Shown here piece by piece: positions 1-64,000 of a stretch of DNA of 64,000 bases. The notes under the pieces are model-generated. The model did not search any database. It was not told the DNA's origin and was given only the letters and a program-made list of their open reading frames with translations. Every line of letters starts with the position of its first letter. Position 1 is the stretch's first letter. Origin of the DNA: an uncultured Roseicyclus sp. (lineage in GTDB: Bacteria > Pseudomonadota > Alphaproteobacteria > Rhodobacterales > Rhodobacteraceae); assembly GCA_947494975.1 (NCBI GenBank), contig CANLXA010000001.1:310001-374000 (forward strand), written 5' to 3'. The translations under genes were made by a program, and so were the position numbers.

Positions 1-1
1 G

Positions 2-121
2 GGCGGCGTGCCGGACGTCACCGAAATCACCGGCATCAATATCGGCAATTTCCGCCCCGTGACCCTGCGCCTGTTCGTCTCGCCGGGCGTCCCCGCGCCG
101 GATGCGCCATGCCCCGGCTAG
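2..121 (+). CDS. C-terminal end of an unidentified protein (partial)
   Basis: An open frame enters from the left edge, reads about 39 codons (beginning GGVPDVTEITGINIGNFRP) and stops with TAG at 119-121. It overlaps the start of the PAP2 phosphatase gene by 13 bp, which is typical of genes in one operon. The fragment is too short to assign to a family; no motif is recognisable. A functional link with lipid phosphate metabolism is only suggested by the overlap with the next gene. Confidence 0.5.
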   Translation, partial: GGVPDVTEITGINIGNFRPVTLRLFVSPGVPAPDAPCPG

Positions 122-819
122 TCCTGTTTCTGCTGGTGCTCTTCGGGGCGTTTATTGCCGATGCGCCGGTGATCGCGGCCCTGCGCGACGCGCCGGACTG
201 GCTGCCGGCGTTGGCCTCGAAAGTCACGTGGATCGGCAATACGTCGTGGCAAGCCGTCACGCTGGTCACGTTGATGGTAGCCTTCGCCCTCGCGCGTCCC
301 GATCCGGTCAGCGCGCGGCGGGCGCAGCGCTTGCTCAGCCTCGTGCTGGCCTGTTTTCTGCTCATCGTGCTCACAGGCATTGCCGTGCAGATCCTCAAGC
401 ACAGTTTCGGTCGACCCCGGCCGGACATCCTCGGCGACTTGTCCCCCTACACCTTCATCCCCTTCGGCTTCACGCGCGGCTGGAACGCGTTCCCATCCGG
501 CCATTCCACCACGATGGGGGCGCTGGCCCTGCTCGCAGGCCGCCTGTTTCCGCGCCTGTTACCCGTCGCGTGGGGCATCGCCATCCTCGTGGCGATTAGC
601 CGGGTGATCGTGGGCAGGCATTACCCGTCCGATGTGGTCGCGGGCCTGGCCCTTGGGGCTGTCTTGGCCGCCTGGCTTCTGGATCACTGGCGGACAATCG
701 GCGCGGTCCCGCGCCTTGATCGACCGTTCCGCCTGCCGCGTCCCGGCATTGGCCCGATCTCAGGCCTCGTGCACATTCCACGGGGGATTGCGTCGTTTTT
801 CCGGCGCCGGGGCACGTGA
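109..819 (+). CDS. PAP2-family membrane phosphatase
   Basis: This is a 236-residue integral membrane protein of the type 2 phosphatidic acid phosphatase superfamily. All three motifs of the phosphatase signature are visible: KHSFGRPRP around residues 97-105, PSGH at 129-132 and SR-x5-H-x3-D at 164-175 (nucleophile histidine H171). Several hydrophobic segments fit a six-helix membrane fold with the active site facing the periplasm. Family members dephosphorylate lipid phosphates such as undecaprenyl pyrophosphate, phosphatidate or lipid A; which one cannot be told here. The gene overlaps the preceding partial gene, so the two are probably co-transcribed. A basic C-terminal tail ends the protein. 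Confidence 0.85.
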   Translation: MPRLVLFLLVLFGAFIADAPVIAALRDAPDWLPALASKVTWIGNTSWQAVTLVTLMVAFALARPDPVSARRAQRLLSLVLACFLLIVLTGIAVQILKHSFGRPRPDILGDLSPYTFIPFGFTRGWNAFPSGHSTTMGALALLAGRLFPRLLPVAWGIAILVAISRVIVGRHYPSDVVAGLALGAVLAAWLLDHWRTIGAVPRLDRPFRLPRPGIGPISGLVHIPRGIASFFRRRGT

Positions 820-900
820 AGGAGGGCTGGTGGCAACCCAGCCTCCCCCGGACGCGAACACGCATCGGTGCCCAAGGGCAGATCTCCCGTGGTGAGTTGA

Positions 901-941
901 GATATACCGGAGATATCCTTCAGATATACTGGTTCTATATC
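901..941. promoter_or_regulatory. Two palindromic operator-like sites upstream of the amine-demethylation operon
   Basis: Within the 241-bp gap before the dehydrogenase gene lie GATAT-N7-ATATC at 901-917 and GATATA-N7-TATATC at 923-941. Their left halves form a direct repeat (GATATACCGG and GATATACTGG) spaced 22 bp apart, two helical turns. The locally AT-rich sequence stands out from GC-rich surroundings. A TetR regulator is encoded third in the downstream operon, so autoregulation through these sites is the simplest reading; this is inference. The rest of the 820-1060 gap shows no gene. Confidence 0.55.
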
Positions 942-1060
942 CGTCAAAATCCACGTCGCGCCCGGCCCATCCGGATGTCGCAAACATTCTGGACAGACCT
1001 GTCCAAAGCCCCCTAGCCTTGCGGTTAACGGAACGGAGTCGGCGCAGTCGGAGGGATCTC

Positions 1061-3466
1061 ATGAAATCGCATTACCGTGTTGTCGTCATCGGGGGTGGCG
1101 TTGTCGGTTCCTCGGTGCTCTACCACCTCGCCAAGTTCGGGTGGAGCGACGTCGTGATGCTGGAACGCTCGGTCCTGACGGCAGGGTCCAGCTGGCACGC
1201 AGCGGGCGGCATCCACGCGCTGAACGCCGATCCCAATATGGCCGCGTTGCAGGCCTATACCATTGATTTGCTGTCAGAAATCGAAGCTGAGAGCGGCCAG
1301 AACATCGGCCTGCACATGACCGGTGGCCTCACTTTGGCGGGCACGCCAGAGCGTTGGGAATGGCTGCAATCGGCCTACCGCGTGTTCCAGAGTATCGGGA
1401 TCGAGGATTGCCACCTGATGACGCCCGAAGAGGCGAAACAGGCCTGCCCGATCATGTCGACCGACGGGGTGATCGGCGCGCTCTGGGCCGATCGCGAAGG
1501 CTATGTGGATACCACCGGCACCGTCCACGCCTACGCCATCGCCGGCAGAAAGCGCGGCGCGGAGTATTATGAACACACCAAGGTTGAGGACCTGATCCAG
1601 ACGAAGGACGGTTGGGAAGTCGTTACGGATAAAGGAAAAATCGCCTGCGAACACGTGGTGAATGCGGGCGGCCTCTGGGCCAAGCAACTGGGTCGCATGG
1701 CCGGAATCGAACTACCGGTCTCGCCGCTGAAACACCACTACCTCATCTCCGACACCATCCCGGAGCTGGAAGAGCTCGATTTCGAAGTGCCGATGACCGT
1801 GGATCTCGAAGGGTTCACCTATATGCGGCAAGATCAGAAGGGGCTGCTGCTTGGCATTTACGAGATCAATCATGAGCATTGGGCCATGGACGGCGCGCCC
1901 TGGGATTACGGGATGGAGCTGTTCCAGGAACAGACCGATCGCATTGAAAACGAACTGATTTTGGGGTTTGAGCGCTATCCCGCGCTGCAGCACACCGGCG
2001 TGAAAACCTGGGTGAACGGCGCCTTTACATTCAGCCCCGATGGCAACCCGCTGGTCGGCCCCGTGCCCGGCAAACAAGGCTATTGGTGCGCCTGCGCCGT
2101 GATGGCGGGTTTTCTGCAAGGCGGCGGCGTGGGCAAATCACTGGCGGAGTGGATGATTCACGGCGAGCCCGAGGCCGACACCTACGCGATGGACGTCGCC
2201 CGCTACGGCAGCTTTGCCGAAAACCGAGAATACATTCGCCAGACGACCGGCCAGTTTTACAGCAGACGTTTCGTCATGTCCTACCCCAACGAACAGCTCC
2301 CCGCCGGTCGCCCCCTGAAACGTGCACCGGCCTATTCCGACATGAGTGCGGCGGGCTGCCGCTGGGGCCAATCCTGGGATCTGGAAGTGCCGCTCTACTT
2401 CGCGCCATCCGAGGATTTCGTTGAAAACCTGACACTTAAACGCTCCAACGCCCATGATATCGTGGGCGAGGAATGCCGGGCGGTGCGCGAGGGCGTGGGC
2501 CTTCTCGACATTTCCGGCTTCTCCCGGTTCGAAGTGTCCGGCCCAAATGCGGAGGCCTGGCTCGACCGGCTCATGGCCTCCAAACTCCCCAAACCCGGCC
2601 GCGCGAGGCTGGCCCCGATGCTCGCCCCGTCGGGCCGTCTGAAGGGGGATCTGACGCTCTTCAATTGGGGCGACGGGACATGGTGGATCATGGGCTCCTA
2701 CTACCTGCGCGCCTGGCACATGCGCTGGTTCAGCGATCAACTCGTTAACGGCGTTAACCTTCGCGATCTGGGCGAGGAATATTGCGGCTTTTCCCTCTCC
2801 GGCCCGAAATCCGCCGCTGTCTTGCAGAAGCTGGTCACCAATGACCTCAGCCCCATGCCGTTCATGGGCTGTGCCACCTTCGATGTCGGCCTGATCCGGG
2901 CCCGTGTGGCCCGTATGTCCGTGACGGGTGAGCGCGGCTACGAGATCAACTGCCGCTATGGCGACCACATCACGCTGCGTCGAATGTTGCTGGAGGCCGG
3001 GGCGGAGCAGGGCATCCGGGAGGTTGGCTTCAACGCGCTTCTCTCCACCCGGCTGGAAAAGAGTTTCGGCATCTGGTCCGCCGAATTCACCCAAGGCTAC
3101 ACCGCCGGGATGACCGGCATGGATCGCTGGATCGACTGGGACAAGGACTTCATCGGCAAGGCGGGCGCGGTGGCCGAGCGCGACGGCAACGGCCCGGCGC
3201 AGCGCCTTGTGACGCTGGAAATCGGTGACGGCGACGCAGACGCCACCGGGTATGAACCGGTTTGGCACAATGGCGACAAGGTGGGGTTCATCACCTCCGG
3301 CGGCTATGGCCACTTTGTGCAGAAATCGCTCGCCATGGCGCTTGTGAATGCGGATGTCGCAGCCGACGGCACGGCATTGACCACCCATATCGTCGGTGTC
3401 GAACGCCCCGCCATCGTGGTCCCGGCCTCGCCCTACGACCCAAGCGGCAAAGCGATGCGAGGATGA
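1061..3466 (+). CDS. FAD-dependent dimethylglycine/sarcosine dehydrogenase-type protein with GcvT domain
   Basis: The 801-residue protein has an N-terminal FAD-binding oxidase domain (GGGVVG at residues 11-16; SSWHAAG with H46 at the position used for covalent FAD attachment in dimethylglycine dehydrogenases), a short middle domain, and C-terminal GCV_T and GCV_T_C domains (roughly 430-800) that bind tetrahydrofolate. Family members oxidatively remove N-methyl groups from glycine betaine breakdown products and pass the one-carbon unit to tetrahydrofolate. The ATG at 1061 was chosen because GGAGGG lies 5-6 bases upstream and the fold begins directly after; an upstream in-frame TTG at 1019 would add residues with no conserved content. 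Its stop overlaps the next start (ATGA), so it leads the operon. The exact substrate is not determined. Confidence 0.85.
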   Translation: MKSHYRVVVIGGGVVGSSVLYHLAKFGWSDVVMLERSVLTAGSSWHAAGGIHALNADPNMAALQAYTIDLLSEIEAESGQNIGLHMTGGLTLAGTPERWEWLQSAYRVFQSIGIEDCHLMTPEEAKQACPIMSTDGVIGALWADREGYVDTTGTVHAYAIAGRKRGAEYYEHTKVEDLIQTKDGWEVVTDKGKIACEHVVNAGGLWAKQLGRMAGIELPVSPLKHHYLISDTIPELEELDFEVPMTVDLEGFTYMRQDQKGLLLGIYEINHEHWAMDGAPWDYGMELFQEQTDRIENELILGFERYPALQHTGVKTWVNGAFTFSPDGNPLVGPVPGKQGYWCACAVMAGFLQGGGVGKSLAEWMIHGEPEADTYAMDVARYGSFAENREYIRQTTGQFYSRRFVMSYPNEQLPAGRPLKRAPAYSDMSAAGCRWGQSWDLEVPLYFAPSEDFVENLTLKRSNAHDIVGEECRAVREGVGLLDISGFSRFEVSGPNAEAWLDRLMASKLPKPGRARLAPMLAPSGRLKGDLTLFNWGDGTWWIMGSYYLRAWHMRWFSDQLVNGVNLRDLGEEYCGFSLSGPKSAAVLQKLVTNDLSPMPFMGCATFDVGLIRARVARMSVTGERGYEINCRYGDHITLRRMLLEAGAEQGIREVGFNALLSTRLEKSFGIWSAEFTQGYTAGMTGMDRWIDWDKDFIGKAGAVAERDGNGPAQRLVTLEIGDGDADATGYEPVWHNGDKVGFITSGGYGHFVQKSLAMALVNADVAADGTALTTHIVGVERPAIVVPASPYDPSGKAMRG

Positions 3467-4998
3467 CGGCCCCCCGAAGCAGACGCGGCAGCCGCGCCCA
3501 GAACAAGGACGGCCCGCGCCCCTCCGCCCGGATCACGAATTACGGCCAACTCCGCAATCCTTTCCCACCGATGGATGTGTTTTCCGCCGATCGGATCGAG
3601 GCGATGCACGAGGCCGCGTTGGAGGTGCTGGAGCGCCTTGGCGTCAAGGTCCTACTCCCGGAAGCGGTCACGCTCTTTCGCGCCGCGGGGGCGACGATCA
3701 AAGATGATATGGTCCATATCGGGCGAGAGATTGTGGAGGCCGCCATCGCCTCCGCCCCTACCCGCATTGAAGGTCGCGCCGGCGCCCGTCACCGCGATAT
3801 CGTGCTGGAGCTGGGATCGCTTGTGTTCCAGCCCGGGGCCGGGGCGCCCCATGCCACCGATGAGATCCGCGGCCGCCGCCCCGGGCGCGCCGAGGATTTC
3901 AATGAACTCATCCAGCTGACCCATCATTTCGACGTCTTCCAGATGTTGCCACCCCTGATTGAACCGCAGGATATCCCCACGAACCTGCGCCACTACTTCA
4001 CGCTCCAGTCGCAACTGACCAACAGCGACAAGTTCCCGTTCATCTTCTCCCGTGGCACGCCCCAGATCCGCGAAAGCTTCGAAATGTTGCGCGATTTCAG
4101 AGGCCTGTCCGACACCGAATTCAGCGCCGATCCTCATTGCTACACCATCATCAACACCAATTCTCCCCGCACCCTCGATATCCCCATGGCCCAGGGCCTG
4201 ATCGATTTCGCGCGTGCCGGGCAGATATCGATCATCACACCCTTCACCCTCATGGGTGCCATGGCCCCGATCACGGTGGCCGGGGCGATCACCCTCTCCC
4301 ATGCGGAAGCGCTGGCCGCCCTGACCCTCACGCAACTGGCCAAGCGCGGCGCGCCGGTCTGTTACGGCACCTTCACGTCCAATGTGGACATGAAATCCGG
4401 GGCGCCCGCCTTTGGCACGCCCGCGCATTTCCAAGCCTCACTGGCCGCCGGGCAACTGGCGCGCAAGATCGGCCTGCCCTGGCGCTCCGCCGCCGGCTCG
4501 GCCTCGAACCTCAACGATGTGCAGGCGGCCAATGAAAACCAGTTCGGGCTTTGGGGCTGCCTTCTGGCCGGGGCAACCGTGGTGATCCATTCCGCCGGTT
4601 GGCTCGAAGGCGGCCTCAGCGTGTCCTACGAAAAACTGATCACCGATGCCGAGGTTCTGAATATGGTGGCCGAGCTTTGCGCGGGGGCCGAAGCGGGAGC
4701 CGTGGAGATCGGTCTCGACGCGCTGGAAGAGGTGCAGCCCGGCGGCCACTTCTTCGCGGCAGCCCAGACCATGGCCCGTTACCAGACGGAATTCTACGAA
4801 CCGGTCGTGCATGATTACGCCAATTTCGGCACCTGGATCGAGCGCGGCGCCAAGGATGCCTCCACCCGGGCGCGCGATGTCTGGCAAGGCATCCTTGCCA
4901 ATCCCAAGACGCCGGATATCGACGCCACCCGCCGCGCTGCGTTAGAGGAGTATATCACCAATCGCACCGCCCAAGGCGGTGCCTACCCGGAGAGCTGA
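3463..4998 (+). CDS. MttB-family (trimethylamine methyltransferase-like) protein without pyrrolysine
   Basis: The 511-residue product belongs to the MttB/COG5598 methyltransferase family. Archaeal MttB uses pyrrolysine, encoded by an in-frame TAG; this gene has no internal stop, placing it in the large non-pyrrolysine branch, of which MtgB demethylates glycine betaine. Those enzymes pass methyl groups to a corrinoid protein, but no corrinoid-binding protein or reactivase is encoded nearby. The start at 3463 overlaps the previous stop (ATGA); a longer frame opening at 3262 lies inside the dehydrogenase gene and is rejected. The basic N-terminus precedes the family-typical region starting near residue 30. 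Context with sarcosine-type oxidases supports a quaternary amine substrate, but this is inference. Confidence 0.8.
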   Translation: MTAPRSRRGSRAQNKDGPRPSARITNYGQLRNPFPPMDVFSADRIEAMHEAALEVLERLGVKVLLPEAVTLFRAAGATIKDDMVHIGREIVEAAIASAPTRIEGRAGARHRDIVLELGSLVFQPGAGAPHATDEIRGRRPGRAEDFNELIQLTHHFDVFQMLPPLIEPQDIPTNLRHYFTLQSQLTNSDKFPFIFSRGTPQIRESFEMLRDFRGLSDTEFSADPHCYTIINTNSPRTLDIPMAQGLIDFARAGQISIITPFTLMGAMAPITVAGAITLSHAEALAALTLTQLAKRGAPVCYGTFTSNVDMKSGAPAFGTPAHFQASLAAGQLARKIGLPWRSAAGSASNLNDVQAANENQFGLWGCLLAGATVVIHSAGWLEGGLSVSYEKLITDAEVLNMVAELCAGAEAGAVEIGLDALEEVQPGGHFFAAAQTMARYQTEFYEPVVHDYANFGTWIERGAKDASTRARDVWQGILANPKTPDIDATRRAALEEYITNRTAQGGAYPES

Positions 4999-5667
4999 AT
5001 GGCCCGCACAGACCCGCTCCTGCACCGCGATGATCCGGCAAAGGACCCGCTTGTCGGACATATCAAGGTTACGCGGGGAGATTGGCTGAACGCCGCGCGC
5101 GATGTGCTGGTCGGCGAAGGCGTGGCCGACGTCAAGATCCTGACACTCGCCTCCCGGCTCGGCGTATCGCGATCGTCCTTCTACTGGTATTTCGGATCCC
5201 GCGCCGACCTGTTGGAGGCGCTGCTGGAGGATTGGGAGATGCGCAATACCGATCCCATCCTGCACCATTGCGCCCTGCCGTCTGCCACGATCACGCAGGC
5301 GCTGTGCAACTTTTTCCAGTGCTTCATCGACGATAACATATTCGATCCGCATCTCGATTTTGCCATCAGGGAATGGTCGCGGCGCGATCCCTCGGTGCGC
5401 ACGCGCATAGATGCAGCCGACACCGCGCGCCTCTCCGCCGTCACGGCCATGTATGCGCAGCACGGCTATGGGGCGGCGGAGGCCGACATTCGGGCCCGTA
5501 TCCTGTACTTCATGCAGATCGGCTATCATGCACTGGAACTGCGCGAGGCGATGGACCTGCGCATGACGCGCCTGCCGGGATTTCTGGAACACTTCACCGG
5601 CGTCCCTCCCACCCAGGCCGAGATTGCGGCCTTCTCGGAGTATGCGATGAAGGTGGCGGCGCGGTGA
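4999..5667 (+). CDS. TetR-family transcriptional regulator
   Basis: This 222-residue protein starts immediately after the mttB-like stop (TGA then ATG). An N-terminal helix-turn-helix is readable around residues 47-66 (LTLASRLGVSRSSFYWYFGS), with the FYWYF signature of TetR proteins. The C-terminal two thirds is the variable ligand-binding helical domain. Its place inside the operon, between the methyltransferase and the oxidase subunits, suggests it senses a pathway intermediate and controls this operon; the palindromes at 901-941 are the candidate targets. Its last bases overlap the GTG start of the next gene. Confidence 0.85.
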   Translation: MARTDPLLHRDDPAKDPLVGHIKVTRGDWLNAARDVLVGEGVADVKILTLASRLGVSRSSFYWYFGSRADLLEALLEDWEMRNTDPILHHCALPSATITQALCNFFQCFIDDNIFDPHLDFAIREWSRRDPSVRTRIDAADTARLSAVTAMYAQHGYGAAEADIRARILYFMQIGYHALELREAMDLRMTRLPGFLEHFTGVPPTQAEIAAFSEYAMKVAAR

Positions 5668-6911
5668 AATACTCCGCCGTCACTCTCGCGCGCGAGGCGG
5701 TGCGCGGACAACGCGGCTGGCGGCCCGCATGGGTGAAGGCAAAGCCGAAAGACGCCTATGATGCCATCATCGTGGGCGGTGGTGGCCACGGGTTGGCCAC
5801 CGCCTATTGCCTCGCCAAAACCCACGGCCTCACCCGCGTGGCGGTGCTGGAAAAGGGCTGGATCGGCGGCGGCAATACCGGGCGCAACACAACCGTGATC
5901 CGGTCGAACTATTTCTATCCCGAAAGTGTAGCCCTCTATGATCTGGCCCTGCGCCTCTACGAGGGCCTGTCGAAAGAGCTGAACTACAACATCATGTTGA
6001 GCCAGCGTGGTATGTTGATCGCCGCGCATACGCCCGCACAGATGGAGATCTGCAACCGGATCGCCAACGCGATGCAACTCAACGGCGTCGATGGCCGGCT
6101 GATGGAGGCCGAGGAAGCCGCGGCCAAGGTGCCGCTGGCCAATCAAGGCGCACAGGCGCGCTACAAGCTGATGGGCGGTATCTGGCAGGGCCGCGCGGGC
6201 GTCGCGCGCCATGATGCGGTGGCCTGGGGCTATGCCCGCGCCGCCTCCGCTCTTGGCGTCGACATCATCGAAGGCTGCGAGGTGTCGGATATCCGCGTTG
6301 AAGCGGGCCGTGTCACCGGTGTCGAAACCGATCTCGGCCCGATCCGCACAAATCGTCTCGGCCTCGCCGCCGCGGGTGCCACGCCGGGCCTCGCGGCCAA
6401 GGTCGGCGTCCGCCTCCCGATCCACACCTACGCGCTTCAGGCCTTTGTCTCCGAACCGATCAAACCGATCCTCAATACGGTCCTGCTCTACCTCGGCACG
6501 GGCACCTATCTCAGCCAATCCGACAAGGGGGAGCTGGTGATCGGGGGTGGCCTCGACCGCGTGCCGACCCATGGTCAGAAGGGGAACCTGCCCGCGCAGG
6601 AAGAGGTTCTCTCCGGGCTCTTGGAGATGTTCCCGAGCTTCGGCCAGTTGAAACTGCTGCGTCAGTGGGGCGGCGTGGTCGATGTGGTGCCCGACAGCTC
6701 CCCGATCCTCGGCCCGGCGGGCCCTGACGGGCTTTACCTCAATTGCGGCTGGGGCACCGGCGGCTTCAAGGCGATCCCGGCCGGCGGTACGCTTCTCGCC
6801 CATATGTTGGCGACGGGCGCCCACCACCCGATTTCCAAACCCTTTGACCTCGACCGGTTTCGCACCGGCCGCCTCATCGATGAGGCGGCAGGCTCCGGCA
6901 TCGCGCATTAG
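5664..6911 (+). CDS. soxB: Sarcosine oxidase-type beta subunit
   Basis: The 415-residue FAD protein matches the beta subunit of heterotetrameric sarcosine oxidase, the subunit that carries the oxidation site for N-methyl amines. The N-terminus (MKYSAVTLAREAVRGQRGW) and the Rossmann motif GGGGHG at residues 38-43 are family-typical, and the ARHDAVAWG segment contains the histidine that binds FMN covalently in characterised enzymes. GTG at 5664 is the start, overlapping the TetR stop (GTGA); the longer open frame from 5373 runs through the regulator gene. Order B-D-A-G downstream is the standard operon. Substrate could be sarcosine or another N-methyl amino acid. The name here is the sarcosine gene, not the thiosulfate-oxidation soxB. 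Confidence 0.9.
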   Translation: MKYSAVTLAREAVRGQRGWRPAWVKAKPKDAYDAIIVGGGGHGLATAYCLAKTHGLTRVAVLEKGWIGGGNTGRNTTVIRSNYFYPESVALYDLALRLYEGLSKELNYNIMLSQRGMLIAAHTPAQMEICNRIANAMQLNGVDGRLMEAEEAAAKVPLANQGAQARYKLMGGIWQGRAGVARHDAVAWGYARAASALGVDIIEGCEVSDIRVEAGRVTGVETDLGPIRTNRLGLAAAGATPGLAAKVGVRLPIHTYALQAFVSEPIKPILNTVLLYLGTGTYLSQSDKGELVIGGGLDRVPTHGQKGNLPAQEEVLSGLLEMFPSFGQLKLLRQWGGVVDVVPDSSPILGPAGPDGLYLNCGWGTGGFKAIPAGGTLLAHMLATGAHHPISKPFDLDRFRTGRLIDEAAGSGIAH

Positions 6912-6922
6912 GGGGACCCGCC

Positions 6923-7171
6923 ATGCAAACCTTCCCCTGCCCCTTCTGCGGCCCGCGTGATGAGACGGAATTCCACTTCGCCGTCGAAGCCGACCACCCC
7001 AGGCCGGAAAATACGCCATCCGACGTCGAATGGGCCGCCTATCTCTACACCGTCGACGCGCCGCAGGGCCCGGCGCGGGAAATCTGGCTGCATATCCCCT
7101 GCGGCGAATACTTCGTGATGTCCCGCAATACGCGAACCCGCGACGTGACGGGGTCGGAAGCGCTTCGATGA
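6923..7171 (+). CDS. soxD: Sarcosine oxidase-type delta subunit
   Basis: An 82-residue protein with the CPFCG motif (C6, C9) and a later H57-x2-C60 (HIPC), the zinc-binding residues of the SoxD family. The small subunit is structural and caps the alpha subunit of the heterotetramer. It lies 11 bp after soxB and its stop overlaps the soxA start (ATGA), so it is translationally coupled. Family members usually read CGRWF after the last cysteine; here it reads CGEYF, a mild deviation. Confidence 0.9.
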   Translation: MQTFPCPFCGPRDETEFHFAVEADHPRPENTPSDVEWAAYLYTVDAPQGPAREIWLHIPCGEYFVMSRNTRTRDVTGSEALR

Positions 7172-9981
7172 GCGGCTGGCGGCACCCCGATCTCGGTACG
7201 GAAATTGACCGCTCCAAGCCCCTTACGGCCAAGGTCGATTGGACGAAAATCCATGGCTTTCACGGGGACACACTTGCATCAGCACTCCTCGCCTCCGGTC
7301 CCCGCACGATTGCGCGAAGCTTCAAGTACCACCGCCCTCGCGGTCTCTACGGGATGGGCGCGGAGGAGCCAAACGCGCTGTTCGACATCACCCGCGACGG
7401 CACAACGATCCCCAACGAACGCGCCACCCTGACGCCGCTCACCGATGGCCTGAAGGCCCGCGCCGTCAACGCGTCTCCCACGGCCGAGCGCGACCGCGCC
7501 CGCTGGCTTGATCTGCTGCACCGCGCCATCCCGGCGGGCTTCTACTACAAGACCTTCATGGCCGGTGGCTGGCACCTCTATGAACCGCGCATCCGCGCCA
7601 TGGCCGGTCTCGGCAGGCTCGATCCCAACACCAACCCACCGGCTGACACGCCCGCCCGCTCGGCCACCTGCGATCTGCTGGTGATCGGCGCGGGTCCGGC
7701 GGGCCTTGCCGCCGCGAAAGCGGCCGCCGAGCAGGAACGCGCTGTATGGCTGATTGAAGATGGCACCTCTCTCGGCGGTGCCCTTCGCTGGCGGGGAGGC
7801 GAGATCGACGGTGCCGACTGGACTGACTTTGCGCGCGCCACTGAAACCGCGATCCTCAATTCTGATGGCCGCATCCTGACCAATACAACTGCATGGGGCG
7901 CCTTCGATCACAGCCTGATCGCCGCGTGGCAACGCGGGCCGGACCATGACGTCCATTGGCGCATCCGCCCGGCGGACACGATCCTGGCTACCGGCGCGGT
8001 CGAGCGCCCCCTCTGGCCCGCTCAAAACGACTTACCGGGCGTGATGTCAGCGGAGGCCGCGCACCATTATCTCACACTTTATGGCGCCGTTGCGGGTCGC
8101 CGCATCCTGATCGCCACTGGTTCGGACGCCAGCTACGCGACCGCCGCTGCCTTCGCCGCCACGGGGGCGAAGGTTACGCTGGCCGACGCGCGTGATGCCA
8201 CACCCGCAGCGCCCGATGGCGTGCGTGTGCTGAGCCGTCAAACACTGCGGGCCGTCCACGGCAAAACGGAAACCTGGGGAGCAACCCTGAACGACCAGTT
8301 TCACAGCGCCGATGCTGTTCTGGTTTCCGGCGGGTTCACGCCGTCGGTCCACCTGCATTGCCAATCCGGTGGCAAGCTGGATTGGAACGCGGAGAAGGAC
8401 GCGCTTGTCCCCCGGCCCGGCACCAGCCACATGAAAGTCATCGGCGCGGCCAACGGCACGTTCGGCCTTGGCCCGGCCCTGGCCGAAGGGGCGACCGCAG
8501 CGGGCGGCTTGGCCCCCGACACCCCGGACGGGACCAATTGGCGATGGCACCCGGCGCGGCCTGATATCGACGCATCGGGCCGGATCTGGATCGATCTGCA
8601 AAACGACGTGACGCTGAAGGACGTGAAGCTCGCCGCGCGTGAAGGGTTCACATCGGTCGAGCACCTGAAACGCTACACGACCCTGGGCATGGCCACCGAT
8701 CAGGGCCGCACGTCGAATTTTCCCGGCCTCGCCGCGATGGCCGACGCGACCCGGCGCAGTATTCCCGAGACCGGAACCACAACCTTTCGCCCACCTGTCC
8801 GGCCCGTGCCGCTGAGTGTGATCGCCGGGCGCAGGCGGGGTGATCTGTTCAACCCGCTCAAGCGCTTGCCGCTGGAAGACGCCCATCGCGCCCAAGGCGC
8901 CGTCTTCCGCGAATATGGTGGCTGGCTGCGCCCCTCGGCCTATGGAAAGGACGAAGCCGCCGCCATCCAGGCGGAGGCCGAGGCGGCCCGCGATACCGTT
9001 GCGATCTACGACGCCTCGCCTTTGGGCAAGCTGGACATCATCGGGCCGGGCGCGCCCGCGCTGCTTGATTTCGCGTTCTACAACCGCCTGTCGACGTTGA
9101 AACCGGGACGGGCACGGTATGCATTTCTTCTGCGGGAAAGTGGCATCGTGTTTGACGACGGTGTCGTGCTGCGCCCATCGGAGAACCGCTTCATCGTTTC
9201 GGCCTCGTCGTCCCATGTCGACGCCGTGCGCCTCCTGCTGGAGGATCCGCGACAAGGCCGGTTTGACCCGTCGCAGGTTGCGATCCACGATGTAACGCAG
9301 GCCTGGACGACACTCACCGTCACCGGCCCGCGCGCGCCCGAGCTGCTGGCGGCGGTGGGTATCGATGTCGACCTCCCGCATATGGGCGTGGCTGAAACCA
9401 CATGGGGCGATGCCCCCCTTCGCATCGCGCGGATCAGCTTTACCGGCGATCGATCCTATGAACTGTCGGTCCCCCTGCGCCAAGGGCCAACGCTCCACAC
9501 GCGGCTCGATGTGGCACTCGGCGCCGTGGATGGCCGCTGGATCGGGCTGGAGGCCGTCATGATCCTGCGCGCGGAAAAGGGGTACATCGTGATCGGCAAG
9601 GATACGGACGGGCTCACGATGCCCCACGATCTGGGCTGGGGCGGGCCGCGTGACACACGCGAGGATGAGTATCTGGGCAAGTCATCGCTCTTTACCGAGG
9701 CGGCCATGGCCGCCGATCGACGTCAGTTGGTGGGCCTGTCCACCACGAACGTTGTGTCCACCGGCGCGCATCTTGTGCCGCTTGATGGCCCGCGCCGGTC
9801 GCTTGGGTTCGTGACGTCCAGTTACCAAAGCCCAAATCTGCGTCGCCCTATCGCGCTGGCCCTTCTGGAAGGCGGTGCCGCGATGCAGGGCGCGGAAATC
9901 GGCGTGTTTCACAACGGCGCGGTTCAGCGCGCCCGCGTCACAAAGGCGTGCGCCTTTGACCCGGAAGGGGAGCGGCTATGA
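7168..9981 (+). CDS. soxA: Sarcosine oxidase-type alpha subunit
   Basis: The 937-residue subunit contains an N-terminal ferredoxin-like region (GFHGDTLASALLA then SFKYHRPRG), a dinucleotide-binding domain (VIGAGPAGLAAAKAAAE near residue 170) and C-terminal GcvT-type folate-binding domains. In sarcosine oxidase this subunit receives the imine from the beta subunit and makes methylenetetrahydrofolate. The start at 7168 overlaps the soxD stop by 4 bp; an open frame reaching upstream to 7030 merely overlaps soxD. It is slightly shorter than the roughly 970-1000 residues common in the family but complete at both ends. The gamma subunit follows with another ATGA overlap. Confidence 0.9.
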   Translation: MSGWRHPDLGTEIDRSKPLTAKVDWTKIHGFHGDTLASALLASGPRTIARSFKYHRPRGLYGMGAEEPNALFDITRDGTTIPNERATLTPLTDGLKARAVNASPTAERDRARWLDLLHRAIPAGFYYKTFMAGGWHLYEPRIRAMAGLGRLDPNTNPPADTPARSATCDLLVIGAGPAGLAAAKAAAEQERAVWLIEDGTSLGGALRWRGGEIDGADWTDFARATETAILNSDGRILTNTTAWGAFDHSLIAAWQRGPDHDVHWRIRPADTILATGAVERPLWPAQNDLPGVMSAEAAHHYLTLYGAVAGRRILIATGSDASYATAAAFAATGAKVTLADARDATPAAPDGVRVLSRQTLRAVHGKTETWGATLNDQFHSADAVLVSGGFTPSVHLHCQSGGKLDWNAEKDALVPRPGTSHMKVIGAANGTFGLGPALAEGATAAGGLAPDTPDGTNWRWHPARPDIDASGRIWIDLQNDVTLKDVKLAAREGFTSVEHLKRYTTLGMATDQGRTSNFPGLAAMADATRRSIPETGTTTFRPPVRPVPLSVIAGRRRGDLFNPLKRLPLEDAHRAQGAVFREYGGWLRPSAYGKDEAAAIQAEAEAARDTVAIYDASPLGKLDIIGPGAPALLDFAFYNRLSTLKPGRARYAFLLRESGIVFDDGVVLRPSENRFIVSASSSHVDAVRLLLEDPRQGRFDPSQVAIHDVTQAWTTLTVTGPRAPELLAAVGIDVDLPHMGVAETTWGDAPLRIARISFTGDRSYELSVPLRQGPTLHTRLDVALGAVDGRWIGLEAVMILRAEKGYIVIGKDTDGLTMPHDLGWGGPRDTREDEYLGKSSLFTEAAMAADRRQLVGLSTTNVVSTGAHLVPLDGPRRSLGFVTSSYQSPNLRRPIALALLEGGAAMQGAEIGVFHNGAVQRARVTKACAFDPEGERL

Positions 9982-10487
9982 TGAAGGAACGCGACTGGAC
10001 CGACGGCGCCTTGGCCGAAGATGAGACGATGAGCGCCGCAAGCCTTGCGATCCATCGTGCACCCGCCGCGCCATCCTGCATGATCTCCGGCGATCTGGAG
10101 GCCGCTATCGCGGCCCTTGCACCGGGCGCGCGCTCCATTGGCCTGTTTCAGGACCGTCCGCCCATCGCAGCCATCCGCATCGCACGGGACCGCACCTTGC
10201 TGGTCGGTGCGACGGGTGAGCCCGGCTGGCAGGGCGGCTATGCCATCAGCCCGGCAACAGGCCTCTACACCTGTTTCCAGATCAGCGGCGCGAATATTAT
10301 GGACGCCTTGGCCGAAGGCACCGGCGCGGATCTGGCGGCATCGTCGCCTGCGGCAAGCCTGCAATTCGCGGGGATCACCTGCCTGTTGACGCGGCAGGGC
10401 AAGATGGCGGAGCTGTGGGTTGAATCGGCGATGGCGACCTATATCACCACCTGGCTGGCGGGCAGGGACCCGATGAAACGCGCTTAA
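9978..10487 (+). CDS. soxG: Sarcosine oxidase-type gamma subunit
   Basis: A 169-residue protein in the position and with the character of SoxG, the structural gamma subunit of the heterotetramer. Family resemblance is low-complexity but the ending (WVESAMATYITTWL) and the internal FRIS-like stretch are consistent. The start at 9978 overlaps the soxA stop; an ATG at 9981 is an alternative. Its TAA stop overlaps the stop codon of the convergent oxidoreductase gene within the palindrome TTAA at 10484-10487, closing this operon. Confidence 0.8.
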   Translation: MMKERDWTDGALAEDETMSAASLAIHRAPAAPSCMISGDLEAAIAALAPGARSIGLFQDRPPIAAIRIARDRTLLVGATGEPGWQGGYAISPATGLYTCFQISGANIMDALAEGTGADLAASSPAASLQFAGITCLLTRQGKMAELWVESAMATYITTWLAGRDPMKRA

Positions 10488-11497
10488 AGCTCTATCCGCC
10501 GCCCCGTGCGCACGCTTTCATCGGCCGCCAGACAGATGGCCAGTGACCGCACGGCATCCTCCATGTGTCGCGACAGGTCCAGATCCTCGGTGATCGCGCG
10601 ACGCATATAGGCTTGCTCGGCATCGCAAAGCGCCTGGTGTCCCGGCTCCTCCGCCAGGTCGATGCGCTCATCGCCGCCGGGTCGATGGACCAGCAGGCTG
10701 CCGACCCTGGTATGACCGTCAATATCGGCGCTGTCGCCGGGCTCCGCATCGGTGATGGAGACGGAGCCATTGGGGCTGACCACATCTTTCACGAAGAACG
10801 CCGTCTCCGACATCATCGGCCCCCATCCGGCCTCGTACCAGCCGACCGAGCCATCCTCGAACAACACCTGAAACTGGCCGTAATTATACATGTCGTGGGG
10901 CAATTCATCGGAGAGGCGCAGGCCGATCCCATGTACGGCAACCGGGCGCGCATCGGTGATCTGGCACCAGACATCCACATAATGCACGCCGCAATCCACG
11001 ATGGGCGATGTGGTTTGCATCAGCGCCTTGTGTGTCTCCCACTCCGCGCCGCTGGATTGCTGGTTGAGGTTCATCCGGAACACATAGGGCCCGCCAAGAC
11101 CGCGCGCCTCCTCGATCAACCGCATCCAGGACGGATGGTGCCGCAAGATGTAGCCGACCAAGAGTTTGCGGCCTGTGGCCTTCGCACATGCTACGACCCG
11201 TTCGGCATCGACAACGCGGGTGGCGAGTGGCTTTTCGACGAATACATGCGCACCCGCCTCCATCGCTGCGACGGCCAGATCGGCATGGCTGTCGGAATAG
11301 GTGGCAATGACGACGAGGTCGGGGGATTGCGCCAAGCCCTCCTCGAAGGTCGCGAACAGCGGGTAGGTTTTCAATGCCTCCGGCAGGTCGCGGGGGCCGC
11401 GATTGACGAGGCCCACGATCTCCACGCCCTCCGCCGCGTGATGCGCAAGCGCATGGCTCTGCCCCATATTTCCCAGCCCGACGATCAAGACACGCAC
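10484..11497 (-). CDS. Gfo/Idh/MocA-family oxidoreductase (operon member 10)
   Basis: The 337-residue protein has an N-terminal Rossmann fold (VGLGNMG at residues 6-12) and the EKP motif (FVEKPLATRV) that binds the nicotinamide cofactor and substrate, followed by the alpha/beta dimerisation domain of the Gfo/Idh/MocA family. Members oxidise or reduce hydroxyl/keto groups on sugars and cyclitols. It is the last gene of the minus-strand ten-gene operon, 42 bp after the previous one, and ends in a stop shared with the convergent soxG. The specific sugar is unknown. Confidence 0.85.
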   Translation of the reverse strand: MRVLIVGLGNMGQSHALAHHAAEGVEIVGLVNRGPRDLPEALKTYPLFATFEEGLAQSPDLVVIATYSDSHADLAVAAMEAGAHVFVEKPLATRVVDAERVVACAKATGRKLLVGYILRHHPSWMRLIEEARGLGGPYVFRMNLNQQSSGAEWETHKALMQTTSPIVDCGVHYVDVWCQITDARPVAVHGIGLRLSDELPHDMYNYGQFQVLFEDGSVGWYEAGWGPMMSETAFFVKDVVSPNGSVSITDAEPGDSADIDGHTRVGSLLVHRPGGDERIDLAEEPGHQALCDAEQAYMRRAITEDLDLSRHMEDAVRSLAICLAADESVRTGRRIEL

Positions 11498-11539
11498 GCT
11501 AGTCCCTCCGCTGATGAGCGCCCTATGCAGCCACCCACC

Positions 11540-12652
11540 CTAACTCTCCAACCGACGCGCCGCGCCGATTTCAACCTCTTTGCCCGTCATCCGGGACCGC
11601 ACCGCCGCGAAGGCCATGGCCAGGCTCTGCAGATTTTCCGCGGCACCGTTCGACGGCTCGCGATCCTCCTCGATGGCGCACAGAAGCTCTCCCATTGTGC
11701 CCGCGAACCCGTCGTTGAACCACTGGCCCTCAAGGTCCGGGCGGGCGATGCCGTCCGGTGTTGTCAAGGTCACGCGTTGCTGGCTTAGATCCGGGCCATC
11801 GGAGACCATGCTGCCCGCTGTACCGCCCACAAAGGTCGTATCGCGCGGCCCGTGGGGCACGCCGCCATCAAACACAAGCGAGGCCTGCCCGCCATCCATG
11901 CGGATCATGGCCTGAGCCAGAAGCGGCACCTTGTTGGCTTGCCCTGCGCCACGGGCCGCCGAAGCGAAGACCGCCTCCGCCCTGTCGCCAACGACGGAAG
12001 CCACGAAGTCAAACCAATGCACGCCAAAATCGTAGAGGATCAGATCCTCGATCTCGTCAAACGGGGTGCCCGCCGTCCAGCCATGGGTCCAGTGGACCGC
12101 CAGATGTACGGACAAGACCTGCCCGATATGCCCGGCGCGGGCGGCTTCCCGCATGAAGGCAAAATGCGGCGACCAGCGGCCATTCTGGTTTACGGCCAGC
12201 TTCACACCCTTGTCCTGCGCCAGCTTCACAAGGTCCATCCCGATATCCAGATCGGTAACGAAGGGCTTTTGGCTCAGCACATGTTTTCCCGCCAGAAGCG
12301 CGGCGCGTAGGATCTCAGCCCGGTGCTCGGGATGCAGCGTCACATCCACCACGTCGATATCGGGATTGGAGAGGATCGCCTCCCATTCCTCCTCGATCCG
12401 CGCATCGGGGCAGAACTCGGCGGCCTTTTCCTCAGCCTTGGCGCGGGTGCGGTTCCAGAGCGCGGCGACCTCGTAGCCCTGCGTCCGATACGCATCGAGA
12501 TGGGAGCCGGAAATGCCGCCTGTCCCGATAATCCCGATCCGGGGGCGCAGATGGGTGGGCTTGGGGGGGCGGTAGGCCACATCAGGCGCTGCGATCCCGG
12601 GCAGATCGGCCGCCCTCAGAGCATAGGTATCACTGTCACCGGAATCGCTCAT
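11540..12652 (-). CDS. Gfo/Idh/MocA-family oxidoreductase with N-terminal extension and QKP motif
   Basis: 370 residues. The Rossmann motif GIIGTGGISGSH begins only after about 50 residues of proline-rich extension. The usual EKP motif reads SQKP here (glutamine replacing glutamate), seen in some subfamilies. The ATG at 12652 overlaps the previous stop (ATGA); the open frame continues upstream to 13072 but that part lies antisense-shifted within the preceding gene and is not coding. It is ninth in the operon. Presence of several paralogues side by side suggests stepwise oxidation/reduction of one sugar at different carbons, as in keto-sugar elimination pathways; this is inference. Confidence 0.85.
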   Translation of the reverse strand: MSDSGDSDTYALRAADLPGIAAPDVAYRPPKPTHLRPRIGIIGTGGISGSHLDAYRTQGYEVAALWNRTRAKAEEKAAEFCPDARIEEEWEAILSNPDIDVVDVTLHPEHRAEILRAALLAGKHVLSQKPFVTDLDIGMDLVKLAQDKGVKLAVNQNGRWSPHFAFMREAARAGHIGQVLSVHLAVHWTHGWTAGTPFDEIEDLILYDFGVHWFDFVASVVGDRAEAVFASAARGAGQANKVPLLAQAMIRMDGGQASLVFDGGVPHGPRDTTFVGGTAGSMVSDGPDLSQQRVTLTTPDGIARPDLEGQWFNDGFAGTMGELLCAIEEDREPSNGAAENLQSLAMAFAAVRSRMTGKEVEIGAARRLES

Positions 12653-13728
12653 GGCAGAAGCTCCATCGTGCGTTTGGCGGCGGCGGATGCCGCGGCGGTG
12701 TCCACAATCCGTTGGCCGGTCAACGAGATTTCGGGAGAGAGCGGGCCGTCGGGCGCCCCGCCACGTTCGATCAGACCCAAGACATATTCGATGGCGCTTC
12801 GGCGACCCTCGGGAAGCGGATCCACCGGGATCTCGTGGCGCTCGGGTCGGTCGCGGGTCTGGACCGTCACCGCCTCCGCGTAATCCGGGCTGGCGATCGT
12901 GCCCTCCGTGCCGACCAGCACGAAGCCGCAGGTGGGTTGCGGCTGGGTTGTCCAGGGATCGGAAAACGTGCCCCAGCGCGTTTCCATCTTGCTCAGGCTG
13001 CCCCAAGGGTAGCGGCAGACGGCCACGGCATGCTGGTCCACTTCGACACGCGGTGTGTGATCGATGGTGCAAGTCACCTCCACCGGAGCCTCACCGCCCA
13101 TGAACCATGTGCCAAGCGTCGCGCCATACCCCATGTAATCCAACAGGCTCCCGCCACCCGAGGCCTTCTTGTACCACCAACTGTCCGGCTTCTGGCGCTC
13201 GACCTCCTTATCGGACACCTCCACCTTGTCGGCGAGATGGTAGAGCGGCCCGCGATTGCCATCGTAGAAATGAACCTCGCGCAGATCGCCGATCCAGCCC
13301 TCATCGATCAGGCGTTTGGCCGTGTTGTGGGACGCGACCCAGGCCAGCGGCCAGTTGATGGCCAGAACCTTACCCGTATTCTCCATCGCCGCGATCATCC
13401 GGCGGGCATTATCGGTGGTGTCTGCGAACGGTTTTTCCACGTGGATATGCACGCCGTGGGGCGCGAGGCGTTCGGTCATATCCGCATGGTCGGCGGGTGC
13501 GCTACACAGAATCGCCAGATCGTAAGGGCCCGCCGCCATGCAGGTATCGAAGTCGGTAAACACCCGATCCTCGGGCAAATCGAAATTCTCGACGGCGCTC
13601 TGCATTCTGGCGCGGTCGGGATGGTAGAGCCCTGCGATCTCCGCGTTGGGATGCTCAAAGACCTCGCGCAGCAGATCCCCCATATGCATGTGATCGAAGC
13701 TGATCCCGACAACACGATATCTGGCCAT
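12649..13728 (-). CDS. Gfo/Idh/MocA-like oxidoreductase with degenerate nucleotide-binding motif
   Basis: The 359-residue protein keeps the family's EKP motif (HVEKPFAD) and C-terminal domain but its first beta-strand turn reads VVGISFDHMHMGDLL, lacking the GxGxxG loop of ordinary members. Such variants may bind cofactor differently, hold it tightly or act without redox turnover. Start: ATG at 13728, giving MARYRVVG, 10 bp after the permease stop; the upstream in-frame extension lies in the permease gene. Eighth gene of the operon and coupled to the next by ATGA overlap. Confidence 0.8.
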   Translation of the reverse strand: MARYRVVGISFDHMHMGDLLREVFEHPNAEIAGLYHPDRARMQSAVENFDLPEDRVFTDFDTCMAAGPYDLAILCSAPADHADMTERLAPHGVHIHVEKPFADTTDNARRMIAAMENTGKVLAINWPLAWVASHNTAKRLIDEGWIGDLREVHFYDGNRGPLYHLADKVEVSDKEVERQKPDSWWYKKASGGGSLLDYMGYGATLGTWFMGGEAPVEVTCTIDHTPRVEVDQHAVAVCRYPWGSLSKMETRWGTFSDPWTTQPQPTCGFVLVGTEGTIASPDYAEAVTVQTRDRPERHEIPVDPLPEGRRSAIEYVLGLIERGGAPDGPLSPEISLTGQRIVDTAAASAAAKRTMELLP

Positions 13729-13738
13729 CCGATGTCTC

Positions 13739-14761
13739 CTATCTTGTCCCGGTGATCCGCACATACAGCGCCGTCACCAGCAGAATGATCAACCCGAAGA
13801 GGGCAATCCGCGCACCTTCGGGCATTTGCAGAAGCGTCAGCATCGTGTCGATGACCCGCAGGATCAACGCGCCCACGATAGCACCGGCAAACGATCCGCG
13901 CCCGCCAAAGATCGACGTGCCGCCAATCACCGCCGCGGCAACCGAGGGCAGCATCAGCGGGTTGGCCAGCGACAGGGACGGCGCGCGGATCATGCCCAGA
14001 TACAGGAGCCCCGCCACCGACGCGATCAGACCCGACAGCGCATAAAGCGCCAGGAACACCTGCCACGAGCGCACGCCCGAGAGCTTCGCGGCATGTTCAT
14101 TGGAGCCGAGCGCAAACAGAAGCCGCCCGAAGCCCGTGGCCCGCATCAACCAGATGACGAAGATCGCAAATGGCACGAACAGGAACAGGCCGTTGGGCAT
14201 TGCGAAGGTCCGCCCCGTCCCCAGCCATTCCAGAAACGCCGGGATCTCCGTTCCGGTGGCGATGACGAAGCGCTGATAGACCTGCAGGCACCCGGTTGCG
14301 ATCAGGCCAGTGCCAAGCGTCATGATCAGCGGATGCACCCGCACGACGCCCACGCCGAAGCCGTTTACCAGCCCGACGATCATGCCCACCGCCATGGCGA
14401 TCAGCACCGCGGGCACCGGCCCCATGAGCGGCATCAGCGTGGCACAGACAAAGGCCGAGCAGGTCGCGACGATCCCGGCGCTGAGGTCGATCCCGGCGGT
14501 TAACATCGTTAAGACCTGGCAGGCGGCAATCATCGCAAGCGGGATGGCGAACTTGATCAGGTTGCCAACCCAAAACGTCGAAATGATCCCCTCGCGCCCG
14601 CCCAGAAACGGCAAAACGATGCCAGGGCGCATGACCTCCAACACTCCGATCAGGAAAAAGAGAAACGCGATGAGCGGGATCACGGGATTATCCGCCAGAT
14701 ACCGGCCAAACCGCACGAGGCGCGGGTCCGATGCGGCCGTTTGCTCCGGATGAATGCTCAT
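13739..14761 (-). CDS. CUT2-type ABC sugar transporter permease (second)
   Basis: A 340-residue RbsC/XylH-type permease with a short cytoplasmic N-terminus and eight to ten hydrophobic segments, including a stretch VLTMLTAGIDLSAGI typical of the family loop. It couples to the first permease with a 4-bp overlap (ATGA), which fixes the ATG at 14761; a much longer open frame upstream overlaps the other permease. The pair probably form the heterodimeric channel for the sugar captured by the binding protein at 17257-18273. Confidence 0.9.
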   Translation of the reverse strand: MSIHPEQTAASDPRLVRFGRYLADNPVIPLIAFLFFLIGVLEVMRPGIVLPFLGGREGIISTFWVGNLIKFAIPLAMIAACQVLTMLTAGIDLSAGIVATCSAFVCATLMPLMGPVPAVLIAMAVGMIVGLVNGFGVGVVRVHPLIMTLGTGLIATGCLQVYQRFVIATGTEIPAFLEWLGTGRTFAMPNGLFLFVPFAIFVIWLMRATGFGRLLFALGSNEHAAKLSGVRSWQVFLALYALSGLIASVAGLLYLGMIRAPSLSLANPLMLPSVAAAVIGGTSIFGGRGSFAGAIVGALILRVIDTMLTLLQMPEGARIALFGLIILLVTALYVRITGTR

Positions 14762-15696
14762 GCCCGCACCCCCCTGTAGGTGACGATGGCCCCGAGCATC
14801 ACAACGGCCACCATGATCACCCCCTCCACGATGGTGGTGACGTTCGGGTCCACCGCAGCCAGCGTCAGGATCGTGCGGATGATGCGCAGGATGAAGACGG
14901 CGATGATCGGCCCCAGAAGCCCGCCACGCCCGCCCCCAAGGACCACACCGCCCAAGACCACCGCCGCGACGGAGGCAAGCAGATACGGGCCGGGCACTGG
15001 TTCCCCAATTCCCGTCAGCATGATGAGACTCATGCCCCCCATCGCCGCCAGCAAGCCGCAAAGCGCATAGGCCACCACTTTGGTCCAACCGACACTAACG
15101 CCCGAGCGGAACGCCGCCAGTTCGTCCGACCCCACCGCATAGATCGACAACCCGATCTTGGAGCGGCGCACGGGCATCCAGACCAACGCAATCGCCACCG
15201 CCATCACCACCAAAGCCATCGGCAAGCCGGGCAGTATCGAGCCCGCGATGATCCCCTGCATCGCATCTGTTACATTGCCGCCGGGTGTCGACAGGATCAG
15301 CAGCGCCACACCCTCCCACACGAACAGCATGGCCAGCGTCACCACGATATCCGGAACCTTGGTCACCACGATCAACGCGCCGTTGATCGCTCCCATCGCC
15401 GTGCCGACGCCGAGCGTGATTATGATCGCGGGCACGGCCCCCATGCTTTGCATCAGGACCGCCGCCGTCACGCCACAGACAGCCATCATCGACGCAATCG
15501 ATAGATCGATGCCACCCACAATCACGACAATCGCCATGGCCGCCGTGGCGAAGGCAAAGGGCAAGGCCGCGCGGGCGAGGCTTTCAAGGCCGGTGGCCCC
15601 GAAGCTCGGCTGGATCAGCTTGGTGATGCCCAACAGGACCATCAGCAGCACCAGCAGGCCAAGGACCCAAGCATGTTTCTGCACCAGCCGTGTCAT
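14758..15696 (-). CDS. CUT2-type ABC sugar transporter permease (first)
   Basis: 312-residue RbsC-family inner-membrane permease with multiple hydrophobic helices and the IVGGIDLSIASM motif that contacts the ATPase in this family. ATG at 15696 overlaps the ATPase stop by 4 bp, and its own stop overlaps the second permease. Two different permeases in one CUT2 operon is a common arrangement for sugar and cyclitol importers. Confidence 0.9.
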   Translation of the reverse strand: MTRLVQKHAWVLGLLVLLMVLLGITKLIQPSFGATGLESLARAALPFAFATAAMAIVVIVGGIDLSIASMMAVCGVTAAVLMQSMGAVPAIIITLGVGTAMGAINGALIVVTKVPDIVVTLAMLFVWEGVALLILSTPGGNVTDAMQGIIAGSILPGLPMALVVMAVAIALVWMPVRRSKIGLSIYAVGSDELAAFRSGVSVGWTKVVAYALCGLLAAMGGMSLIMLTGIGEPVPGPYLLASVAAVVLGGVVLGGGRGGLLGPIIAVFILRIIRTILTLAAVDPNVTTIVEGVIMVAVVMLGAIVTYRGVRA

Positions 15697-17183
15697 GACG
15701 CCGCCTTGTCTTCAGTCAGGCCGTAGGCGGCGCGCATCAGGGTTTCCTCATCGGCCTCGGCGGCGTCGATCACGTCGACCACACGCCCGTTGAAGATCAC
15801 CACCGCGCGGTCGCAGGCCAGCGGCACTTCCTCCAGTTCCGACGTGTAGAAGAGCACCGCCGCACCTTGATCCGCCAATTCGCGGACCAGCGGATAGATC
15901 TGGCGTTTCGTGCGCACATCGATGCCGCGCGTGGGATCGAACAGGAGCAGTGTTTCCACCCCATGGGCCAACCAGCGCCCAATGGTCACCTTCTGCTGAT
16001 TGCCGCCGGACAGGCGCTGCACCTCACCCTTGGCACGGGTGTCGATCTGCAGCTTGTCGATGGCATGGCCCACCCGCTCGCGCTCGTGGCGAGCCTTCAA
16101 TGGCCCCCAAGATCCGACGCGCGCGGAGAACGGCAACGCGATGTTTTCGTGGACCGAGCGTTCGCGTAGCAATGCCTCGGCCCGGTCGCCGGGGACAAAG
16201 GTCAGACCTGCTGAAATAGCGTCGGCAGGGTGGCCAAAGCTGACGGGTGAACCATCTACTTCGAACGTGCCGCTTGTGGGTCGGCGGAACCCTGCAAGGA
16301 CATCGAATACCTCATCCTGCCCCTGCCCCTCCAACGCGACCACGCCCAGAACCTCGCCGGGATAAAGATCTAACGATACATCCGTAACCTTCGGGGCCAC
16401 GGCCAGGCCGCGCGCCCGGATCCGCGGTGTACCTTCCTTCGCGCGGGCGCCGCCGGTCTCCCTTGCGCCAAGGTCGATCTTTGCCCCCAGCATCATCTCG
16501 ACCACACGGCCCTCAACGCCTGGCTCGATCTTCAGATCACCGACGCTGCGGCCATCGCGCAGAACGGTCGCACTGTCACACAGCTCGGAGATTTCCGTGA
16601 ACCGATGCGAGATATAGATCACGCCGCGTCCCTCATCAGCCTGCGCGCGCACGACCCGCAGGACATTTTCCACCAGGTCCGTGGGCAACGCCGCGGTCAT
16701 TTCATCAAGGAGCAACACGTCCGGTTCAGCCGCCAATGCGCGGGCGAGATCAAGGATACGAAGCGTTGCCAACGGCAGATCGGCAATCATGTGGTCGAGG
16801 CGTAAGCCGCCGACTCCCAATTCGTTAACCCAGTTAAGGAATGGCTCAACCGGCGTATCGCCAAGGCGCAGATTGTCGGCCACGTCGAGATCGGGGATCA
16901 GCGACGGCTCCTGATAGACCGGCACAAGGCCGGATCGGCGCGCCTGTGCGGGAGAGCCGACACGCGCTTCCTCGCCCCGGATCAGAACCTTGCCACTGTC
17001 GGGGCGCAGCGCCCCGGTAATTATCTTCACGAAGGTCGATTTGCCCGCACCATTGGCGCCCATCAGCGCCACAACCTGGCCCCGCGCCACGTGGAGGCTC
17101 GCATCGCTCAAGGCCCTGACGGCACCAAAACTCTTGGCGATCCCGCTTGCATCGAGCAAGCTATCGCGCTGCACCTCGTCCAT
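15693..17183 (-). CDS. CUT2-type ABC sugar transporter ATPase, two nucleotide-binding domains
   Basis: The 496-residue RbsA/MglA-type protein has two fused ATPase domains. The first has a good Walker A (GANGAGKST, about residue 40) and Walker B (VLLLDEMTAAL) but a degenerate ABC signature; the second has a degenerate Walker A (LEGQGQDEVF) and a good signature (LSGGNQQKV), so one composite active site is intact, as usual in this family. ATG at 17183 gives MDEVQRDSLLDA; the open frame upstream to 17357 overlaps the binding-protein gene. A hairpin (17216-17242) separates it from that gene. Confidence 0.9.
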   Translation of the reverse strand: MDEVQRDSLLDASGIAKSFGAVRALSDASLHVARGQVVALMGANGAGKSTFVKIITGALRPDSGKVLIRGEEARVGSPAQARRSGLVPVYQEPSLIPDLDVADNLRLGDTPVEPFLNWVNELGVGGLRLDHMIADLPLATLRILDLARALAAEPDVLLLDEMTAALPTDLVENVLRVVRAQADEGRGVIYISHRFTEISELCDSATVLRDGRSVGDLKIEPGVEGRVVEMMLGAKIDLGARETGGARAKEGTPRIRARGLAVAPKVTDVSLDLYPGEVLGVVALEGQGQDEVFDVLAGFRRPTSGTFEVDGSPVSFGHPADAISAGLTFVPGDRAEALLRERSVHENIALPFSARVGSWGPLKARHERERVGHAIDKLQIDTRAKGEVQRLSGGNQQKVTIGRWLAHGVETLLLFDPTRGIDVRTKRQIYPLVRELADQGAAVLFYTSELEEVPLACDRAVVIFNGRVVDVIDAAEADEETLMRAAYGLTEDKAAS

Positions 17184-17215
17184 GACGCCCCTGATTTTCT
17201 GGGATGTTTCGGGAT

Positions 17216-17242
17216 CTGCCCCCCGCATCGGGCGGAGGGCAG
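17216..17242 (-). terminator. Intercistronic hairpin after the ABC binding-protein gene
   Basis: On the minus strand CTGCCCTCCGC pairs with GCGGGGGGCAG across a 5-nt loop (11 pairs, one G-U). No T-run follows, so it is more likely an mRNA stability or partial-termination element that lets the binding protein be made in excess over the membrane components, a common arrangement in ABC operons. Confidence 0.55.
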
Positions 17243-17256
17243 TGTGGCTCAGATCA

Positions 17257-18273
17257 TCAGCCTTCGCAGGCGATGATGTCTTCCATGGAATAGTCCGTCC
17301 AACCCGGCACGGTGACCGATACCGGCCATTCGGGATCAAGGTTGGGATTCTGGGCATTGGCGATCACTTCGCGGCCCTCTTCGGTCGTGTTTTCCCACAA
17401 GACCGGATCCACCAGCACGGTCGTATCCTCAGGCGCTTCACCGTTCAGGATGTCGACCGCCAGCGCGATACCCGCGCCTCCGACAGAGCCGGGATTGGTC
17501 ACCGCCGCACCGGACAGGCCCTCGACTGTTGAGAGATATTCGACAAATCCGGCATTATCGGCGCCCACGATCGGCACAAGCGGCGCGCCGGATTCGGTGA
17601 ATGCATCCACGATCACGTTGTCGATCCCGCTGGTCCAGACGCCATCAAACGGGATGCCCGTGGCCAGGAAATCAAACATCTGCTGCTTCCCCTGGTCCTG
17701 TTGCCAGCCGGTGAAGACTTCGTGAATGACGTTGATGTTCGGGTATTCCGCCAGTGCCCGCTGAAAGCCGTTGTCACGGTCGGTATCGGCCGACACGCCC
17801 GCAATGCCGCGCATGTAGACCACGTCCCCTTCGCCACCCAATTGCTCGAACAGCCAACGCGCGCCGAGATAGGCGTATTCCTCCTGGTTGTTTGACAGGA
17901 TATAGGCTCCCTCTGCCGTCACACCCGCATCCACGGCGACCACGACGATGCCCGCTGCAATCGCGGCATCGAGTGCCGAGTTCAGGGCGTCGGGGTTGGC
18001 AGGGTTCAGCACAATCGCATCCACCCCGGCCTCGATCAGGTTGTTGAGGTCCTCAAGCTGGCCGGCCGCGTCGGTGTTGCGGTGCGCCACGATCAGGCTG
18101 TCGACGTCGCCTTCAGCCGCCGCCTGGGCCCGCATCGCGCAGATCATCTGTTCACGCCAGCCATTGCCCTGCACCGTATTCGACACGCCGATCACATAGG
18201 CGTTGTGCCCGTCCGCATATGCCGCGGGCGCCAGCATCGCGAGCGCCGCAGCTGTGGTTAGAAGCTTCTTCAT
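17257..18273 (-). CDS. CUT2-type ABC transporter periplasmic sugar-binding protein
   Basis: 338 residues, starting with a cleavable signal peptide (MKKLLTTAAALAMLAPAAYA, likely cut before DGH). The mature part is a type I periplasmic-binding fold like RbsB/IbpA, with the LNPANPDAL and VAVDAGV segments characteristic of ribose/inositol binders. AGGGAGG precedes the ATG at good spacing. It is the fourth gene of the operon and supplies substrate to the ATPase and two permeases that follow. The ligand is probably a monosaccharide or cyclitol; exact identity unknown. It is the counterpart of MocB in rhizopine loci. Confidence 0.9.
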   Translation of the reverse strand: MKKLLTTAAALAMLAPAAYADGHNAYVIGVSNTVQGNGWREQMICAMRAQAAAEGDVDSLIVAHRNTDAAGQLEDLNNLIEAGVDAIVLNPANPDALNSALDAAIAAGIVVVAVDAGVTAEGAYILSNNQEEYAYLGARWLFEQLGGEGDVVYMRGIAGVSADTDRDNGFQRALAEYPNINVIHEVFTGWQQDQGKQQMFDFLATGIPFDGVWTSGIDNVIVDAFTESGAPLVPIVGADNAGFVEYLSTVEGLSGAAVTNPGSVGGAGIALAVDILNGEAPEDTTVLVDPVLWENTTEEGREVIANAQNPNLDPEWPVSVTVPGWTDYSMEDIIACEG

Positions 18274-18327
18274 GGGTAGTCCTCCCTTGGAGTTTTCATA
18301 AACGATAACAGGAGCTTGGCGCCCTCT

Positions 18328-19242
18328 TTACTTGATGTATGGTTGCAACACGTCCCTGGCGAGGCAGAAGCCCCGCTTCACCTTCTCGTCCGTGCCCTCA
18401 AAATCCCGATCCTCATGTTCGATAATCACCGGGCCATCATATCCAGCGCGATAAAGGCCGCCGAAGAAGTCGCCCCAATCCACATCGCCAAGGCCGCAAA
18501 GCCGGGGGATCTGCCAGCCCATCCCGGTCGACATCGTCCCGTTCTCGTAAAGGCCGTCCCGGTCGATCATGACGTCCTTGGCGTGGACATGGGCCATCTG
18601 GCCGCCGAATTCCTTGATGAACCGGGTTTGATCGATGAACTGCCAGATCAGGTGCGACGGGTCGAAATTCATGCCGACCGCGTCACCCCACTGCTCGAAG
18701 ATCCGCCGCCAAACCTTTGGCGAATAGGCGATATTGTGGCCGCCCGGCCATTCATCGTAGCTGAAGATCATGGGGCAGTTTTCAAAACACAGCCGCACGC
18801 CGGAGGCCTGGGCATGGGCCACGATGGGGTTGAAGATTTCAATCGCCCTGCCCCAGTTTTCATCGACAGTCAGGCGGCGATCTCCGCCGACAAAGGTGTT
18901 AACGACGCTGACTCCCATGACCCCCGCCGCCGTGATCACCTTCATCAAATGGCCGATCACGTCATCCCGATGCTCGGCATCGGCATGCAGGGGATTGGGA
19001 TAGTAGCCAAGGCCCGAAATACGGATACCGCGCTCGGCCAATCCGCCGACAATGTCCGCGCCTTCTGTCGCCGTCAGACCATCCACGTCGATGTGGGACG
19101 TGCCGGCATAGCGCCGTGCCTCACCGCCGGATGCCGGCCAACATGCTACTTCCATTGCCGAAAACCCGTTGGCACCGGCCCAATCCGCGACCTCCATCAG
19201 GCCGGTGTCCTCGAACGGTGCGGTCAATATCCCAAGCTGCAT
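18328..19242 (-). CDS. Sugar phosphate isomerase/epimerase-family TIM barrel protein
   Basis: 304 residues, xylose-isomerase-like TIM barrel (AP endonuclease family 2). Metal-ligand positions are visible: E in CFENCP, D and H in FDPSHL, H in HVHAKD and E in IEHED. Relatives include IolE/IolI, 3-keto-sugar beta-eliminases and tagatose/psicose epimerases. ATG at 19242 has GGGGGA upstream and lies one base after the previous stop; a TTG at 19254 is an inferior alternative. Sitting after a Gfo/Idh/MocA dehydrogenase, it may isomerise or eliminate from the keto-sugar formed. It parallels MocC of rhizopine clusters. Confidence 0.85.
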   Translation of the reverse strand: MQLGILTAPFEDTGLMEVADWAGANGFSAMEVACWPASGGEARRYAGTSHIDVDGLTATEGADIVGGLAERGIRISGLGYYPNPLHADAEHRDDVIGHLMKVITAAGVMGVSVVNTFVGGDRRLTVDENWGRAIEIFNPIVAHAQASGVRLCFENCPMIFSYDEWPGGHNIAYSPKVWRRIFEQWGDAVGMNFDPSHLIWQFIDQTRFIKEFGGQMAHVHAKDVMIDRDGLYENGTMSTGMGWQIPRLCGLGDVDWGDFFGGLYRAGYDGPVIIEHEDRDFEGTDEKVKRGFCLARDVLQPYIK

Positions 19243-19243
19243 C

Positions 19244-20404
19244 CTATCCCCCAACTTCGTCCAATCTGATCCAGCGCTCTTCCCGCGCCGACATCACCAC
19301 CGCATCGCAGAACCGCATCTCGTAATGACCGTCCTCAAACGTCGCCCAAGTGCTTTCCGGTTGGCGCGTGCCGGCTTCAACATCAGCGTATACCGCTCTG
19401 AAAAAGTTGAAGAAACTGTCCGCGAAACCTTCGACATGCCCGGGCGGCAGTGTCGCGGCAGCCGTGCCGCTGCCGTTCATCAAGGTGAAGTCGCGCATCA
19501 GCGTCTCGTTCGCCTTGTCGCGGTGGCCAACAAACAGATGATCCGGCGTTTCACTGTCCCAGGCCGCGCTGGCCCTGGACCCCGCCACATCCCATTGCAG
19601 GGCGTTCTTGCGGCCCATATTGATCTGGCTGGTGCTCATCACGCCCCGCGCGCCGCCCGGATATCGGATGACGATCATGGCGGCGTCATCGGTATCAATC
19701 TCGACGCGTTCAGTCGCGCCGGCGGCGCTTGAAAATGTCTCAACCGGTCCCACGGGCTTTTCGCGTTCCGGAACAAAGGTCGCCAGCTCGGCCATCACGG
19801 CCTCGGCCTTAAGCCCAGTCACAAAGCTGGTCAGGTCGACCCAATGGGTGCCGATATCGCCAACCGAACGCAGCGCGCCGCCAATCTCGGATTGCAAACG
19901 CCAGTTCCAATCGGTGGGCTTGGCCAACCAATCCTGATGGTAGTGACCTGTAACGAAATGGATATCCCCCAGTTCTCCGGCTTTCACCATGCCGTGGGCC
20001 TGCTGGTTCAGGGGGTAAAACCGGATGTTGTAGCAGACGGCGGCGACCTTACCCGATACATGGGCGATCTCCACCATTTCCGCGCTTTCCGCGCTGGTCA
20101 TCGCCAGCGGTTTTTCGCAGATCACGTGTTTGCCTGCCTGCAGGATTGCCTTCACTTGCCCGTAATGTGCGTGGTTGGGTGAGGTGACGTGGACGACGTC
20201 GACGCTGTCGTCAGACAGAAGATCATCCAGATCGGCATAGGCCTTGACCACACCCATCTCCGCCGCACGGGCGGCGCCACGTCCGGCAGACGAGCCCAAT
20301 ACGCCCCGCACCTGAACGCCCAACCGGCGGAGCGCCTGGGTGTGGACCGTTCCGATGAAGCCAGTGCCGATGACGGCGGCGCCGATGCGAGCAAAATCCG
20401 TCAT
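19244..20404 (-). CDS. Gfo/Idh/MocA-family oxidoreductase (operon member 2)
   Basis: 386 residues with an intact NAD(P)-binding motif (VIGTGFIG near residue 11), EKP motif (CEKPLAMTS) and a family-typical C-terminal domain containing GTHWVDL. This is the most canonical of the four paralogues in the operon and the likeliest first dehydrogenase acting on the imported sugar. The ATG lies 12 bp after the SDR stop. The isomerase follows one base later. Confidence 0.88.
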   Translation of the reverse strand: MTDFARIGAAVIGTGFIGTVHTQALRRLGVQVRGVLGSSAGRGAARAAEMGVVKAYADLDDLLSDDSVDVVHVTSPNHAHYGQVKAILQAGKHVICEKPLAMTSAESAEMVEIAHVSGKVAAVCYNIRFYPLNQQAHGMVKAGELGDIHFVTGHYHQDWLAKPTDWNWRLQSEIGGALRSVGDIGTHWVDLTSFVTGLKAEAVMAELATFVPEREKPVGPVETFSSAAGATERVEIDTDDAAMIVIRYPGGARGVMSTSQINMGRKNALQWDVAGSRASAAWDSETPDHLFVGHRDKANETLMRDFTLMNGSGTAAATLPPGHVEGFADSFFNFFRAVYADVEAGTRQPESTWATFEDGHYEMRFCDAVVMSAREERWIRLDEVGG

Positions 20405-20416
20405 GGGCCAATTCCT

Positions 20417-21139
20417 TCAAACAACGGAATATCCCCCATCAACCGGAATGGTAACGCCGGTCACGAAGCCTGCTGAATCGCTGGCCAAAAACATTGCCGT
20501 CCCCACGATATCCACAGGTTGTCCCCAACGCCGCATTGGTGTTCGCGCCTCGACACCTTTCACGAAATCCGGATCTTGGCGGGCGCGGGCGGATTGATCC
20601 GTCACAATGAACCCGGGCGCGATGGCATTGACGCGAATTCCATCACCCGCCCAGGCGATGGCAAGGGATTTGGTCATCTGCTCCACTCCCGCCTTGCTAG
20701 CCCCATAAGCCGGATTTCGGGGGCTCCCAAACCGCGCATACATGGACGCAACATTGATCACTGCGCCGTTCCGAAGTGCGCCGTGAAACGCCTCGGCACA
20801 GCGCAGGGAACCCACGAGGTTCACGTTCAACACGTGGGAGAAGAACTCAGGATCCATTTCCTCGCCGCGTCGGGTGATTGCAGCGCAATTCACAAGAACA
20901 TCAAGGCGTTGTGTCCCCTTGGCAAAGGCACGAACGGCTTCGGTGTCGGTCACATCAAGCTGCGCATAATCGAACCGCGTTACATCTTCGGCGGCAGGCT
21001 CGGCCTCGATTCCCGTGATCCGAACATGGGCGCCGGCATCCTGAAACGACCGCGCAATCGCCGCACCGATCCCGCCACGGCTGGCACCGACAACCAGAAC
21101 CTCCGCGCCGGTAAAGTCGTGATGCGTGGTCGCAATCAT
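20417..21139 (-). CDS. SDR-family oxidoreductase, first gene of the sugar operon
   Basis: 240-residue short-chain dehydrogenase/reductase with GASRGGIG cofactor motif (near residue 18), NVASMYA serine and YGASK catalytic tetrad, and the IPVDGGY ending typical of 3-ketoacyl reductase-like and polyol dehydrogenase members. ATG at 21139 is chosen because the fold begins with FTGAEVLVVGA; an in-frame ATG at 21199 would add 20 residues but sits inside the operator region. A strong Shine-Dalgarno lies not directly before it but before an 11-codon leader frame whose stop overlaps this start (21136-21171). The gene is divergent from its LacI regulator. Confidence 0.85.
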   Translation of the reverse strand: MIATTHHDFTGAEVLVVGASRGGIGAAIARSFQDAGAHVRITGIEAEPAAEDVTRFDYAQLDVTDTEAVRAFAKGTQRLDVLVNCAAITRRGEEMDPEFFSHVLNVNLVGSLRCAEAFHGALRNGAVINVASMYARFGSPRNPAYGASKAGVEQMTKSLAIAWAGDGIRVNAIAPGFIVTDQSARARQDPDFVKGVEARTPMRRWGQPVDIVGTAMFLASDSAGFVTGVTIPVDGGYSVV

Positions 21140-21171
21140 CCCACCGACACCTGAGTTTTGCGATGGCGCAT
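21136..21171 (-). CDS. Possible 11-residue leader peptide (MRHRKTQVSVG)
   Basis: A frame of 11 codons begins at ATG 21171, preceded at 8 bases by AGGAGG, the strongest ribosome-binding site in this intergenic region, and ends in TGA overlapping the SDR ATG (GGATGATT). It would give translational coupling into the operon. No similarity is claimed; the frame is so short that chance is possible, but the strong Shine-Dalgarno is hard to explain otherwise. Confidence 0.35.
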   Translation of the reverse strand: MRHRKTQVSVG

Positions 21172-21184
21172 TCCCGCCCCCTCC

Positions 21185-21198
21185 TGTAATCGATTTCA
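21185..21198. promoter_or_regulatory. LacI-type operator O1
   Basis: TGTAATCGATTTCA, a 14-bp near-palindrome centred on CG, as in LacI/PurR/CcpA-type operators. It is the exact reverse complement of O2 at 21228-21241 and lies in the divergent promoter region between the LacI gene and the ten-gene operon. Centre-to-centre distance to O2 is 43 bp, about four helical turns, which suits binding on the same DNA face. Confidence 0.75.
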
Positions 21199-21227
21199 TA
21201 CTTCGGCAAATTGTTATTTGCGCATTC

Positions 21228-21241
21228 TGAAATCGATTACA
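21228..21241. promoter_or_regulatory. LacI-type operator O2
   Basis: TGAAATCGATTACA, exact inverted copy of O1. It lies about 60 bp before the regulator start and so may mediate autoregulation as well as repression of the divergent operon. Confidence 0.75.
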
Positions 21242-21301
21242 TACTCCAACCATGAAGAGATTCGAGTCAACCCGCGATTTGACGAAACAGTCAGAGGTTC
21301 C

Positions 21302-22333
21302 GTGACCCCGAAAGCAGCAACCATCCAGGACGTGGCCCAAGCCGCGAAGGTATCGACCGCGACGGTCAGTCGGGCGTTGTCGAACCCCGATCTGTTGTCC
21401 GAGCGGACCCGTGCGCAGGTGATGGAGGCGATCAGGACCACAGGATACCGGGTTAACCTGGCGGCGCGAAATCTGCGCATGCAGCGCGCGGGTGCGGTTC
21501 TGGTATTGGTTCCGAACCTTGGCAAACCGTTCTATTCCACGATCCTGAGGGGTATTTCGGACGGGTTCGCGCGCACCGACTACGCCGTTCTGATCTCGGA
21601 CACGGAAAACCGTCCGCTCGCCGATGGCGAGTTGGTGGGCAACTTTCTGGATGGGCGCATCGACGGCATCGTCTCGCTTGACGGCGGGATCAGCCCTGCT
21701 GCCCTGGACCAATGCCGGGATCACAACGTCGATGGCCGCATCGTGTTTGCCTGCGAATGGGTGGATGGTTACGCGTTCCCTTCGATCCAGTCCGACAATG
21801 CCGAAGGCGCGCGGCTGGCGATCCGGCACCTCTACGATCTGGGCCATCGCAAGATTGCCCATGTCACGGGGCCCCGCGGCAATGTGCTGACTGCAATCCG
21901 CCGCCGCGGCATGTTGGAGGAGCGGAGCCGTCTTCACCTGCCTGCCCGGGAGGATTGGATCATTCGCGGCGACTTCTCGTTGAAATCCGGGCATGACGCC
22001 GCCGTTTCGATCCTGGCGATGGATCCGGACGATCGTCCGACAGCCGTATTCTGCGCCGCCGACATGGTCGCGTTTGGCCTGATCGCGGGGCTGAATGCCG
22101 GCGGCCTTGAGGTGCCTGGCGATATCTCCGTCGTCGGATTTGACGATATCGACATGGCCGAAAGCTATGTGCCCGCGCTGACGACAATTCGCCAGGATCG
22201 AATGCGGCTGGGGCAGACCGCGGCCGCACGCCTTCTGGAGCGTCTCGGCTCCGGCCCTGTGCCCGACCCACAGGAGGAACTGTTGCCGGTGGAACTTATC
22301 GTTCGGGACAGCACGGCGCGGATCGCCAGCTGA
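21302..22333 (+). CDS. LacI-family transcriptional regulator of the ten-gene sugar operon
   Basis: 343 residues. The N-terminal helix-turn-helix (TIQDVAQAAKVSTATVSRAL) and hinge helix region (NLAARNLRMQRAG) are clear, followed by a type I periplasmic-binding-like effector domain ending with the usual RDST segment. GTG at 21302 is chosen: AGAGG lies 4 bases upstream and the length fits the family; no other ATG/GTG start is available closer in frame. A 17-codon frame from ATG 21252 ends in TGA overlapping this GTG, so coupling is conceivable. It likely binds O1/O2 and responds to the imported sugar or an intermediate. Confidence 0.88.
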   Translation: MTPKAATIQDVAQAAKVSTATVSRALSNPDLLSERTRAQVMEAIRTTGYRVNLAARNLRMQRAGAVLVLVPNLGKPFYSTILRGISDGFARTDYAVLISDTENRPLADGELVGNFLDGRIDGIVSLDGGISPAALDQCRDHNVDGRIVFACEWVDGYAFPSIQSDNAEGARLAIRHLYDLGHRKIAHVTGPRGNVLTAIRRRGMLEERSRLHLPAREDWIIRGDFSLKSGHDAAVSILAMDPDDRPTAVFCAADMVAFGLIAGLNAGGLEVPGDISVVGFDDIDMAESYVPALTTIRQDRMRLGQTAAARLLERLGSGPVPDPQEELLPVELIVRDSTARIAS

Positions 22334-22338
22334 CCTGG

Positions 22339-23064
22339 TCATGGTGCCGCTCCTGCGATCCACTGTTCCAGATCAAGCGCCGCACCGGTGAGCGGGGCGG
22401 AGGCATCGGAGAGCATCCACGTAACCTGCGCCGCACAATCCCCGGCGGTGATGAATTGCCCCAGGGGCTGCGCCGCCGCCCGCGCATCCATCCAACCGGC
22501 TCCATGGGTCGCGTCTTGCATGGCGCGCTCGGTCTCCGTCGCCACCCAGCCAAGGTTAATGCCGTTAACCCTTATCCGATCCGCCATATGGGCCTGTGCC
22601 GCGTTTTTCGTCAGCGTCTGGAGCCCGCCCTTGGTGGCGGCATAAATCGCAAGCTCGGGAACACCACAATGGGCGTTCATCGACTGGATGTTGACGATGG
22701 ACCCGGACGCCCCACGCCCCCTCAGGTGCCGGATGACCTCTGACATCAGAAAGAACGGCGCGCGCAGGTTCACCGCGATCAGGTGGTCGAACCGCTCGAC
22801 ATCCGCATCGGTGAAAGAGGCGCGGGTGGTGATCCCGGCCGCATTGACCAACCCATCGACCCGGCCCGCCCGCTCAAGGACCTGCGCCATGATTGCGGCC
22901 GGTGCCTCGGGCGCAGCAAGATCCGCCTGAATGCCATTGGCCATCACGTCACGATCGACACCCAATACCTCGGCCCCGGCTTTCGTACAGGCGGCGGCAA
23001 TCGCGGCCCCGATGCCCCTTGCGGCACCGGTGACCAGCAGCACCTTGCCCGTCAGGTCGCTCAT
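22339..23064 (-). CDS. SDR-family oxidoreductase of the demethylase-like module
   Basis: 241-residue short-chain dehydrogenase with TGAARGIG motif near residue 13, NAAG-type motif, NIQSMNA serine and YAATK. The ending lacks the usual DGG but reads ALDLEQWIAG. It is the last gene of a four-gene minus-strand operon, overlapping the PanB-like gene by 4 bp, and is convergent with LacI (5 bp between stops). It could oxidise the product of the oxygenase step or reduce a keto intermediate. Confidence 0.85.
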   Translation of the reverse strand: MSDLTGKVLLVTGAARGIGAAIAAACTKAGAEVLGVDRDVMANGIQADLAAPEAPAAIMAQVLERAGRVDGLVNAAGITTRASFTDADVERFDHLIAVNLRAPFFLMSEVIRHLRGRGASGSIVNIQSMNAHCGVPELAIYAATKGGLQTLTKNAAQAHMADRIRVNGINLGWVATETERAMQDATHGAGWMDARAAAQPLGQFITAGDCAAQVTWMLSDASAPLTGAALDLEQWIAGAAP

Positions 23065-23852
23065 CCGCCGATCCCGTCCAGAAACGCGTCGAAGGCTCCG
23101 TCATGCATGGCGACCACATGGCCCTTTGCCGGAAACGCCCCGCTTTGAACATCGGCGGCAAACTCGCGGAAGGCCGCCACACGCTCGTCCTGCAACCGGG
23201 CATATTCAGACGCGAAGTCGCGATAGGCCTTGGCGTGCCGCGGCGCGCGGGTTTTGCCTTCGCCCAGGATATCCTCGGCGAACACGTATTGCGCGTCGCA
23301 TCCCGCACCGGATCCCATCGACCACAGCAAGATGTCCAGCCGCGCGGAAATGGCGGCGGCGACTTCTGCGGGCACGACTTCGATCTCGACGGCAATCGCC
23401 CCCGCCTCCTGATAGCGGCGACAGGCTTCGAAAATCTCAATCGCACCGGCGGCATCGCGGCCCTGCGCGCGGTAGCCCATCCACCTGTCCCGCGCGGGAA
23501 TGATACCCACATGGCCCACAATCGGGATATGCTCGGGCGCAAGGTATTCGACCGTCTGAAACGAGCCCGAGCAGTAGAACGCGTCTGCCCCGGCCTCGGC
23601 CATCGGGCCGCACCAGCGCAGATAATCCTCGGCGGTGCCTGCGCTCAGATGCGTCTGGCCCGTCATCGAAAACACGCCCGGCGCCACATCGCGATAACGC
23701 GGATCGGCCACCAGGTCCGGCGGAACCGACGCGATATCGATGCCGGCGGTCTCCGCAGCCGCCGCCTCATCCATGGTGAAATACCGCAGCATCGTCATCT
23801 GGCGCTGCCCCTTGGCCGCGCGCAGATCGGCGATGGTGGGCCTTTGCCTCAC
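23061..23852 (-). CDS. Divergent ketopantoate hydroxymethyltransferase (PanB)-like protein
   Basis: 263 residues, the usual PanB length, with PanB-type opening (RPTIADLRAAKGQRQ) and the conserved GHVGIIP loop at about 113-119 (GHLGLTP in E. coli PanB) and VEIEVVP, matching the catalytic glutamate segment. But the metal-binding aspartate motif VGDSLG of PanB reads SVPPDL here, the lysine segment VKIEGG reads FYCSGS, and IGIGAG reads WSMGSGAGC. True pantothenate synthesis is therefore unlikely. GTG at 23852 overlaps the Rieske gene stop (GTGA). PanB moves a hydroxymethyl group from methylenetetrahydrofolate to a 2-oxo acid; a role in handling the one-carbon unit released by the neighbouring oxygenase, or a retro-aldol step, is a hypothesis only. 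Confidence 0.7.
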   Translation of the reverse strand: MRQRPTIADLRAAKGQRQMTMLRYFTMDEAAAAETAGIDIASVPPDLVADPRYRDVAPGVFSMTGQTHLSAGTAEDYLRWCGPMAEAGADAFYCSGSFQTVEYLAPEHIPIVGHVGIIPARDRWMGYRAQGRDAAGAIEIFEACRRYQEAGAIAVEIEVVPAEVAAAISARLDILLWSMGSGAGCDAQYVFAEDILGEGKTRAPRHAKAYRDFASEYARLQDERVAAFREFAADVQSGAFPAKGHVVAMHDGAFDAFLDGIGG

Positions 23853-24160
23853 ACCTGCACCTGGATGCGGCCCTCGGCGATCCGGGCCGGATAGGTCGTC
23901 AGCGCCACGCAGGCGGGCGTCCGCAGGGCCGCCCCGGTCTTGTAATTGAACCGGCCGTTGTGTTTCGGGCATTCGATTTCGTCGTCAAGCACCAGGCCAT
24001 CGGCCAGATGCACCTGTTCGTGCGTACACAAACCGTCGGTGCAAAACGGGGTGCCATCCTCGTCGCGATAGACGGCAAAGGTGCGGCCGACATGATCGAA
24101 ACGGATCACGTCTTCCTCCTCGATCTCCCCTATGGCGCAAACATCGACCCACTCGCTCAT
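23849..24160 (-). CDS. Rieske [2Fe-2S] ferredoxin, MocE-like
   Basis: 103-residue soluble Rieske-type ferredoxin with C45-x-H47 and C64-x2-H67 as cluster ligands. It is of the type that feeds electrons to membrane desaturase-like oxygenases; in rhizopine catabolism MocE works with MocD. The gene begins at ATG 24160, one base after the desaturase stop, so the two are surely co-translated. No ferredoxin reductase (MocF counterpart) is encoded within the window, so it must borrow one. Confidence 0.85.
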   Translation of the reverse strand: MSEWVDVCAIGEIEEEDVIRFDHVGRTFAVYRDEDGTPFCTDGLCTHEQVHLADGLVLDDEIECPKHNGRFNYKTGAALRTPACVALTTYPARIAEGRIQVQV

Positions 24161-24161
24161 G

Positions 24162-25244
24162 TCAACTCGCCTCCGGCAATGAGGTTTCGGTGTGGAAAGC
24201 CTCCACATAGGGTTTGGCGCCGGGCGGAAGGGCGCGGCGCGCAAAGTATCCGGGCTCCGTCCGCTGGCGCAGCACCGCTGCGATCATCTCGGCATAGGCA
24301 TGCGGGATCGACGGGTTCGCAGGCGGCAGGTCGTCCTTGATCAACTCATGCAGCGCAGGCAACGCGTGGTACGGCACCATCGGAAACATATGGTGTTCGA
24401 CGTGGTAGTTCATGTTCCAGTAGAGCCAGCGGCTGACCGGGTTCATGTAGACGGTCCGGCTGTTGAGCCGATGATCGAGCACGTCTTCGGCCAGCCCGCC
24501 ATGCTGCAAAAGCCCCACCAGAACCATGTGCCATGTGCCATAGATCCGTGGCCCGCCGATCAGCATCAGCGGCAGGATAGACCATGTCAGCAGCGCCAGA
24601 AGCAGGGCCACAAGGTGCAACCCAACGAAAAGCCGTGCCCAGAACATCACCTTGGGCACCTCGCTTTCCGGGATGTAGTCGGCCTCCTCCGCGTTCGGGC
24701 CGCTGATGGCCTGCCGCACCAACACGCCGAAATGCACGAAGGCATCCGGTATCCCGACAAAGGCCAGCGCTTTGCGAGCAATGTCGGGGGGCCGCATGAC
24801 GGTGATCTCGGGATCTCGTCCGACGATGATTGTATCGGTGTGGTGGCGGGCATGGCTCCAGCGCCAGGCAACCGGATTGCGCAGCACCATGAAGCTGGCA
24901 AGGGCATAGACCCAATCGTTTTTCGACTGTGTCTTGAAGGCCGTTCCGTGCCCGCATTCGTGCCACCGGCTGTCACAGGCCGAGCCGTAGAGCACGCCGT
25001 AGACCAGAAAAAACGGCACCGCCCACCATGTGCCCCAGGTGGCAATCCCGCCAATGCCTGTCAGCAGCAACAGGCCCAACCACAGGATCGTGTCACGGGT
25101 TGCCGGCCCGTCATTGCGGCGCATCAGGCCCTTCATGACCTTGCGCGGGACATCCGTGTGATACCATTCGGCAGAGGCCAGCCCGATGGCAATCGCGCGG
25201 TCCCGCTCCGGGCCGATCAGGGAATAATCCCGTGCTGGTGTCAT
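24162..25244 (-). CDS. Membrane fatty-acid desaturase-like di-iron oxygenase, MocD-like
   Basis: 360-residue integral membrane protein with the three histidine boxes of the desaturase/hydroxylase superfamily: HECGH at 95-99, HARHH at 131-135 and HVEHH at 281-285. Hydrophobic stretches around 52-90 and 205-230 provide membrane helices. The pairing with a Rieske ferredoxin, rather than acyl-lipid genes, matches MocD, an oxygenase needed for O-demethylation of the rhizopine 3-O-methyl-scyllo-inosamine. It is the first gene of the operon and divergent from the LacI gene at 25489. A plain lipid or carotenoid desaturase is the main alternative. Confidence 0.8.
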   Translation of the reverse strand: MTPARDYSLIGPERDRAIAIGLASAEWYHTDVPRKVMKGLMRRNDGPATRDTILWLGLLLLTGIGGIATWGTWWAVPFFLVYGVLYGSACDSRWHECGHGTAFKTQSKNDWVYALASFMVLRNPVAWRWSHARHHTDTIIVGRDPEITVMRPPDIARKALAFVGIPDAFVHFGVLVRQAISGPNAEEADYIPESEVPKVMFWARLFVGLHLVALLLALLTWSILPLMLIGGPRIYGTWHMVLVGLLQHGGLAEDVLDHRLNSRTVYMNPVSRWLYWNMNYHVEHHMFPMVPYHALPALHELIKDDLPPANPSIPHAYAEMIAAVLRQRTEPGYFARRALPPGAKPYVEAFHTETSLPEAS

Positions 25245-25488
25245 CGCTCCCCCCTTTGCAATCTGCCGTGCCCCCCTTTGCGGACAGGGCAGCTTACCTG
25301 AGCTTTGCAGCCCAGATCAGGATCGCGGGTCCCGCACGGGGAGTCAACAAATCCTTGATGCAAAATGAGGTGCACTTAGCCTCGTGCGCATTCTTGGACC
25401 GCGCTCCCATCGCACAAAGCCATATTTTATTGACACTCAAACAGATTTGGCCGATCACCTCAAAAAACATCAATAGAGACATCCTCCC
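25245..25488. promoter_or_regulatory. Divergent promoter region between MocD-like gene and second LacI gene
   Basis: 244 bp without a gene. A TTGACA hexamer at 25430-25435 could be the -35 element of the regulator promoter. The segment GCAAAATGAGGTGCAC followed by CCTCGTGCGC (about 25360-25390) has imperfect symmetry, but no LacI-type palindrome as clear as those at 21185 or 56322 is seen. Both flanking genes must start in this region. Confidence 0.4.
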
Positions 25489-26508
25489 ATGCGCCCCACC
25501 CTGAACGATCTTGCCGAGGCCGCTGGCGTCTCCACCGCGACGGTGGACCGGGTGCTGAACAACCGCCCGAACGTCTCTGCACGGACGCGCGAGATCGTGG
25601 AGGTCGCGGCCCGTCGCATCGGCTATCTTGCCGACGAGGACAGCGCCGGGCGCCCGGTTCATCTGGTGGCGCTCCTGCCCGCTGGAACCAACCAGTTCAT
25701 CCGGGACCTGCGCGCGCATCTCGCTGCGCAGGCCGCCGCCGTGGCCGGCGTGACCCTCGACATTCGTGAAACCAACAGCCTCACGCCAGCCGATCAGGCC
25801 CGGGCGCTTGGCCGTGTGGGCCCCGCGGACGGTGTGATCGTTGTGGCGTTGAACCACCCCTTCGTGCGGGATGCCATCCTTTCCCTCTCCGCGCGCGGCA
25901 CGCCGGTGGTGACACTGGCCTCCGACCTCGCGGGGTCGGACCGGTTGGCATATGTGGGGGTCGACAACGCCCAGGCCGGGCGCCTGGCCGGGCAGGTCAT
26001 CGGGCGGTTTCTGGGGCGGCAGACCGAAGGAAAAGTTGCCTTCTTCGCAGGAACACTGGCCTATCGCGGGCATCAGGAGCGCGAGATGGGCCTGCGCCAG
26101 ATCCTGGCCGAGGATCACCCCGGCCTCACCCTTCTTGACCTGCGTGAAAGCCGCGAAGACCGCGATCGTGCCCGGGATCAGACACGCGCGTTGCTGGCCG
26201 AACACCCGGACCTTCTGGCCATTTACAATGCCGGGGGCGGCACGGCCGGCATCGCCACGGCGCTGGAAGAGGCCGGGTGCGCCGACAAGATCGTCTTCAC
26301 CGCCCACGAAGCCACCGCGCGCAACAAGGCATTGCTGCAAAGCGGTACGCTGGATGCCGTGATCGATCAGAATGCGCGCGCCGAGGCACGCGAAGCCCTG
26401 GCCATACTCGTAGCCCATACCCGCAACCTGCCCCACAGCCCGGTTCCACCCCGCCTGCAACTGATCCTGCGTGAGAACATCCCGCACGACCCCGCGCTGC
26501 CAGTTTGA
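25489..26508 (+). CDS. LacI-family transcriptional regulator (second)
   Basis: 339 residues with an N-terminal LacI helix-turn-helix (TLNDLAEAAGVSTATVDRVL) followed by a ribose-binding-protein-like sensor domain that resembles CUT2 binding proteins more closely than classical LacI (DGVIVVALNHP, VYVGVDN-type segments). It is divergent from the four-gene MocD/MocE/PanB-like operon and is the obvious candidate regulator. The ribosome-binding site is weak. Effector is presumably a sugar or cyclitol. Confidence 0.85.
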   Translation: MRPTLNDLAEAAGVSTATVDRVLNNRPNVSARTREIVEVAARRIGYLADEDSAGRPVHLVALLPAGTNQFIRDLRAHLAAQAAAVAGVTLDIRETNSLTPADQARALGRVGPADGVIVVALNHPFVRDAILSLSARGTPVVTLASDLAGSDRLAYVGVDNAQAGRLAGQVIGRFLGRQTEGKVAFFAGTLAYRGHQEREMGLRQILAEDHPGLTLLDLRESREDRDRARDQTRALLAEHPDLLAIYNAGGGTAGIATALEEAGCADKIVFTAHEATARNKALLQSGTLDAVIDQNARAEAREALAILVAHTRNLPHSPVPPRLQLILRENIPHDPALPV

Positions 26509-26580
26509 TGCAGATCAAGGCGCGGATGCGCGCGTGACGGCACCTTGCTCATGTCCACATGCATGGGAGGACACCCACGA

Positions 26581-26808
26581 ATGTTCGCTTTCAAATCGTT
26601 GGATAAGAGCGCCGATCTGGTGCGTGGCATGGCTGACCGCACCGATACGGACCTGTCCACACCTCTGGCCGTCAGCCAGTTCCGCCAGATGGTGCTGGCC
26701 TGTTCCGGCTGCACGGATCAGGATGGATGCGCCAGATTGCAGGCCGAAAATGACCACCTTGATGCGGCGCCGGGCTATTGCCGGAACGCGGCACGGATGA
26801 CCGGCTAG
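26581..26808 (+). CDS. DUF6455 family small protein
   Basis: 75 residues with the cysteine pattern of this Rhodobacterales-rich family: C-SGC-x5-C in the middle and a final C in PGYCRN. Function is unknown; four cysteines suggest metal or redox chemistry. ATG at 26581 is preceded by GGGAGG; an earlier in-frame ATG at 26545 is less likely. The TAG stop overlaps that of the convergent DHDPS-family gene in CTAG. Confidence 0.7.
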   Translation: MFAFKSLDKSADLVRGMADRTDTDLSTPLAVSQFRQMVLACSGCTDQDGCARLQAENDHLDAAPGYCRNAARMTG

Positions 26809-27758
26809 AGCTGCAGCCCGCAAGCCTCGAACGCCTCTCGCGTTGCGGCCTTTTCGGCGTCGGTCAGGTTCAGCATCGGCGCGCGCACCGGGCCGCCGAC
26901 TTGGCCCAGTAGCTCCTGCCAGTATTTGCCATGGGCCTGCGGTTTGTCCGCGGGCTTGGTGCGTTTGAACGCCTCGCGCACCGGGTTCAGGCTATCGCGC
27001 ACCGCGCGTGCCTCATCGAACCGCCCCTCGAAGGCCAGCCGCGTGTAGTCGTTCATCCGCTGGTCGACCTTCGATTGCAACTGATAGGGCGGCGACGAGC
27101 AGAGGTAGAGCTTCCAACCCAGCTCCTCGATGTTCTCAAGCCATTCCGCTTCCGAGGCGGTGGAGACATGAATCTTGTCGCCCGCCAGCCGCGTGAGCTC
27201 CGCGTATAAGGGCCGGGGAACCGAGTATTTGATCGCCACGATATTGGGCAGATCCGCAATCCGCGCGCAAAGCTGGGGGGACATCAGGTAGCCACTGTCC
27301 GGATGGCTCCACATCGCGATGCCGATCTCCACGCGCTCGCACAGGGCTTTGTAATACTGATACAAAATCTCGTCCTGCTCGGTCACGAAATGCAGAACCG
27401 GCGCGTGGACCACAACGTAATCCGCGCCACATTCCTGCGCGTGCAGGGCCAATTCCACCACCGTTTCGAAATTCTGATCGGAAGCCGAGAAGATCGTGCC
27501 CGCGGCACCGGCGCATTCCTCCACCGCCACCTCGATGTTCCGCTTCCGCTCCTCCAACGTCATGGAAAAGAACTCGCCCTGCTTGCCTGCGATGAACAGG
27601 CCCGCGATCCCCAGATCGTCGACCCAGTGGCGGATGTTGGACCGGAACCCGGCCTCATCGAAGGCCCCGTCGTCCCGCCACGGGTTCAGGCACGCGGCCC
27701 AGATCCCGCGCATGTTCTCACGCGCATGATCCTTGGCGTCGAGGCGGCTGTAATCCAT
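26805..27758 (-). CDS. Dihydrodipicolinate synthase/N-acetylneuraminate lyase-family protein with altered active site
   Basis: 317-residue (beta/alpha)8 barrel of the DHDPS/NAL superfamily. The Schiff-base lysine is present (K177 in VAIKYS), but the GTTGE motif reads GKQGE (58-62) and the catalytic tyrosine of YNxPxRT is replaced (W150 in MWSHPDSG). It is therefore not DapA; relatives act as aldolases or dehydratases on 2-oxo sugar acids. The ATG at 27758 overlaps the stop of the upstream molybdopterin gene by one base, so they form an operon. Confidence 0.75.
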   Translation of the reverse strand: MDYSRLDAKDHARENMRGIWAACLNPWRDDGAFDEAGFRSNIRHWVDDLGIAGLFIAGKQGEFFSMTLEERKRNIEVAVEECAGAAGTIFSASDQNFETVVELALHAQECGADYVVVHAPVLHFVTEQDEILYQYYKALCERVEIGIAMWSHPDSGYLMSPQLCARIADLPNIVAIKYSVPRPLYAELTRLAGDKIHVSTASEAEWLENIEELGWKLYLCSSPPYQLQSKVDQRMNDYTRLAFEGRFDEARAVRDSLNPVREAFKRTKPADKPQAHGKYWQELLGQVGGPVRAPMLNLTDAEKAATREAFEACGLQL

Positions 27759-29845
27759 TATGTCGTCTCCCTGGCGCGCATTGCCGTCCAGATCTTGCAC
27801 GGGGTCAGCGGCATGTCGATATGGTCCACGCCCAGGGGCTGCAACGCATCCAGCACGGCGTTCAGGATCGCCGCCGGCGCACCGATGGTTCCGGCCTCGC
27901 CCACACCCTTCGCCCCAAGGGCGTTCATGGAGCTTGGGTGTTCCGTCTTGTGGATCGCAATCGGCGGCAGATCGACGGCCCGTGGCAGGGCGTAGTCCAT
28001 CAGGCTTCCGGTCAGAAGCTGGCCATCCGGGTCGTGGATCACCGCCTCCATCAATGCCTCGCCCAGACCCTGGGCAAATCCACCGCGGATCTGGCCTTCC
28101 ACGAAGGCCGGGTTGATCAGGTGTCCGGCATCGTCAAAGCAGGTGGCCTGCTCGATATGCACCGCCCCTGTGTCGCGATCCACCTCAAGCGCCACCAGAT
28201 ACGCGCCATAGCCCCAGGCCTGCCCTTCGTTTTCGTAGCGTACATTCTCAACCATGGGCAGGGCGGCCCCGCGCAGGCGACGGGCCCGCAGGCGCTCGCA
28301 GGCCAGAAACACCGCACTTCCGCCAATCGCCGTGCCGCGCGAGGCCAAGGCACCGATGCCCGGCGGGCAGGTGCCCGTATCGCCCTGCATCACGCGGATG
28401 TCCTTGAACGGCACCTCAAGGATTTCAGCGGCGATTTGGGCAAAGGCCGTCTCACGCCCATGGCCCTGGCTGGACGAGCCGCTGGCCACGGAAACGCGCC
28501 CGTCCTCGGCCCATGTCACACACGCGCTTTCAAAGCCGGAGCCGGATGGCTCCAGATAGAACGCCACCCCGATCCCCGATAATGCGCCGTCCTCCCGGCG
28601 TCGGCTGCGGCGCGCCAGCAAGTCGTCATATCCCGCGGCCGCTGCAAGACGTGACAGGGCGTCGGGATAATCGCCGGTATCCAAAAGGTTCCCCGTGGCC
28701 GTCCGAAAAGGCAAAGCGCCCGAGGCATGAACATTGCGGCGCCGGATCTGAAACGGGTCAAGCCCGCTGGTCTGCGCGGCCCTGTCCACCAGACGCTCCA
28801 TCAGGCAAGCCGCTTCGGGCCGCCCCGCGCCGCGATAGATGCCCGTGACCCCGAGCGCATCGGGGACAACCTCCGTTTCGATATCGACACTGGGAATATC
28901 ATAGCCACCGGGCAGGATCCGCGCCGCGTTCCAGCCGGGGATCAGCCCCGAATTCGGCAGCCATGGCCCCACCGGCGCGCTGATCCGGGCCTCAAGCGCA
29001 AGGAAAATACCTTGTGCATCGACGGCAAGACGCCCCCGGCTCGTGATGCCACGCCCATGGGTCGCCGACAGCAAATCTTCGCCCCGTGACGCGCACCATC
29101 GGACCGACCGCTTGTGGGTCAGCGCCGCCCAGACCGCGAAAACCTCTTCTGGATAGAGCGAGGCTTTCATGCCGAACGCGCCGCCCACATCCGGGGCGAT
29201 CACGTGCAGGGATGATGGCTTGATCGACAGGATCTGCGCCAGTTCCGAGCGCGTACGGTGCGGCGTTTGGGTCGAGTGCCAGATCGTGAGGCCGCTCTCC
29301 GACCATTCAACCGCAATCGCGCGGCCCTCCATCGGCGATGGGGCAAGCCGGGGATGCGCCAACTCGACCTCCACCACATGGGCGGCATCCGCAAACGCCT
29401 GAGCGGTATCGCCCGTGCGCCAGGTTTTGGCCGCCACCGGGCGGGCATCCAGCGGTGTCGCCGGTTCCACTATGTCAGGCCAGATCGCCTCAAGCGCATC
29501 GAGCGCAACGGGCGTGGTGTCTGCTAACACCGCCGCAATCGGTTGGCCGAGGCAGGTGATCTCGGGACCGCCCAGAATGGGATAGTTCGTTTCCCTCAGA
29601 ACCGGCAGAACCGCGTTGACGGAGAGCTTTCCCAAACCCTGCAGATCGGCGCTCGTATGGACCGCATGAACGCCCGGCAGGTCGCGCGCGGCGTCAACAT
29701 CAAGCGCAGCGATCCGCCCCCGGGGCACCGGACTGCGCAGAAAGGCCAGATGGAGCGGGCGGTCCAGCGCGACATCGGCCACGAAGAGCCCTTCCCCGCG
29801 CAACCGCGCATCGGCCGTGGCGTCGGAAAGCGAGCGCCCAATCAT
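27758..29845 (-). CDS. Xanthine dehydrogenase-family molybdopterin-binding subunit (orphan, shortened)
   Basis: 695-residue CoxL/XdhB-type large subunit with the N-terminal ald_xan_dh domain (residues 1-120) and the MoCo-binding domain. Motifs seen: GGAFGMK, YRGAGRPE and GVGEAGT, with the active-site glutamate. It is short for the family (commonly 750-800): between the AIGGSAVFLACERLRAR segment and ENEGQAWGYGAY roughly 40 residues normally present are absent. No FAD- or 2Fe-2S-subunit genes are adjacent, so partners must be elsewhere or activity is lost. ATG at 29845 was preferred over TTG at 29851. Confidence 0.75.
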   Translation of the reverse strand: MIGRSLSDATADARLRGEGLFVADVALDRPLHLAFLRSPVPRGRIAALDVDAARDLPGVHAVHTSADLQGLGKLSVNAVLPVLRETNYPILGGPEITCLGQPIAAVLADTTPVALDALEAIWPDIVEPATPLDARPVAAKTWRTGDTAQAFADAAHVVEVELAHPRLAPSPMEGRAIAVEWSESGLTIWHSTQTPHRTRSELAQILSIKPSSLHVIAPDVGGAFGMKASLYPEEVFAVWAALTHKRSVRWCASRGEDLLSATHGRGITSRGRLAVDAQGIFLALEARISAPVGPWLPNSGLIPGWNAARILPGGYDIPSVDIETEVVPDALGVTGIYRGAGRPEAACLMERLVDRAAQTSGLDPFQIRRRNVHASGALPFRTATGNLLDTGDYPDALSRLAAAAGYDDLLARRSRRREDGALSGIGVAFYLEPSGSGFESACVTWAEDGRVSVASGSSSQGHGRETAFAQIAAEILEVPFKDIRVMQGDTGTCPPGIGALASRGTAIGGSAVFLACERLRARRLRGAALPMVENVRYENEGQAWGYGAYLVALEVDRDTGAVHIEQATCFDDAGHLINPAFVEGQIRGGFAQGLGEALMEAVIHDPDGQLLTGSLMDYALPRAVDLPPIAIHKTEHPSSMNALGAKGVGEAGTIGAPAAILNAVLDALQPLGVDHIDMPLTPCKIWTAMRARETT

Positions 29846-29986
29846 TCTCAAATCCCGTTAACCAGTGCCCCCACGAAATCACGTCGCGCCCGCCAAGGGA
29901 ATAGCCATCTGGTCCGGCCCGGTGGCGCAACTGGATGTCCCGCCGTTGGCGCAGTAGAGTTTCTCAACGCGTAGACGGGAGGCAAC

Positions 29987-30748
29987 ATGCGGATTGGCAT
30001 CATCGGAAAAGGCGCGATTGCGTCCTACGTCGTCAATGCTTTGGCGGTGACACCGGATGTGCATCTGGCCGCCCGCCTTTTGCGGCAGCCGCAGGCCGAC
30101 GCCGTGACGCATGTCGCCGAATTGCCGCCCGTAGACCTCTTGGTGGATTGTGCGGGCCATGCGGGCCTCACTGCCCATGGGGCGGCGGCGTTGGACGCGG
30201 GCATCGACGTGTTGACCCTGTCGCTGGGGGCGCTCGCGGATGCGGAGCTATACGCCCGTCTCGAGGCGGCGGCCCGGGACGGCGGCGCGCGCCTGCATCT
30301 CGCCAGCGGGGCCATCGGCGCGCTCGATGCCCTGCGCGCCGGGCGGGTCGGGGGGCTCGGCACCGTGCGGTATTCCGGCACCAAACCTCCGCAGGGCTGG
30401 CGCGGATCGCCGGCGGAGGAGGTCATGGATCTCGGCGCTGTCGACGCCCCCACCGCGCATTTCACGGGCTCGGCGCGGGAGGCCGCCCTGCGCTATCCGA
30501 AAAACGCCAATGTGGCGGCCGCCGTGGCGCTGGCCGGGATCGGGTTTGATGAGACGGAGGTAAAGCTGATCGCAGATCCCGGTGCGCCGGGCAACATTCA
30601 CCGGATCGAGGCCGAGGGCGCCTTCGGCACGCTTGATTTCACCATCACCGGCACCAGCCTGCCGGACAATCCGCGCTCGTCGGCCTTGGCCGCGATGTCC
30701 GCCATCGCCGCCATCGCGCAGGCCCGCGCGCCGATCCGGTTTCTCTAG
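29987..30748 (+). CDS. nadX: L-aspartate dehydrogenase
   Basis: 253 residues with the NadX layout: Rossmann motif GIIGKGAIA at the N-terminus, SGAIGALDALRAG, and the family-typical AALRYPKNANVAAAVALAGIG and SLPDNPRSSALAAMS segments. The enzyme converts aspartate to iminoaspartate, the substrate of quinolinate synthase, and can also serve amino acid catabolism. GGAGG lies 4 bases before the ATG. It is divergent from the molybdopterin gene and convergent with the TRAP operon, whose HAAO enzyme leads to the same metabolite, quinolinate. Confidence 0.85.
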   Translation: MRIGIIGKGAIASYVVNALAVTPDVHLAARLLRQPQADAVTHVAELPPVDLLVDCAGHAGLTAHGAAALDAGIDVLTLSLGALADAELYARLEAAARDGGARLHLASGAIGALDALRAGRVGGLGTVRYSGTKPPQGWRGSPAEEVMDLGAVDAPTAHFTGSAREAALRYPKNANVAAAVALAGIGFDETEVKLIADPGAPGNIHRIEAEGAFGTLDFTITGTSLPDNPRSSALAAMSAIAAIAQARAPIRFL

Positions 30749-30754
30749 GCCGGA

Positions 30755-32017
30755 TCAGTCGATCAGCGCGGTCGATAGCACCGGGAAGTAGCTGAGCAGG
30801 ATCAGGACAGCCGTGACCGCAAGCAGGAACGGCCAAAGCGCCCGCAGGATACGGCCGGTGGGCGTTTCACTCATCGCGCTGGCAATGTAGAGGCCCACGC
30901 CAACAGGCGGCGTCAGCAGCCCCAGGACAAGGTTCAACGAGATCACCACGCCGAACTGATAGGGGCTGATCCCGTAGCTTTCGATGGCAATCGGCAGAAG
31001 GATCGGCGTGACCAGAATGATCGCCGCGATCCCGTCGATCAGCATGCCGACAAACAGCAAGACGAGGTTCACGATCAAAAGGAACACAAACGGGTTTTGC
31101 GTGATCGTGGTGATAAGTTCCGCCAGCCGCTGCGGCAGCGCCTCATAGATAATCACCCATCCAAAGACGTTGGCGGCGGCGATCATGAAGATGATCAGCG
31201 AGGCATTCAGCGCCGTCCGCTTGAACATTTCGAACAGCTTTTGCGGCTTCAACTCGCGATAGAGCAGCCATCCCAGCAGAAATGCCACCACAGAGGCGAC
31301 GGCGGCGGATTCCGTGGGCGTGGCGATGCCGCCAATGATCCCACCGATAATCGCGGCCGGGATCAGCATCGCGGGCAGCGCATAGAGCACGGCATTCCAC
31401 GCGTCTTTGGCGGCCAGCCACTCGCCCTTGGGGAATTGCTGACGCAACCCGATCAGCGCGATGACGATGGCGAAACAGGCCGCCAGGATCAGGCCCGGAA
31501 TGATGCCTGCCAGAAACATGTCGCCGATGGGGATTTGCGCCAGAACGCCGTAGATCACAAAGAGCATCGAGGGCGGGATCACCGGCGCCAGAAGCCCGCC
31601 CGCTGCGGTGGTCGCCGCGGCAAATCCCCTGTCATACCCCTCCTCCTCCATGGCAGGCACCATGGCGCGGGACATCACGGCGATCTGGGCGGCGGCGGAA
31701 CCGACGATGGCGGCCATGAACATGTTGGCCAGCAGGTTGATATAGGCCAGCCCACCCCGAAACCCGCCGACGAAAACGCGGGCGGCGTTGATCAGGCGGC
31801 GGGTCATCCCGCCCTCGTTCATCAACTCTCCGGTCAGCATGAAGAGCGGGATGGCGAGCAACCCATAGGCCTCAATCCCTGAAAACATCCGTTGCGCGAA
31901 GCTTTCGTACAGGATCGTGTTGTCACTCTCCCAGATGTACCAGATCGCCGTCAGCGACAGGACAATGGCCACTGGAACGGCCAGCAGAAGCTTGGCGAAG
32001 AAGAGCGCCGGGGTCAT
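30755..32017 (-). CDS. dctM: TRAP transporter large permease (DctM)
   Basis: 420-residue polytopic membrane protein with 11-12 hydrophobic helices and DctM segments such as PLFMLTGELMNEGG and the TPPVGVGLY ending motif. ATG at 32017 overlaps the DctQ stop by 4 bp; the longer frame upstream is inside dctQ. It is the sodium-coupled channel subunit for the organic acid captured by the DctP protein of the same operon, and its neighbours suggest an aromatic or amino acid-like substrate. Confidence 0.92.
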   Translation of the reverse strand: MTPALFFAKLLLAVPVAIVLSLTAIWYIWESDNTILYESFAQRMFSGIEAYGLLAIPLFMLTGELMNEGGMTRRLINAARVFVGGFRGGLAYINLLANMFMAAIVGSAAAQIAVMSRAMVPAMEEEGYDRGFAAATTAAGGLLAPVIPPSMLFVIYGVLAQIPIGDMFLAGIIPGLILAACFAIVIALIGLRQQFPKGEWLAAKDAWNAVLYALPAMLIPAAIIGGIIGGIATPTESAAVASVVAFLLGWLLYRELKPQKLFEMFKRTALNASLIIFMIAAANVFGWVIIYEALPQRLAELITTITQNPFVFLLIVNLVLLFVGMLIDGIAAIILVTPILLPIAIESYGISPYQFGVVISLNLVLGLLTPPVGVGLYIASAMSETPTGRILRALWPFLLAVTAVLILLSYFPVLSTALID

Positions 32018-32571
32018 GTGGCGATCTCCCGCGCGCCGGTCTCTGGTGGTGAGAAATCCAACAGATGCGCCAGCGCGTGCAGGAACGCGCCCGCGGAGAA
32101 CAGCGGCATCACCAGCCAGACGATCCATTTCGGGATCCCGATGGTGCTGGTCGGCTCGGCATAGATGAAATTGAACGTCGCGCCCTGAAACGCCATCGCG
32201 TCAAAACCTGCCGTCCAGATGTCGAGCGGCAGATACCAGCGCCAGCAGAAATAGAGCATCGCGCACGCGAAGACGAAAACCAGCACATCGACCAGTTTCG
32301 CCGCCACCCGTTGCGCGGGCCTCGGCAAGGCATCGGTCAGGATCGTGATGGCCACCTGCTGGCGATAGTGGATCGCGGCAGACGCGCCCAGAAAGGTCAT
32401 CCAGACCATGGTGTAGATCGCGGCCTCATCCACCCAGAACAGCGCGTTGTTCAGGCTGCGCGTGATCACATTAAGCAGGATCAGGCCTGTGACCCCCACG
32501 GCCAGAATGGCCGCCGCCGCCAGCTCACATCGTGCCCAGAAGGCAGAGACCCTGTTCAACATGCCACCCAT
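32014..32571 (-). CDS. dctQ: TRAP transporter small permease (DctQ)
   Basis: 185 residues with four hydrophobic helices and the VDEAAIYTMVWMTFLGAS pattern typical of DctQ. A second in-frame ATG lies three codons in. It follows dctP by 65 bp and overlaps dctM, giving the usual P-Q-M operon. Confidence 0.88.
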   Translation of the reverse strand: MGGMLNRVSAFWARCELAAAAILAVGVTGLILLNVITRSLNNALFWVDEAAIYTMVWMTFLGASAAIHYRQQVAITILTDALPRPAQRVAAKLVDVLVFVFACAMLYFCWRWYLPLDIWTAGFDAMAFQGATFNFIYAEPTSTIGIPKWIVWLVMPLFSAGAFLHALAHLLDFSPPETGAREIAT

Positions 32572-32636
32572 CCCGGCGCTTCAAGAGGTGCGCAGGCTTT
32601 CACCCGCGCACCCCTCAATTCATTGCTTCCGTTGGA

Positions 32637-35673
<3,037 letters not shown>

Positions 35674-35677
<4 letters not shown>

Positions 35678-36987
35678 ACGGAGGCATCCCACGGGCAGGC
35701 ATCCCGCCGGTCCGCATCGGCTTTCCGGCTGGCGGCGATCCAATCCTCATCGGGCGCAATCGCGTCGTTCGACAGTGGCCCCCGGATCGCCTCCGTCCCG
35801 CCATTCTGCATCTTCAACCCCGCAGCGTCGCCCGCCTCCACCGCCTTGATCGCGGCGCGCAGCATACGGCGATACGTGATAATGCCGACATCGGTCTTGC
35901 CCAGATGCTCATGGCGGCGGTCCTGGATGCGGCCCATGCTCTCCACCGCCCATTGATCATGCACGTTGATATCGAGGCCCATGCCCGTATAGGTCATCTT
36001 GCCCTGCTCTTCGGCGTCATACCCGTAATTGTTCCGCGCATTCTTCAGGGGCGCGTAATCGGGCAGCCGATGCTCCGCCAACCGCTGGTCGCGCATCGTG
36101 GCCTTGTCGACGGGCGCGCCGAAGCTGGTGAACATCGAATACCAATAGCAGGTCTCGTCATCGACCGGCACATGCCATTGGGTGATCGTCATCTCGCGGC
36201 TCATCGGGATGCAGATCGCCTGCGGGAAGATCTGGTTGGTGACGCGCACATGCGTCCGCCCATCGTCCAGATGCCGCAGCGCCGTCAGCTTGAGCCCGTA
36301 ATCCGTCTCATCCACGCTGATCTCGGGCCGGGGATAATCGCGCAGCAGTTTCGTCATGGGAATCTCGGTATTGCCCGCCTTGTCCCGGAACTGCTTGCCG
36401 TAGCTGTCCGCCGGGTCCTCGTCTTGCAGGAACCGGTGCAGGAAACTCGCGTGCGCCGGGTCGATGCCCACCTCCATCGCCTGCAACCAGTTGCACTCCC
36501 ACAGGCCCTTGAAAGCGAACACGTGGGTGTCGGGCGCGCGGAAGCAATCGAAATCGGCAAACGGCGGCGGATCGCCCGCGCCCATATAGGCCCAGACGAT
36601 GCCGTTCTTTTCCACGACCGGGTATGACACCGCCTTGATCTGCTCATGCATCCGGCTGCCCTCGGGCTCACCCGGTTGCTCCACGCATTGTCCGGTGCAA
36701 TCGAAATGCCAGCCATGAAACGGGCAGCGCAGCCCGTTATCCTCCAGCCGCCCATAGGTCAGATCCGCGCCACGGTGCGGGCAATGCCGCCCGATCAGGC
36801 CCAGAGTGCCGCTCTCGTCGCGAAACAGCACCAGGTCCTCGCCCATCAACCTGACCGGAACCACCGGGCGCGCACCCATCAGCTCATCGCCGAGCGCCGC
36901 CGGTTGCCAATAGTGCCGCAATACGGCCCCCGCACCCGTTCCAGGCCCCACGCGGGTGATCTGGTCATTCATCTCCTGGCTCATCAT
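35674..36987 (-). CDS. Rieske non-heme iron oxygenase, aromatic ring-hydroxylating/demethylase type
   Basis: 437-residue oxygenase subunit. The Rieske cluster ligands appear in CPHRGADL and CPFHGWHF, and the mononuclear iron site begins with DPAHASFLH. It resembles the phthalate 4,5-dioxygenase/vanillate demethylase branch, which works with a separate reductase not found nearby. ATG at 36987 (MMSQEMNDQ) has GGAGGG about 9 bases upstream; an upstream ATG at 37029 is possible. It heads the operon Rieske, GS-like ligase, HAAO, TRAP. Confidence 0.82.
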
Positions 36988-37083
36988 CGGCGGTGGCCCT
37001 CCCTCATTGGTGTCGCAGGCTTTCCACAAATCGGGGCCATGTCAACGCAAGCGCCCTCCAAAAACCGCCCCCCTCCCTTGCTA

Positions 37084-37104
37084 TTTGAGACCGGAAGTCT
37101 CAAA
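37084..37104. promoter_or_regulatory. Perfect inverted repeat in the Rieske/soeA divergent region
   Basis: TTTGAGAC-CGGAA-GTCTCAAA, eight-base arms with a 5-base spacer, in the 223-bp gap between the divergent Rieske and soeA genes. It is operator-like (dyad for a dimeric regulator such as GntR or MarR type). No regulator gene is adjacent. The rest of 36988-37210 shows no gene. Confidence 0.55.
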
Positions 37105-37210
37105 ATCCAAAGTGAACTGGCCCTAACACCCGCGCGTTTTGGTCATATGGCTATGTGGCGCCGTGCGAGAATAACTCGACCGGGACCACACCTTGGGAGG
37201 GACATACGAC

Positions 37211-40003
37211 ATGGCGCAACCGACATTGGAACTGTCGCCCAAGGTCTCCGACGAAATCCGCAAAACCACCTGCTACATGTGCGCCTGCCGCTGCGGCATC
37301 AACGTGCACATGAAAGGCGGCAAGGTCGCCTATATCGAAGGCAACCGCGACCACCCGGTGAACCAGGGCGTGCTCTGCGCCAAGGGGTCGGCGGGCATCA
37401 TGCAGGTCAACGCGCCGTCTCGCCTGCGCGCTCCGCTCAAACGCGTCGGCCCGCGTGGCTCCGGTGAGTTCGAGGAGATCAGCTGGGACGAAGCCTACCA
37501 GATCGCCGAAGGCTGGCTCCGCCCGATCCGCGAAACCGACCCCTCCAAACTCGCCTTCTTCACGGGCCGTGACCAATCGCAATCTTTCACAAGTTTCTGG
37601 GCGCAGAACTTCGGCACCCCCAATTACGCGGCCCATGGTGGCTTCTGTTCGGTAAACATGGCCGCGGCTGGCATCTACACGATGGGCGGCGCGTTCTGGG
37701 AATTCGGCCAGCCCGATTGGGACCATACCAAGCTCTTCATGCTGTTCGGCGTGGCCGAGGATCACGACAGCAACCCGATCAAGATGGGCCTCGGCAAGAT
37801 CAAGGCGAAGGGCGCGAAGGTCATCGGCGTGAACCCGATCCGCTCGGGTTACAACGCCGTGGCCGACGAGTGGGTCGGCATTACACCCGGCACCGATGGG
37901 CTCTTCATCCTCGCCATGGTCCATTGCCTGATGAAGGCGGGCAAGATCGACCTCGACTATCTCGCCCGCTGGACCAACGCGCCGGTGCTGGTCGACAAGG
38001 AGACCGGCCTGCTGCTGCGCGACAAGGACGGCAAGGAACTGGTCATCGACCGCAAGACCGGCAAGCCCACCGCCTTCGACACGCAAGGCGTTCAGCCCGA
38101 CCTCAGCGCCACTCACAAGGACGGCCACAAACCCGTCCTCCACCACATGGCGGAACGCTACCTCAGCGACGACTACGCGCCCGAGGCCGTGGCCGAGCGC
38201 TGCGGCATCCCCGCCGACAAGATCCGCGCCATCGCCGCCGAACTGGCCCGCGTGGCCTTCGAGGAAAGCTTCGAGCTTCCCATCACCTGGACCGATTTCC
38301 GCGGCGAAACGCATTCGTCCATGACCGCGCGCCCCGTCTCCATGCACGCCATGCGCGGCATCTCCGCCCATGCCAACGGCTTCCAGACCTGCCGCGCGCT
38401 CCATGTCCTGCAAATCCTTCTGGGCACGGTGGAGGCCCCCGGCGGCTTCCGCTTCAAGCCCCCCTACCCCAAACCCGCCACGGCCCACCCGAAGCCGCAT
38501 GTGAAGGTCACCGCGAATTCCCCCCTGAACGGGCCGCATCTGGGCTTCGTGCACGGCCCCGAAGACCTCGCCTTGAAAGAGGACGGCACGCCCGTCCGCA
38601 TCGACAAGGCCTATACCTGGGAAAACCCCATGTCGGCCCATGGCCTGATGCATATGGTGATCTCCAACGCCCATGCCGGCTATCCCTACAGGATCGACAC
38701 GCTGTTCATGTACATGGCGAACATGTCGTGGAACTCGTCGATGAATACCGGCGGCGTCATGCAGATGCTGACGGATAAGGACCCGGAGACCGGCGATTAC
38801 GTCATCCCGCACATCATCTATTCCGATGCCTATTCGTCCGAGATGGTGGCTTATGCCGACCTGATCCTGCCCGACACAACCTATCTGGAACGCCACGATT
38901 GCATCTCGCTGCTCGACCGCCCGATCTGCGAAGCCGACGCCGCCGCCGACGCGATCCGCTGGCCGGTCATCGAGCCCGACCGCGATGTGAAAGGCTTCCA
39001 GTCGGCGCTCTGCGATCTTGGCGCACGGCTTGGCCTGCCGGGCTTCACCAATGAAGACGGCTCCCAGAAATACGCCGATTACGGCGACTACATCACCAAC
39101 CACCTGCGCCGCCCGGGCATCGGGCCGCTGGCCGGCTGGCGCGGCGGGAACGGCGACCAGACGGGCCGCGGCGATCCCAACCCCAAGCAGTTGCAGAGAT
39201 ACATCGACAATGGTGGCTTCTTCGTCAGCCACATCCCCGATGGCGCGCAATACATGAAGCCGTGGAATAGCGCCTATCAGGATTGGGCCGTATCGATGGG
39301 CCTCTACGACGCGCCGCAGCCTTACCTCTTCTCGCTCTATGTGGAGCCGATGCAGAAGTTCCGCCGCGCCGCCGAAGGCCATGGCGAGATCCAGCCCCCC
39401 GATCACCTGCGCGCGCGGGTGGCCGAGAACATGGATCCGCTCCCCTTCTGGTCCGACCCCGCCCCGGCCAATCTGGTGGACGACTACCCCATCACCGCGC
39501 TGACCCAGCGCCCGATGGCGATGTACCATAGCTGGGGCACGCAAAACGCCTGGCTGCGCCAACTCCACGGCCATAACCCGCTCTACATGCCCACCAAGCT
39601 GATGCGCGAAAACGGCCTTGAGGACGGCGATTGGGCCAAGGTCACCTCCCCCCACGGCACGATCACCGTGCCCGTCATGGAGATGGCCGCACTGAACGAG
39701 AACACCGTCTGGACCTGGAACGCCATCGGCAAACGTAAAGGCGCCTGGGCGCTCGACGAAGGTGCGGTTGAGGCCAAGAAGGGCTTCTTGCTCAACCACC
39801 TGATCCACGAGCTTCTGCCCCCCAAGGGCGACGGCCACCGCTGGACCAATTCCGATCCCATCACCGGCCAGGCCGCCTGGTTCGACCTCAAGGTCCGCGT
39901 TGAGAAGGCCCCCGCGCCAACCGAATCCCAACCCGCCTACCCCCCGATCAAATCGCCTGTCGGAAAAGGCCCCAAGGACCTCGCCTGGAAGGTGGGTCAA
40001 TGA
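37211..40003 (+). CDS. soeA: Sulfite dehydrogenase (quinone) molybdoprotein subunit SoeA
   Basis: 930-residue DMSO-reductase-family molybdopterin protein. N-terminal iron-sulfur ligands are C21, C24, C28 and C56; a cysteine in GGFCSVNMAAAG (C146) is the likely molybdenum ligand, as in the polysulfide-reductase branch. No Tat signal is present, consistent with a cytoplasmic-facing enzyme as for SoeABC. It oxidises sulfite to sulfate in the cytoplasm during sulfonate or thiosulfate catabolism. GGGAGGG lies 8 bases before the ATG at 37211. A long minus-strand open frame over this gene is a GC artefact. Confidence 0.88.
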   Translation: MAQPTLELSPKVSDEIRKTTCYMCACRCGINVHMKGGKVAYIEGNRDHPVNQGVLCAKGSAGIMQVNAPSRLRAPLKRVGPRGSGEFEEISWDEAYQIAEGWLRPIRETDPSKLAFFTGRDQSQSFTSFWAQNFGTPNYAAHGGFCSVNMAAAGIYTMGGAFWEFGQPDWDHTKLFMLFGVAEDHDSNPIKMGLGKIKAKGAKVIGVNPIRSGYNAVADEWVGITPGTDGLFILAMVHCLMKAGKIDLDYLARWTNAPVLVDKETGLLLRDKDGKELVIDRKTGKPTAFDTQGVQPDLSATHKDGHKPVLHHMAERYLSDDYAPEAVAERCGIPADKIRAIAAELARVAFEESFELPITWTDFRGETHSSMTARPVSMHAMRGISAHANGFQTCRALHVLQILLGTVEAPGGFRFKPPYPKPATAHPKPHVKVTANSPLNGPHLGFVHGPEDLALKEDGTPVRIDKAYTWENPMSAHGLMHMVISNAHAGYPYRIDTLFMYMANMSWNSSMNTGGVMQMLTDKDPETGDYVIPHIIYSDAYSSEMVAYADLILPDTTYLERHDCISLLDRPICEADAAADAIRWPVIEPDRDVKGFQSALCDLGARLGLPGFTNEDGSQKYADYGDYITNHLRRPGIGPLAGWRGGNGDQTGRGDPNPKQLQRYIDNGGFFVSHIPDGAQYMKPWNSAYQDWAVSMGLYDAPQPYLFSLYVEPMQKFRRAAEGHGEIQPPDHLRARVAENMDPLPFWSDPAPANLVDDYPITALTQRPMAMYHSWGTQNAWLRQLHGHNPLYMPTKLMRENGLEDGDWAKVTSPHGTITVPVMEMAALNENTVWTWNAIGKRKGAWALDEGAVEAKKGFLLNHLIHELLPPKGDGHRWTNSDPITGQAAWFDLKVRVEKAPAPTESQPAYPPIKSPVGKGPKDLAWKVGQ

Positions 40004-40178
40004 CACATCCCCCTCTTCCATTGGTTCAAAATACCCCGGAGGGGGGGCCGGGGGGAGGCAGCGCCTCCCCCCGGCGGGTCGACCGCGCCAGCGGGCGAAA
40101 CACCTCTTGGTACCGCGCAGTTTTTCCCGAAAACCGGCATCCACTTTTGGGATTGCGCTCTGACAGCAAGGCCGTCCA
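40004..40178. repeat. Repeat-bearing spacer between soeA and soeB
   Basis: A 175-bp insert interrupts an otherwise tight operon. It holds a perfect hairpin CCGGGGGGAGGC-AGC-GCCTCCCCCCGG at 40048-40074, preceded by GGTTCAAAATACCCCGG, and further on a CCGAAAACCGGCATCCACTT-type stretch (about 40130-40160) resembling a dispersed palindromic repeat common in alphaproteobacterial genomes. The resemblance is from memory. It may attenuate or stabilise the transcript. Confidence 0.55.
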
Positions 40179-40958
40179 ATGACCCAGCTTCCCACCTCGA
40201 CCCAGAAGAAACTCGGCCTCGTGATCGACCTCGATACCTGCGTCGGCTGCCATGCCTGCGTGATCTCGTGCAAGGGCTGGAACACCGAGAATTACGGCGC
40301 GCCGCTCTCCGATCAGGAGCCTTACGGCGCCAACCCGTCGGGCACCTTCCTCAACCGGGTCCACAGCTACGAGGTCACGCCGCTGGCCACCTCCGCCAAG
40401 CCGCATCCCGCCGCCCAGACCATCCATTTCCCGAAATCCTGCCTGCATTGCGAAGACGCGCCCTGCGTCACGGTCTGCCCCACAGGCGCTAGCTATAAAC
40501 GCGAAGAAGACGGCATCGTTCTGGTCAACGAGACAGACTGCATCGGCTGCGGCCTCTGCGCCTGGGCCTGCCCCTATGGCGCGCGCGAGCTGGATCAGGA
40601 CGAAGGGGTGATGAAGAAATGCACGCTCTGCGTCGACCGGATCTATAACGAGAACCTGCCCGAGGAAGACCGCGAACCGGCCTGCGTGCGCACCTGCCCG
40701 GCGGGCGCGCGCCATTTCGGCGATTTCGCGGATCCCGACAGCAACGTCTCCAGGCTCACCGCCGAACGCGGCGGGATCGACCTGATGCCGGAACAGGGCA
40801 CGCGCCCCGTCAACCAATACCTGCCGCCGCGCCCAAAGGACGAGCTGCCGGAATTCGACGTCCTCGCCCCCTATCTGGAGCCCGTGGCCGACAATCCCGG
40901 CGGCTTCATCGGCTGGCTCGATCGCGCCCTCGACAAACTTCCCTCGAAGGGAGCCTAA
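40179..40958 (+). CDS. soeB: Sulfite dehydrogenase iron-sulfur subunit SoeB
   Basis: 259 residues with four cysteine clusters for [4Fe-4S] centres: CVGCHACVISC, CLHCEDAPCVTVC, CIGCGLCAWAC and CTLC...CVRTC. It relays electrons from SoeA to the membrane anchor. Start at 40179, immediately after the repeat-bearing spacer; SoeC starts 3 bp after its stop. Confidence 0.9.
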   Translation: MTQLPTSTQKKLGLVIDLDTCVGCHACVISCKGWNTENYGAPLSDQEPYGANPSGTFLNRVHSYEVTPLATSAKPHPAAQTIHFPKSCLHCEDAPCVTVCPTGASYKREEDGIVLVNETDCIGCGLCAWACPYGARELDQDEGVMKKCTLCVDRIYNENLPEEDREPACVRTCPAGARHFGDFADPDSNVSRLTAERGGIDLMPEQGTRPVNQYLPPRPKDELPEFDVLAPYLEPVADNPGGFIGWLDRALDKLPSKGA

Positions 40959-40961
40959 GCA

Positions 40962-41834
40962 ATGCATCCGGCCCCCTCCGTCATCATCTTCACCACGCTC
41001 TCCGGCCTCGGCTTCGGCCTGCTGATCTTCCTCGGCCTTGGCATGCCCGCCGTCACCGGCCTCAACGCGTTCTGGTTCTTCGCCATCGGCTACGTGCTGG
41101 CCGTGGGGGGGCTTCTGTCCTCCACCTTCCACCTGGGCCACCCGGAACGGGCGTGGAAGGCCTTCTCGCAATGGCGCTCCTCCTGGCTCTCCCGCGAAGG
41201 CATCTGCGCCGTCGCCGCCCTCATCACCATGGCGCTCTACGGCGCGGGCCTGGTCTTCTTCGACAGCCAATGGGCCATCCTCGGCTGGCTCGGCGCGGCC
41301 CTCAGCCTGGGCACCGTCTTCACCACCTCGATGATCTACGCTCAGATGAAAACCGTCCCGCGCTGGCACATGCCCTGGACGCCTGCCAAGTTCCTGACCC
41401 TGTCGCTGGCGGGCGGGGCACTCCTGGCCGGGCAGGTCACCCTCGCCATCGTCCTCCTGATCCTTGCGGGCGCCATCACCTTGGCAACCTGGATCATCGG
41501 CGACACCGCCTTCGCGAGATCCGGCACGGATATGGAAACCGCCACGGGCCTCGGCGCCATCGGCAGGGTCAAGGCCTTCGAGCCGCCCCATACCGGCACC
41601 AACTACCTGATGCGCGAGTTCATCCACGTCGTGGGCCGCAAGCATTCAACCAAGCTGCGCATCATCGCAGGCGCGCTGGCGTTCGTCGTGCCCATCATCC
41701 TGCTGCTCCTGCCCTTCAGCCACATCATCGCGATTCTCGCCGTCATCAGCCACATCGCGGGCGTCGCGACGGCCCGCTGGCTCTTCTTCGCGGAAGCCGA
41801 GCACGTCGTGGGGCTCTATTACGGCAAGCGGTGA
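40962..41834 (+). CDS. soeC: Sulfite dehydrogenase membrane anchor SoeC
   Basis: 290-residue DmsC/NrfD-like integral membrane protein with eight hydrophobic helices that passes electrons to the quinone pool. Segments GHPERAWKAFSQWRSSWLSRE match the DmsC family. ATG at 40962, three bases after soeB. It closes the soeABC operon. Confidence 0.88.
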   Translation: MHPAPSVIIFTTLSGLGFGLLIFLGLGMPAVTGLNAFWFFAIGYVLAVGGLLSSTFHLGHPERAWKAFSQWRSSWLSREGICAVAALITMALYGAGLVFFDSQWAILGWLGAALSLGTVFTTSMIYAQMKTVPRWHMPWTPAKFLTLSLAGGALLAGQVTLAIVLLILAGAITLATWIIGDTAFARSGTDMETATGLGAIGRVKAFEPPHTGTNYLMREFIHVVGRKHSTKLRIIAGALAFVVPIILLLLPFSHIIAILAVISHIAGVATARWLFFAEAEHVVGLYYGKR

Positions 41835-42028
41835 GGGTTAACCTTCGCAATCATCGGAGTTCGTGAAAACAATACGGATTATAGGTAAGTAATATTGCCC
41901 TTAAGGCCCAAACTCACTGCAAAATTTGCCGCATACCACGATCGTTGGTTACGACGCGGATGCGCCCTCCGCACCAGACAGATTTTTGGCAAAACGATGA
42001 TGATTAAGCAGTTGAGCTGAAACACAGC
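41835..42028. other. Low-GC intergenic stretch
   Basis: 194 bp, clearly richer in A/T than flanking genes, containing CCTTAAGG and no recognisable gene. It begins the low-GC islet that runs through the next gene to about 42480. Confidence 0.5.
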
Positions 42029-42373
42029 ATGGAAGAAACGCAGGTATCCTCAGGGCTGTATGTTAGGTTTGCTTTACGTGGCCAGAAAGTTAACGAAATC
42101 CACTTAAGGCGCGATCCGAAAATTTACGGACGGGATGGGTTTTTCGACAGTCTAGACGTGATGCATTTTCATAGACGTGGAAAAATCTTCATCGGTATCG
42201 AAGAGTTCGTTAAGTCACGGCGCGAAGATGCCCTTCATGCCCCTACATATTTTGATCGCTCTATGGGCAAAATCATAGTTTGTCTTGATGCCGAGCGCTT
42301 TGGCATCACGCTTGAAGACTATGCCGACATTGTGGAGATGATCCAACGGATCGAACATCCTCGCGGTGGCTAG
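42029..42373 (+). CDS. Hypothetical protein in a low-GC islet
   Basis: 114 residues, no recognised family. It is rich in charged residues, with no signal peptide or membrane segment. Codon use is markedly AT-richer (AAA, TTT, GAT) than neighbours, suggesting recent acquisition. No clear ribosome-binding site is present; the frame may be real because it is uninterrupted in an AT-rich region where chance frames are rare. Unknown function. Confidence 0.5.
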   Translation: MEETQVSSGLYVRFALRGQKVNEIHLRRDPKIYGRDGFFDSLDVMHFHRRGKIFIGIEEFVKSRREDALHAPTYFDRSMGKIIVCLDAERFGITLEDYADIVEMIQRIEHPRGG

Positions 42374-42606
42374 GTCGTATCACTCAAGATCATTATCAAA
42401 GCCGCGCTTCTTCCTTTTTGCAAACTTGGGGAGGCAACCACGCGAATATGAGCTACAGCATATGATCCGACTTTGAACATAGCGCCCCTCTTGGCGGCCC
42501 ACACCTTAACCCTTGCCACCACATCAACCTGGCCTGCCATCCCCACCCTTGTTAGTTACAAAAGCAACTGTTACTCCCGGCATGACCGCGAACGGGAGAT
42601 GCCGCC
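42374..42606. promoter_or_regulatory. hmgA promoter region
   Basis: 233 bp with no gene. Near the 3' end, GTTAC occurs at 42555-42559 and again at 42570-42574 in the stretch AGTTACAAAAGCAACTGTTA, about 33 bp before hmgA; a regulator site overlapping the promoter is possible. GGGAGA at 8 bases is the hmgA ribosome-binding site. Confidence 0.35.
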
Positions 42607-43962
42607 ATGAACGAACAGTCCGATCCCCGCCCGATGATCCAGGCCCCCAGCCACCCCGGCCCGCACGAGGGCTATATGCCCGGTTTCGGCAATGATTTCG
42701 AAACCGAGGCCCTGCCCGATGCGCTCCCCCAGGGGATGAACTCGCCCCAGAAGGTCAATTACGGCCTCTATGGCGAGCAACTCTCCGGCACCGCCTTCAC
42801 CGATGTGCGGCCCGAGCGGACGTGGTGCTACCGCATTCGCCCCTCCGTCAAGCACTCGCACCGCTATGAAAAGATCGACCTGCCCTATTGGCGCTCCGCC
42901 CCGGATGTGGATCCGGACGTGACCTCGCTGGGCCAGTATCGCTGGGATCCGGTGCCCCATAGTGCCGAAAAGCTGACCTGGCTCACCGGCATGCGCACGA
43001 TGACGACGGCGGGCGATGTGAACACGCAGGTCGGCATGGCGAGCCACATCTACCTCGTCACGCAAAGCATGGTGGATGAATACTTCTTCTCCGCCGACAG
43101 CGAGCTGCTCGTTGTGCCGCAGGAAGGCCGCCTGCGCTTCTGTACCGAATTGGGGATCATCGATCTGGAACCGCAGGAAATCGCCATCCTGCCGCGCGGC
43201 CTGCTCTACCGGGTCGAGTTGCTCGATGGCCCCGCGCGCGGCTTTGTCTGCGAGAATTACGGACAGAAATTCGAGCTTCCGGGCCGCGGGCCGATCGGGG
43301 CCAATTGCATGGCCAATCCGCGCGACTTCAAGGCGCCGGTTGCCGCCTATGAGGACCGCGAAGTGCCCTCGACCGTCACCATCAAATGGTGCGGCCAGTT
43401 TCACGAGACGAAGATCGCGCAGAGCCCGCTCGACGTCGTCGCCTGGCACGGCAATTACGCGCCCTACAAGTATGATCTGAAAACCTATTGCCCGGTCGGC
43501 GCGATCCTGTTCGATCACCCCGACCCGTCGATCTTCACCGTCCTCACCGCGCCCTCGGGCCAACCGGGCACGGCCAATATCGACTTCGTGCTGTTCCGCG
43601 AACGCTGGATGGTGATGGAGGATACGTTCCGCCCACCGTGGTATCACAAGAACATCATGTCCGAGCTGATGGGCAACATTTACGGCCAGTACGATGCCAA
43701 GCCCCAGGGCTTCGTGCCGGGCGGCGTTTCACTGCACAACATGATGATCCCCCATGGGCCGGATCGGGAGGCGTTCGAGAAGGCGTCGAACGCGAATCTG
43801 GGCCCCGACAAGCTCGACAACACCATGTCCTTCATGTTCGAGACCCGCTTTCCCCAGCACCTGACCGCGTTTGCGGGCAAAGAGGCCCCGATGCAGGACG
43901 ATTACATCGATTGCTGGACCTCGCTGGAGAAGAAATTCGACGGCACGCCGGGCCGCAAATGA
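42607..43962 (+). CDS. hmgA: Homogentisate 1,2-dioxygenase
   Basis: 451 residues, full length for HmgA. Hallmark segments include [12 protein letters not shown] at the N-terminus, [19 protein letters not shown] and [12 protein letters not shown] with histidine ligands of the ferrous iron. It opens the ring of homogentisate, the central intermediate of tyrosine and phenylalanine breakdown, to maleylacetoacetate. Its stop overlaps the next start (ATGA). maiA and fahA follow downstream, completing the pathway to fumarate and acetoacetate. Confidence 0.95.
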
Positions 43963-44078
43963 GCGACGCCGTGGTCGACCTTCTGTTCTGGATCGTGGTC
44001 ATGGTAGGCTTGTTTTTTGGCCTTCGCTATTTGCAGAAACGGCGCAAGGGCCCCGATGACAGGGAGGACAAGACATGA
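43959..44078 (+). CDS. 39-residue single-helix membrane microprotein
   Basis: A 39-codon gene coupled by ATGA at both ends to hmgA and to the DUF1428 gene. One hydrophobic helix (residues about 8-27) is followed by a positively charged segment (QKRRKG) giving an N-out topology. No family is recognised. The double overlap argues that it is expressed. Function unknown; a membrane tether or regulator of a neighbour is conceivable. Confidence 0.6.
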
Positions 44079-44431
44079 GCTATGTTGACGGCTTCATCAT
44101 CCCGGTGAAAACCGACCGCAAGGACGATTACATCGCCGCCGCGAAACAGATGTGCGCGCTCTATCTGGCCCATGGGGCCACGCGGTGCGTGGAGACATGG
44201 GCCGAAGGGATGGACCGGGGCAACCGAACCTCGTTCCCCCGCGCGGTCGAAGCGGATCAGGGCGAGGCGGTGGTGTTTTCCTGGATGGAATTCCCCGACA
44301 AGGCCACCAGCGAGGCGGCGCATAAGGCGGTCTGGTCCGATCCCGCGACCGAGGCGCTGATGGGCGACGGCTTGGTCGATGGCGCGCGCATGATCATCGG
44401 CGGCTTCGACGTGCTGCTGGACCTCACATGA
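44075..44431 (+). CDS. DUF1428 family protein
   Basis: 118 residues with the typical opening [19 protein letters not shown] and the VVFSWMEFPDKA segment of DUF1428 (YbaA-like ferredoxin-fold proteins). Function is not established. Coupled by 4-bp overlaps to the microprotein and to maiA, it is part of the homogentisate operon. Confidence 0.85.
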   Translation: MSYVDGFIIPVKTDRKDDYIAAAKQMCALYLAHGATRCVETWAEGMDRGNRTSFPRAVEADQGEAVVFSWMEFPDKATSEAAHKAVWSDPATEALMGDGLVDGARMIIGGFDVLLDLT

Positions 44432-45078
44432 TCCTCTACACCTACTGGCGCTCCACCACCTCCTACCGCGTGCGCGCGGCGCTGAACCTCAAGGGCATCG
44501 CCTATGAACAGCGCGCGGTGAATCTGGTGGCCGGCGATCAGAGGACACCGGATTACCTCGCGCTGAACCCCGGCGCGGGTGTCCCGGCCCTGCAACTCGA
44601 TGATGGCACGGTCCTCACCCAATCCCTTGCCATCATCGACTATCTCGACGCCACGCATCCCGACCCGCCGATGCTGTCGGGCGACCCGGCCCATCGCTGC
44701 AGGCAACTCGCCGTGGCGCTCGGCATCGCCACCGATATCCACCCGGTGAACAACCTGCGCGTCATCGGCCAGCTCAAATCCCGCTTCGGCGCGTCACCCG
44801 AGGACGCCAAGGCGTGGATGCAGCACTGGATGGCGGAGGGCTTCACCGCCACCGAGGCAATGCTGCCCGAGGGCGCGCATTTCGCCTTCGGCAACACCCC
44901 GGACCTCGCCGATCTCTGCATCGTGGCGCAACTCTACAACGCCCATCGCAGGGGCGTGGACCTCACCCCCTACCCGAAACTCCGCCGGATCGAGGCCGCC
45001 TGCCTCGCCGTCCCGGAAATCGCCGCCGCCGCCCCCGAGGCGCAGCCCGACGCCGCCCCACCCGCCGCATCCCCGTAG
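44428..45078 (+). CDS. maiA: Maleylacetoacetate isomerase
   Basis: 216-residue zeta-class glutathione transferase with the STTSYRVRAALNLKGI motif (family SSxSxRVRIAL) at the glutathione site. It isomerises maleylacetoacetate to fumarylacetoacetate using glutathione. The protein ends with an alanine/proline-rich tail. It lies between DUF1428 (overlap) and fahA. Confidence 0.92.
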   Translation: MILYTYWRSTTSYRVRAALNLKGIAYEQRAVNLVAGDQRTPDYLALNPGAGVPALQLDDGTVLTQSLAIIDYLDATHPDPPMLSGDPAHRCRQLAVALGIATDIHPVNNLRVIGQLKSRFGASPEDAKAWMQHWMAEGFTATEAMLPEGAHFAFGNTPDLADLCIVAQLYNAHRRGVDLTPYPKLRRIEAACLAVPEIAAAAPEAQPDAAPPAASP

Positions 45079-45132
45079 CGCCCCCATCCTTTCATCCTGG
45101 CAAGAAAACTCCCCCCGGAGGGCCCGCCGACA

Positions 45133-45150
45133 ACCCGGCGCGCGCCGGGT
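45133..45150. repeat. Perfect 18-bp GC palindrome between maiA and fahA
   Basis: ACCCGGCGCGCGCCGGGT is self-complementary and follows a CCCCCCGG stretch. It sits in the 90-bp maiA-fahA spacer, 18 bases before the fahA ATG, and could form a cruciform/hairpin affecting translation. Confidence 0.5.
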
Positions 45151-45168
45151 CCACCCAGAAAGACGAGC

Positions 45169-46422
45169 ATGACCGATCTCAAACGCGCCTGGCTGGCCTC
45201 CGCCAACCTCCCGGAGGCCGACTTCCCCCTCAACAACCTGCCCTACGGCGTGTTTTCCGTCGAGGACGGTGATTTGCGCTGCGGGGTGGCCATCGGCGAC
45301 CGGATCGTGGATGCGACGGGGCTGGAGGCGGCGGGCCTCTTGCGCGCCGATCCCGATGCGGACGTGCTCGACGCGCCCTACTGGAACGATTTCATGGAAC
45401 TGGGGCCCGCCACCTGGTCCGCCTACCGCGCCGCGCTCACCGCGATGCTGGAAGACGGCGCCGATGACGATGCACAGGACGCCATCACCACCTATTCGGT
45501 GAAGATGGCCGAGGCGACACTGCACATGCCCTTCCGCGTCGCCGAATACACCGATTTCTACGCCGGGCGACACCATGCCACCAATGTCGGCACCATGTTC
45601 CGGGGCGCGGAAAACGCCCTGCCGCCCAACTGGCTCCACATCCCGATCGGCTACAATGGCCGCGCGTCGTCGGTCGTGGTTTCAGGCACCGAGATCCGCC
45701 GCCCCTGGGGGCAACTCAAATCCCCCGACCACGACACCCCGATCTTCGCCCCCTCCCGCCGCTTCGATATCGAGCTGGAGCTGGGCGCCATCGTGGGTAC
45801 GGGCTCTGACGGCCCCCTCACCGTGGATCAGGCGTTCGAGAATATCTTCGGCTATGTCCTGCTGAACGACTGGTCGGCGCGCGATATCCAGGCGTGGGAA
45901 TACCAGCCCCTTGGACCGTTCCAGGCCAAGGCGACCGCCACGACCATTTCACCCTGGATCGTGCCAGCCGAGGCGCTGGCCCCGTTCCGCACCGCCACGC
46001 CGCCGCGCGAAAAACCGCTCCTGCCGCATCTGCAGGACACCGCGCCGATGCTCTACGATATCGAGCTTGCCGTAACGCTCAATGGCGAGCAGATCGCGCG
46101 CACCAATTACAACAAGATGTACTATTCCGCGGCCCAGCAGCTGGCGCACCATTCCACGTCCGGCTGCCCGATGCGCACGGGCGACCTGCTCGGCTCTGGC
46201 ACCATTTCCGGGCCCGAGAAGCACAACCGCGGATCGCTCCTGGAACTCAGCTGGGGCGGGAAGGAGCCGCTGACGCTGAACTCCGGCGACACGCGCACCT
46301 TCATCGAGGATGGCGATACGCTTGCGCTCCACGGGGCGGCGAAGGGCAACGGGTTTCAGGTTGGATTTGGTCCCTGTACGGGCCAAGTTGTCCCGGCCAA
46401 GGACGATCCATTTTCAAACTGA
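45169..46422 (+). CDS. fahA: Fumarylacetoacetase
   Basis: 417 residues, full-length FahA. The N-terminal SH3-like domain precedes the catalytic domain with AEYTDFYAGRHHATN (metal aspartate and catalytic histidine), RRFDIELELG (glutamate ligands) and LNDWSARDIQAWEYQPLGPF. It hydrolyses fumarylacetoacetate to fumarate and acetoacetate, ending the tyrosine pathway. Short spacer to the DUF2059 gene (18 bp). Confidence 0.95.
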   Translation: MTDLKRAWLASANLPEADFPLNNLPYGVFSVEDGDLRCGVAIGDRIVDATGLEAAGLLRADPDADVLDAPYWNDFMELGPATWSAYRAALTAMLEDGADDDAQDAITTYSVKMAEATLHMPFRVAEYTDFYAGRHHATNVGTMFRGAENALPPNWLHIPIGYNGRASSVVVSGTEIRRPWGQLKSPDHDTPIFAPSRRFDIELELGAIVGTGSDGPLTVDQAFENIFGYVLLNDWSARDIQAWEYQPLGPFQAKATATTISPWIVPAEALAPFRTATPPREKPLLPHLQDTAPMLYDIELAVTLNGEQIARTNYNKMYYSAAQQLAHHSTSGCPMRTGDLLGSGTISGPEKHNRGSLLELSWGGKEPLTLNSGDTRTFIEDGDTLALHGAAKGNGFQVGFGPCTGQVVPAKDDPFSN

Positions 46423-46440
46423 CCCAAAAGGACAACACCC

Positions 46441-46902
46441 ATGCGTTCCATTCTCTTTGCCGCGGCCCTCGCCATCACCCCCACCCTCGCCGCCGCCCAG
46501 GCCGATGAGGCGCTGGTGCGCGAGTATGCGGCCCTGCCCGCCGTCCAGCAGATGATGGCCGCGATGATGTCGCCCGAGGCCGCCACCGCGCAGCTGGAGG
46601 CCACCCTGCCGCCGGGCCTGGAACTCAGCGATGAACAGCTCACCCAGATCGGCCTGATCATGTCCGAAGAGCTGGTGGATTTTCAGCCCCGGATGGAAGT
46701 GCTGATGATCGACGCCATGATCGAGAGCTTCACCAATGAAGAGGTGCAGGCGATGATCGATTTCTATTCCAGCGATGTGGGCGCCTCGATCCTGCTGCGC
46801 ACGCAGCCGATGTTTACCAGCATCATGGCCACGATGGCCCCCGAACTCCAGGGCCGGATGATGGCCCGCCAGGCCGACATCATGGCCATCATCATGCAAT
46901 AA
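46441..46902 (+). CDS. DUF2059 family exported protein
   Basis: 153 residues starting with a signal peptide (cut near AAAQA-DEA, residue 21). The mature helical part, rich in Met (PEAAT, FTNEEVQAMIDFYSSDVG), matches DUF2059. Function unknown. It sits between fahA and the MBL gene, on the same strand with short gaps. Confidence 0.8.
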   Translation: MRSILFAAALAITPTLAAAQADEALVREYAALPAVQQMMAAMMSPEAATAQLEATLPPGLELSDEQLTQIGLIMSEELVDFQPRMEVLMIDAMIESFTNEEVQAMIDFYSSDVGASILLRTQPMFTSIMATMAPELQGRMMARQADIMAIIMQ

Positions 46903-46915
46903 CAGGACAACAGAC

Positions 46916-47866
46916 ATGGCCAAAGCCTTCGCCTCCCAAGGGGACATGACGGAAAAGACGATCACCTTCGACGAGGTGGGCGACGGGCTCTGGGCCTTCA
47001 CCGCCGAGGGGGACCCAAATTCCGGGGTCATCATCGGCGATGACAGCGTCATGATCGTGGAGGCGCAGGCCACGCCGCGGCTTGCGGGCAAGGTGATCGA
47101 GAAGGTCCGCTCGGTCACCGACAAGCCGATCTCGCATCTGGTGCTGACCCATTACCACGCCGTCCGCGTACTCGGCGCCTCGGCCTACAATGCCGATCAG
47201 ATCATCATGTCCGACGTGGCCCGCGCCATGGTCGTGGAGCGCGGGCAGGAGGATTGGGACAGCGAATTCCAACGCTTCCCCCGCCTTTTCGAAGGGCATG
47301 AAAGCATCCCCGGCCTCACCTGGCCGACCACGACCTTCTCCGACGCGATGACCGTCTATCTCGGCAACCGACGCGTGGATATCAAACATATCGGCCGGGC
47401 CCATACGGCGGGCGACGCCATCATCCACGTCCCCGACGCCAATGTCATGTTCACCGGCGACATCGTCGAAGACCACTCCGCCTGCTATTGCGGCGATGGC
47501 CATTTCGCCGATTGGGGCCATACGCTCGACGCCATCGCGGCCTATGACGTGGATGCCATCGCCCCGGGGCGCGGCGGCGCTTTGATCGGCAAGGACGCCG
47601 TGAACCGCGCCATCGCCTCGACCCGCGATTTCGTCGACAGCACCTACCGCCCCGCCGCCCGCGTCGCCGCCAAGAACGGCTCGCTCAAAGACGCCTGGGA
47701 TGCCGTCCGCGACGCGTGCGACCCCAAATTCGCCGACTACGCCATCTACGAACATTGCCTCCCCTTCAACGTCGCCCGGGCCTATGACGAGGCGCGCGGA
47801 CTGGACCATCCACGCATCTGGACCGACAAGCGCGATATCGAAATGTGGGAGCAATTGCAGGGCTAG
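46916..47866 (+). CDS. MBL-fold metallohydrolase with incomplete metal motif
   Basis: 316 residues of beta-lactamase fold. The hallmark HxHxDH reads H79-Y-H81-A-V-R84, so the second-site ligands D and H are lost; H in RAHTAGD and D in FTGDIVEDH are kept, allowing one metal. Such proteins are common near homogentisate genes in this group but uncharacterised. Its last 15 codons (TDKRDIEMWEQLQG) are duplicated in the remnant at 48364-48430. Confidence 0.8.
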   Translation: MAKAFASQGDMTEKTITFDEVGDGLWAFTAEGDPNSGVIIGDDSVMIVEAQATPRLAGKVIEKVRSVTDKPISHLVLTHYHAVRVLGASAYNADQIIMSDVARAMVVERGQEDWDSEFQRFPRLFEGHESIPGLTWPTTTFSDAMTVYLGNRRVDIKHIGRAHTAGDAIIHVPDANVMFTGDIVEDHSACYCGDGHFADWGHTLDAIAAYDVDAIAPGRGGALIGKDAVNRAIASTRDFVDSTYRPAARVAAKNGSLKDAWDAVRDACDPKFADYAIYEHCLPFNVARAYDEARGLDHPRIWTDKRDIEMWEQLQG

Positions 47867-47869
47867 AGC

Positions 47870-48208
47870 ATGATGAATGGTCTATGGATCGCTTTTACAG
47901 CTATTTTCGTGGGGCTTCTTTGCATCTCATTCTTCAATCTGTTCGCTTTGTTGTTGAGCTTGCAATCAAGGGTTCAGGAGGTCCGGCGAGAATATCGCTG
48001 GCGGGATTTTGAAACGTTGGGAGTACGCAGCTTCTTCCGCGTAGCTGCCTATTACAAGAACCGAAAATGGTGGCTGAAGGCCATTGGCTCTTTGCTCGTC
48101 GGGGTCCTGTCGCTCTTTGCGATGCTCGCCTTTTTGGAAAGCACACTGGGAGTGACGGATTATCCGTTTCAAACCTTTCCATCTTTGTCGCCTGCCTCTC
48201 CAGACTGA
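47870..48208 (+). CDS. Hypothetical two-helix membrane protein
   Basis: 112 residues with hydrophobic segments at about 6-29 and 70-90 and a basic, aromatic-rich loop between (YKNRKWWLKA). No family recognised. ATG-ATG start three bases after the MBL stop. Codon use is less GC-rich than neighbours, consistent with an inserted gene. It separates the MBL gene from the chimeric remnant. Confidence 0.5.
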   Translation: MMNGLWIAFTAIFVGLLCISFFNLFALLLSLQSRVQEVRREYRWRDFETLGVRSFFRVAAYYKNRKWWLKAIGSLLVGVLSLFAMLAFLESTLGVTDYPFQTFPSLSPASPD

Positions 48209-48249
48209 AATGGGCGACCGGAGTGCTTCAAACAACGGGAATACCTAAC

Positions 48250-48430
48250 ATGGTCGGCGCCACCTACGCCCTCGCCCACGAACTCTACCCCGGCGTGCCG
48301 GTCGCGGATCAATCCGCCGACGTACCTGCCTGCCGCCCCGTCATCATCGCCGTCGCCACCGGCCTCGCCCACCCCAGCATCCGGATCGACAGACAGAGAC
48401 ATCGAGATATGGGAGGCGTTGCAGGGATGA
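48250..48430 (+). pseudogene. Chimeric gene remnant: 5' end of the flavoprotein gene fused to the 3' end of the MBL gene
   Basis: From 48250 the sequence copies the start of the flavoprotein gene at 49153 (MVGATYALAHELYP against MVGATYALAHKLYP, then PVADQ and PVII), lacks the GxGxxG part, reaches VATG, and near 48364 switches to a degraded copy of the MBL gene end (GLAHPSIR against GLDHPRIW; then CGACAGAC...GAGATATGGGAGGCGTTGCAGGG and TGA at 48428-48430). This is what remains when a tandem copy of the MBL-flavoprotein pair suffers an internal deletion. Confidence 0.75.
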
Positions 48431-48431
48431 T

Positions 48432-49058
48432 CTACGACGTCTCTGATTTGCGCGCCGCCAGCGCCGTGGCGATATGGGCCACACCGGCAAAGGTGAGCTC
48501 GATGCCCAGGAACAGGCCCAGGATGCTCAGCGCCGCCTCGGGCAGCGTCGCGAAGATGAATACACCGAGCGCGGCGGTCACGACGCCCGAGGCGACGATC
48601 CAACCCCAGCCCTCGCGTTCCCTCATCTGCACGCCCAGCCACACGCGCAGGACGCCCATGGCAAGGAACAGCGACGCGATGGTCAGGGTCAGCGACAGCA
48701 GCCCCGCCAGCGGGTTGGCCCACAGCGCGATTGCAAAGACCACGGCCAGCAGCCCCGCAAACCCGCCCAGAAGGCGGCCTCCGGTCGTGCCGTCCTCGTT
48801 GCGGAAGGCCAGCCACATCGCGACGATACCGCCGATCAGGAACGCTGCGGCGATCAGGCTCTGGGCGATCAGGGAGGCGATGAAGGGGTTCAGGAACGCC
48901 ACGAAACCGCCGATCAGGTATATGACACCGGCGAAGGCCATCCATTTCCAGTTGAGGGACGGACGCGGGACAGGCCCGTCTTCCGCGCGCTCGAAATTGT
49001 CTTCCGGTGCTGTGGGTTCGGGCGCGCCGGTGCGTGGATCGAAGGTCGGCTCTGTCAT
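48432..49058 (-). CDS. HdeD family (DUF308) membrane protein
   Basis: 208 residues: a proline- and acid-rich cytoplasmic N-terminus of about 40 residues and then six hydrophobic helices in three similar pairs, as in HdeD acid-resistance proteins. Physiological role outside enterics is unclear. Opposite strand to the homogentisate operon and inserted between the chimeric remnant and the flavoprotein gene, so it may have moved in. Confidence 0.8.
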   Translation of the reverse strand: MTEPTFDPRTGAPEPTAPEDNFERAEDGPVPRPSLNWKWMAFAGVIYLIGGFVAFLNPFIASLIAQSLIAAAFLIGGIVAMWLAFRNEDGTTGGRLLGGFAGLLAVVFAIALWANPLAGLLSLTLTIASLFLAMGVLRVWLGVQMREREGWGWIVASGVVTAALGVFIFATLPEAALSILGLFLGIELTFAGVAHIATALAARKSETS

Positions 49059-49152
49059 GGGTATGCTCCGTCAGTCTGCGAAAACCTTACACTTGGAACG
49101 TGCCACGCCCCCGCCCGGTTCCGCACCCGCCCCCAGAACGGAGGTCTAACCC

Positions 49153-50778
49153 ATGGTCGGCGCCACCTACGCCCTCGCCCACAAACTCTATCCCTACGCG
49201 CCGGTCGCGGATCAGGCGGCTGACGTGGCCGTCCATCATCCCGTCATCATCATCGGCGGCGGGCCCATCGGTGTCGCCACCGGCATCGACCTCGCGCAGA
49301 AGGGCACGCCAGCGCTGATCCTCGATGACCATGACGGGGTCGGCATGGGCTCCCGCGCGATCTGTTTTGCCAAGCGGACCCTGGAGATCGCCGACCGCCT
49401 CGGTGCAGGCGCGGAGATGGTGGAGAAGGGCGTGGTCTGGAATGTGGGCCGTGTCTTTCACGGCGAGGGCGAGGTGTTCGATTTCAACCTCCTGCCCGAG
49501 GACGGCCACAGAAACCCCGCCTTCATCAACCTGCAGCAGCCCTATTTCGAAAAATTCTTGGTCGACGCCCTGCGCCGCGCGGAGGCGGAGGGCAAACCGA
49601 TCGAAATCCGCGGCCGCAATGTCGTGACCGGGATCCGTCAGGATGCCGACAAGGTCACGCTCAGCATCGACACGCCGGACGGCCCCTACACCCTCACCGC
49701 CGATTACGTCATCGCCTGCGACGGGGCCCGCTCCCCCACCCGCGACATGATGGGGCTGAGCTTCGATGGCCGCGTGTTCGAGGATAACTTCCTGATCGCC
49801 GACGTGAAGATGACGGCCGATTTCCCCACCGAACGCTGGTTCTGGTTCGAACCGCCGCTTGCCAACGCGCCGCAATCCGCGCTCCTGCACAAGCAGCCCG
49901 ACGATGTCTGGCGCATCGACTTTCAGCTGGGATGGGACATTGACCGCGAAGCAGAGCTCGACCCTGCGAAAATCCGCCAGCGCATCGATGAATTCCTGCC
50001 CGACGGCACGGCGTACGAGCTGGTCTGGACCTCCATCTACACGTTCCAATGCCGCCGCATGGAGCGCTTCCGCCATGGCCGGGTGATGTTCGCGGGCGAC
50101 GCCGCGCATCAGGTCTCGCCCTTCGGCGCGCGCGGCGCGAATTCCGGGATTCAGGACAGCGACAACCTCGCGTGGAAACTGGATCTGGTCCTCAGGAGCC
50201 TCGCCCCCGACACCCTGCTCGACACCTATCACGCCGAACGCGCCCACGGGGCCGACGAGAACATCCTGAACTCCACCCGCGCCACGGACTTCCTGACGCC
50301 GAAATCCGAAATGTCGAAGATCTTCCGCAATGCCGTGCTGACGCTGGCCAGGGATCATGCCTTTGCCCGCCCCATGGTCAATTCCGGCCGCCTCTCCGTG
50401 CCGTGCACCTATGACGGCCTGCCGCTGAACACGCCCGATGCCCTGACCGGCCCCGCCCGCACCCGCCCCGGCTCGCCGTGCCCCGACGCGCCGCTGGCCG
50501 ACGGCTTCTTGCTCGACCGCCTGCCGGGCTGCTTCACCCTGCTCGCCCTCGACACGGACCCGCCGGACATCACGGAGGTGGGCGGCATTCCGATCCGTAC
50601 GCTCCGCCTCCATGGCGCCGACCTCACCGATGCCCTGCGTGATCGCTACCTGGGTGACGCGCCGCACGCGCTCTACCTGATCCGCCCCGATCAGCATGTC
50701 GCGGCCCGCTGGCCCAACGCCGATGCCGCCACGATCACAACCGCCCTCAGCACCGCCACAGGCCAGCCATGCAACTGA
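49153..50778 (+). CDS. FAD-dependent aromatic hydroxylase, MhpA-like
   Basis: 541-residue class A flavin monooxygenase (FAD_binding_3). Visible are VIIIGGGPIGVATGIDLA (FAD Rossmann, about 31-48), DGARSPTR (DG motif) and GRVMFAGDAAHQVSPFGARG (GD motif) plus a C-terminal thioredoxin-like domain. The family hydroxylates phenolic acids such as 3-(3-hydroxyphenyl)propionate. In this context a hydroxylated phenylacetate or related entry to homogentisate is plausible but unproven. GGAGG precedes the ATG. Overlaps the DUF2783 gene. Confidence 0.85.
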   Translation: MVGATYALAHKLYPYAPVADQAADVAVHHPVIIIGGGPIGVATGIDLAQKGTPALILDDHDGVGMGSRAICFAKRTLEIADRLGAGAEMVEKGVVWNVGRVFHGEGEVFDFNLLPEDGHRNPAFINLQQPYFEKFLVDALRRAEAEGKPIEIRGRNVVTGIRQDADKVTLSIDTPDGPYTLTADYVIACDGARSPTRDMMGLSFDGRVFEDNFLIADVKMTADFPTERWFWFEPPLANAPQSALLHKQPDDVWRIDFQLGWDIDREAELDPAKIRQRIDEFLPDGTAYELVWTSIYTFQCRRMERFRHGRVMFAGDAAHQVSPFGARGANSGIQDSDNLAWKLDLVLRSLAPDTLLDTYHAERAHGADENILNSTRATDFLTPKSEMSKIFRNAVLTLARDHAFARPMVNSGRLSVPCTYDGLPLNTPDALTGPARTRPGSPCPDAPLADGFLLDRLPGCFTLLALDTDPPDITEVGGIPIRTLRLHGADLTDALRDRYLGDAPHALYLIRPDQHVAARWPNADAATITTALSTATGQPCN

Positions 50779-50951
50779 ACACTCAGCCGAACATCCCCGA
50801 TCCAGACGGCTTCTACGATGAGTTGCTCGCCGCCCATCAGGGCCTGACCAAGGATCAATCCGACGCGCTGAACGCGCGGCTCATCCTGATCCTCGCCAAC
50901 CATATCGGCGACCGGGACATCCTGCGCGAGGCGCTCAAGGCCGCCGGCTAA
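50769..50951 (+). CDS. DUF2783 family small protein
   Basis: 60 residues matching DUF2783 (LNTQPNIPDPDGFYDELLAA...LNARLILILANHIGD). These small helical proteins regularly accompany the flavin hydroxylase in proteobacteria, perhaps as a partner. It overlaps the hydroxylase end by 10 bp. Its TAA stop overlaps the convergent VOC stop. Confidence 0.82.
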   Translation: MQLNTQPNIPDPDGFYDELLAAHQGLTKDQSDALNARLILILANHIGDRDILREALKAAG

Positions 50952-51298
50952 AGATCGCGGAAAAACGTCAATTCGTGGCCATGCAGATCGGTCACCGCAA
51001 ACTGCCGCAGGCCCCACGGCGTATCGCCCAACGGCTCGGTGATACGGGCCCCGCGGGCGGACAGATCCGCCTCCGCCGCATCGACATCGGCACAGAAGAT
51101 CCACAGGACAACGGGCTGAATCGGCCCCGTCACCTCGCGCAGGAAAATCGCGCAATCGCCATGGGCCACGCCACCGATGCGCCCCCCCTCGTGGTGCCAT
51201 TTGATCTCGAACCCGAAATGGTCGCGGTAATAGGCCTGTGCCACGGGCACATCACGGACCGGCAGCGCCGGTGTGGCAGTGGCAAGAGAATACGTCAT
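50948..51298 (-). CDS. VOC-family (glyoxalase/bleomycin resistance) protein
   Basis: 116 residues with two beta-alpha-beta-beta-beta modules of the VOC fold. Readable segments are ALPVRDVPVAQAYYRDHFGF and the FAVTDLHGHELTFF ending, where a histidine-glutamate pair could bind metal. Substrate unknown. It follows iolB by 28 bp on the minus strand and might be read through from that operon. Confidence 0.75.
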   Translation of the reverse strand: MTYSLATATPALPVRDVPVAQAYYRDHFGFEIKWHHEGGRIGGVAHGDCAIFLREVTGPIQPVVLWIFCADVDAAEADLSARGARITEPLGDTPWGLRQFAVTDLHGHELTFFRDL

Positions 51299-51326
51299 GC
51301 CCCCAAGACTAACATATTGCCGCCCC

Positions 51327-52100
51327 TCACATCAGATGGGCAAAATCCGGATGCGCCGCAAAGCGCCATTTGCGCAGCGGCCCGGCCATGACGTTGAGAT
51401 AATACATCTCCACCCCGTAGGGCGTGCCGCAGGGATGATGCCCGCGCGGCACCAGCACCACATCGCCATCGGACACCGCCAGGGTTTCGTCCAGGCCGCC
51501 ATCCTCGGTAAACACCCGCTGCACGCCAAAGCCGGTGCCGGGGTTCAACCGGTGATAATAGGTCTCTTCCAGATAGGTGATGCGCGGGAAATCATCCTCG
51601 TCATGGCGGTGCGGCGCGTAGCTGCTCCAGTGACCGGCGGGCGTGAACACCTCCGTCACCAGCAGGCTGTCGGCCACGTCGCGGTCTTCCATGGCGATGT
51701 TGTGGATGTGGCGCAGATTGGTGCCCTCGCCCCGATCCACCATCTCGATCCCCTCCGGCCCCAAGGCCTGCGCAGGTCGGTCGCCGGAGCCGGGCGCGGA
51801 ACACACGGCCAGCACGCAATCGGTGACCGCTGTCACTTTCCACTCGCCCGGCTGATAGGCACAGGCTGGCGGCGTCTTCTCCCAGACGCTCATCCGCTCG
51901 CCCATCTCTCCTAGCCCATCGACAACCGCGCGGCCTTCGACCAGCACAAGGATCACTTCGCGCCCGGCCTCGCCGCCTGTCGCAACTTCACCGGGCGCCA
52001 GATGCCAGACGTCAAACCCGACATAGCTCCATCGGGCACTCTCGGGTGTGATGGCATGGACCTTGCCGGTTGATCCGTTCGGTTTGACAAGTAGATCCAT
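51327..52100 (-). CDS. iolB: 5-deoxy-glucuronate isomerase
   Basis: 257-residue two-domain cupin of the IolB family: opening KPNGSTGKVHAITPESARW, then the metal-binding PHRHDED and LEETYYHRLNP. It isomerises 5-deoxyglucuronate to 2-deoxy-5-keto-gluconate in inositol breakdown. ATG at 52100 overlaps the PhyH stop; the longer frame to 52613 lies in phyH. A second, divergent IolB-like gene starts at 63660. Confidence 0.9.
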   Translation of the reverse strand: MDLLVKPNGSTGKVHAITPESARWSYVGFDVWHLAPGEVATGGEAGREVILVLVEGRAVVDGLGEMGERMSVWEKTPPACAYQPGEWKVTAVTDCVLAVCSAPGSGDRPAQALGPEGIEMVDRGEGTNLRHIHNIAMEDRDVADSLLVTEVFTPAGHWSSYAPHRHDEDDFPRITYLEETYYHRLNPGTGFGVQRVFTEDGGLDETLAVSDGDVVLVPRGHHPCGTPYGVEMYYLNVMAGPLRKWRFAAHPDFAHLM

Positions 52101-53242
52101 CACATTCCCCGCCGCGCGATCTGCGCATCCAGTGCGGCGCTGAACGCCTCCGCGCTCATGCCCTCGGCCAAACCGCGCCGGAGCAGCGCCGCCATGCTCT
52201 CGGGGGCCAGCCCGCCCACCGGCGGGTCGGTGTCGAGGTTCGTGGGAAAGGCATAGCCCTCTGCCGTGCAGGCAATCGCCGCCGCGCGCCGATCCTCGGG
52301 CAAGTCGCCCATCACGTTGAAGATCAGCTTCGACATCCCGACCCGGTCCACCGACTCCATCGCGCGGCCAAAGGCCGAGGAGACCTGCAACAGGTTCGCC
52401 ATCCGGTGAATATCCTCCGACACGTTCGCCCCAGCCGCGTGAAAGAGCGCCGGGTTGAAGAACAAGCCATCGCCCTTCTCCAGCGGCAGTTGGATGCAAT
52501 GCGCCTCGAAATGCGCCGCGAATTCGGGACGGCGATAGGCCATATAGCCCGCCGCGAACATCTGACTGAACGGCAGAAGCTTCGTCGGCCCGCTCTCGAC
52601 CGGCATGTCGCAATGGGCCAGCGCGCCCTGCAATGTCATCACCTGGCTCAGATCATGGACATGGGCCGGGTACTTTGCCGCCACCTCCGCCGTCTGGAAT
52701 CCGAGGTGATAATCGCGATGCGCCACCTGCGCCTGCCCGCCGGGCCGCACGACGTTGACCTGCGCCGTCATCTGGAAATCCGGGCCCAGCCACGCCTCCG
52801 CCACCGCCGCCACGGCAGGCGCACCGTAATAGGCCGCATACCCCGCAGGATCCAGTTTGCAGTGCTTTTCCAGTGCGTTCCAGATCCGTGAATTGGCCCC
52901 TGCGGCGGCGAAGTGATCCGCCCCGCCGCCCTGCCCGGCCTCGTCCGCGATGATCCGCTCGAAGACCGCGCTGGCGGCGTCAATTGCCCGGTGATCCGGC
53001 TGCGCCTGTTTCAGCACCACCGCGCCCGCGGACTTGCCCAGAACCCAGGCCCATTCGGCCAGCAACTCGGACCGCCCGGGCCCCGCCAGGACATCCGCCA
53101 ACGCCGTCATATCGTAGATCGGCACGTTCTTCTCGACCCGATCCGTGAAGGACAGCTCCGACGCTTCGAGCCGCCGCGACGTCAGCTCTGCAAACTCCGC
53201 CAGCGAGCCGCTGTCGGAGGAGAAGTATCCCGTGTGCTTCAT
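52100..53242 (-). CDS. Phytanoyl-CoA dioxygenase (PhyH)-family Fe(II)/2-oxoglutarate oxygenase
   Basis: 380 residues, with the iron triad H175-R-D177 (AHRDYHLGF) and a distal histidine in LFHAAGAN, plus an arginine in IHRMANLL for 2-oxoglutarate. Family enzymes hydroxylate or oxidatively dealkylate many small molecules. It lies between the ABC ATPase and iolB in an inositol-uptake operon, so a substrate such as an O-methyl or acylated cyclitol is conceivable. Stop and start overlap with iolB by one base. Confidence 0.8.
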   Translation of the reverse strand: MKHTGYFSSDSGSLAEFAELTSRRLEASELSFTDRVEKNVPIYDMTALADVLAGPGRSELLAEWAWVLGKSAGAVVLKQAQPDHRAIDAASAVFERIIADEAGQGGGADHFAAAGANSRIWNALEKHCKLDPAGYAAYYGAPAVAAVAEAWLGPDFQMTAQVNVVRPGGQAQVAHRDYHLGFQTAEVAAKYPAHVHDLSQVMTLQGALAHCDMPVESGPTKLLPFSQMFAAGYMAYRRPEFAAHFEAHCIQLPLEKGDGLFFNPALFHAAGANVSEDIHRMANLLQVSSAFGRAMESVDRVGMSKLIFNVMGDLPEDRRAAAIACTAEGYAFPTNLDTDPPVGGLAPESMAALLRRGLAEGMSAEAFSAALDAQIARRGM

Positions 53243-53257
53243 TGGTCTGTTCCCTGT

Positions 53258-54025
53258 TCAGACAGTTCCGCCAAGCGAACCCTCAAGCTGCGCCATCTCC
53301 TGGCCACCGGCCATCAGGTCCTGCAACTCCTCTGGCGTGATCTCGCCCCGGGCGGCGGTGCCCAGCGTCTTGCCGCGGTTGAGCACGGTAAACCGATCCC
53401 CCACCGCCATGGCATGGCGCACATTGTGGGTGATGAAGACGACACCGATGCCGGATTTGCGCACCCGGTCGACGGTTGCCAGCACGTTGGAGGTCTGCCG
53501 CACGCCCAGCGCCGAGGTCGGCTCATCGAGGATCAGGACCTTCGCCCCAAAATAGACCGCGCGCGCAATCGCCACCGTCTGCCGCTCCCCGCCCGAAAGT
53601 GTGCCCACCGCCTGATCCGGTGAGCGCAGGTTGATCCCCATCTTCTTCATCTCGGACATGGTGGTGGAATTGGCCTTGTCGAAATCGATGAAGAAGCCTT
53701 TCTTCGGCTCCCGCCCCATCCAGAAATTCCGGGTGACGGACATCAGGGGGATCATCGCCAGGTCCTGGTAGACCGTGGCAATCCCCGCCTCCATCGCGTC
53801 GCGCGGGCTGGCGAAATTCATCTTCCTGCCCTCGAACATGATCTCGCCCGAGGTCGGTTTGTGCACCCCCGACATGGTCTTGATGAAGGTCGATTTCCCG
53901 GCGCCGTTATCCCCCAGAAGGCAGTGGCATTCCCCCGCCTTCACGTCGAACGACACACCGTTGAGCGCAATCACCGGGCCGAAATGCTTGGTGATATTCT
54001 CCATATGGACAATCGGATCGGCCAT
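53258..54025 (-). CDS. CUT2-type ABC transporter ATPase, single domain
   Basis: 255 residues with Walker [10 protein letters not shown], signature LSGGERQTV, Walker [12 protein letters not shown] and H-loop in FITHN. Unlike the two-domain ATPase at 15693 it is a half-size protein that must dimerise. ATG at 54025 overlaps the permease stop (TGATG). The longer frame to 54820 lies antisense in frame over the permease gene. Confidence 0.92.
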
Positions 54026-55170
54026 CAGCGCTCTCCCGTGATGATGCGGCGGATATAGGTGTTCAGGATCACCGCGAAGAGGAGGATCACCCCCAGGAAC
54101 ACCCGGAAGAGCGAGCTTTCCACATCGGCGAAGAACAGGCCCTGCTGCACCACCCCGAAGATCAGCGCGCCAAGGGCGGCACCCACGACCGAACCGTAGC
54201 CGCCGGTCAGAAGCGCGCCGCCGATCACCACGGCGATGATCGCCTCGAATTCCTTCAGGATGCCCCGGTCCGCCGCGGCGGATCCGAACTCGAACACCTG
54301 AACGCAGGCAAAGACCGTGGCGCAGAACGCCGTGGTCATGAACATGATGATCTTCACCCGGTCCACCGGCACGCCGACATAGCGCGCCGCCTGCGCGTCG
54401 CCGCCCACCGCGAAGATCCAGTTGCCGAAGCGTGTGCGCGTCAACACCACATGGCCGATGATGACCAGCACGAACGCCCAGACGATCAGCATCGGAATGC
54501 CCGAGATCACCGGCTCCCCCGCCCGCGTGCCGCGCGAAAACGTGTCGACCACGCCGATATCGGCGAGCCATCTGAACAGCCATCCGGCCAGATCGGTGTT
54601 GAACACCGCGGCCAGCCAATCGCCCTCCGCCGCCTCCTCGATCCCGCCGATGATCGTGCGGTTCTCGACGGTCTGCGGGATGAAGATGGTGAAGCCGCGC
54701 AAGATGAACAGGAAGGCCAGCGTCACGATGAAGCTTGGCAGGCCGGTGCGCACCACGATCACGCCGTTGATCGCGCCCACGCCCATGCAGATCGCGAAGG
54801 TGATCAGGATCGCCACCCACATGGGCCAGCCCCAGACCACGCCGAACATGGCGATGGAGATGCCCGCGAACCCGATCATCGAGCCCACCGACAGGTCGAA
54901 CTCGCCGGCCACCATCAACATGCAGGCGCCCACCGCGATGATCATGAACTGCGCGCTGATCTGGCTCCAGTTCATGATGCCCTGGGCGTTGAACATGCCG
55001 CTGTCACCGGCCAGCACACCGAAGAAGATGAACACCGCGATCACACCGACAATCCCGCCCAGTTCCGGCCGGATCAGCCATTGGCGCAAGCCGCCCGTCT
55101 TCTTGATGCGCTCGTCATCCGGCCCCCCGGCCGCCAATGCGCCGCCGTCGCCGTTCCCATTATCGCTCAT
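54025..55170 (-). CDS. CUT2-type ABC transporter permease
   Basis: 381-residue RbsC-type permease with 8-10 hydrophobic helices and the [17 protein letters not shown] motif. Longer than usual because of a periplasmic loop ([17 protein letters not shown]). It belongs to the inositol-type importer with SBP at 55291 and ATPase at 53258. Two hairpins lie between it and the SBP gene. Confidence 0.92.
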
Positions 55171-55213
55171 CGCGCCGTCTCCCCCGTGGATGCGTGTCTC
55201 TTGAAAGAAAAGA

Positions 55214-55278
55214 GGCAGGCAACGTTTCCGCCGCCTGCCCCGAAGCTCAAAGCCGCGCGCAACCGATCACGCGCGGCT
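55214..55278 (-). terminator. Two tandem hairpins between binding-protein and permease genes
   Basis: Reading the minus strand from the binding-protein stop: AGCCGCGCG-N10-CGCGCGGCT (55278-55251), then GGCAGGC-N12-GCCTGCC (55239-55214) followed by TCTTTTCTTT. The second has a T-rich tail and may partially terminate transcription; the pair would give excess binding protein over permease. Confidence 0.65.
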
Positions 55279-55290
55279 CGGATCAAGCGA

Positions 55291-56238
55291 TCAGCGGTAC
55301 TCGCCGGCCAGGGCTTCCACCAGCTCAAGGCCATCGGCGGTGATGAAACCGGGGCCCGAGTTGATGTTGTTGCCCGGCAGGACGCCGTACCGGTGATAGT
55401 TCGTCAGAACCACAACCGGCAGATAGGCCTGCAGGAAGGGCTGCTGGTCGATGCCCCACTGGATCACGCCGTCACGGATACCCGCCACGATGTTTTCGCC
55501 CAGATCGAACGTGCCGAAATAGATGTCACCGGCCAGGCCAAGCTCTTCCAGCGCCAGGATGGTCGGGTCCGCCGAAGTCGGCCCGAGGGTCAGGATGCCA
55601 TCCGTGTCGGGATTGGCATTCAGATAGGCCATCACCCGGTTCTGGATTTCCTGCGGATCCTGGCCCGCGTCGATCATCGACTCGCCCAGTTCCACACCCA
55701 GACCGTCGGCAAAGCCCACGCAGCGCTCGGCCACGACGGGGTTGGAGATCACGTGGTTCACGCACAGGAAGCTGGTCACACCGTCACCCGCCGCGCGCTG
55801 ACCGGCGGCAAAGCCCGCGTCATATTCGGGTTGGCCCACATACATCAGGGCCCCCACGTCGCGCGCCTGTTCGGGCGTGCCGGAGTTCATGATGATCACG
55901 TCGATACCCGCATCCACCGCGGCACGGATCGAATCGCCCAGAACCGTTGGGTCGGCCAGCGTGGTGATGATGCCGTCGGGGCCCGAGGCCGCCGCCTGCT
56001 CGATGATGCGCGCCATATCGGCGATGTCGCCGGTGGGCGGGTTGCGATACTCAACCTCAACGCCCATCTGCTCGCCCGCAAGGGTCAGCGCGTTGCGGAT
56101 CGTGTTCCACCAGCTGTCGCTGTCAGGGGCGTGGCTGACGAGCACGTAGCGCTGGCTCTCATGGCCATCGGCCACGGCCATGAACGGCGTCGCGGCGACC
56201 AGTGCCGCTGCTGCAACCGTCTTCAGAAATGATTTCAT
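55291..56238 (-). CDS. CUT2-type ABC transporter periplasmic binding protein
   Basis: 315 residues with a signal peptide (MKSFLKTVAAAALVAATPFM, cut near AVA-DGH). Type I periplasmic-binding fold with segments PDGIITTLADPT and DVIIMNSGTPEQA like inositol/ribose binders. GGGAGG precedes the ATG at 56238; the extension to 57486 runs through the divergent LacI gene and is not coding. It is first in the minus-strand operon SBP, permease, ATPase, PhyH, IolB and lies next to a palindromic operator. Confidence 0.9.
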   Translation of the reverse strand: MKSFLKTVAAAALVAATPFMAVADGHESQRYVLVSHAPDSDSWWNTIRNALTLAGEQMGVEVEYRNPPTGDIADMARIIEQAAASGPDGIITTLADPTVLGDSIRAAVDAGIDVIIMNSGTPEQARDVGALMYVGQPEYDAGFAAGQRAAGDGVTSFLCVNHVISNPVVAERCVGFADGLGVELGESMIDAGQDPQEIQNRVMAYLNANPDTDGILTLGPTSADPTILALEELGLAGDIYFGTFDLGENIVAGIRDGVIQWGIDQQPFLQAYLPVVVLTNYHRYGVLPGNNINSGPGFITADGLELVEALAGEYR

Positions 56239-56321
56239 GATGTCCTCCCAATAGGTCTGACGGTGGATCGAATGCACACACACCGCCCACCTTGGGCAAA
56301 CCGTAGCGGTGATTCTGATTT

Positions 56322-56339
56322 TTTGCAACCGGTTGCAAA
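56322..56339. promoter_or_regulatory. LacI-type operator, copy A
   Basis: TTTGCAACCGGTTGCAAA, a perfect 18-bp palindrome centred on CG, in the 177-bp divergent gap between the ABC operon and the LacI gene. The 16-bp core recurs exactly at 60722-60737. Confidence 0.85.
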
Positions 56340-56415
56340 GCGCCGCGCGATTTCTCATGGTGCCCATCGGATCAAACCCCGATACTGGCTCGGAAATACC
56401 AAGGATGGGATAGGA

Positions 56416-57417
56416 ATGGCCGTCACCCTGAAGGATGTCGCGGAACGCGCCGGGGTCTCCACCTCGGCCGTGTCCCGCACCTTCACCGAGGGCGCATCGG
56501 TCTCTCCCAAAACACGGGCCAAGGTGGAAAAGGCGGCGGAGGCGCTGGGATATTCGCCCAACGCGCTGGCCTCCTCCCTCACCACGGGGCGCACCAAGCT
56601 GATCGGGCTGGTGTCCAACAACTTCCACAACCCGTTGTTCCTGGAGGTGTTCGACCGCTTCACCCGCGGCCTTCAGGATCGCGGCCTGCGCCCGCTTCTC
56701 GTCAATCTCCGGGTCGAGGAAACCGACCCCGAAGCCTCCGTCCGCATGTTGCGGCAATATTCCGTGGATGGTGCCATCGTCGCCTCCTCCACCCTGCCGC
56801 CGTCCTTTGCCGAGGCCTATCGCGCGGCGGGCATCCCGGTGGTCCATTCCTTCGGGCGCTTCACAACCGCGCCGCAGGTCCATGTGGTGGGCATCGACAA
56901 TGTCGCGTGTGGCCGCATGGCGGGGGAGGCGCTGATTTCGCGCGGCTACACACGCGTCGCGTTCCTTGGCGGGCCGGAACAGGCCACGTCGACTCAGGAC
57001 CGGGCCTTGGGTTTCATGGCGGCCCTGCGGGAACATCCCGAGATCGAGGTCAGCGCAAGCTATGCGTCGGCCTATTCCTTCGATGCCGGGCGGGTGGAGA
57101 TGACGAAGCTCCTGATGCAGGGCCCGGCCGAGGCGTATTTCTGCGGTGACGATGTGCTCAGCATCGGCGCGCTGTCCGCCGTGCAGGAGGCCGGGCTGTC
57201 CTGCCCCGGCGATATCGGCATCATCGGGCTGAACGACATGCAGATGTCGGGCTGGCAGAACATCAACCTCACCACGATCCGTCAGCCCGTGGCCGAGATC
57301 ATCGGCGCGTCCATCGATCTGGTTGTCGGCACGGTCGAAGATCCGAAGCGGCACCCGGAGACGCGCCTGTTCCCCTGCCGTGTGATCGAGCGGGGCACCC
57401 TGCGCCCTGTACGGTAA
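56416..57417 (+). CDS. LacI-family regulator of the inositol block
   Basis: 333 residues. Helix-turn-helix VTLKDVAERAGVSTSAVSRT, hinge NALASSLTTGRTKLIG and effector domain are typical. ATG at 56416 with an AGGA-like site is preferred to the upstream frame from 56263, which spans the operator. It is flanked by operator copy A, and the same site lies before iolD and the iolG-like gene, so it likely represses the importer and catabolic genes until an inositol-type inducer arrives. Confidence 0.9.
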   Translation: MAVTLKDVAERAGVSTSAVSRTFTEGASVSPKTRAKVEKAAEALGYSPNALASSLTTGRTKLIGLVSNNFHNPLFLEVFDRFTRGLQDRGLRPLLVNLRVEETDPEASVRMLRQYSVDGAIVASSTLPPSFAEAYRAAGIPVVHSFGRFTTAPQVHVVGIDNVACGRMAGEALISRGYTRVAFLGGPEQATSTQDRALGFMAALREHPEIEVSASYASAYSFDAGRVEMTKLLMQGPAEAYFCGDDVLSIGALSAVQEAGLSCPGDIGIIGLNDMQMSGWQNINLTTIRQPVAEIIGASIDLVVGTVEDPKRHPETRLFPCRVIERGTLRPVR

Positions 57418-57418
57418 A

Positions 57419-57538
57419 ATGCGTTCGTTTGGACGCATCTCGATACGGTCTTCCGAGCGGATCGAAATCTGCTCGGATGAACGCACTTCTCCCGAGAAAT
57501 CCGCTCAATTGAACGCATGTCCGTTCAGGTGAGTAGAT
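57419..57538. repeat. Cluster of four imperfect 20-bp dyad repeats
   Basis: In the 122-bp convergent gap between LacI and the oxidoreductase gene, related 20-mers start at 57419 (ATGCGTTCGTTTGGACGCAT), 57467 (ATCTGCTCGGATGAACGCAC), 57499 (ATCCGCTCAATTGAACGCAT) and 57519 (GTCCGTTCAGGTGAGTAGAT, weakest). Copies 1 and 3 are strongly self-dyadic. CCGAGC and GCTCGG at 57453-57476 form a further stem. Role unknown: terminators, binding sites or a repeat element. Confidence 0.6.
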
Positions 57539-57539
57539 T

Positions 57540-58673
57540 TCAGCGAAACATCGGAGGCCGCGCATCGACCCACGCACCGCGGTCCTTGGCCGAGGCCACG
57601 GCACTGTAAACCGCCGCCATCGACCGCAGCCCATCCGCCGCCGTCGGATAGCTTCCATGCGCCTCGCCCCGGATCGCGGCGGCCAGATCCACGTAGATAT
57701 TCGCCACCGCCAGCGGGAAGCCCTCCGGGTGTGCAATCGCCACCCGGGACAGGCGCGTGGCCTCATCCGACAGGCCGCTTTCGCCCTTTTCCATGATCTG
57801 TGTGCGCCCGCCCACGGGCGTGTAGAAAACCTGGTTCGGCTGCTCCGAGGCCCAGCGGAATCCTCCAGTCTCTCCAAACACTTGGATGTCAAACCCATGC
57901 TGCCGGCCGATGGCCACCGATGACGTCCAGAGGCGGCCGATTGTGCCGCCTTCCATCCGGAAATTCACCATCGCGTCGTCTTCCAGCACCCGGCTGTCGA
58001 TGGCCGAGGCGAAGTCTGCCGACAGCTCCCTTACCTCGTCTCCCGCAATGAAGCTCGCCATGTGCAAAGCGTGGATGCCACAATCGGCGAACTGCCCGGA
58101 CACGCCCGCCATCGCCGGATCATACCGCCAGCGGACGCGCGGGTTGTCCGCATCGCCCGCATCACCGTGGTGCCCATGCGAGAAATTGGTGACGATCAGC
58201 CGGATTTTCCCGATATATCCGGTACTTACCAGGTGCCGCATCTCGCGGACCATGGGATAGGCGGAGTAGCAGTAATTCACCGCGCAGATCCTGCCAGACG
58301 CCTCGGCGATCTTCACGATCTCCTCCCCTTCCTCCACGCTCATCGTCATCGGCTTTTCGCATAGAACGTTGAATCCGCTCTCCAAAAACGCCTTCGTGAT
58401 CTCGAAATGGGTGGAGTTCGGCGTCGCGACCGTCACCAGATCCACGCGATCTGCCCGCGCCGTCTCTCCGGCCAGCATCTCCCGCCAGTCGCCATAGGCC
58501 CGATCCGGCGCCACGCCCAGGCGTTGCGCGTAATCCCGACCCTTTTCCGCATCATGGTCCAACGCCCCCGCCGCCAGCACGAAATTCCCATCCGCCTGCG
58601 CCCCCAACCGGTGCGCCGGGCCGATCTGAGAGCCCTCACCGCCGCCAATCATGCCCCAATTCAGCTTTGCCAT
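57540..58673 (-). CDS. Gfo/Idh/MocA-family oxidoreductase of the inositol block
   Basis: 377 residues with GMIGGGEGSQIGPAHR (Rossmann; bulky loop), EKP in CEKPMTMS and GIHALHM, as in the family's active-site histidine region. Relatives include inositol/inosose dehydrogenases and IolW/IolU-type enzymes. Last of three minus-strand genes, 12 bp after the IolE-like gene. Confidence 0.85.
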   Translation of the reverse strand: MAKLNWGMIGGGEGSQIGPAHRLGAQADGNFVLAAGALDHDAEKGRDYAQRLGVAPDRAYGDWREMLAGETARADRVDLVTVATPNSTHFEITKAFLESGFNVLCEKPMTMSVEEGEEIVKIAEASGRICAVNYCYSAYPMVREMRHLVSTGYIGKIRLIVTNFSHGHHGDAGDADNPRVRWRYDPAMAGVSGQFADCGIHALHMASFIAGDEVRELSADFASAIDSRVLEDDAMVNFRMEGGTIGRLWTSSVAIGRQHGFDIQVFGETGGFRWASEQPNQVFYTPVGGRTQIMEKGESGLSDEATRLSRVAIAHPEGFPLAVANIYVDLAAAIRGEAHGSYPTAADGLRSMAAVYSAVASAKDRGAWVDARPPMFR

Positions 58674-58685
58674 GATCTCAGCTCC

Positions 58686-59579
58686 TTACTGAAAGCCAAT
58701 GGATTCAAGGTATTCGCGGTTTGCCCGCGCGTCATCCAACGGGCGGACGTCCAGCAGCGGATCGCAATCCTGCTCAACCGTGCACCAGCCTTCGAACCCC
58801 GAATCGATCAAAACCTGACGAACCGATCGGAAATCGACGTCCCCCTGCCCGAGATTGCAGAAAATTCCCTGACCGCACGCATCGTAAAATCCGGTGCCTC
58901 TGGCGATCACATCTGCCTTAACAACGGGGTCGATGTCTTTGAAATGCATGTATGAAATCCGGTCGATGTGGCGCTTCATGAACGCCACCGGATCGAACCC
59001 GGCATAGGAGTGATGTCCGGTATCGAAACAGATCTTAAGCGTTTCTTCAGACACTTCCTCTAAAAGTCTCTCCAGCTCCGGTTCAAAGTCCATGAATCCT
59101 GCAGCATGCGCATGGATGCCGACAGTGAGGCCGTATTCTTCGGTGCCCAGGCGTGCAATTTGGGTGATCCGATCCCGGTACGCGGCCCATTCGTCGGCAT
59201 CCATCTGCTCCGCCGCCTCGGCGCGGCCCGCCGTCGGGGCCCGCCGCGGCGAGATTGAATCAATCAAAACAAGATGCTGTGCGCCGTGGGCCACCAGAGC
59301 ATTGCAGGTTCGCACCGACCCGTCGAGCACATCGTCCCAGGCCGCCGGATCGTGGAACGGACGGAACACCACGCCCCCGATCAGCTCCAGATCGAATTCG
59401 CTCAACGCCTCCGACAGGATTGCCGGATCCTCCGGCATGAAGCCCACAGGCCCCAGCTCGATCCCCTTGTATCCCGCGGCGGCGCAATCCCTCAGGACGC
59501 TGCGCCATTCCGGATTGCGCGGGTCATCCGCAAACTCTACGCCCCAGGAACAAGGCGCGTTACCGATACGGATCGTCAT
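58686..59579 (-). CDS. iolE: IolE-like inosose dehydratase (sugar isomerase-family TIM barrel)
   Basis: 297 residues. The opening GNAPCSWGVEF, the IELGPVGFMP segment and the metal ligands D and H in CFDTGHHSY, H in MHFKD and E in CTVEQD match IolE, which dehydrates 2-keto-myo-inositol. Resemblance to IolE is clear in the C-terminal half (QGDVDFRSV and GWCTVEQD). ATG at 59579 has AAGGGAAG upstream. Some family members are isomerases, so the exact role is inferred from the neighbouring iolD, iolC and iolG. Confidence 0.78.
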   Translation of the reverse strand: MTIRIGNAPCSWGVEFADDPRNPEWRSVLRDCAAAGYKGIELGPVGFMPEDPAILSEALSEFDLELIGGVVFRPFHDPAAWDDVLDGSVRTCNALVAHGAQHLVLIDSISPRRAPTAGRAEAAEQMDADEWAAYRDRITQIARLGTEEYGLTVGIHAHAAGFMDFEPELERLLEEVSEETLKICFDTGHHSYAGFDPVAFMKRHIDRISYMHFKDIDPVVKADVIARGTGFYDACGQGIFCNLGQGDVDFRSVRQVLIDSGFEGWCTVEQDCDPLLDVRPLDDARANREYLESIGFQ

Positions 59580-59590
59580 GGTCTTCCCTT

Positions 59591-60694
59591 TCAGTTGAGG
59601 GGGATAGAGTGCCACCCACCGGTTTCGGCAGATGCGAATGCGGTATCGATGATCCGGCTCACTGCCAGGCCATCACGAAATGTGGGCCACACGGCCTCGC
59701 CGGTTTCGATCGCGCGCAGGAAGTCCCTTGCCTCGATGATAATCTGGTCCTGGTACCCGGTCCCGTGGCCCGGGCCCTGACAAAACGGCAGGTAATCGGG
59801 ATGCTCCGGCCCGGTCAGGATTTTCGCGAAGCCGCGCGCGGCTTCAGGCCCTTCCGCGCGGTAGAGCCAGACGGCGTTCTGATCCTCCTGATCAAACCGG
59901 ATCGCCCCCTTTGTGCCATGAATTTCATAGGCATAGCCCATCTTCCGCCCTGTCGCGACACGGCTGAAATAGAGGTGCCCCATCGCGCCTTGGGCGAATT
60001 TGACCATCATTTGCCCATGGTCGTCGTTATCGACGGCCTTCCCATCGCGCATCGCGTGAACGGTCTCGATTCGGGCCGAGACCTCGGCAATCGGCCCCAT
60101 CAGCGCCAGCGCGCAATTGATCATGTGGGGCGACAGATCCCCCATGCAGCCATTTGCCCGCCCGGTCGTCCGCCAATTGGCAGGCAGTGCGGGGTCAGCC
60201 AGAAAATCCTCGGTATGCTCGCCCCTGAACCACGTCATCTCGCCGATCACCCCGTCGCTCAGCAACTTTCGTACGAACTGCGTGGCCGGGGTCCGAACGT
60301 AGTTGAACCCGATCATGTTGGGCAAGCCGGAGGCCTCTGCTGCGGCAACCATCGCCTCCGCGTCGGCAAGCGACGCGCCCAAGGGTTTCTCGCAAAATAC
60401 CGGCTTTCCCGCTAAAAACGCCGCCTCGGCAATTGCGCGATGCGTTTCTTGCGGCGACGCGATCACGATGGCATCCACCTCCGGGTCGGCCACGAGCCTG
60501 TGCCAATCCCCCGTCGCGCGCGCGAACCCGAAGGCCGCCCGGTAGCGTTCCGCAGATGCATCGCTGGAGGCCGCGATCATCTCCAACCTGGGCCGCAGGG
60601 TGGTGTTGAAAACCGCGCCAACCGACGCCATCGCCACCGCGTGGGCCTTGCCCATATAGCCGCCACCGATCAAGCCTATGCCGATCTGACCCAT
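59591..60694 (-). CDS. iolG: Inositol 2-dehydrogenase-like Gfo/Idh/MocA oxidoreductase
   Basis: 367 residues with GLIGGGYMGKAHA (Rossmann at about 8-20), CEKPLGAS and a conserved GDLSPHMIN region. In this setting it is the best candidate for oxidation of myo- or scyllo-inositol to the inosose. ATG at 60694 gives MGQIGIGLIG; the longer frame would enter the operator. First of three minus-strand genes and divergent from iolD. Confidence 0.78.
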   Translation of the reverse strand: MGQIGIGLIGGGYMGKAHAVAMASVGAVFNTTLRPRLEMIAASSDASAERYRAAFGFARATGDWHRLVADPEVDAIVIASPQETHRAIAEAAFLAGKPVFCEKPLGASLADAEAMVAAAEASGLPNMIGFNYVRTPATQFVRKLLSDGVIGEMTWFRGEHTEDFLADPALPANWRTTGRANGCMGDLSPHMINCALALMGPIAEVSARIETVHAMRDGKAVDNDDHGQMMVKFAQGAMGHLYFSRVATGRKMGYAYEIHGTKGAIRFDQEDQNAVWLYRAEGPEAARGFAKILTGPEHPDYLPFCQGPGHGTGYQDQIIIEARDFLRAIETGEAVWPTFRDGLAVSRIIDTAFASAETGGWHSIPLN

Positions 60695-60721
60695 GCCAAG
60701 CGTCCCTTCCGATGAACCCTG

Positions 60722-60737
60722 TTGCAACCGGTTGCAA
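60722..60737. promoter_or_regulatory. LacI-type operator, copy B
   Basis: TTGCAACCGGTTGCAA, a perfect palindrome identical to the core of copy A at 56322-56339, in the 124-bp divergent gap between the iolG-like gene and iolD. Confidence 0.85.
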
Positions 60738-60818
60738 AACTCGTATCCTGCGGGAAAGAGCTTCGCAACATACAATCTGCCGGATACACCATCGCTCGAC
60801 GCAGACCGGGGAGATCAC

Positions 60819-62678
60819 ATGACCACCATCCGCTTGACCGTGGCGCAGGCCATTGTGCGCTATCTGATGAATCAGTTCATCGACATCGATGGGCAGGAAA
60901 CGCGCATTTGCGGCGGTGGTTTCGGGATATTCGGCCATGGCAACGTGCCGTGCCTGGGCGAGGCGCTTTATCCGGTACAGGATGAATTGCCGCTTTACCG
61001 TGGCCAGAACGAGCAGAGCATGGGCTTTGCGGCGGCGGCTTACGCGAAGTACCATTTGCGGCGCCGATTCATGTTTTGCACCGCCTCCGCCGGCCCGGGC
61101 ACAGCGAACCTTCTGACGGCCTCCGCGCTCGCCCATGCCAACAGGTTGCCCATGCTGATGCTGTGCGGGGATACCTTCATTACTCGCCTGCCCGATCCCG
61201 TCTTGCAGCAACTGGAGCATTTCGGGAACCCGACCCTGGGTGTGAACGATGCCTTCAAGGCCGTAAGTCGGTATTGGGATCGGATCACCCACCCTGCTCA
61301 AATCATTCAGTCTTTGCCGGCGGCGCTGGCCACGATGCTGGATCCCGCAGATTGTGGCCCCGCCTTTCTTGGGCTCCCTCAAGACGTGCAAGGGTGGGCC
61401 TACGATTATCCGGAGGCATTCTTCGAGCGCACCGTCCATCGGATCCGCCGCCAGGCCCCTGATACGGCCGAAATCACCGATGCGGCAGGCCTCCTGAAAC
61501 AGGCTGAACGCCCGATGATCATCGCAGGTGGGGGCGTACAATATTCCGACGCTGTCGCGGAATTGACCGCGTTTGCCGAGGCGCACAACATCCCCGTGGT
61601 CGAGACGATCGCTGGCCGCGCCAACTTGCTCGCCGATCACCCGCTCAACACCGGCCCCCTTGGCGTCACCGGATCAGACAGCGCCAACGCCGTTGCCGAA
61701 GCGGCGGATGTGATCCTGGCGGTCGGTACGCGCCTGCAAGACTTCACCACCGGATCGTGGACGGCCTTTGCCAAGGACGCTCGGATCATCACACTCAATG
61801 TCGGGCGCCACGACGCGACCAAGCACCGTTCCACACCAATTGTCGGCGATGCGAAGCTTGGCCTGCCATTACTGAGTGGAGCGATGGATGGTCTCACGGC
61901 GCCAGATGCGTGGACGAAATCCGCGCAAGCCAAGCGGGCCGATTGGGATGCCTATGTCGCGAAAAACGTCGCGCCGGGAAATCGGCCCAACTCCTACGCC
62001 CAGGCCATCGGCGTTGTGAATGCGCTGTGCGACCCCCGGGATCGGATCGTTGCGGCGGCCGGGGGCTTGCCGGCCGAAGTCACCGCCAACTGGCGGAGCT
62101 TGGACATCGGGACCGTGGATGTGGAGTTCGGATTCTCCTGCATGGGTTATGAAATCGCTGGTGGTTGGGGCGCCAGGATTGCACAATCAGAACATGAATC
62201 CACAGCTGATACGGTCGTTTTTTGCGGTGATGGCAGTTACTTGTTGATGAATTCCGATATTTACTCAAGTGTCCTGACGAAGAAGAAGTTGATCATCCTT
62301 GTTCTCGACAATGGCGGCTTCGCGGTGATCAACAAACTTCAAAACAACACCGGAAACGAGAGTTTCAACAATCTTATCGCCGATTGTCCGACCGTGCCCG
62401 ACCCGTTCACCGTCGACTTCGAGGCGCATGCCAAATCCATGGGTGCGGATGCGGTGACTGTTGCCAATCCGGCAGAATTGGGAGACGCCTTCAAACGCGC
62501 GAAAGCATCGGACAAGACCTCCGTCATCGTGATGAAGGTGGACCCCTATGAAGGGTGGACAACCGAAGGCCACACCTGGTGGGAGGTCGGCACGGCGCAG
62601 GTTTCGGAAAACGAAAACGTGCGCGCCAAGCACGACGAATGGGAATCCGAGCGCGTGAAGCAGCGGCAGGGCATCTGA
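60819..62678 (+). CDS. iolD: 3D-(3,5/4)-trihydroxycyclohexane-1,2-dione hydrolase
   Basis: 619-residue thiamine diphosphate enzyme, full length for IolD. The catalytic-glutamate segment YRGQNEQSMGFAA, the middle domain, and the TPP/Mg motif GDGSYLLMNSDI...DNGGFAVINKLQ are present. It hydrolyses the cyclic diketone of the inositol pathway to 5-deoxyglucuronate. ATG at 60819 has GGGGAG upstream; the frame from 60693 lies across the operator. Stop overlaps iolC start by one base (TGATG). Confidence 0.95.
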   Translation: MTTIRLTVAQAIVRYLMNQFIDIDGQETRICGGGFGIFGHGNVPCLGEALYPVQDELPLYRGQNEQSMGFAAAAYAKYHLRRRFMFCTASAGPGTANLLTASALAHANRLPMLMLCGDTFITRLPDPVLQQLEHFGNPTLGVNDAFKAVSRYWDRITHPAQIIQSLPAALATMLDPADCGPAFLGLPQDVQGWAYDYPEAFFERTVHRIRRQAPDTAEITDAAGLLKQAERPMIIAGGGVQYSDAVAELTAFAEAHNIPVVETIAGRANLLADHPLNTGPLGVTGSDSANAVAEAADVILAVGTRLQDFTTGSWTAFAKDARIITLNVGRHDATKHRSTPIVGDAKLGLPLLSGAMDGLTAPDAWTKSAQAKRADWDAYVAKNVAPGNRPNSYAQAIGVVNALCDPRDRIVAAAGGLPAEVTANWRSLDIGTVDVEFGFSCMGYEIAGGWGARIAQSEHESTADTVVFCGDGSYLLMNSDIYSSVLTKKKLIILVLDNGGFAVINKLQNNTGNESFNNLIADCPTVPDPFTVDFEAHAKSMGADAVTVANPAELGDAFKRAKASDKTSVIVMKVDPYEGWTTEGHTWWEVGTAQVSENENVRAKHDEWESERVKQRQGI

Positions 62679-63646
62679 TGCGACTTGCGGGCAAAAACGT
62701 TGTCATTATCGGGCGCGCGGGCATGGATCTCTACCCGGACCCGCCCGGCACGAAAACGGAAGAGGCGACCAATTTCTTCGCCTGTCTTGGCGGATCTTCG
62801 GCCAATATCGGCGTCGCGATCACCAAGCTTGGCGGCCAGGCCGCATTGGTGACCCGGGTTGCAGACGACGCGATTGGCCGATTTGCGTGCAACCAACTGG
62901 ACCATTACGGAATCGACCGGACGCATGTGCACGCGCAAGGTGGTGAGGCGCGGAATTCGCTCGCTGTGGTCGAAACCCGTATTGAGGACCATCAATCGGT
63001 CATCTACCGCAATGGTGCCGCCGATTTTGCGATGACCAACGCGGATGTGGAGGCGGTCGACTACGCCGCCTATGACGCACTTATCACCACGGGCACCGTC
63101 TTTGCGGCCGAGCCCTCGCGCAGCGCCGCTTTCCGCGGGTTCGAGCTTGCCAAGGCCGCTGGATTGCCGCTGATTTTCGATGTGGATTATCGCCCCTATT
63201 CCTGGCCTTCACCGGAAGTGGCTGCCGAGGTCTATTCGCGCGCCGGTGCTCTGTGCGACGTTATCGTCGGCAATGATGAAGAGTTTGGATTCATGGCGGG
63301 TGATTACGATCAAGGCCTTGAAAAGGCGCGGGAACTGGTTGGCGGTGGGGCGCAGGTTGTTGTCTACAAAATGGGCGAAAAGGGTGCCATCACCATCACC
63401 CCGGGCCGTGAGTTCCAGACCGGTATCTACCGTACCGACGCCCTAAAGCCCACCGGCGCAGGCGACAGCTTCATGGGCGGCTTTGTCAGTGGATTGGCCG
63501 ATGGCCTGCCCGTCCACGACGCCGTCCTGCAAGGCTCCGCAGCTGCCGCGATGGTCGTAGCGCGTGTGGGGTGCGCGCCGGCCATGCCGACCCAGGCCGA
63601 GATCGACGAATTCCGCGCTGGCCATTCCGGCCCGACCACCGCCTGA
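62678..63646 (+). CDS. iolC: 5-dehydro-2-deoxygluconokinase
   Basis: 322-residue PfkB-family sugar kinase. N-terminal GGSSANIGVAITKLGG and the GAGDSFMGGF anion-hole motif are present. It phosphorylates 2-deoxy-5-keto-gluconate before aldol cleavage. It lacks the C-terminal DUF2090 domain found in longer IolC proteins. Directly coupled to iolD and followed after 13 bp by an iolB-like gene. Confidence 0.93.
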   Translation: MRLAGKNVVIIGRAGMDLYPDPPGTKTEEATNFFACLGGSSANIGVAITKLGGQAALVTRVADDAIGRFACNQLDHYGIDRTHVHAQGGEARNSLAVVETRIEDHQSVIYRNGAADFAMTNADVEAVDYAAYDALITTGTVFAAEPSRSAAFRGFELAKAAGLPLIFDVDYRPYSWPSPEVAAEVYSRAGALCDVIVGNDEEFGFMAGDYDQGLEKARELVGGGAQVVVYKMGEKGAITITPGREFQTGIYRTDALKPTGAGDSFMGGFVSGLADGLPVHDAVLQGSAAAAMVVARVGCAPAMPTQAEIDEFRAGHSGPTTA

Positions 63647-63659
63647 AAGGACCCAGCCC

Positions 63660-64000
63660 ATGCACATCCCGCCCTTCGACAACCAGAACAAAGCCATCGT
63701 CGACGTCGATGATGCGCATGTGCCGCTCACCTACTTCAATATCGTAAAATTAAAAGCGGGAGAGAGTTTTGAATACCGGCTTGAAAGATACGAGACCTGC
63801 ATCGTTCCGGCCACCGGGACGGTGACGGTTGAGGTGGGAGGCGAGACATTCGCGGACATCGGCAATCGCACCGAAGATGTGTGGGATGGTGACCCGGAAG
63901 GTGTGTATATACCCACGAATGTCGGCGCGCGGATCACGGCGCGGACGCCCGCCGAGGTATTCGTTGCTGGAGCGCAATTTGCGGAAACCCTGACACCATT
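63660..64000 (+). CDS. iolB: 5-deoxy-glucuronate isomerase-like protein, N-terminal part (runs off the window)
   Basis: About 113 codons from ATG 63660, preceded by AAAGGA. The reading (YFNIVKLKAGESFEYRLER, then VEVGGETFADIGNRTEDVWD, VYIPTN) matches the N-terminal cupin of IolB. It is divergent from the complete IolB at 51327, so the locus carries two IolB-type genes. The frame is still open at the window edge. Confidence 0.82.
   Translation, partial: MHIPPFDNQNKAIVDVDDAHVPLTYFNIVKLKAGESFEYRLERYETCIVPATGTVTVEVGGETFADIGNRTEDVWDGDPEGVYIPTNVGARITARTPAEVFVAGAQFAETLTP

Follow-up and report, generated by a model that had tools for sequence, protein, structure and literature searches.

The mocDEF genes of rhizopine catabolism are reportedly the subject of a study by Bahar in 1998. 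Ketopantoate hydroxymethyltransferase (PanB, EC 2.1.2.11, PF02548) uses 5,10-methylene-tetrahydrofolate (5,10-CH2-THF), and its metal aids enol formation, as stated in PMC7770189. In methylguanidine demethylation, hydroxylation of the methyl group by MgdH is followed by the action of the lyase MgdL (PMC12508155), and the purU-mabO-folD operon of nicotine catabolism provides a precedent for channelling demethylation carbon to tetrahydrofolate (THF) (PMC3891541). For the PanB-like gene described here, no title or abstract opening was found in the literature; panB does not occur in the main text of PMC3538637 or PMC11387232, and hydroxymethyltransferase does not occur in the main text of PMC5789663.

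The gene lies in a window of 64,000 nucleotides from an uncultured Roseicyclus sp. (contig CANLXA010000001.1 of GCA_947494975.1, positions 310,001 to 374,000), where four minus-strand genes form a single tight operon. The gene at 24162-25244 encodes a MocD-like membrane di-iron oxygenase of the FA_desaturase family (360 aa; PF00487, 132.5 bits), whose three histidine boxes were located by motif inspection (HECGH at 95, HARHH at 131 and HVEHH at 281). It is followed by genes for a MocE-family Rieske-type [2Fe-2S] ferredoxin (23849-24160; CTH...CPKH; Pfam Rieske, 73.8 bits), the PanB-like protein (23061-23852; 263 aa, GTG start; PF02548), predicted to be a one-carbon off-loading enzyme, and an SDR oxidoreductase (22339-23064; PF13561/PF00106 (adh_short); NF004847, 283.6 bits against a cut-off of 240). 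A single base separates the oxygenase and ferredoxin genes, and the ferredoxin/PanB-like and PanB-like/SDR junctions are 4-bp overlaps, confirming the coupling of the four genes described in the initial annotation. The resemblance to MocD/MocE claimed there also held, as the ferredoxin exceeds the cut-off of the MocE-family NCBIfam model TIGR02377 (159.6 against 136.15 bits), and the oxygenase and ferredoxin are 63% and 66% identical to those of a Phyllobacterium moc-type locus. No member of the MocF-type ferredoxin reductase cluster was found at 10-38 kb of the window or in the near relative L036, and no in-frame fusions of the PanB-like protein with the searched neighbours were detected. The dN/dS of 0.07 between the PanB-like gene and its closest relative, in L036, indicates purifying selection.

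An AlphaFold model of the PanB-like protein (pLDDT 85.3) predicts a PanB fold, with PanB structures as the best PDB matches in Foldseek (TM 0.72-0.74, rmsd about 7 A). The Pfam profile Pantoate_transf is matched at 123.7 bits, covering just positions 103-258 of 259, and the scores for two curated panB models fall below their cut-offs (93.8 vs 207.55 bits for NCBIfam panB; 111 vs 272 bits). Alignment to E. coli PanB replaces D84, K112 and E114 by G65, Y93 and S95 and pairs H136 and E181 with H114 and E158, so that no intact PanB active site emerged. Most of what had initially been said about the residues therefore stood, namely the PanB-like length, the GH(V/L)G loop, the retained E181 and the loss of the K112 motif. 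The VGDSLG motif (D45) is likewise absent from the window protein, its loop being ~14-20 residues shorter and reading PPD, and this shortening leaves the D45 alignment column, with D in 29/177 relatives, uncertain. D46, near the same loop of the window protein, is not conserved among relatives (D in 42/177). The protein belongs to a large PanB-like branch, of which 177 deduplicated members were compared, without D84, K112 and E114 in nearly all members: the D84 column holds D in 2/177, as opposed to 7/7 canonical PanB in the tree set, the K112 column holds K in 5/177, and the E114 column holds E, which is outside the six commonest letters, in at most 9/177. The H136 and E181 equivalents are each invariant (177/177), suggesting catalysis, and the V179 column carries Glu in all 177.

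The relatives carry the database label 3-methyl-2-oxobutanoate hydroxymethyltransferase, and the window protein is the only PF02548 match in its genome, as would be expected of an ordinary panB for pantothenate synthesis that has merely diverged in sequence. That reading has to contend with the loss of D84, K112 and E114 and the scores below the panB cut-offs, and with four genomes (G038, G073, G099 and G178) that each hold a panB having all six residues alongside PanB-like genes. Moreover, PanC (PF02569) gave 0 matches in the window genome, the same search being positive in 9/14 control genomes. As the genome has neither another PanB-family gene nor PanC, a pantothenate role is very unlikely, and the diverged panB is given almost no credence.

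A membrane di-iron oxygenase gene, from one of two Pfam families, lies within 6.5 kb of the PanB-like gene in 135 of the 177 deduplicated members. At the level of loci, 160/208 have, within 5 kb, a homologue of either the window oxygenase or one of two FA_hydroxylase-family proteins, the Pfam FA_hydroxylase assignment being confirmed for three of these oxygenases. No di-iron oxygenase was found near the 20 panB control loci (0/14 canonical, 0/6 of an intermediate type) or in the control windows (0/20), by which chance linkage is rejected. The conserved linkage surmised at the outset is thus widespread, and it is not specific to the desaturase/Rieske pair, since a sterol-desaturase-type oxygenase takes the place of the desaturase type in 30/177 members. 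Non-di-iron oxygenases were sought by a motif scan, then by Pfam and tblastn of loci without a di-iron oxygenase. In four loci (L272, assigned by Pfam, L281, L282 and L284) a VanA-type gene (vanillate O-demethylase family) shares the strand of the PanB-family gene at a distance of 54-90 bp, ring-hydroxylating-type homologues lie within ~100 bp of a PanB-family gene in L233, L234 and L241, although one control window (L314) likewise contains such a homologue, and PhyH-type genes lie 21-364 bp from a PanB-family gene in L265 and L268. Three of the six intermediate-type PanB loci adjoin a VanA-type Rieske oxygenase. In L202, L229 and L259 a single PanB-like gene accompanies two or three co-directional di-iron oxygenases, which suggests a common C1 product.

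The distance matrices of the PanB-like protein and the oxygenase correlate (r 0.83, 81 loci), a result that co-inheritance alone could yield and that would also suit an oxygenase accessory protein, acting in assembly or as a scaffold or channel with no chemistry of its own. Such a role is highly improbable in view of the invariant H136/E181 equivalents, the many related oxygenases without a PanB-like gene, and the unrelated oxygenase families that are also paired with PanB-family genes.

Strict dependence of the PanB-like protein on an oxygenase is unsupported. Viewed from the oxygenase side, a PanB-like gene occurs within 10 kb of only 50/98 related oxygenases. Conversely, in 48/208 loci, some of which are truncated at a contig or region boundary, a di-iron oxygenase is missing from the surrounding 5 kb, five of these having another oxygenase type within that distance. 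Six loci from actinobacterial MAGs, four on short or cut contigs, carry the PanB-like gene without an oxygenase, and in three of the six it shares 4 bp with an overlapping AMP-binding (acyl-CoA-synthetase-type) gene. In L227 it stands beside a sugar-type transporter, with no oxygenase found in the stretch examined.

In the window, a LacI-family regulator (25489-26508, plus strand, PF00356), whose cluster is represented in 21/84 compared loci, is divergent from the operon, and a second (21158-22333, plus strand, PF00356/PF13377) is convergent with it. The rest of the catabolic island is on the minus strand and comprises a second SDR (20417-21208; PF13561, 190.8 bits; the C-terminal part of a longer ORF), a Gfo/Idh/MocA dehydrogenase (19244-20404) far below the cut-off of its nearest named model, levoglucosan dehydrogenase (178 vs 650 bits), a xylose-isomerase-like TIM-barrel protein (18328-19254, PF01261), a sugar-binding-type ABC transporter substrate-binding protein (17257-18273, PF13407) and an ABC transporter ATPase (15693-17357; PF00005, two domains; ORF start uncertain). 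The island gene order, including the ATPase, is shared with L036, L039, L043, L054 and L115.

Two closely similar islands, L322 and L323, have neither a PanB-like gene nor a counterpart of the SDR at 22339-23064. Because related islands occur without it, the PanB-like protein is probably an accessory step, and the joint absence means that the two proteins could cooperate in processing the backbone. The PanB-like protein would then be a lyase, isomerase or aldolase working on the demethylated sugar or cyclitol, perhaps with the neighbouring SDR, and the methyl carbon would be uninvolved; L227, the oxygenase-free actinobacterial copies and the C-C lyases among the fold relatives of the predicted model (2-methylisocitrate lyase, TM about 0.5) fit this as well. 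A backbone role is nevertheless decidedly unlikely, as L322 and L323, despite having no PanB-like gene, still encode the second SDR, the Gfo/Idh dehydrogenase, the TIM-barrel protein and the binding protein at 65-80% identity to the references, and it accords poorly with one PanB-like gene accompanying several oxygenases, with the several oxygenase families that serve as partners, and with PurU and FolD as neighbours.

The formyl-THF deformylase PurU is encoded within 2.2 kb in 9/208 loci, with FolD too in 2; full-length PurU was not found in the other 199 within the stretch examined per locus. In L147 and L204, the two loci that were scanned with curated models, both proteins exceed the cut-offs. 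The linked PurU is the sole over-cut-off copy in 5/8 genomes searched, and 8/9 other genomes searched have none. The PanB-like gene directly follows mocDEF in four moc-type (rhizopine) loci, and the order mocD-E-F-PanB-like-purU is found in three species. In S. meliloti 1021, the PanB-like gene (NC_003078.1, 610001-610789) is downstream of SM_b20820, an FAD-reductase gene that has been published under the name mocF. The window cluster encodes neither PurU nor FolD, and no PurU over cut-off was found in the window genome, where FolD is encoded ~0.5 kb from formate-THF ligase (FTHFS), outside the operon. Glutathione formaldehyde dehydrogenase (FrmA) is over cut-off in 22/24 genomes, 12/12 with and 10/12 without the PanB-like gene. 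The THF route is therefore unneeded for detoxification, and replacement of an absent glutathione route by the PanB-like protein was not seen.

On balance, we lean slightly towards the PanB-like protein being the one-carbon off-loading step of oxidative demethylation, with the carbon delivered to THF. The oxygenase and ferredoxin would hydroxylate a methylated cyclitol or sugar at its O-methyl group, and the PanB-like protein would take the hydroxymethyl hemiacetal, or formaldehyde freed from it, and pass the carbon to THF to give 5,10-methylene-THF, which FolD, followed by either PurU or formate-THF ligase, would carry on to formate. The protein retains the H136/E181 pair of the active site of PanB and has lost residues of the Mg2+/2-oxo-acid side, with which PanB makes an enol. 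The genes, their conservation and linkage, the residue losses and the PurU/FolD neighbours are observed; we infer the substrate, the hemiacetal, THF as acceptor, the reaction and the order of steps. The one-carbon role proposed in the initial annotation is accordingly upheld in part: PurU and FolD beside relatives, including moc-type loci, and the additional oxygenase families speak for it, whereas the window cluster without PurU/FolD, the 50/98 linkage and L322/L323 do not.

O-hemiacetals are expected to decay quickly and spontaneously. This bears on the possibility that the protein is a dedicated hemiacetal lyase, which would merely split the hydroxymethyl ether into alcohol and free formaldehyde, as MgdL does after MgdH, leaving the formaldehyde to meet THF or glutathione unaided. 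Besides the MgdH/MgdL precedent, the widespread FrmA and the several PanB-like copies at separate sites of one genome (G200, G082), as a substrate-linked lyase might need, suit this explanation; the extra oxygenase families and the intermediate panB type favour it and transfer to THF alike. The expected unaided decay, the PurU/FolD neighbours, which a lyase alone leaves unexplained, and the single PanB-like gene with several oxygenases make it rather unlikely.

If transfer to THF is correct, the annotation of a large protein family would be corrected and a THF-dependent enzyme added to oxidative O-demethylation. Many rhizobial and Rhodobacteraceae genes labelled panB are probably unrelated to vitamin B5; PanB-like genes may mark demethylation clusters and may account for the fate of the methyl carbon from rhizopines and from pinitol and other methylated inositols. 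A broader proposal, which may well prove wrong and is put forward tentatively, is that of a PanB-fold, metal-site-less, THF-dependent C1 transferase that would take its carbon directly from the oxidised O-methyl ether, serve several unrelated demethylating oxygenase families and supply the missing step of rhizopine/methyl-inositol catabolism.

Compared with PanB, the window protein is alike in fold, length, GH(V/L)G loop and H136/E181 equivalents, and differs in the missing D84, K112 and E114, the shorter D45 loop, Glu at V179, scores below the panB cut-offs and a genome with no panC. MocDEF resembles the operon in its oxygenase and ferredoxin, at the identities given above, whereas no ferredoxin reductase was found in the window stretch compared and its transporter, SDR and regulators are others. 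MgdH/MgdL shares the scheme in which a dedicated protein handles the hydroxymethyl intermediate once the oxygenase has acted, but a 2-OG dioxygenase and a hemiaminal stand there in place of the di-iron enzyme and ether here, the likeness drawn being one of role. In the purU-mabO-folD operon of pAO1, demethylation carbon is likewise passed to THF and then to FolD and PurU; the transfer is carried out there by MABO, an amine oxidase, whereas a PanB-fold protein is proposed here.

The gene at 23061-23852 encodes a 263-residue PanB-like protein and belongs to a four-gene minus-strand operon (22339-25244), whose coordinates in the initial annotation were confirmed: the oxygenase gene (24162-25244) is separated by one base from the ferredoxin gene (23849-24160), which overlaps the PanB-like gene by 4 bp, and this in turn overlaps the SDR gene (22339-23064) by 4 bp. 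Motif inspection likewise found the described three histidine boxes in the oxygenase and the Rieske motif in the ferredoxin. The match of the PanB-like protein to Pfam Pantoate_transf is confined to profile positions 103-258, and the protein scored well under the curated panB cut-offs. Among the best 80 of 518 relatives from named genomes, the nearest was from an uncultured Roseicyclus, at 97%. When the window was compared with locus L036, the PanB-like gene had a dN/dS of 0.07 and the oxygenase gene one of 0.08. A near-invariant loop at about residues 121-133, TWTGGF(R/K)AVGKT in most relatives, reads WMGYRAQGRD in the window copy and L036, one residue shorter and with K132R.

A role in pantothenate synthesis was considered. 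Profile searches of the window's own genome (9 contigs, estimated 100% complete) found no PF02548 match besides the PanB-like gene and no match for PanC, and genomes G038, G073, G099 and G178 contain, besides PanB-like genes, a panB in which all six residues are present; a vitamin role is therefore very unlikely. The PanB-family branch is real and conserved, and probably mislabelled.

For the active site, the 177 PanB-like proteins left after deduplication, 176 of them from loci and one from the window, were aligned with seven canonical PanBs, using E. coli PanB numbering. The loss of the VKIEGG lysine, claimed earlier, was borne out: the K112 column holds Lys in 5 of 177 proteins and Tyr in 151. 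Asp is found in only 2 of 177 in the D84 column. The VGDSLG aspartate, D45, sits in a loop that is shorter here, and its column holds Asp in 29 of 177; this ligand is likely lost, though unproven because the alignment is weak there. E114 is replaced by Ser (81/177) or Ala (43/177) and V179 by Glu in all 177, while H136 and E181 are kept throughout. An intermediate PanB type, found at L272 and control loci L281-L286, keeps D45 and K112 with D84 changed to Ser, Ala or Cys and E114 to Gln. The predicted fold (pLDDT 85.3; residues 118-127 and 199-204 poorly predicted) matched PanB best in the PDB (TM 0.72-0.74, rmsd ~7 A), followed by 2-methylisocitrate-lyase relatives with TM near 0.5.

Linkage of the branch to di-iron oxygenases is widespread. 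A first set of 83 loci, three from plasmids and 80 from the best 80 of 518 relatives, which are not independent because many are Mesorhizobium, held a window-oxygenase homologue in 74 (within 3 kb in 73) and a ferredoxin within 3 kb in 66. The homologue was missing from six actinobacterial MAG loci, short contigs L059 and L105, and L042. In three actinobacterial MAG loci (L100, L103, L104), where no oxygenase was found near the PanB-like gene, an AMP-binding (acyl-CoA-synthetase-type) gene overlaps it by 4 bp. In an enlarged set of 208 loci, with five further plasmid loci and 120 from other genomes, 160 have an oxygenase of the desaturase type (132) or the sterol-desaturase type (33) within 5 kb, some having both, and Pfam FA_hydroxylase was confirmed in three of the sterol-desaturase type. 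After deduplication, 135 of the 177 members had a di-iron oxygenase within 6.5 kb and 42 had none; the window's own FastTree clade (118 leaves, support 1.0) divided into 99 and 19. Twenty control panB loci (14 canonical, six intermediate) and 20 control stretches picked at fixed coordinates contained no di-iron oxygenase, PurU or FolD; L281 gave a weak match to the ferredoxin and L306 a weak one to FrmA. The small genome G817 (1.6 Mb) has four PanB-like copies, and at its locus L259 a single PanB-like gene lies between same-strand oxygenases, two desaturase-type and one sterol-desaturase-type.

From the oxygenase side, a PanB-like gene lay within 10 kb of 50 of 98 window-oxygenase relatives among the matches listed from 295 family genomes, and 20 of the 48 unlinked places were retrieved. 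Two of them, L322 and L323, have an oxygenase/ferredoxin pair alongside the second SDR (20417-21208), Gfo/Idh (19244-20404), TIM-barrel (18328-19254) and binding-protein (17257-18273) genes of the window island without a PanB-like gene, which makes it less likely that the protein is essential. They also argue against a core step in backbone degradation, less firmly since a counterpart of the SDR at 22339-23064 is missing too. At L326, the PanB at 997-1812, whose motifs read VGDSLG and VKLEGG, shares a 14.5-kb stretch with an oxygenase/ferredoxin pair lacking a PanB-like partner.

Other oxygenase families occur beside PanB-family genes, as leads rather than rates, since numbers are small and the queries were drawn from such loci. 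A VanA-type gene lies 54-90 bp from panB on the same strand at L272 (VanA_C, 139 bits) and intermediate-type controls L281, L282 and L284 (62-77% identical to that of L272), possibly a third kind of demethylation module. Ring-hydroxylating-type homologues occur within ~100 bp on the same strand at L233, L234 and L241, with a sterol-desaturase-type gene, and in one control window (L314); a PhyH-type gene lies 21 bp (L268) or 364 bp (L265) from the PanB-family gene.

Judged from sequence, the branch most likely serves C1 release in oxidative demethylation. In PanB the metal serves enol formation and methylene-THF supplies the carbon (PMC7770189). The PanB-like protein has lost metal-side residues and kept H136 and E181, which presumably face the C1 carbon, and it may hand the carbon of the oxidised methyl group to THF, as PurU and FolD neighbours also suggest. 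At nine of 208 loci a PurU gene is no more than 2.2 kb from the PanB-like one. Five of these loci are Mesorhizobium-type, with PurU 48-60 bp downstream; the others are Phyllobacterium L147, L204, L256 and L181, the last with PurU on the opposite strand. At L147 and L204 it is joined by FolD, both proteins there exceeding NCBIfam cut-offs; the L147 FolD gene (14504-15526) is missing from the plasmid gene table. PurU is scarce among the genomes searched: five of eight genomes with a linked gene have no further over-cut-off copy and three have one, while among nine others it is absent from eight and unlinked in G582. In the window's genome, FolD adjoins formate-THF ligase. The one-carbon role first proposed beside the demethylase gains from the PurU/FolD neighbours of relatives; the window cluster itself has neither gene, and the chemistry is a prediction.

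The main rival is that the protein may simply be a hemiacetal lyase, comparable to MgdL (PMC12508155). FrmA exceeds its cut-off in 22 of 24 genomes, so free formaldehyde could be cleared by another route, and the additional oxygenase families fit lyase and THF transfer alike and do not separate them. At L218, where the PanB-like gene follows a sterol-desaturase-type oxygenase, a zinc alcohol dehydrogenase gene (5895-6986; 39% in a tblastn comparison with E. coli FrmA) lies 72 bp away.

LacI regulators, sugar-type transporters, Gfo/Idh and TIM-barrel genes, DUF4432 (40/83 loci) and iol genes (L150, L202, L256) point to sugars or cyclitols as substrates. In Rhizobium mesoamericanum, mocDEF homologues rose 1.53-2.11-fold in Mimosa exudate, of which pinitol was the most concentrated component; the authors proposed rhizopine (PMC5789663). 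Loci of S. meliloti RCAM1115 and R. leguminosarum A1, chosen with BL225C for likeness to L147 and not as a sample, show the order regulator-oxygenase-ferredoxin-reductase-PanB-like-purU (RCAM1115 oxygenase by tblastn), with a partial FolD match in A1; BL225C has the same order by tblastn. Given the published order mocCABRDEF (PMC6668481, PMC5789663), all three are presumably moc loci. In nicotine catabolism, a purU-mabO-folD operon routes the methyl carbon via THF (PMC3891541), the same logic for demethylation carbon as proposed here.
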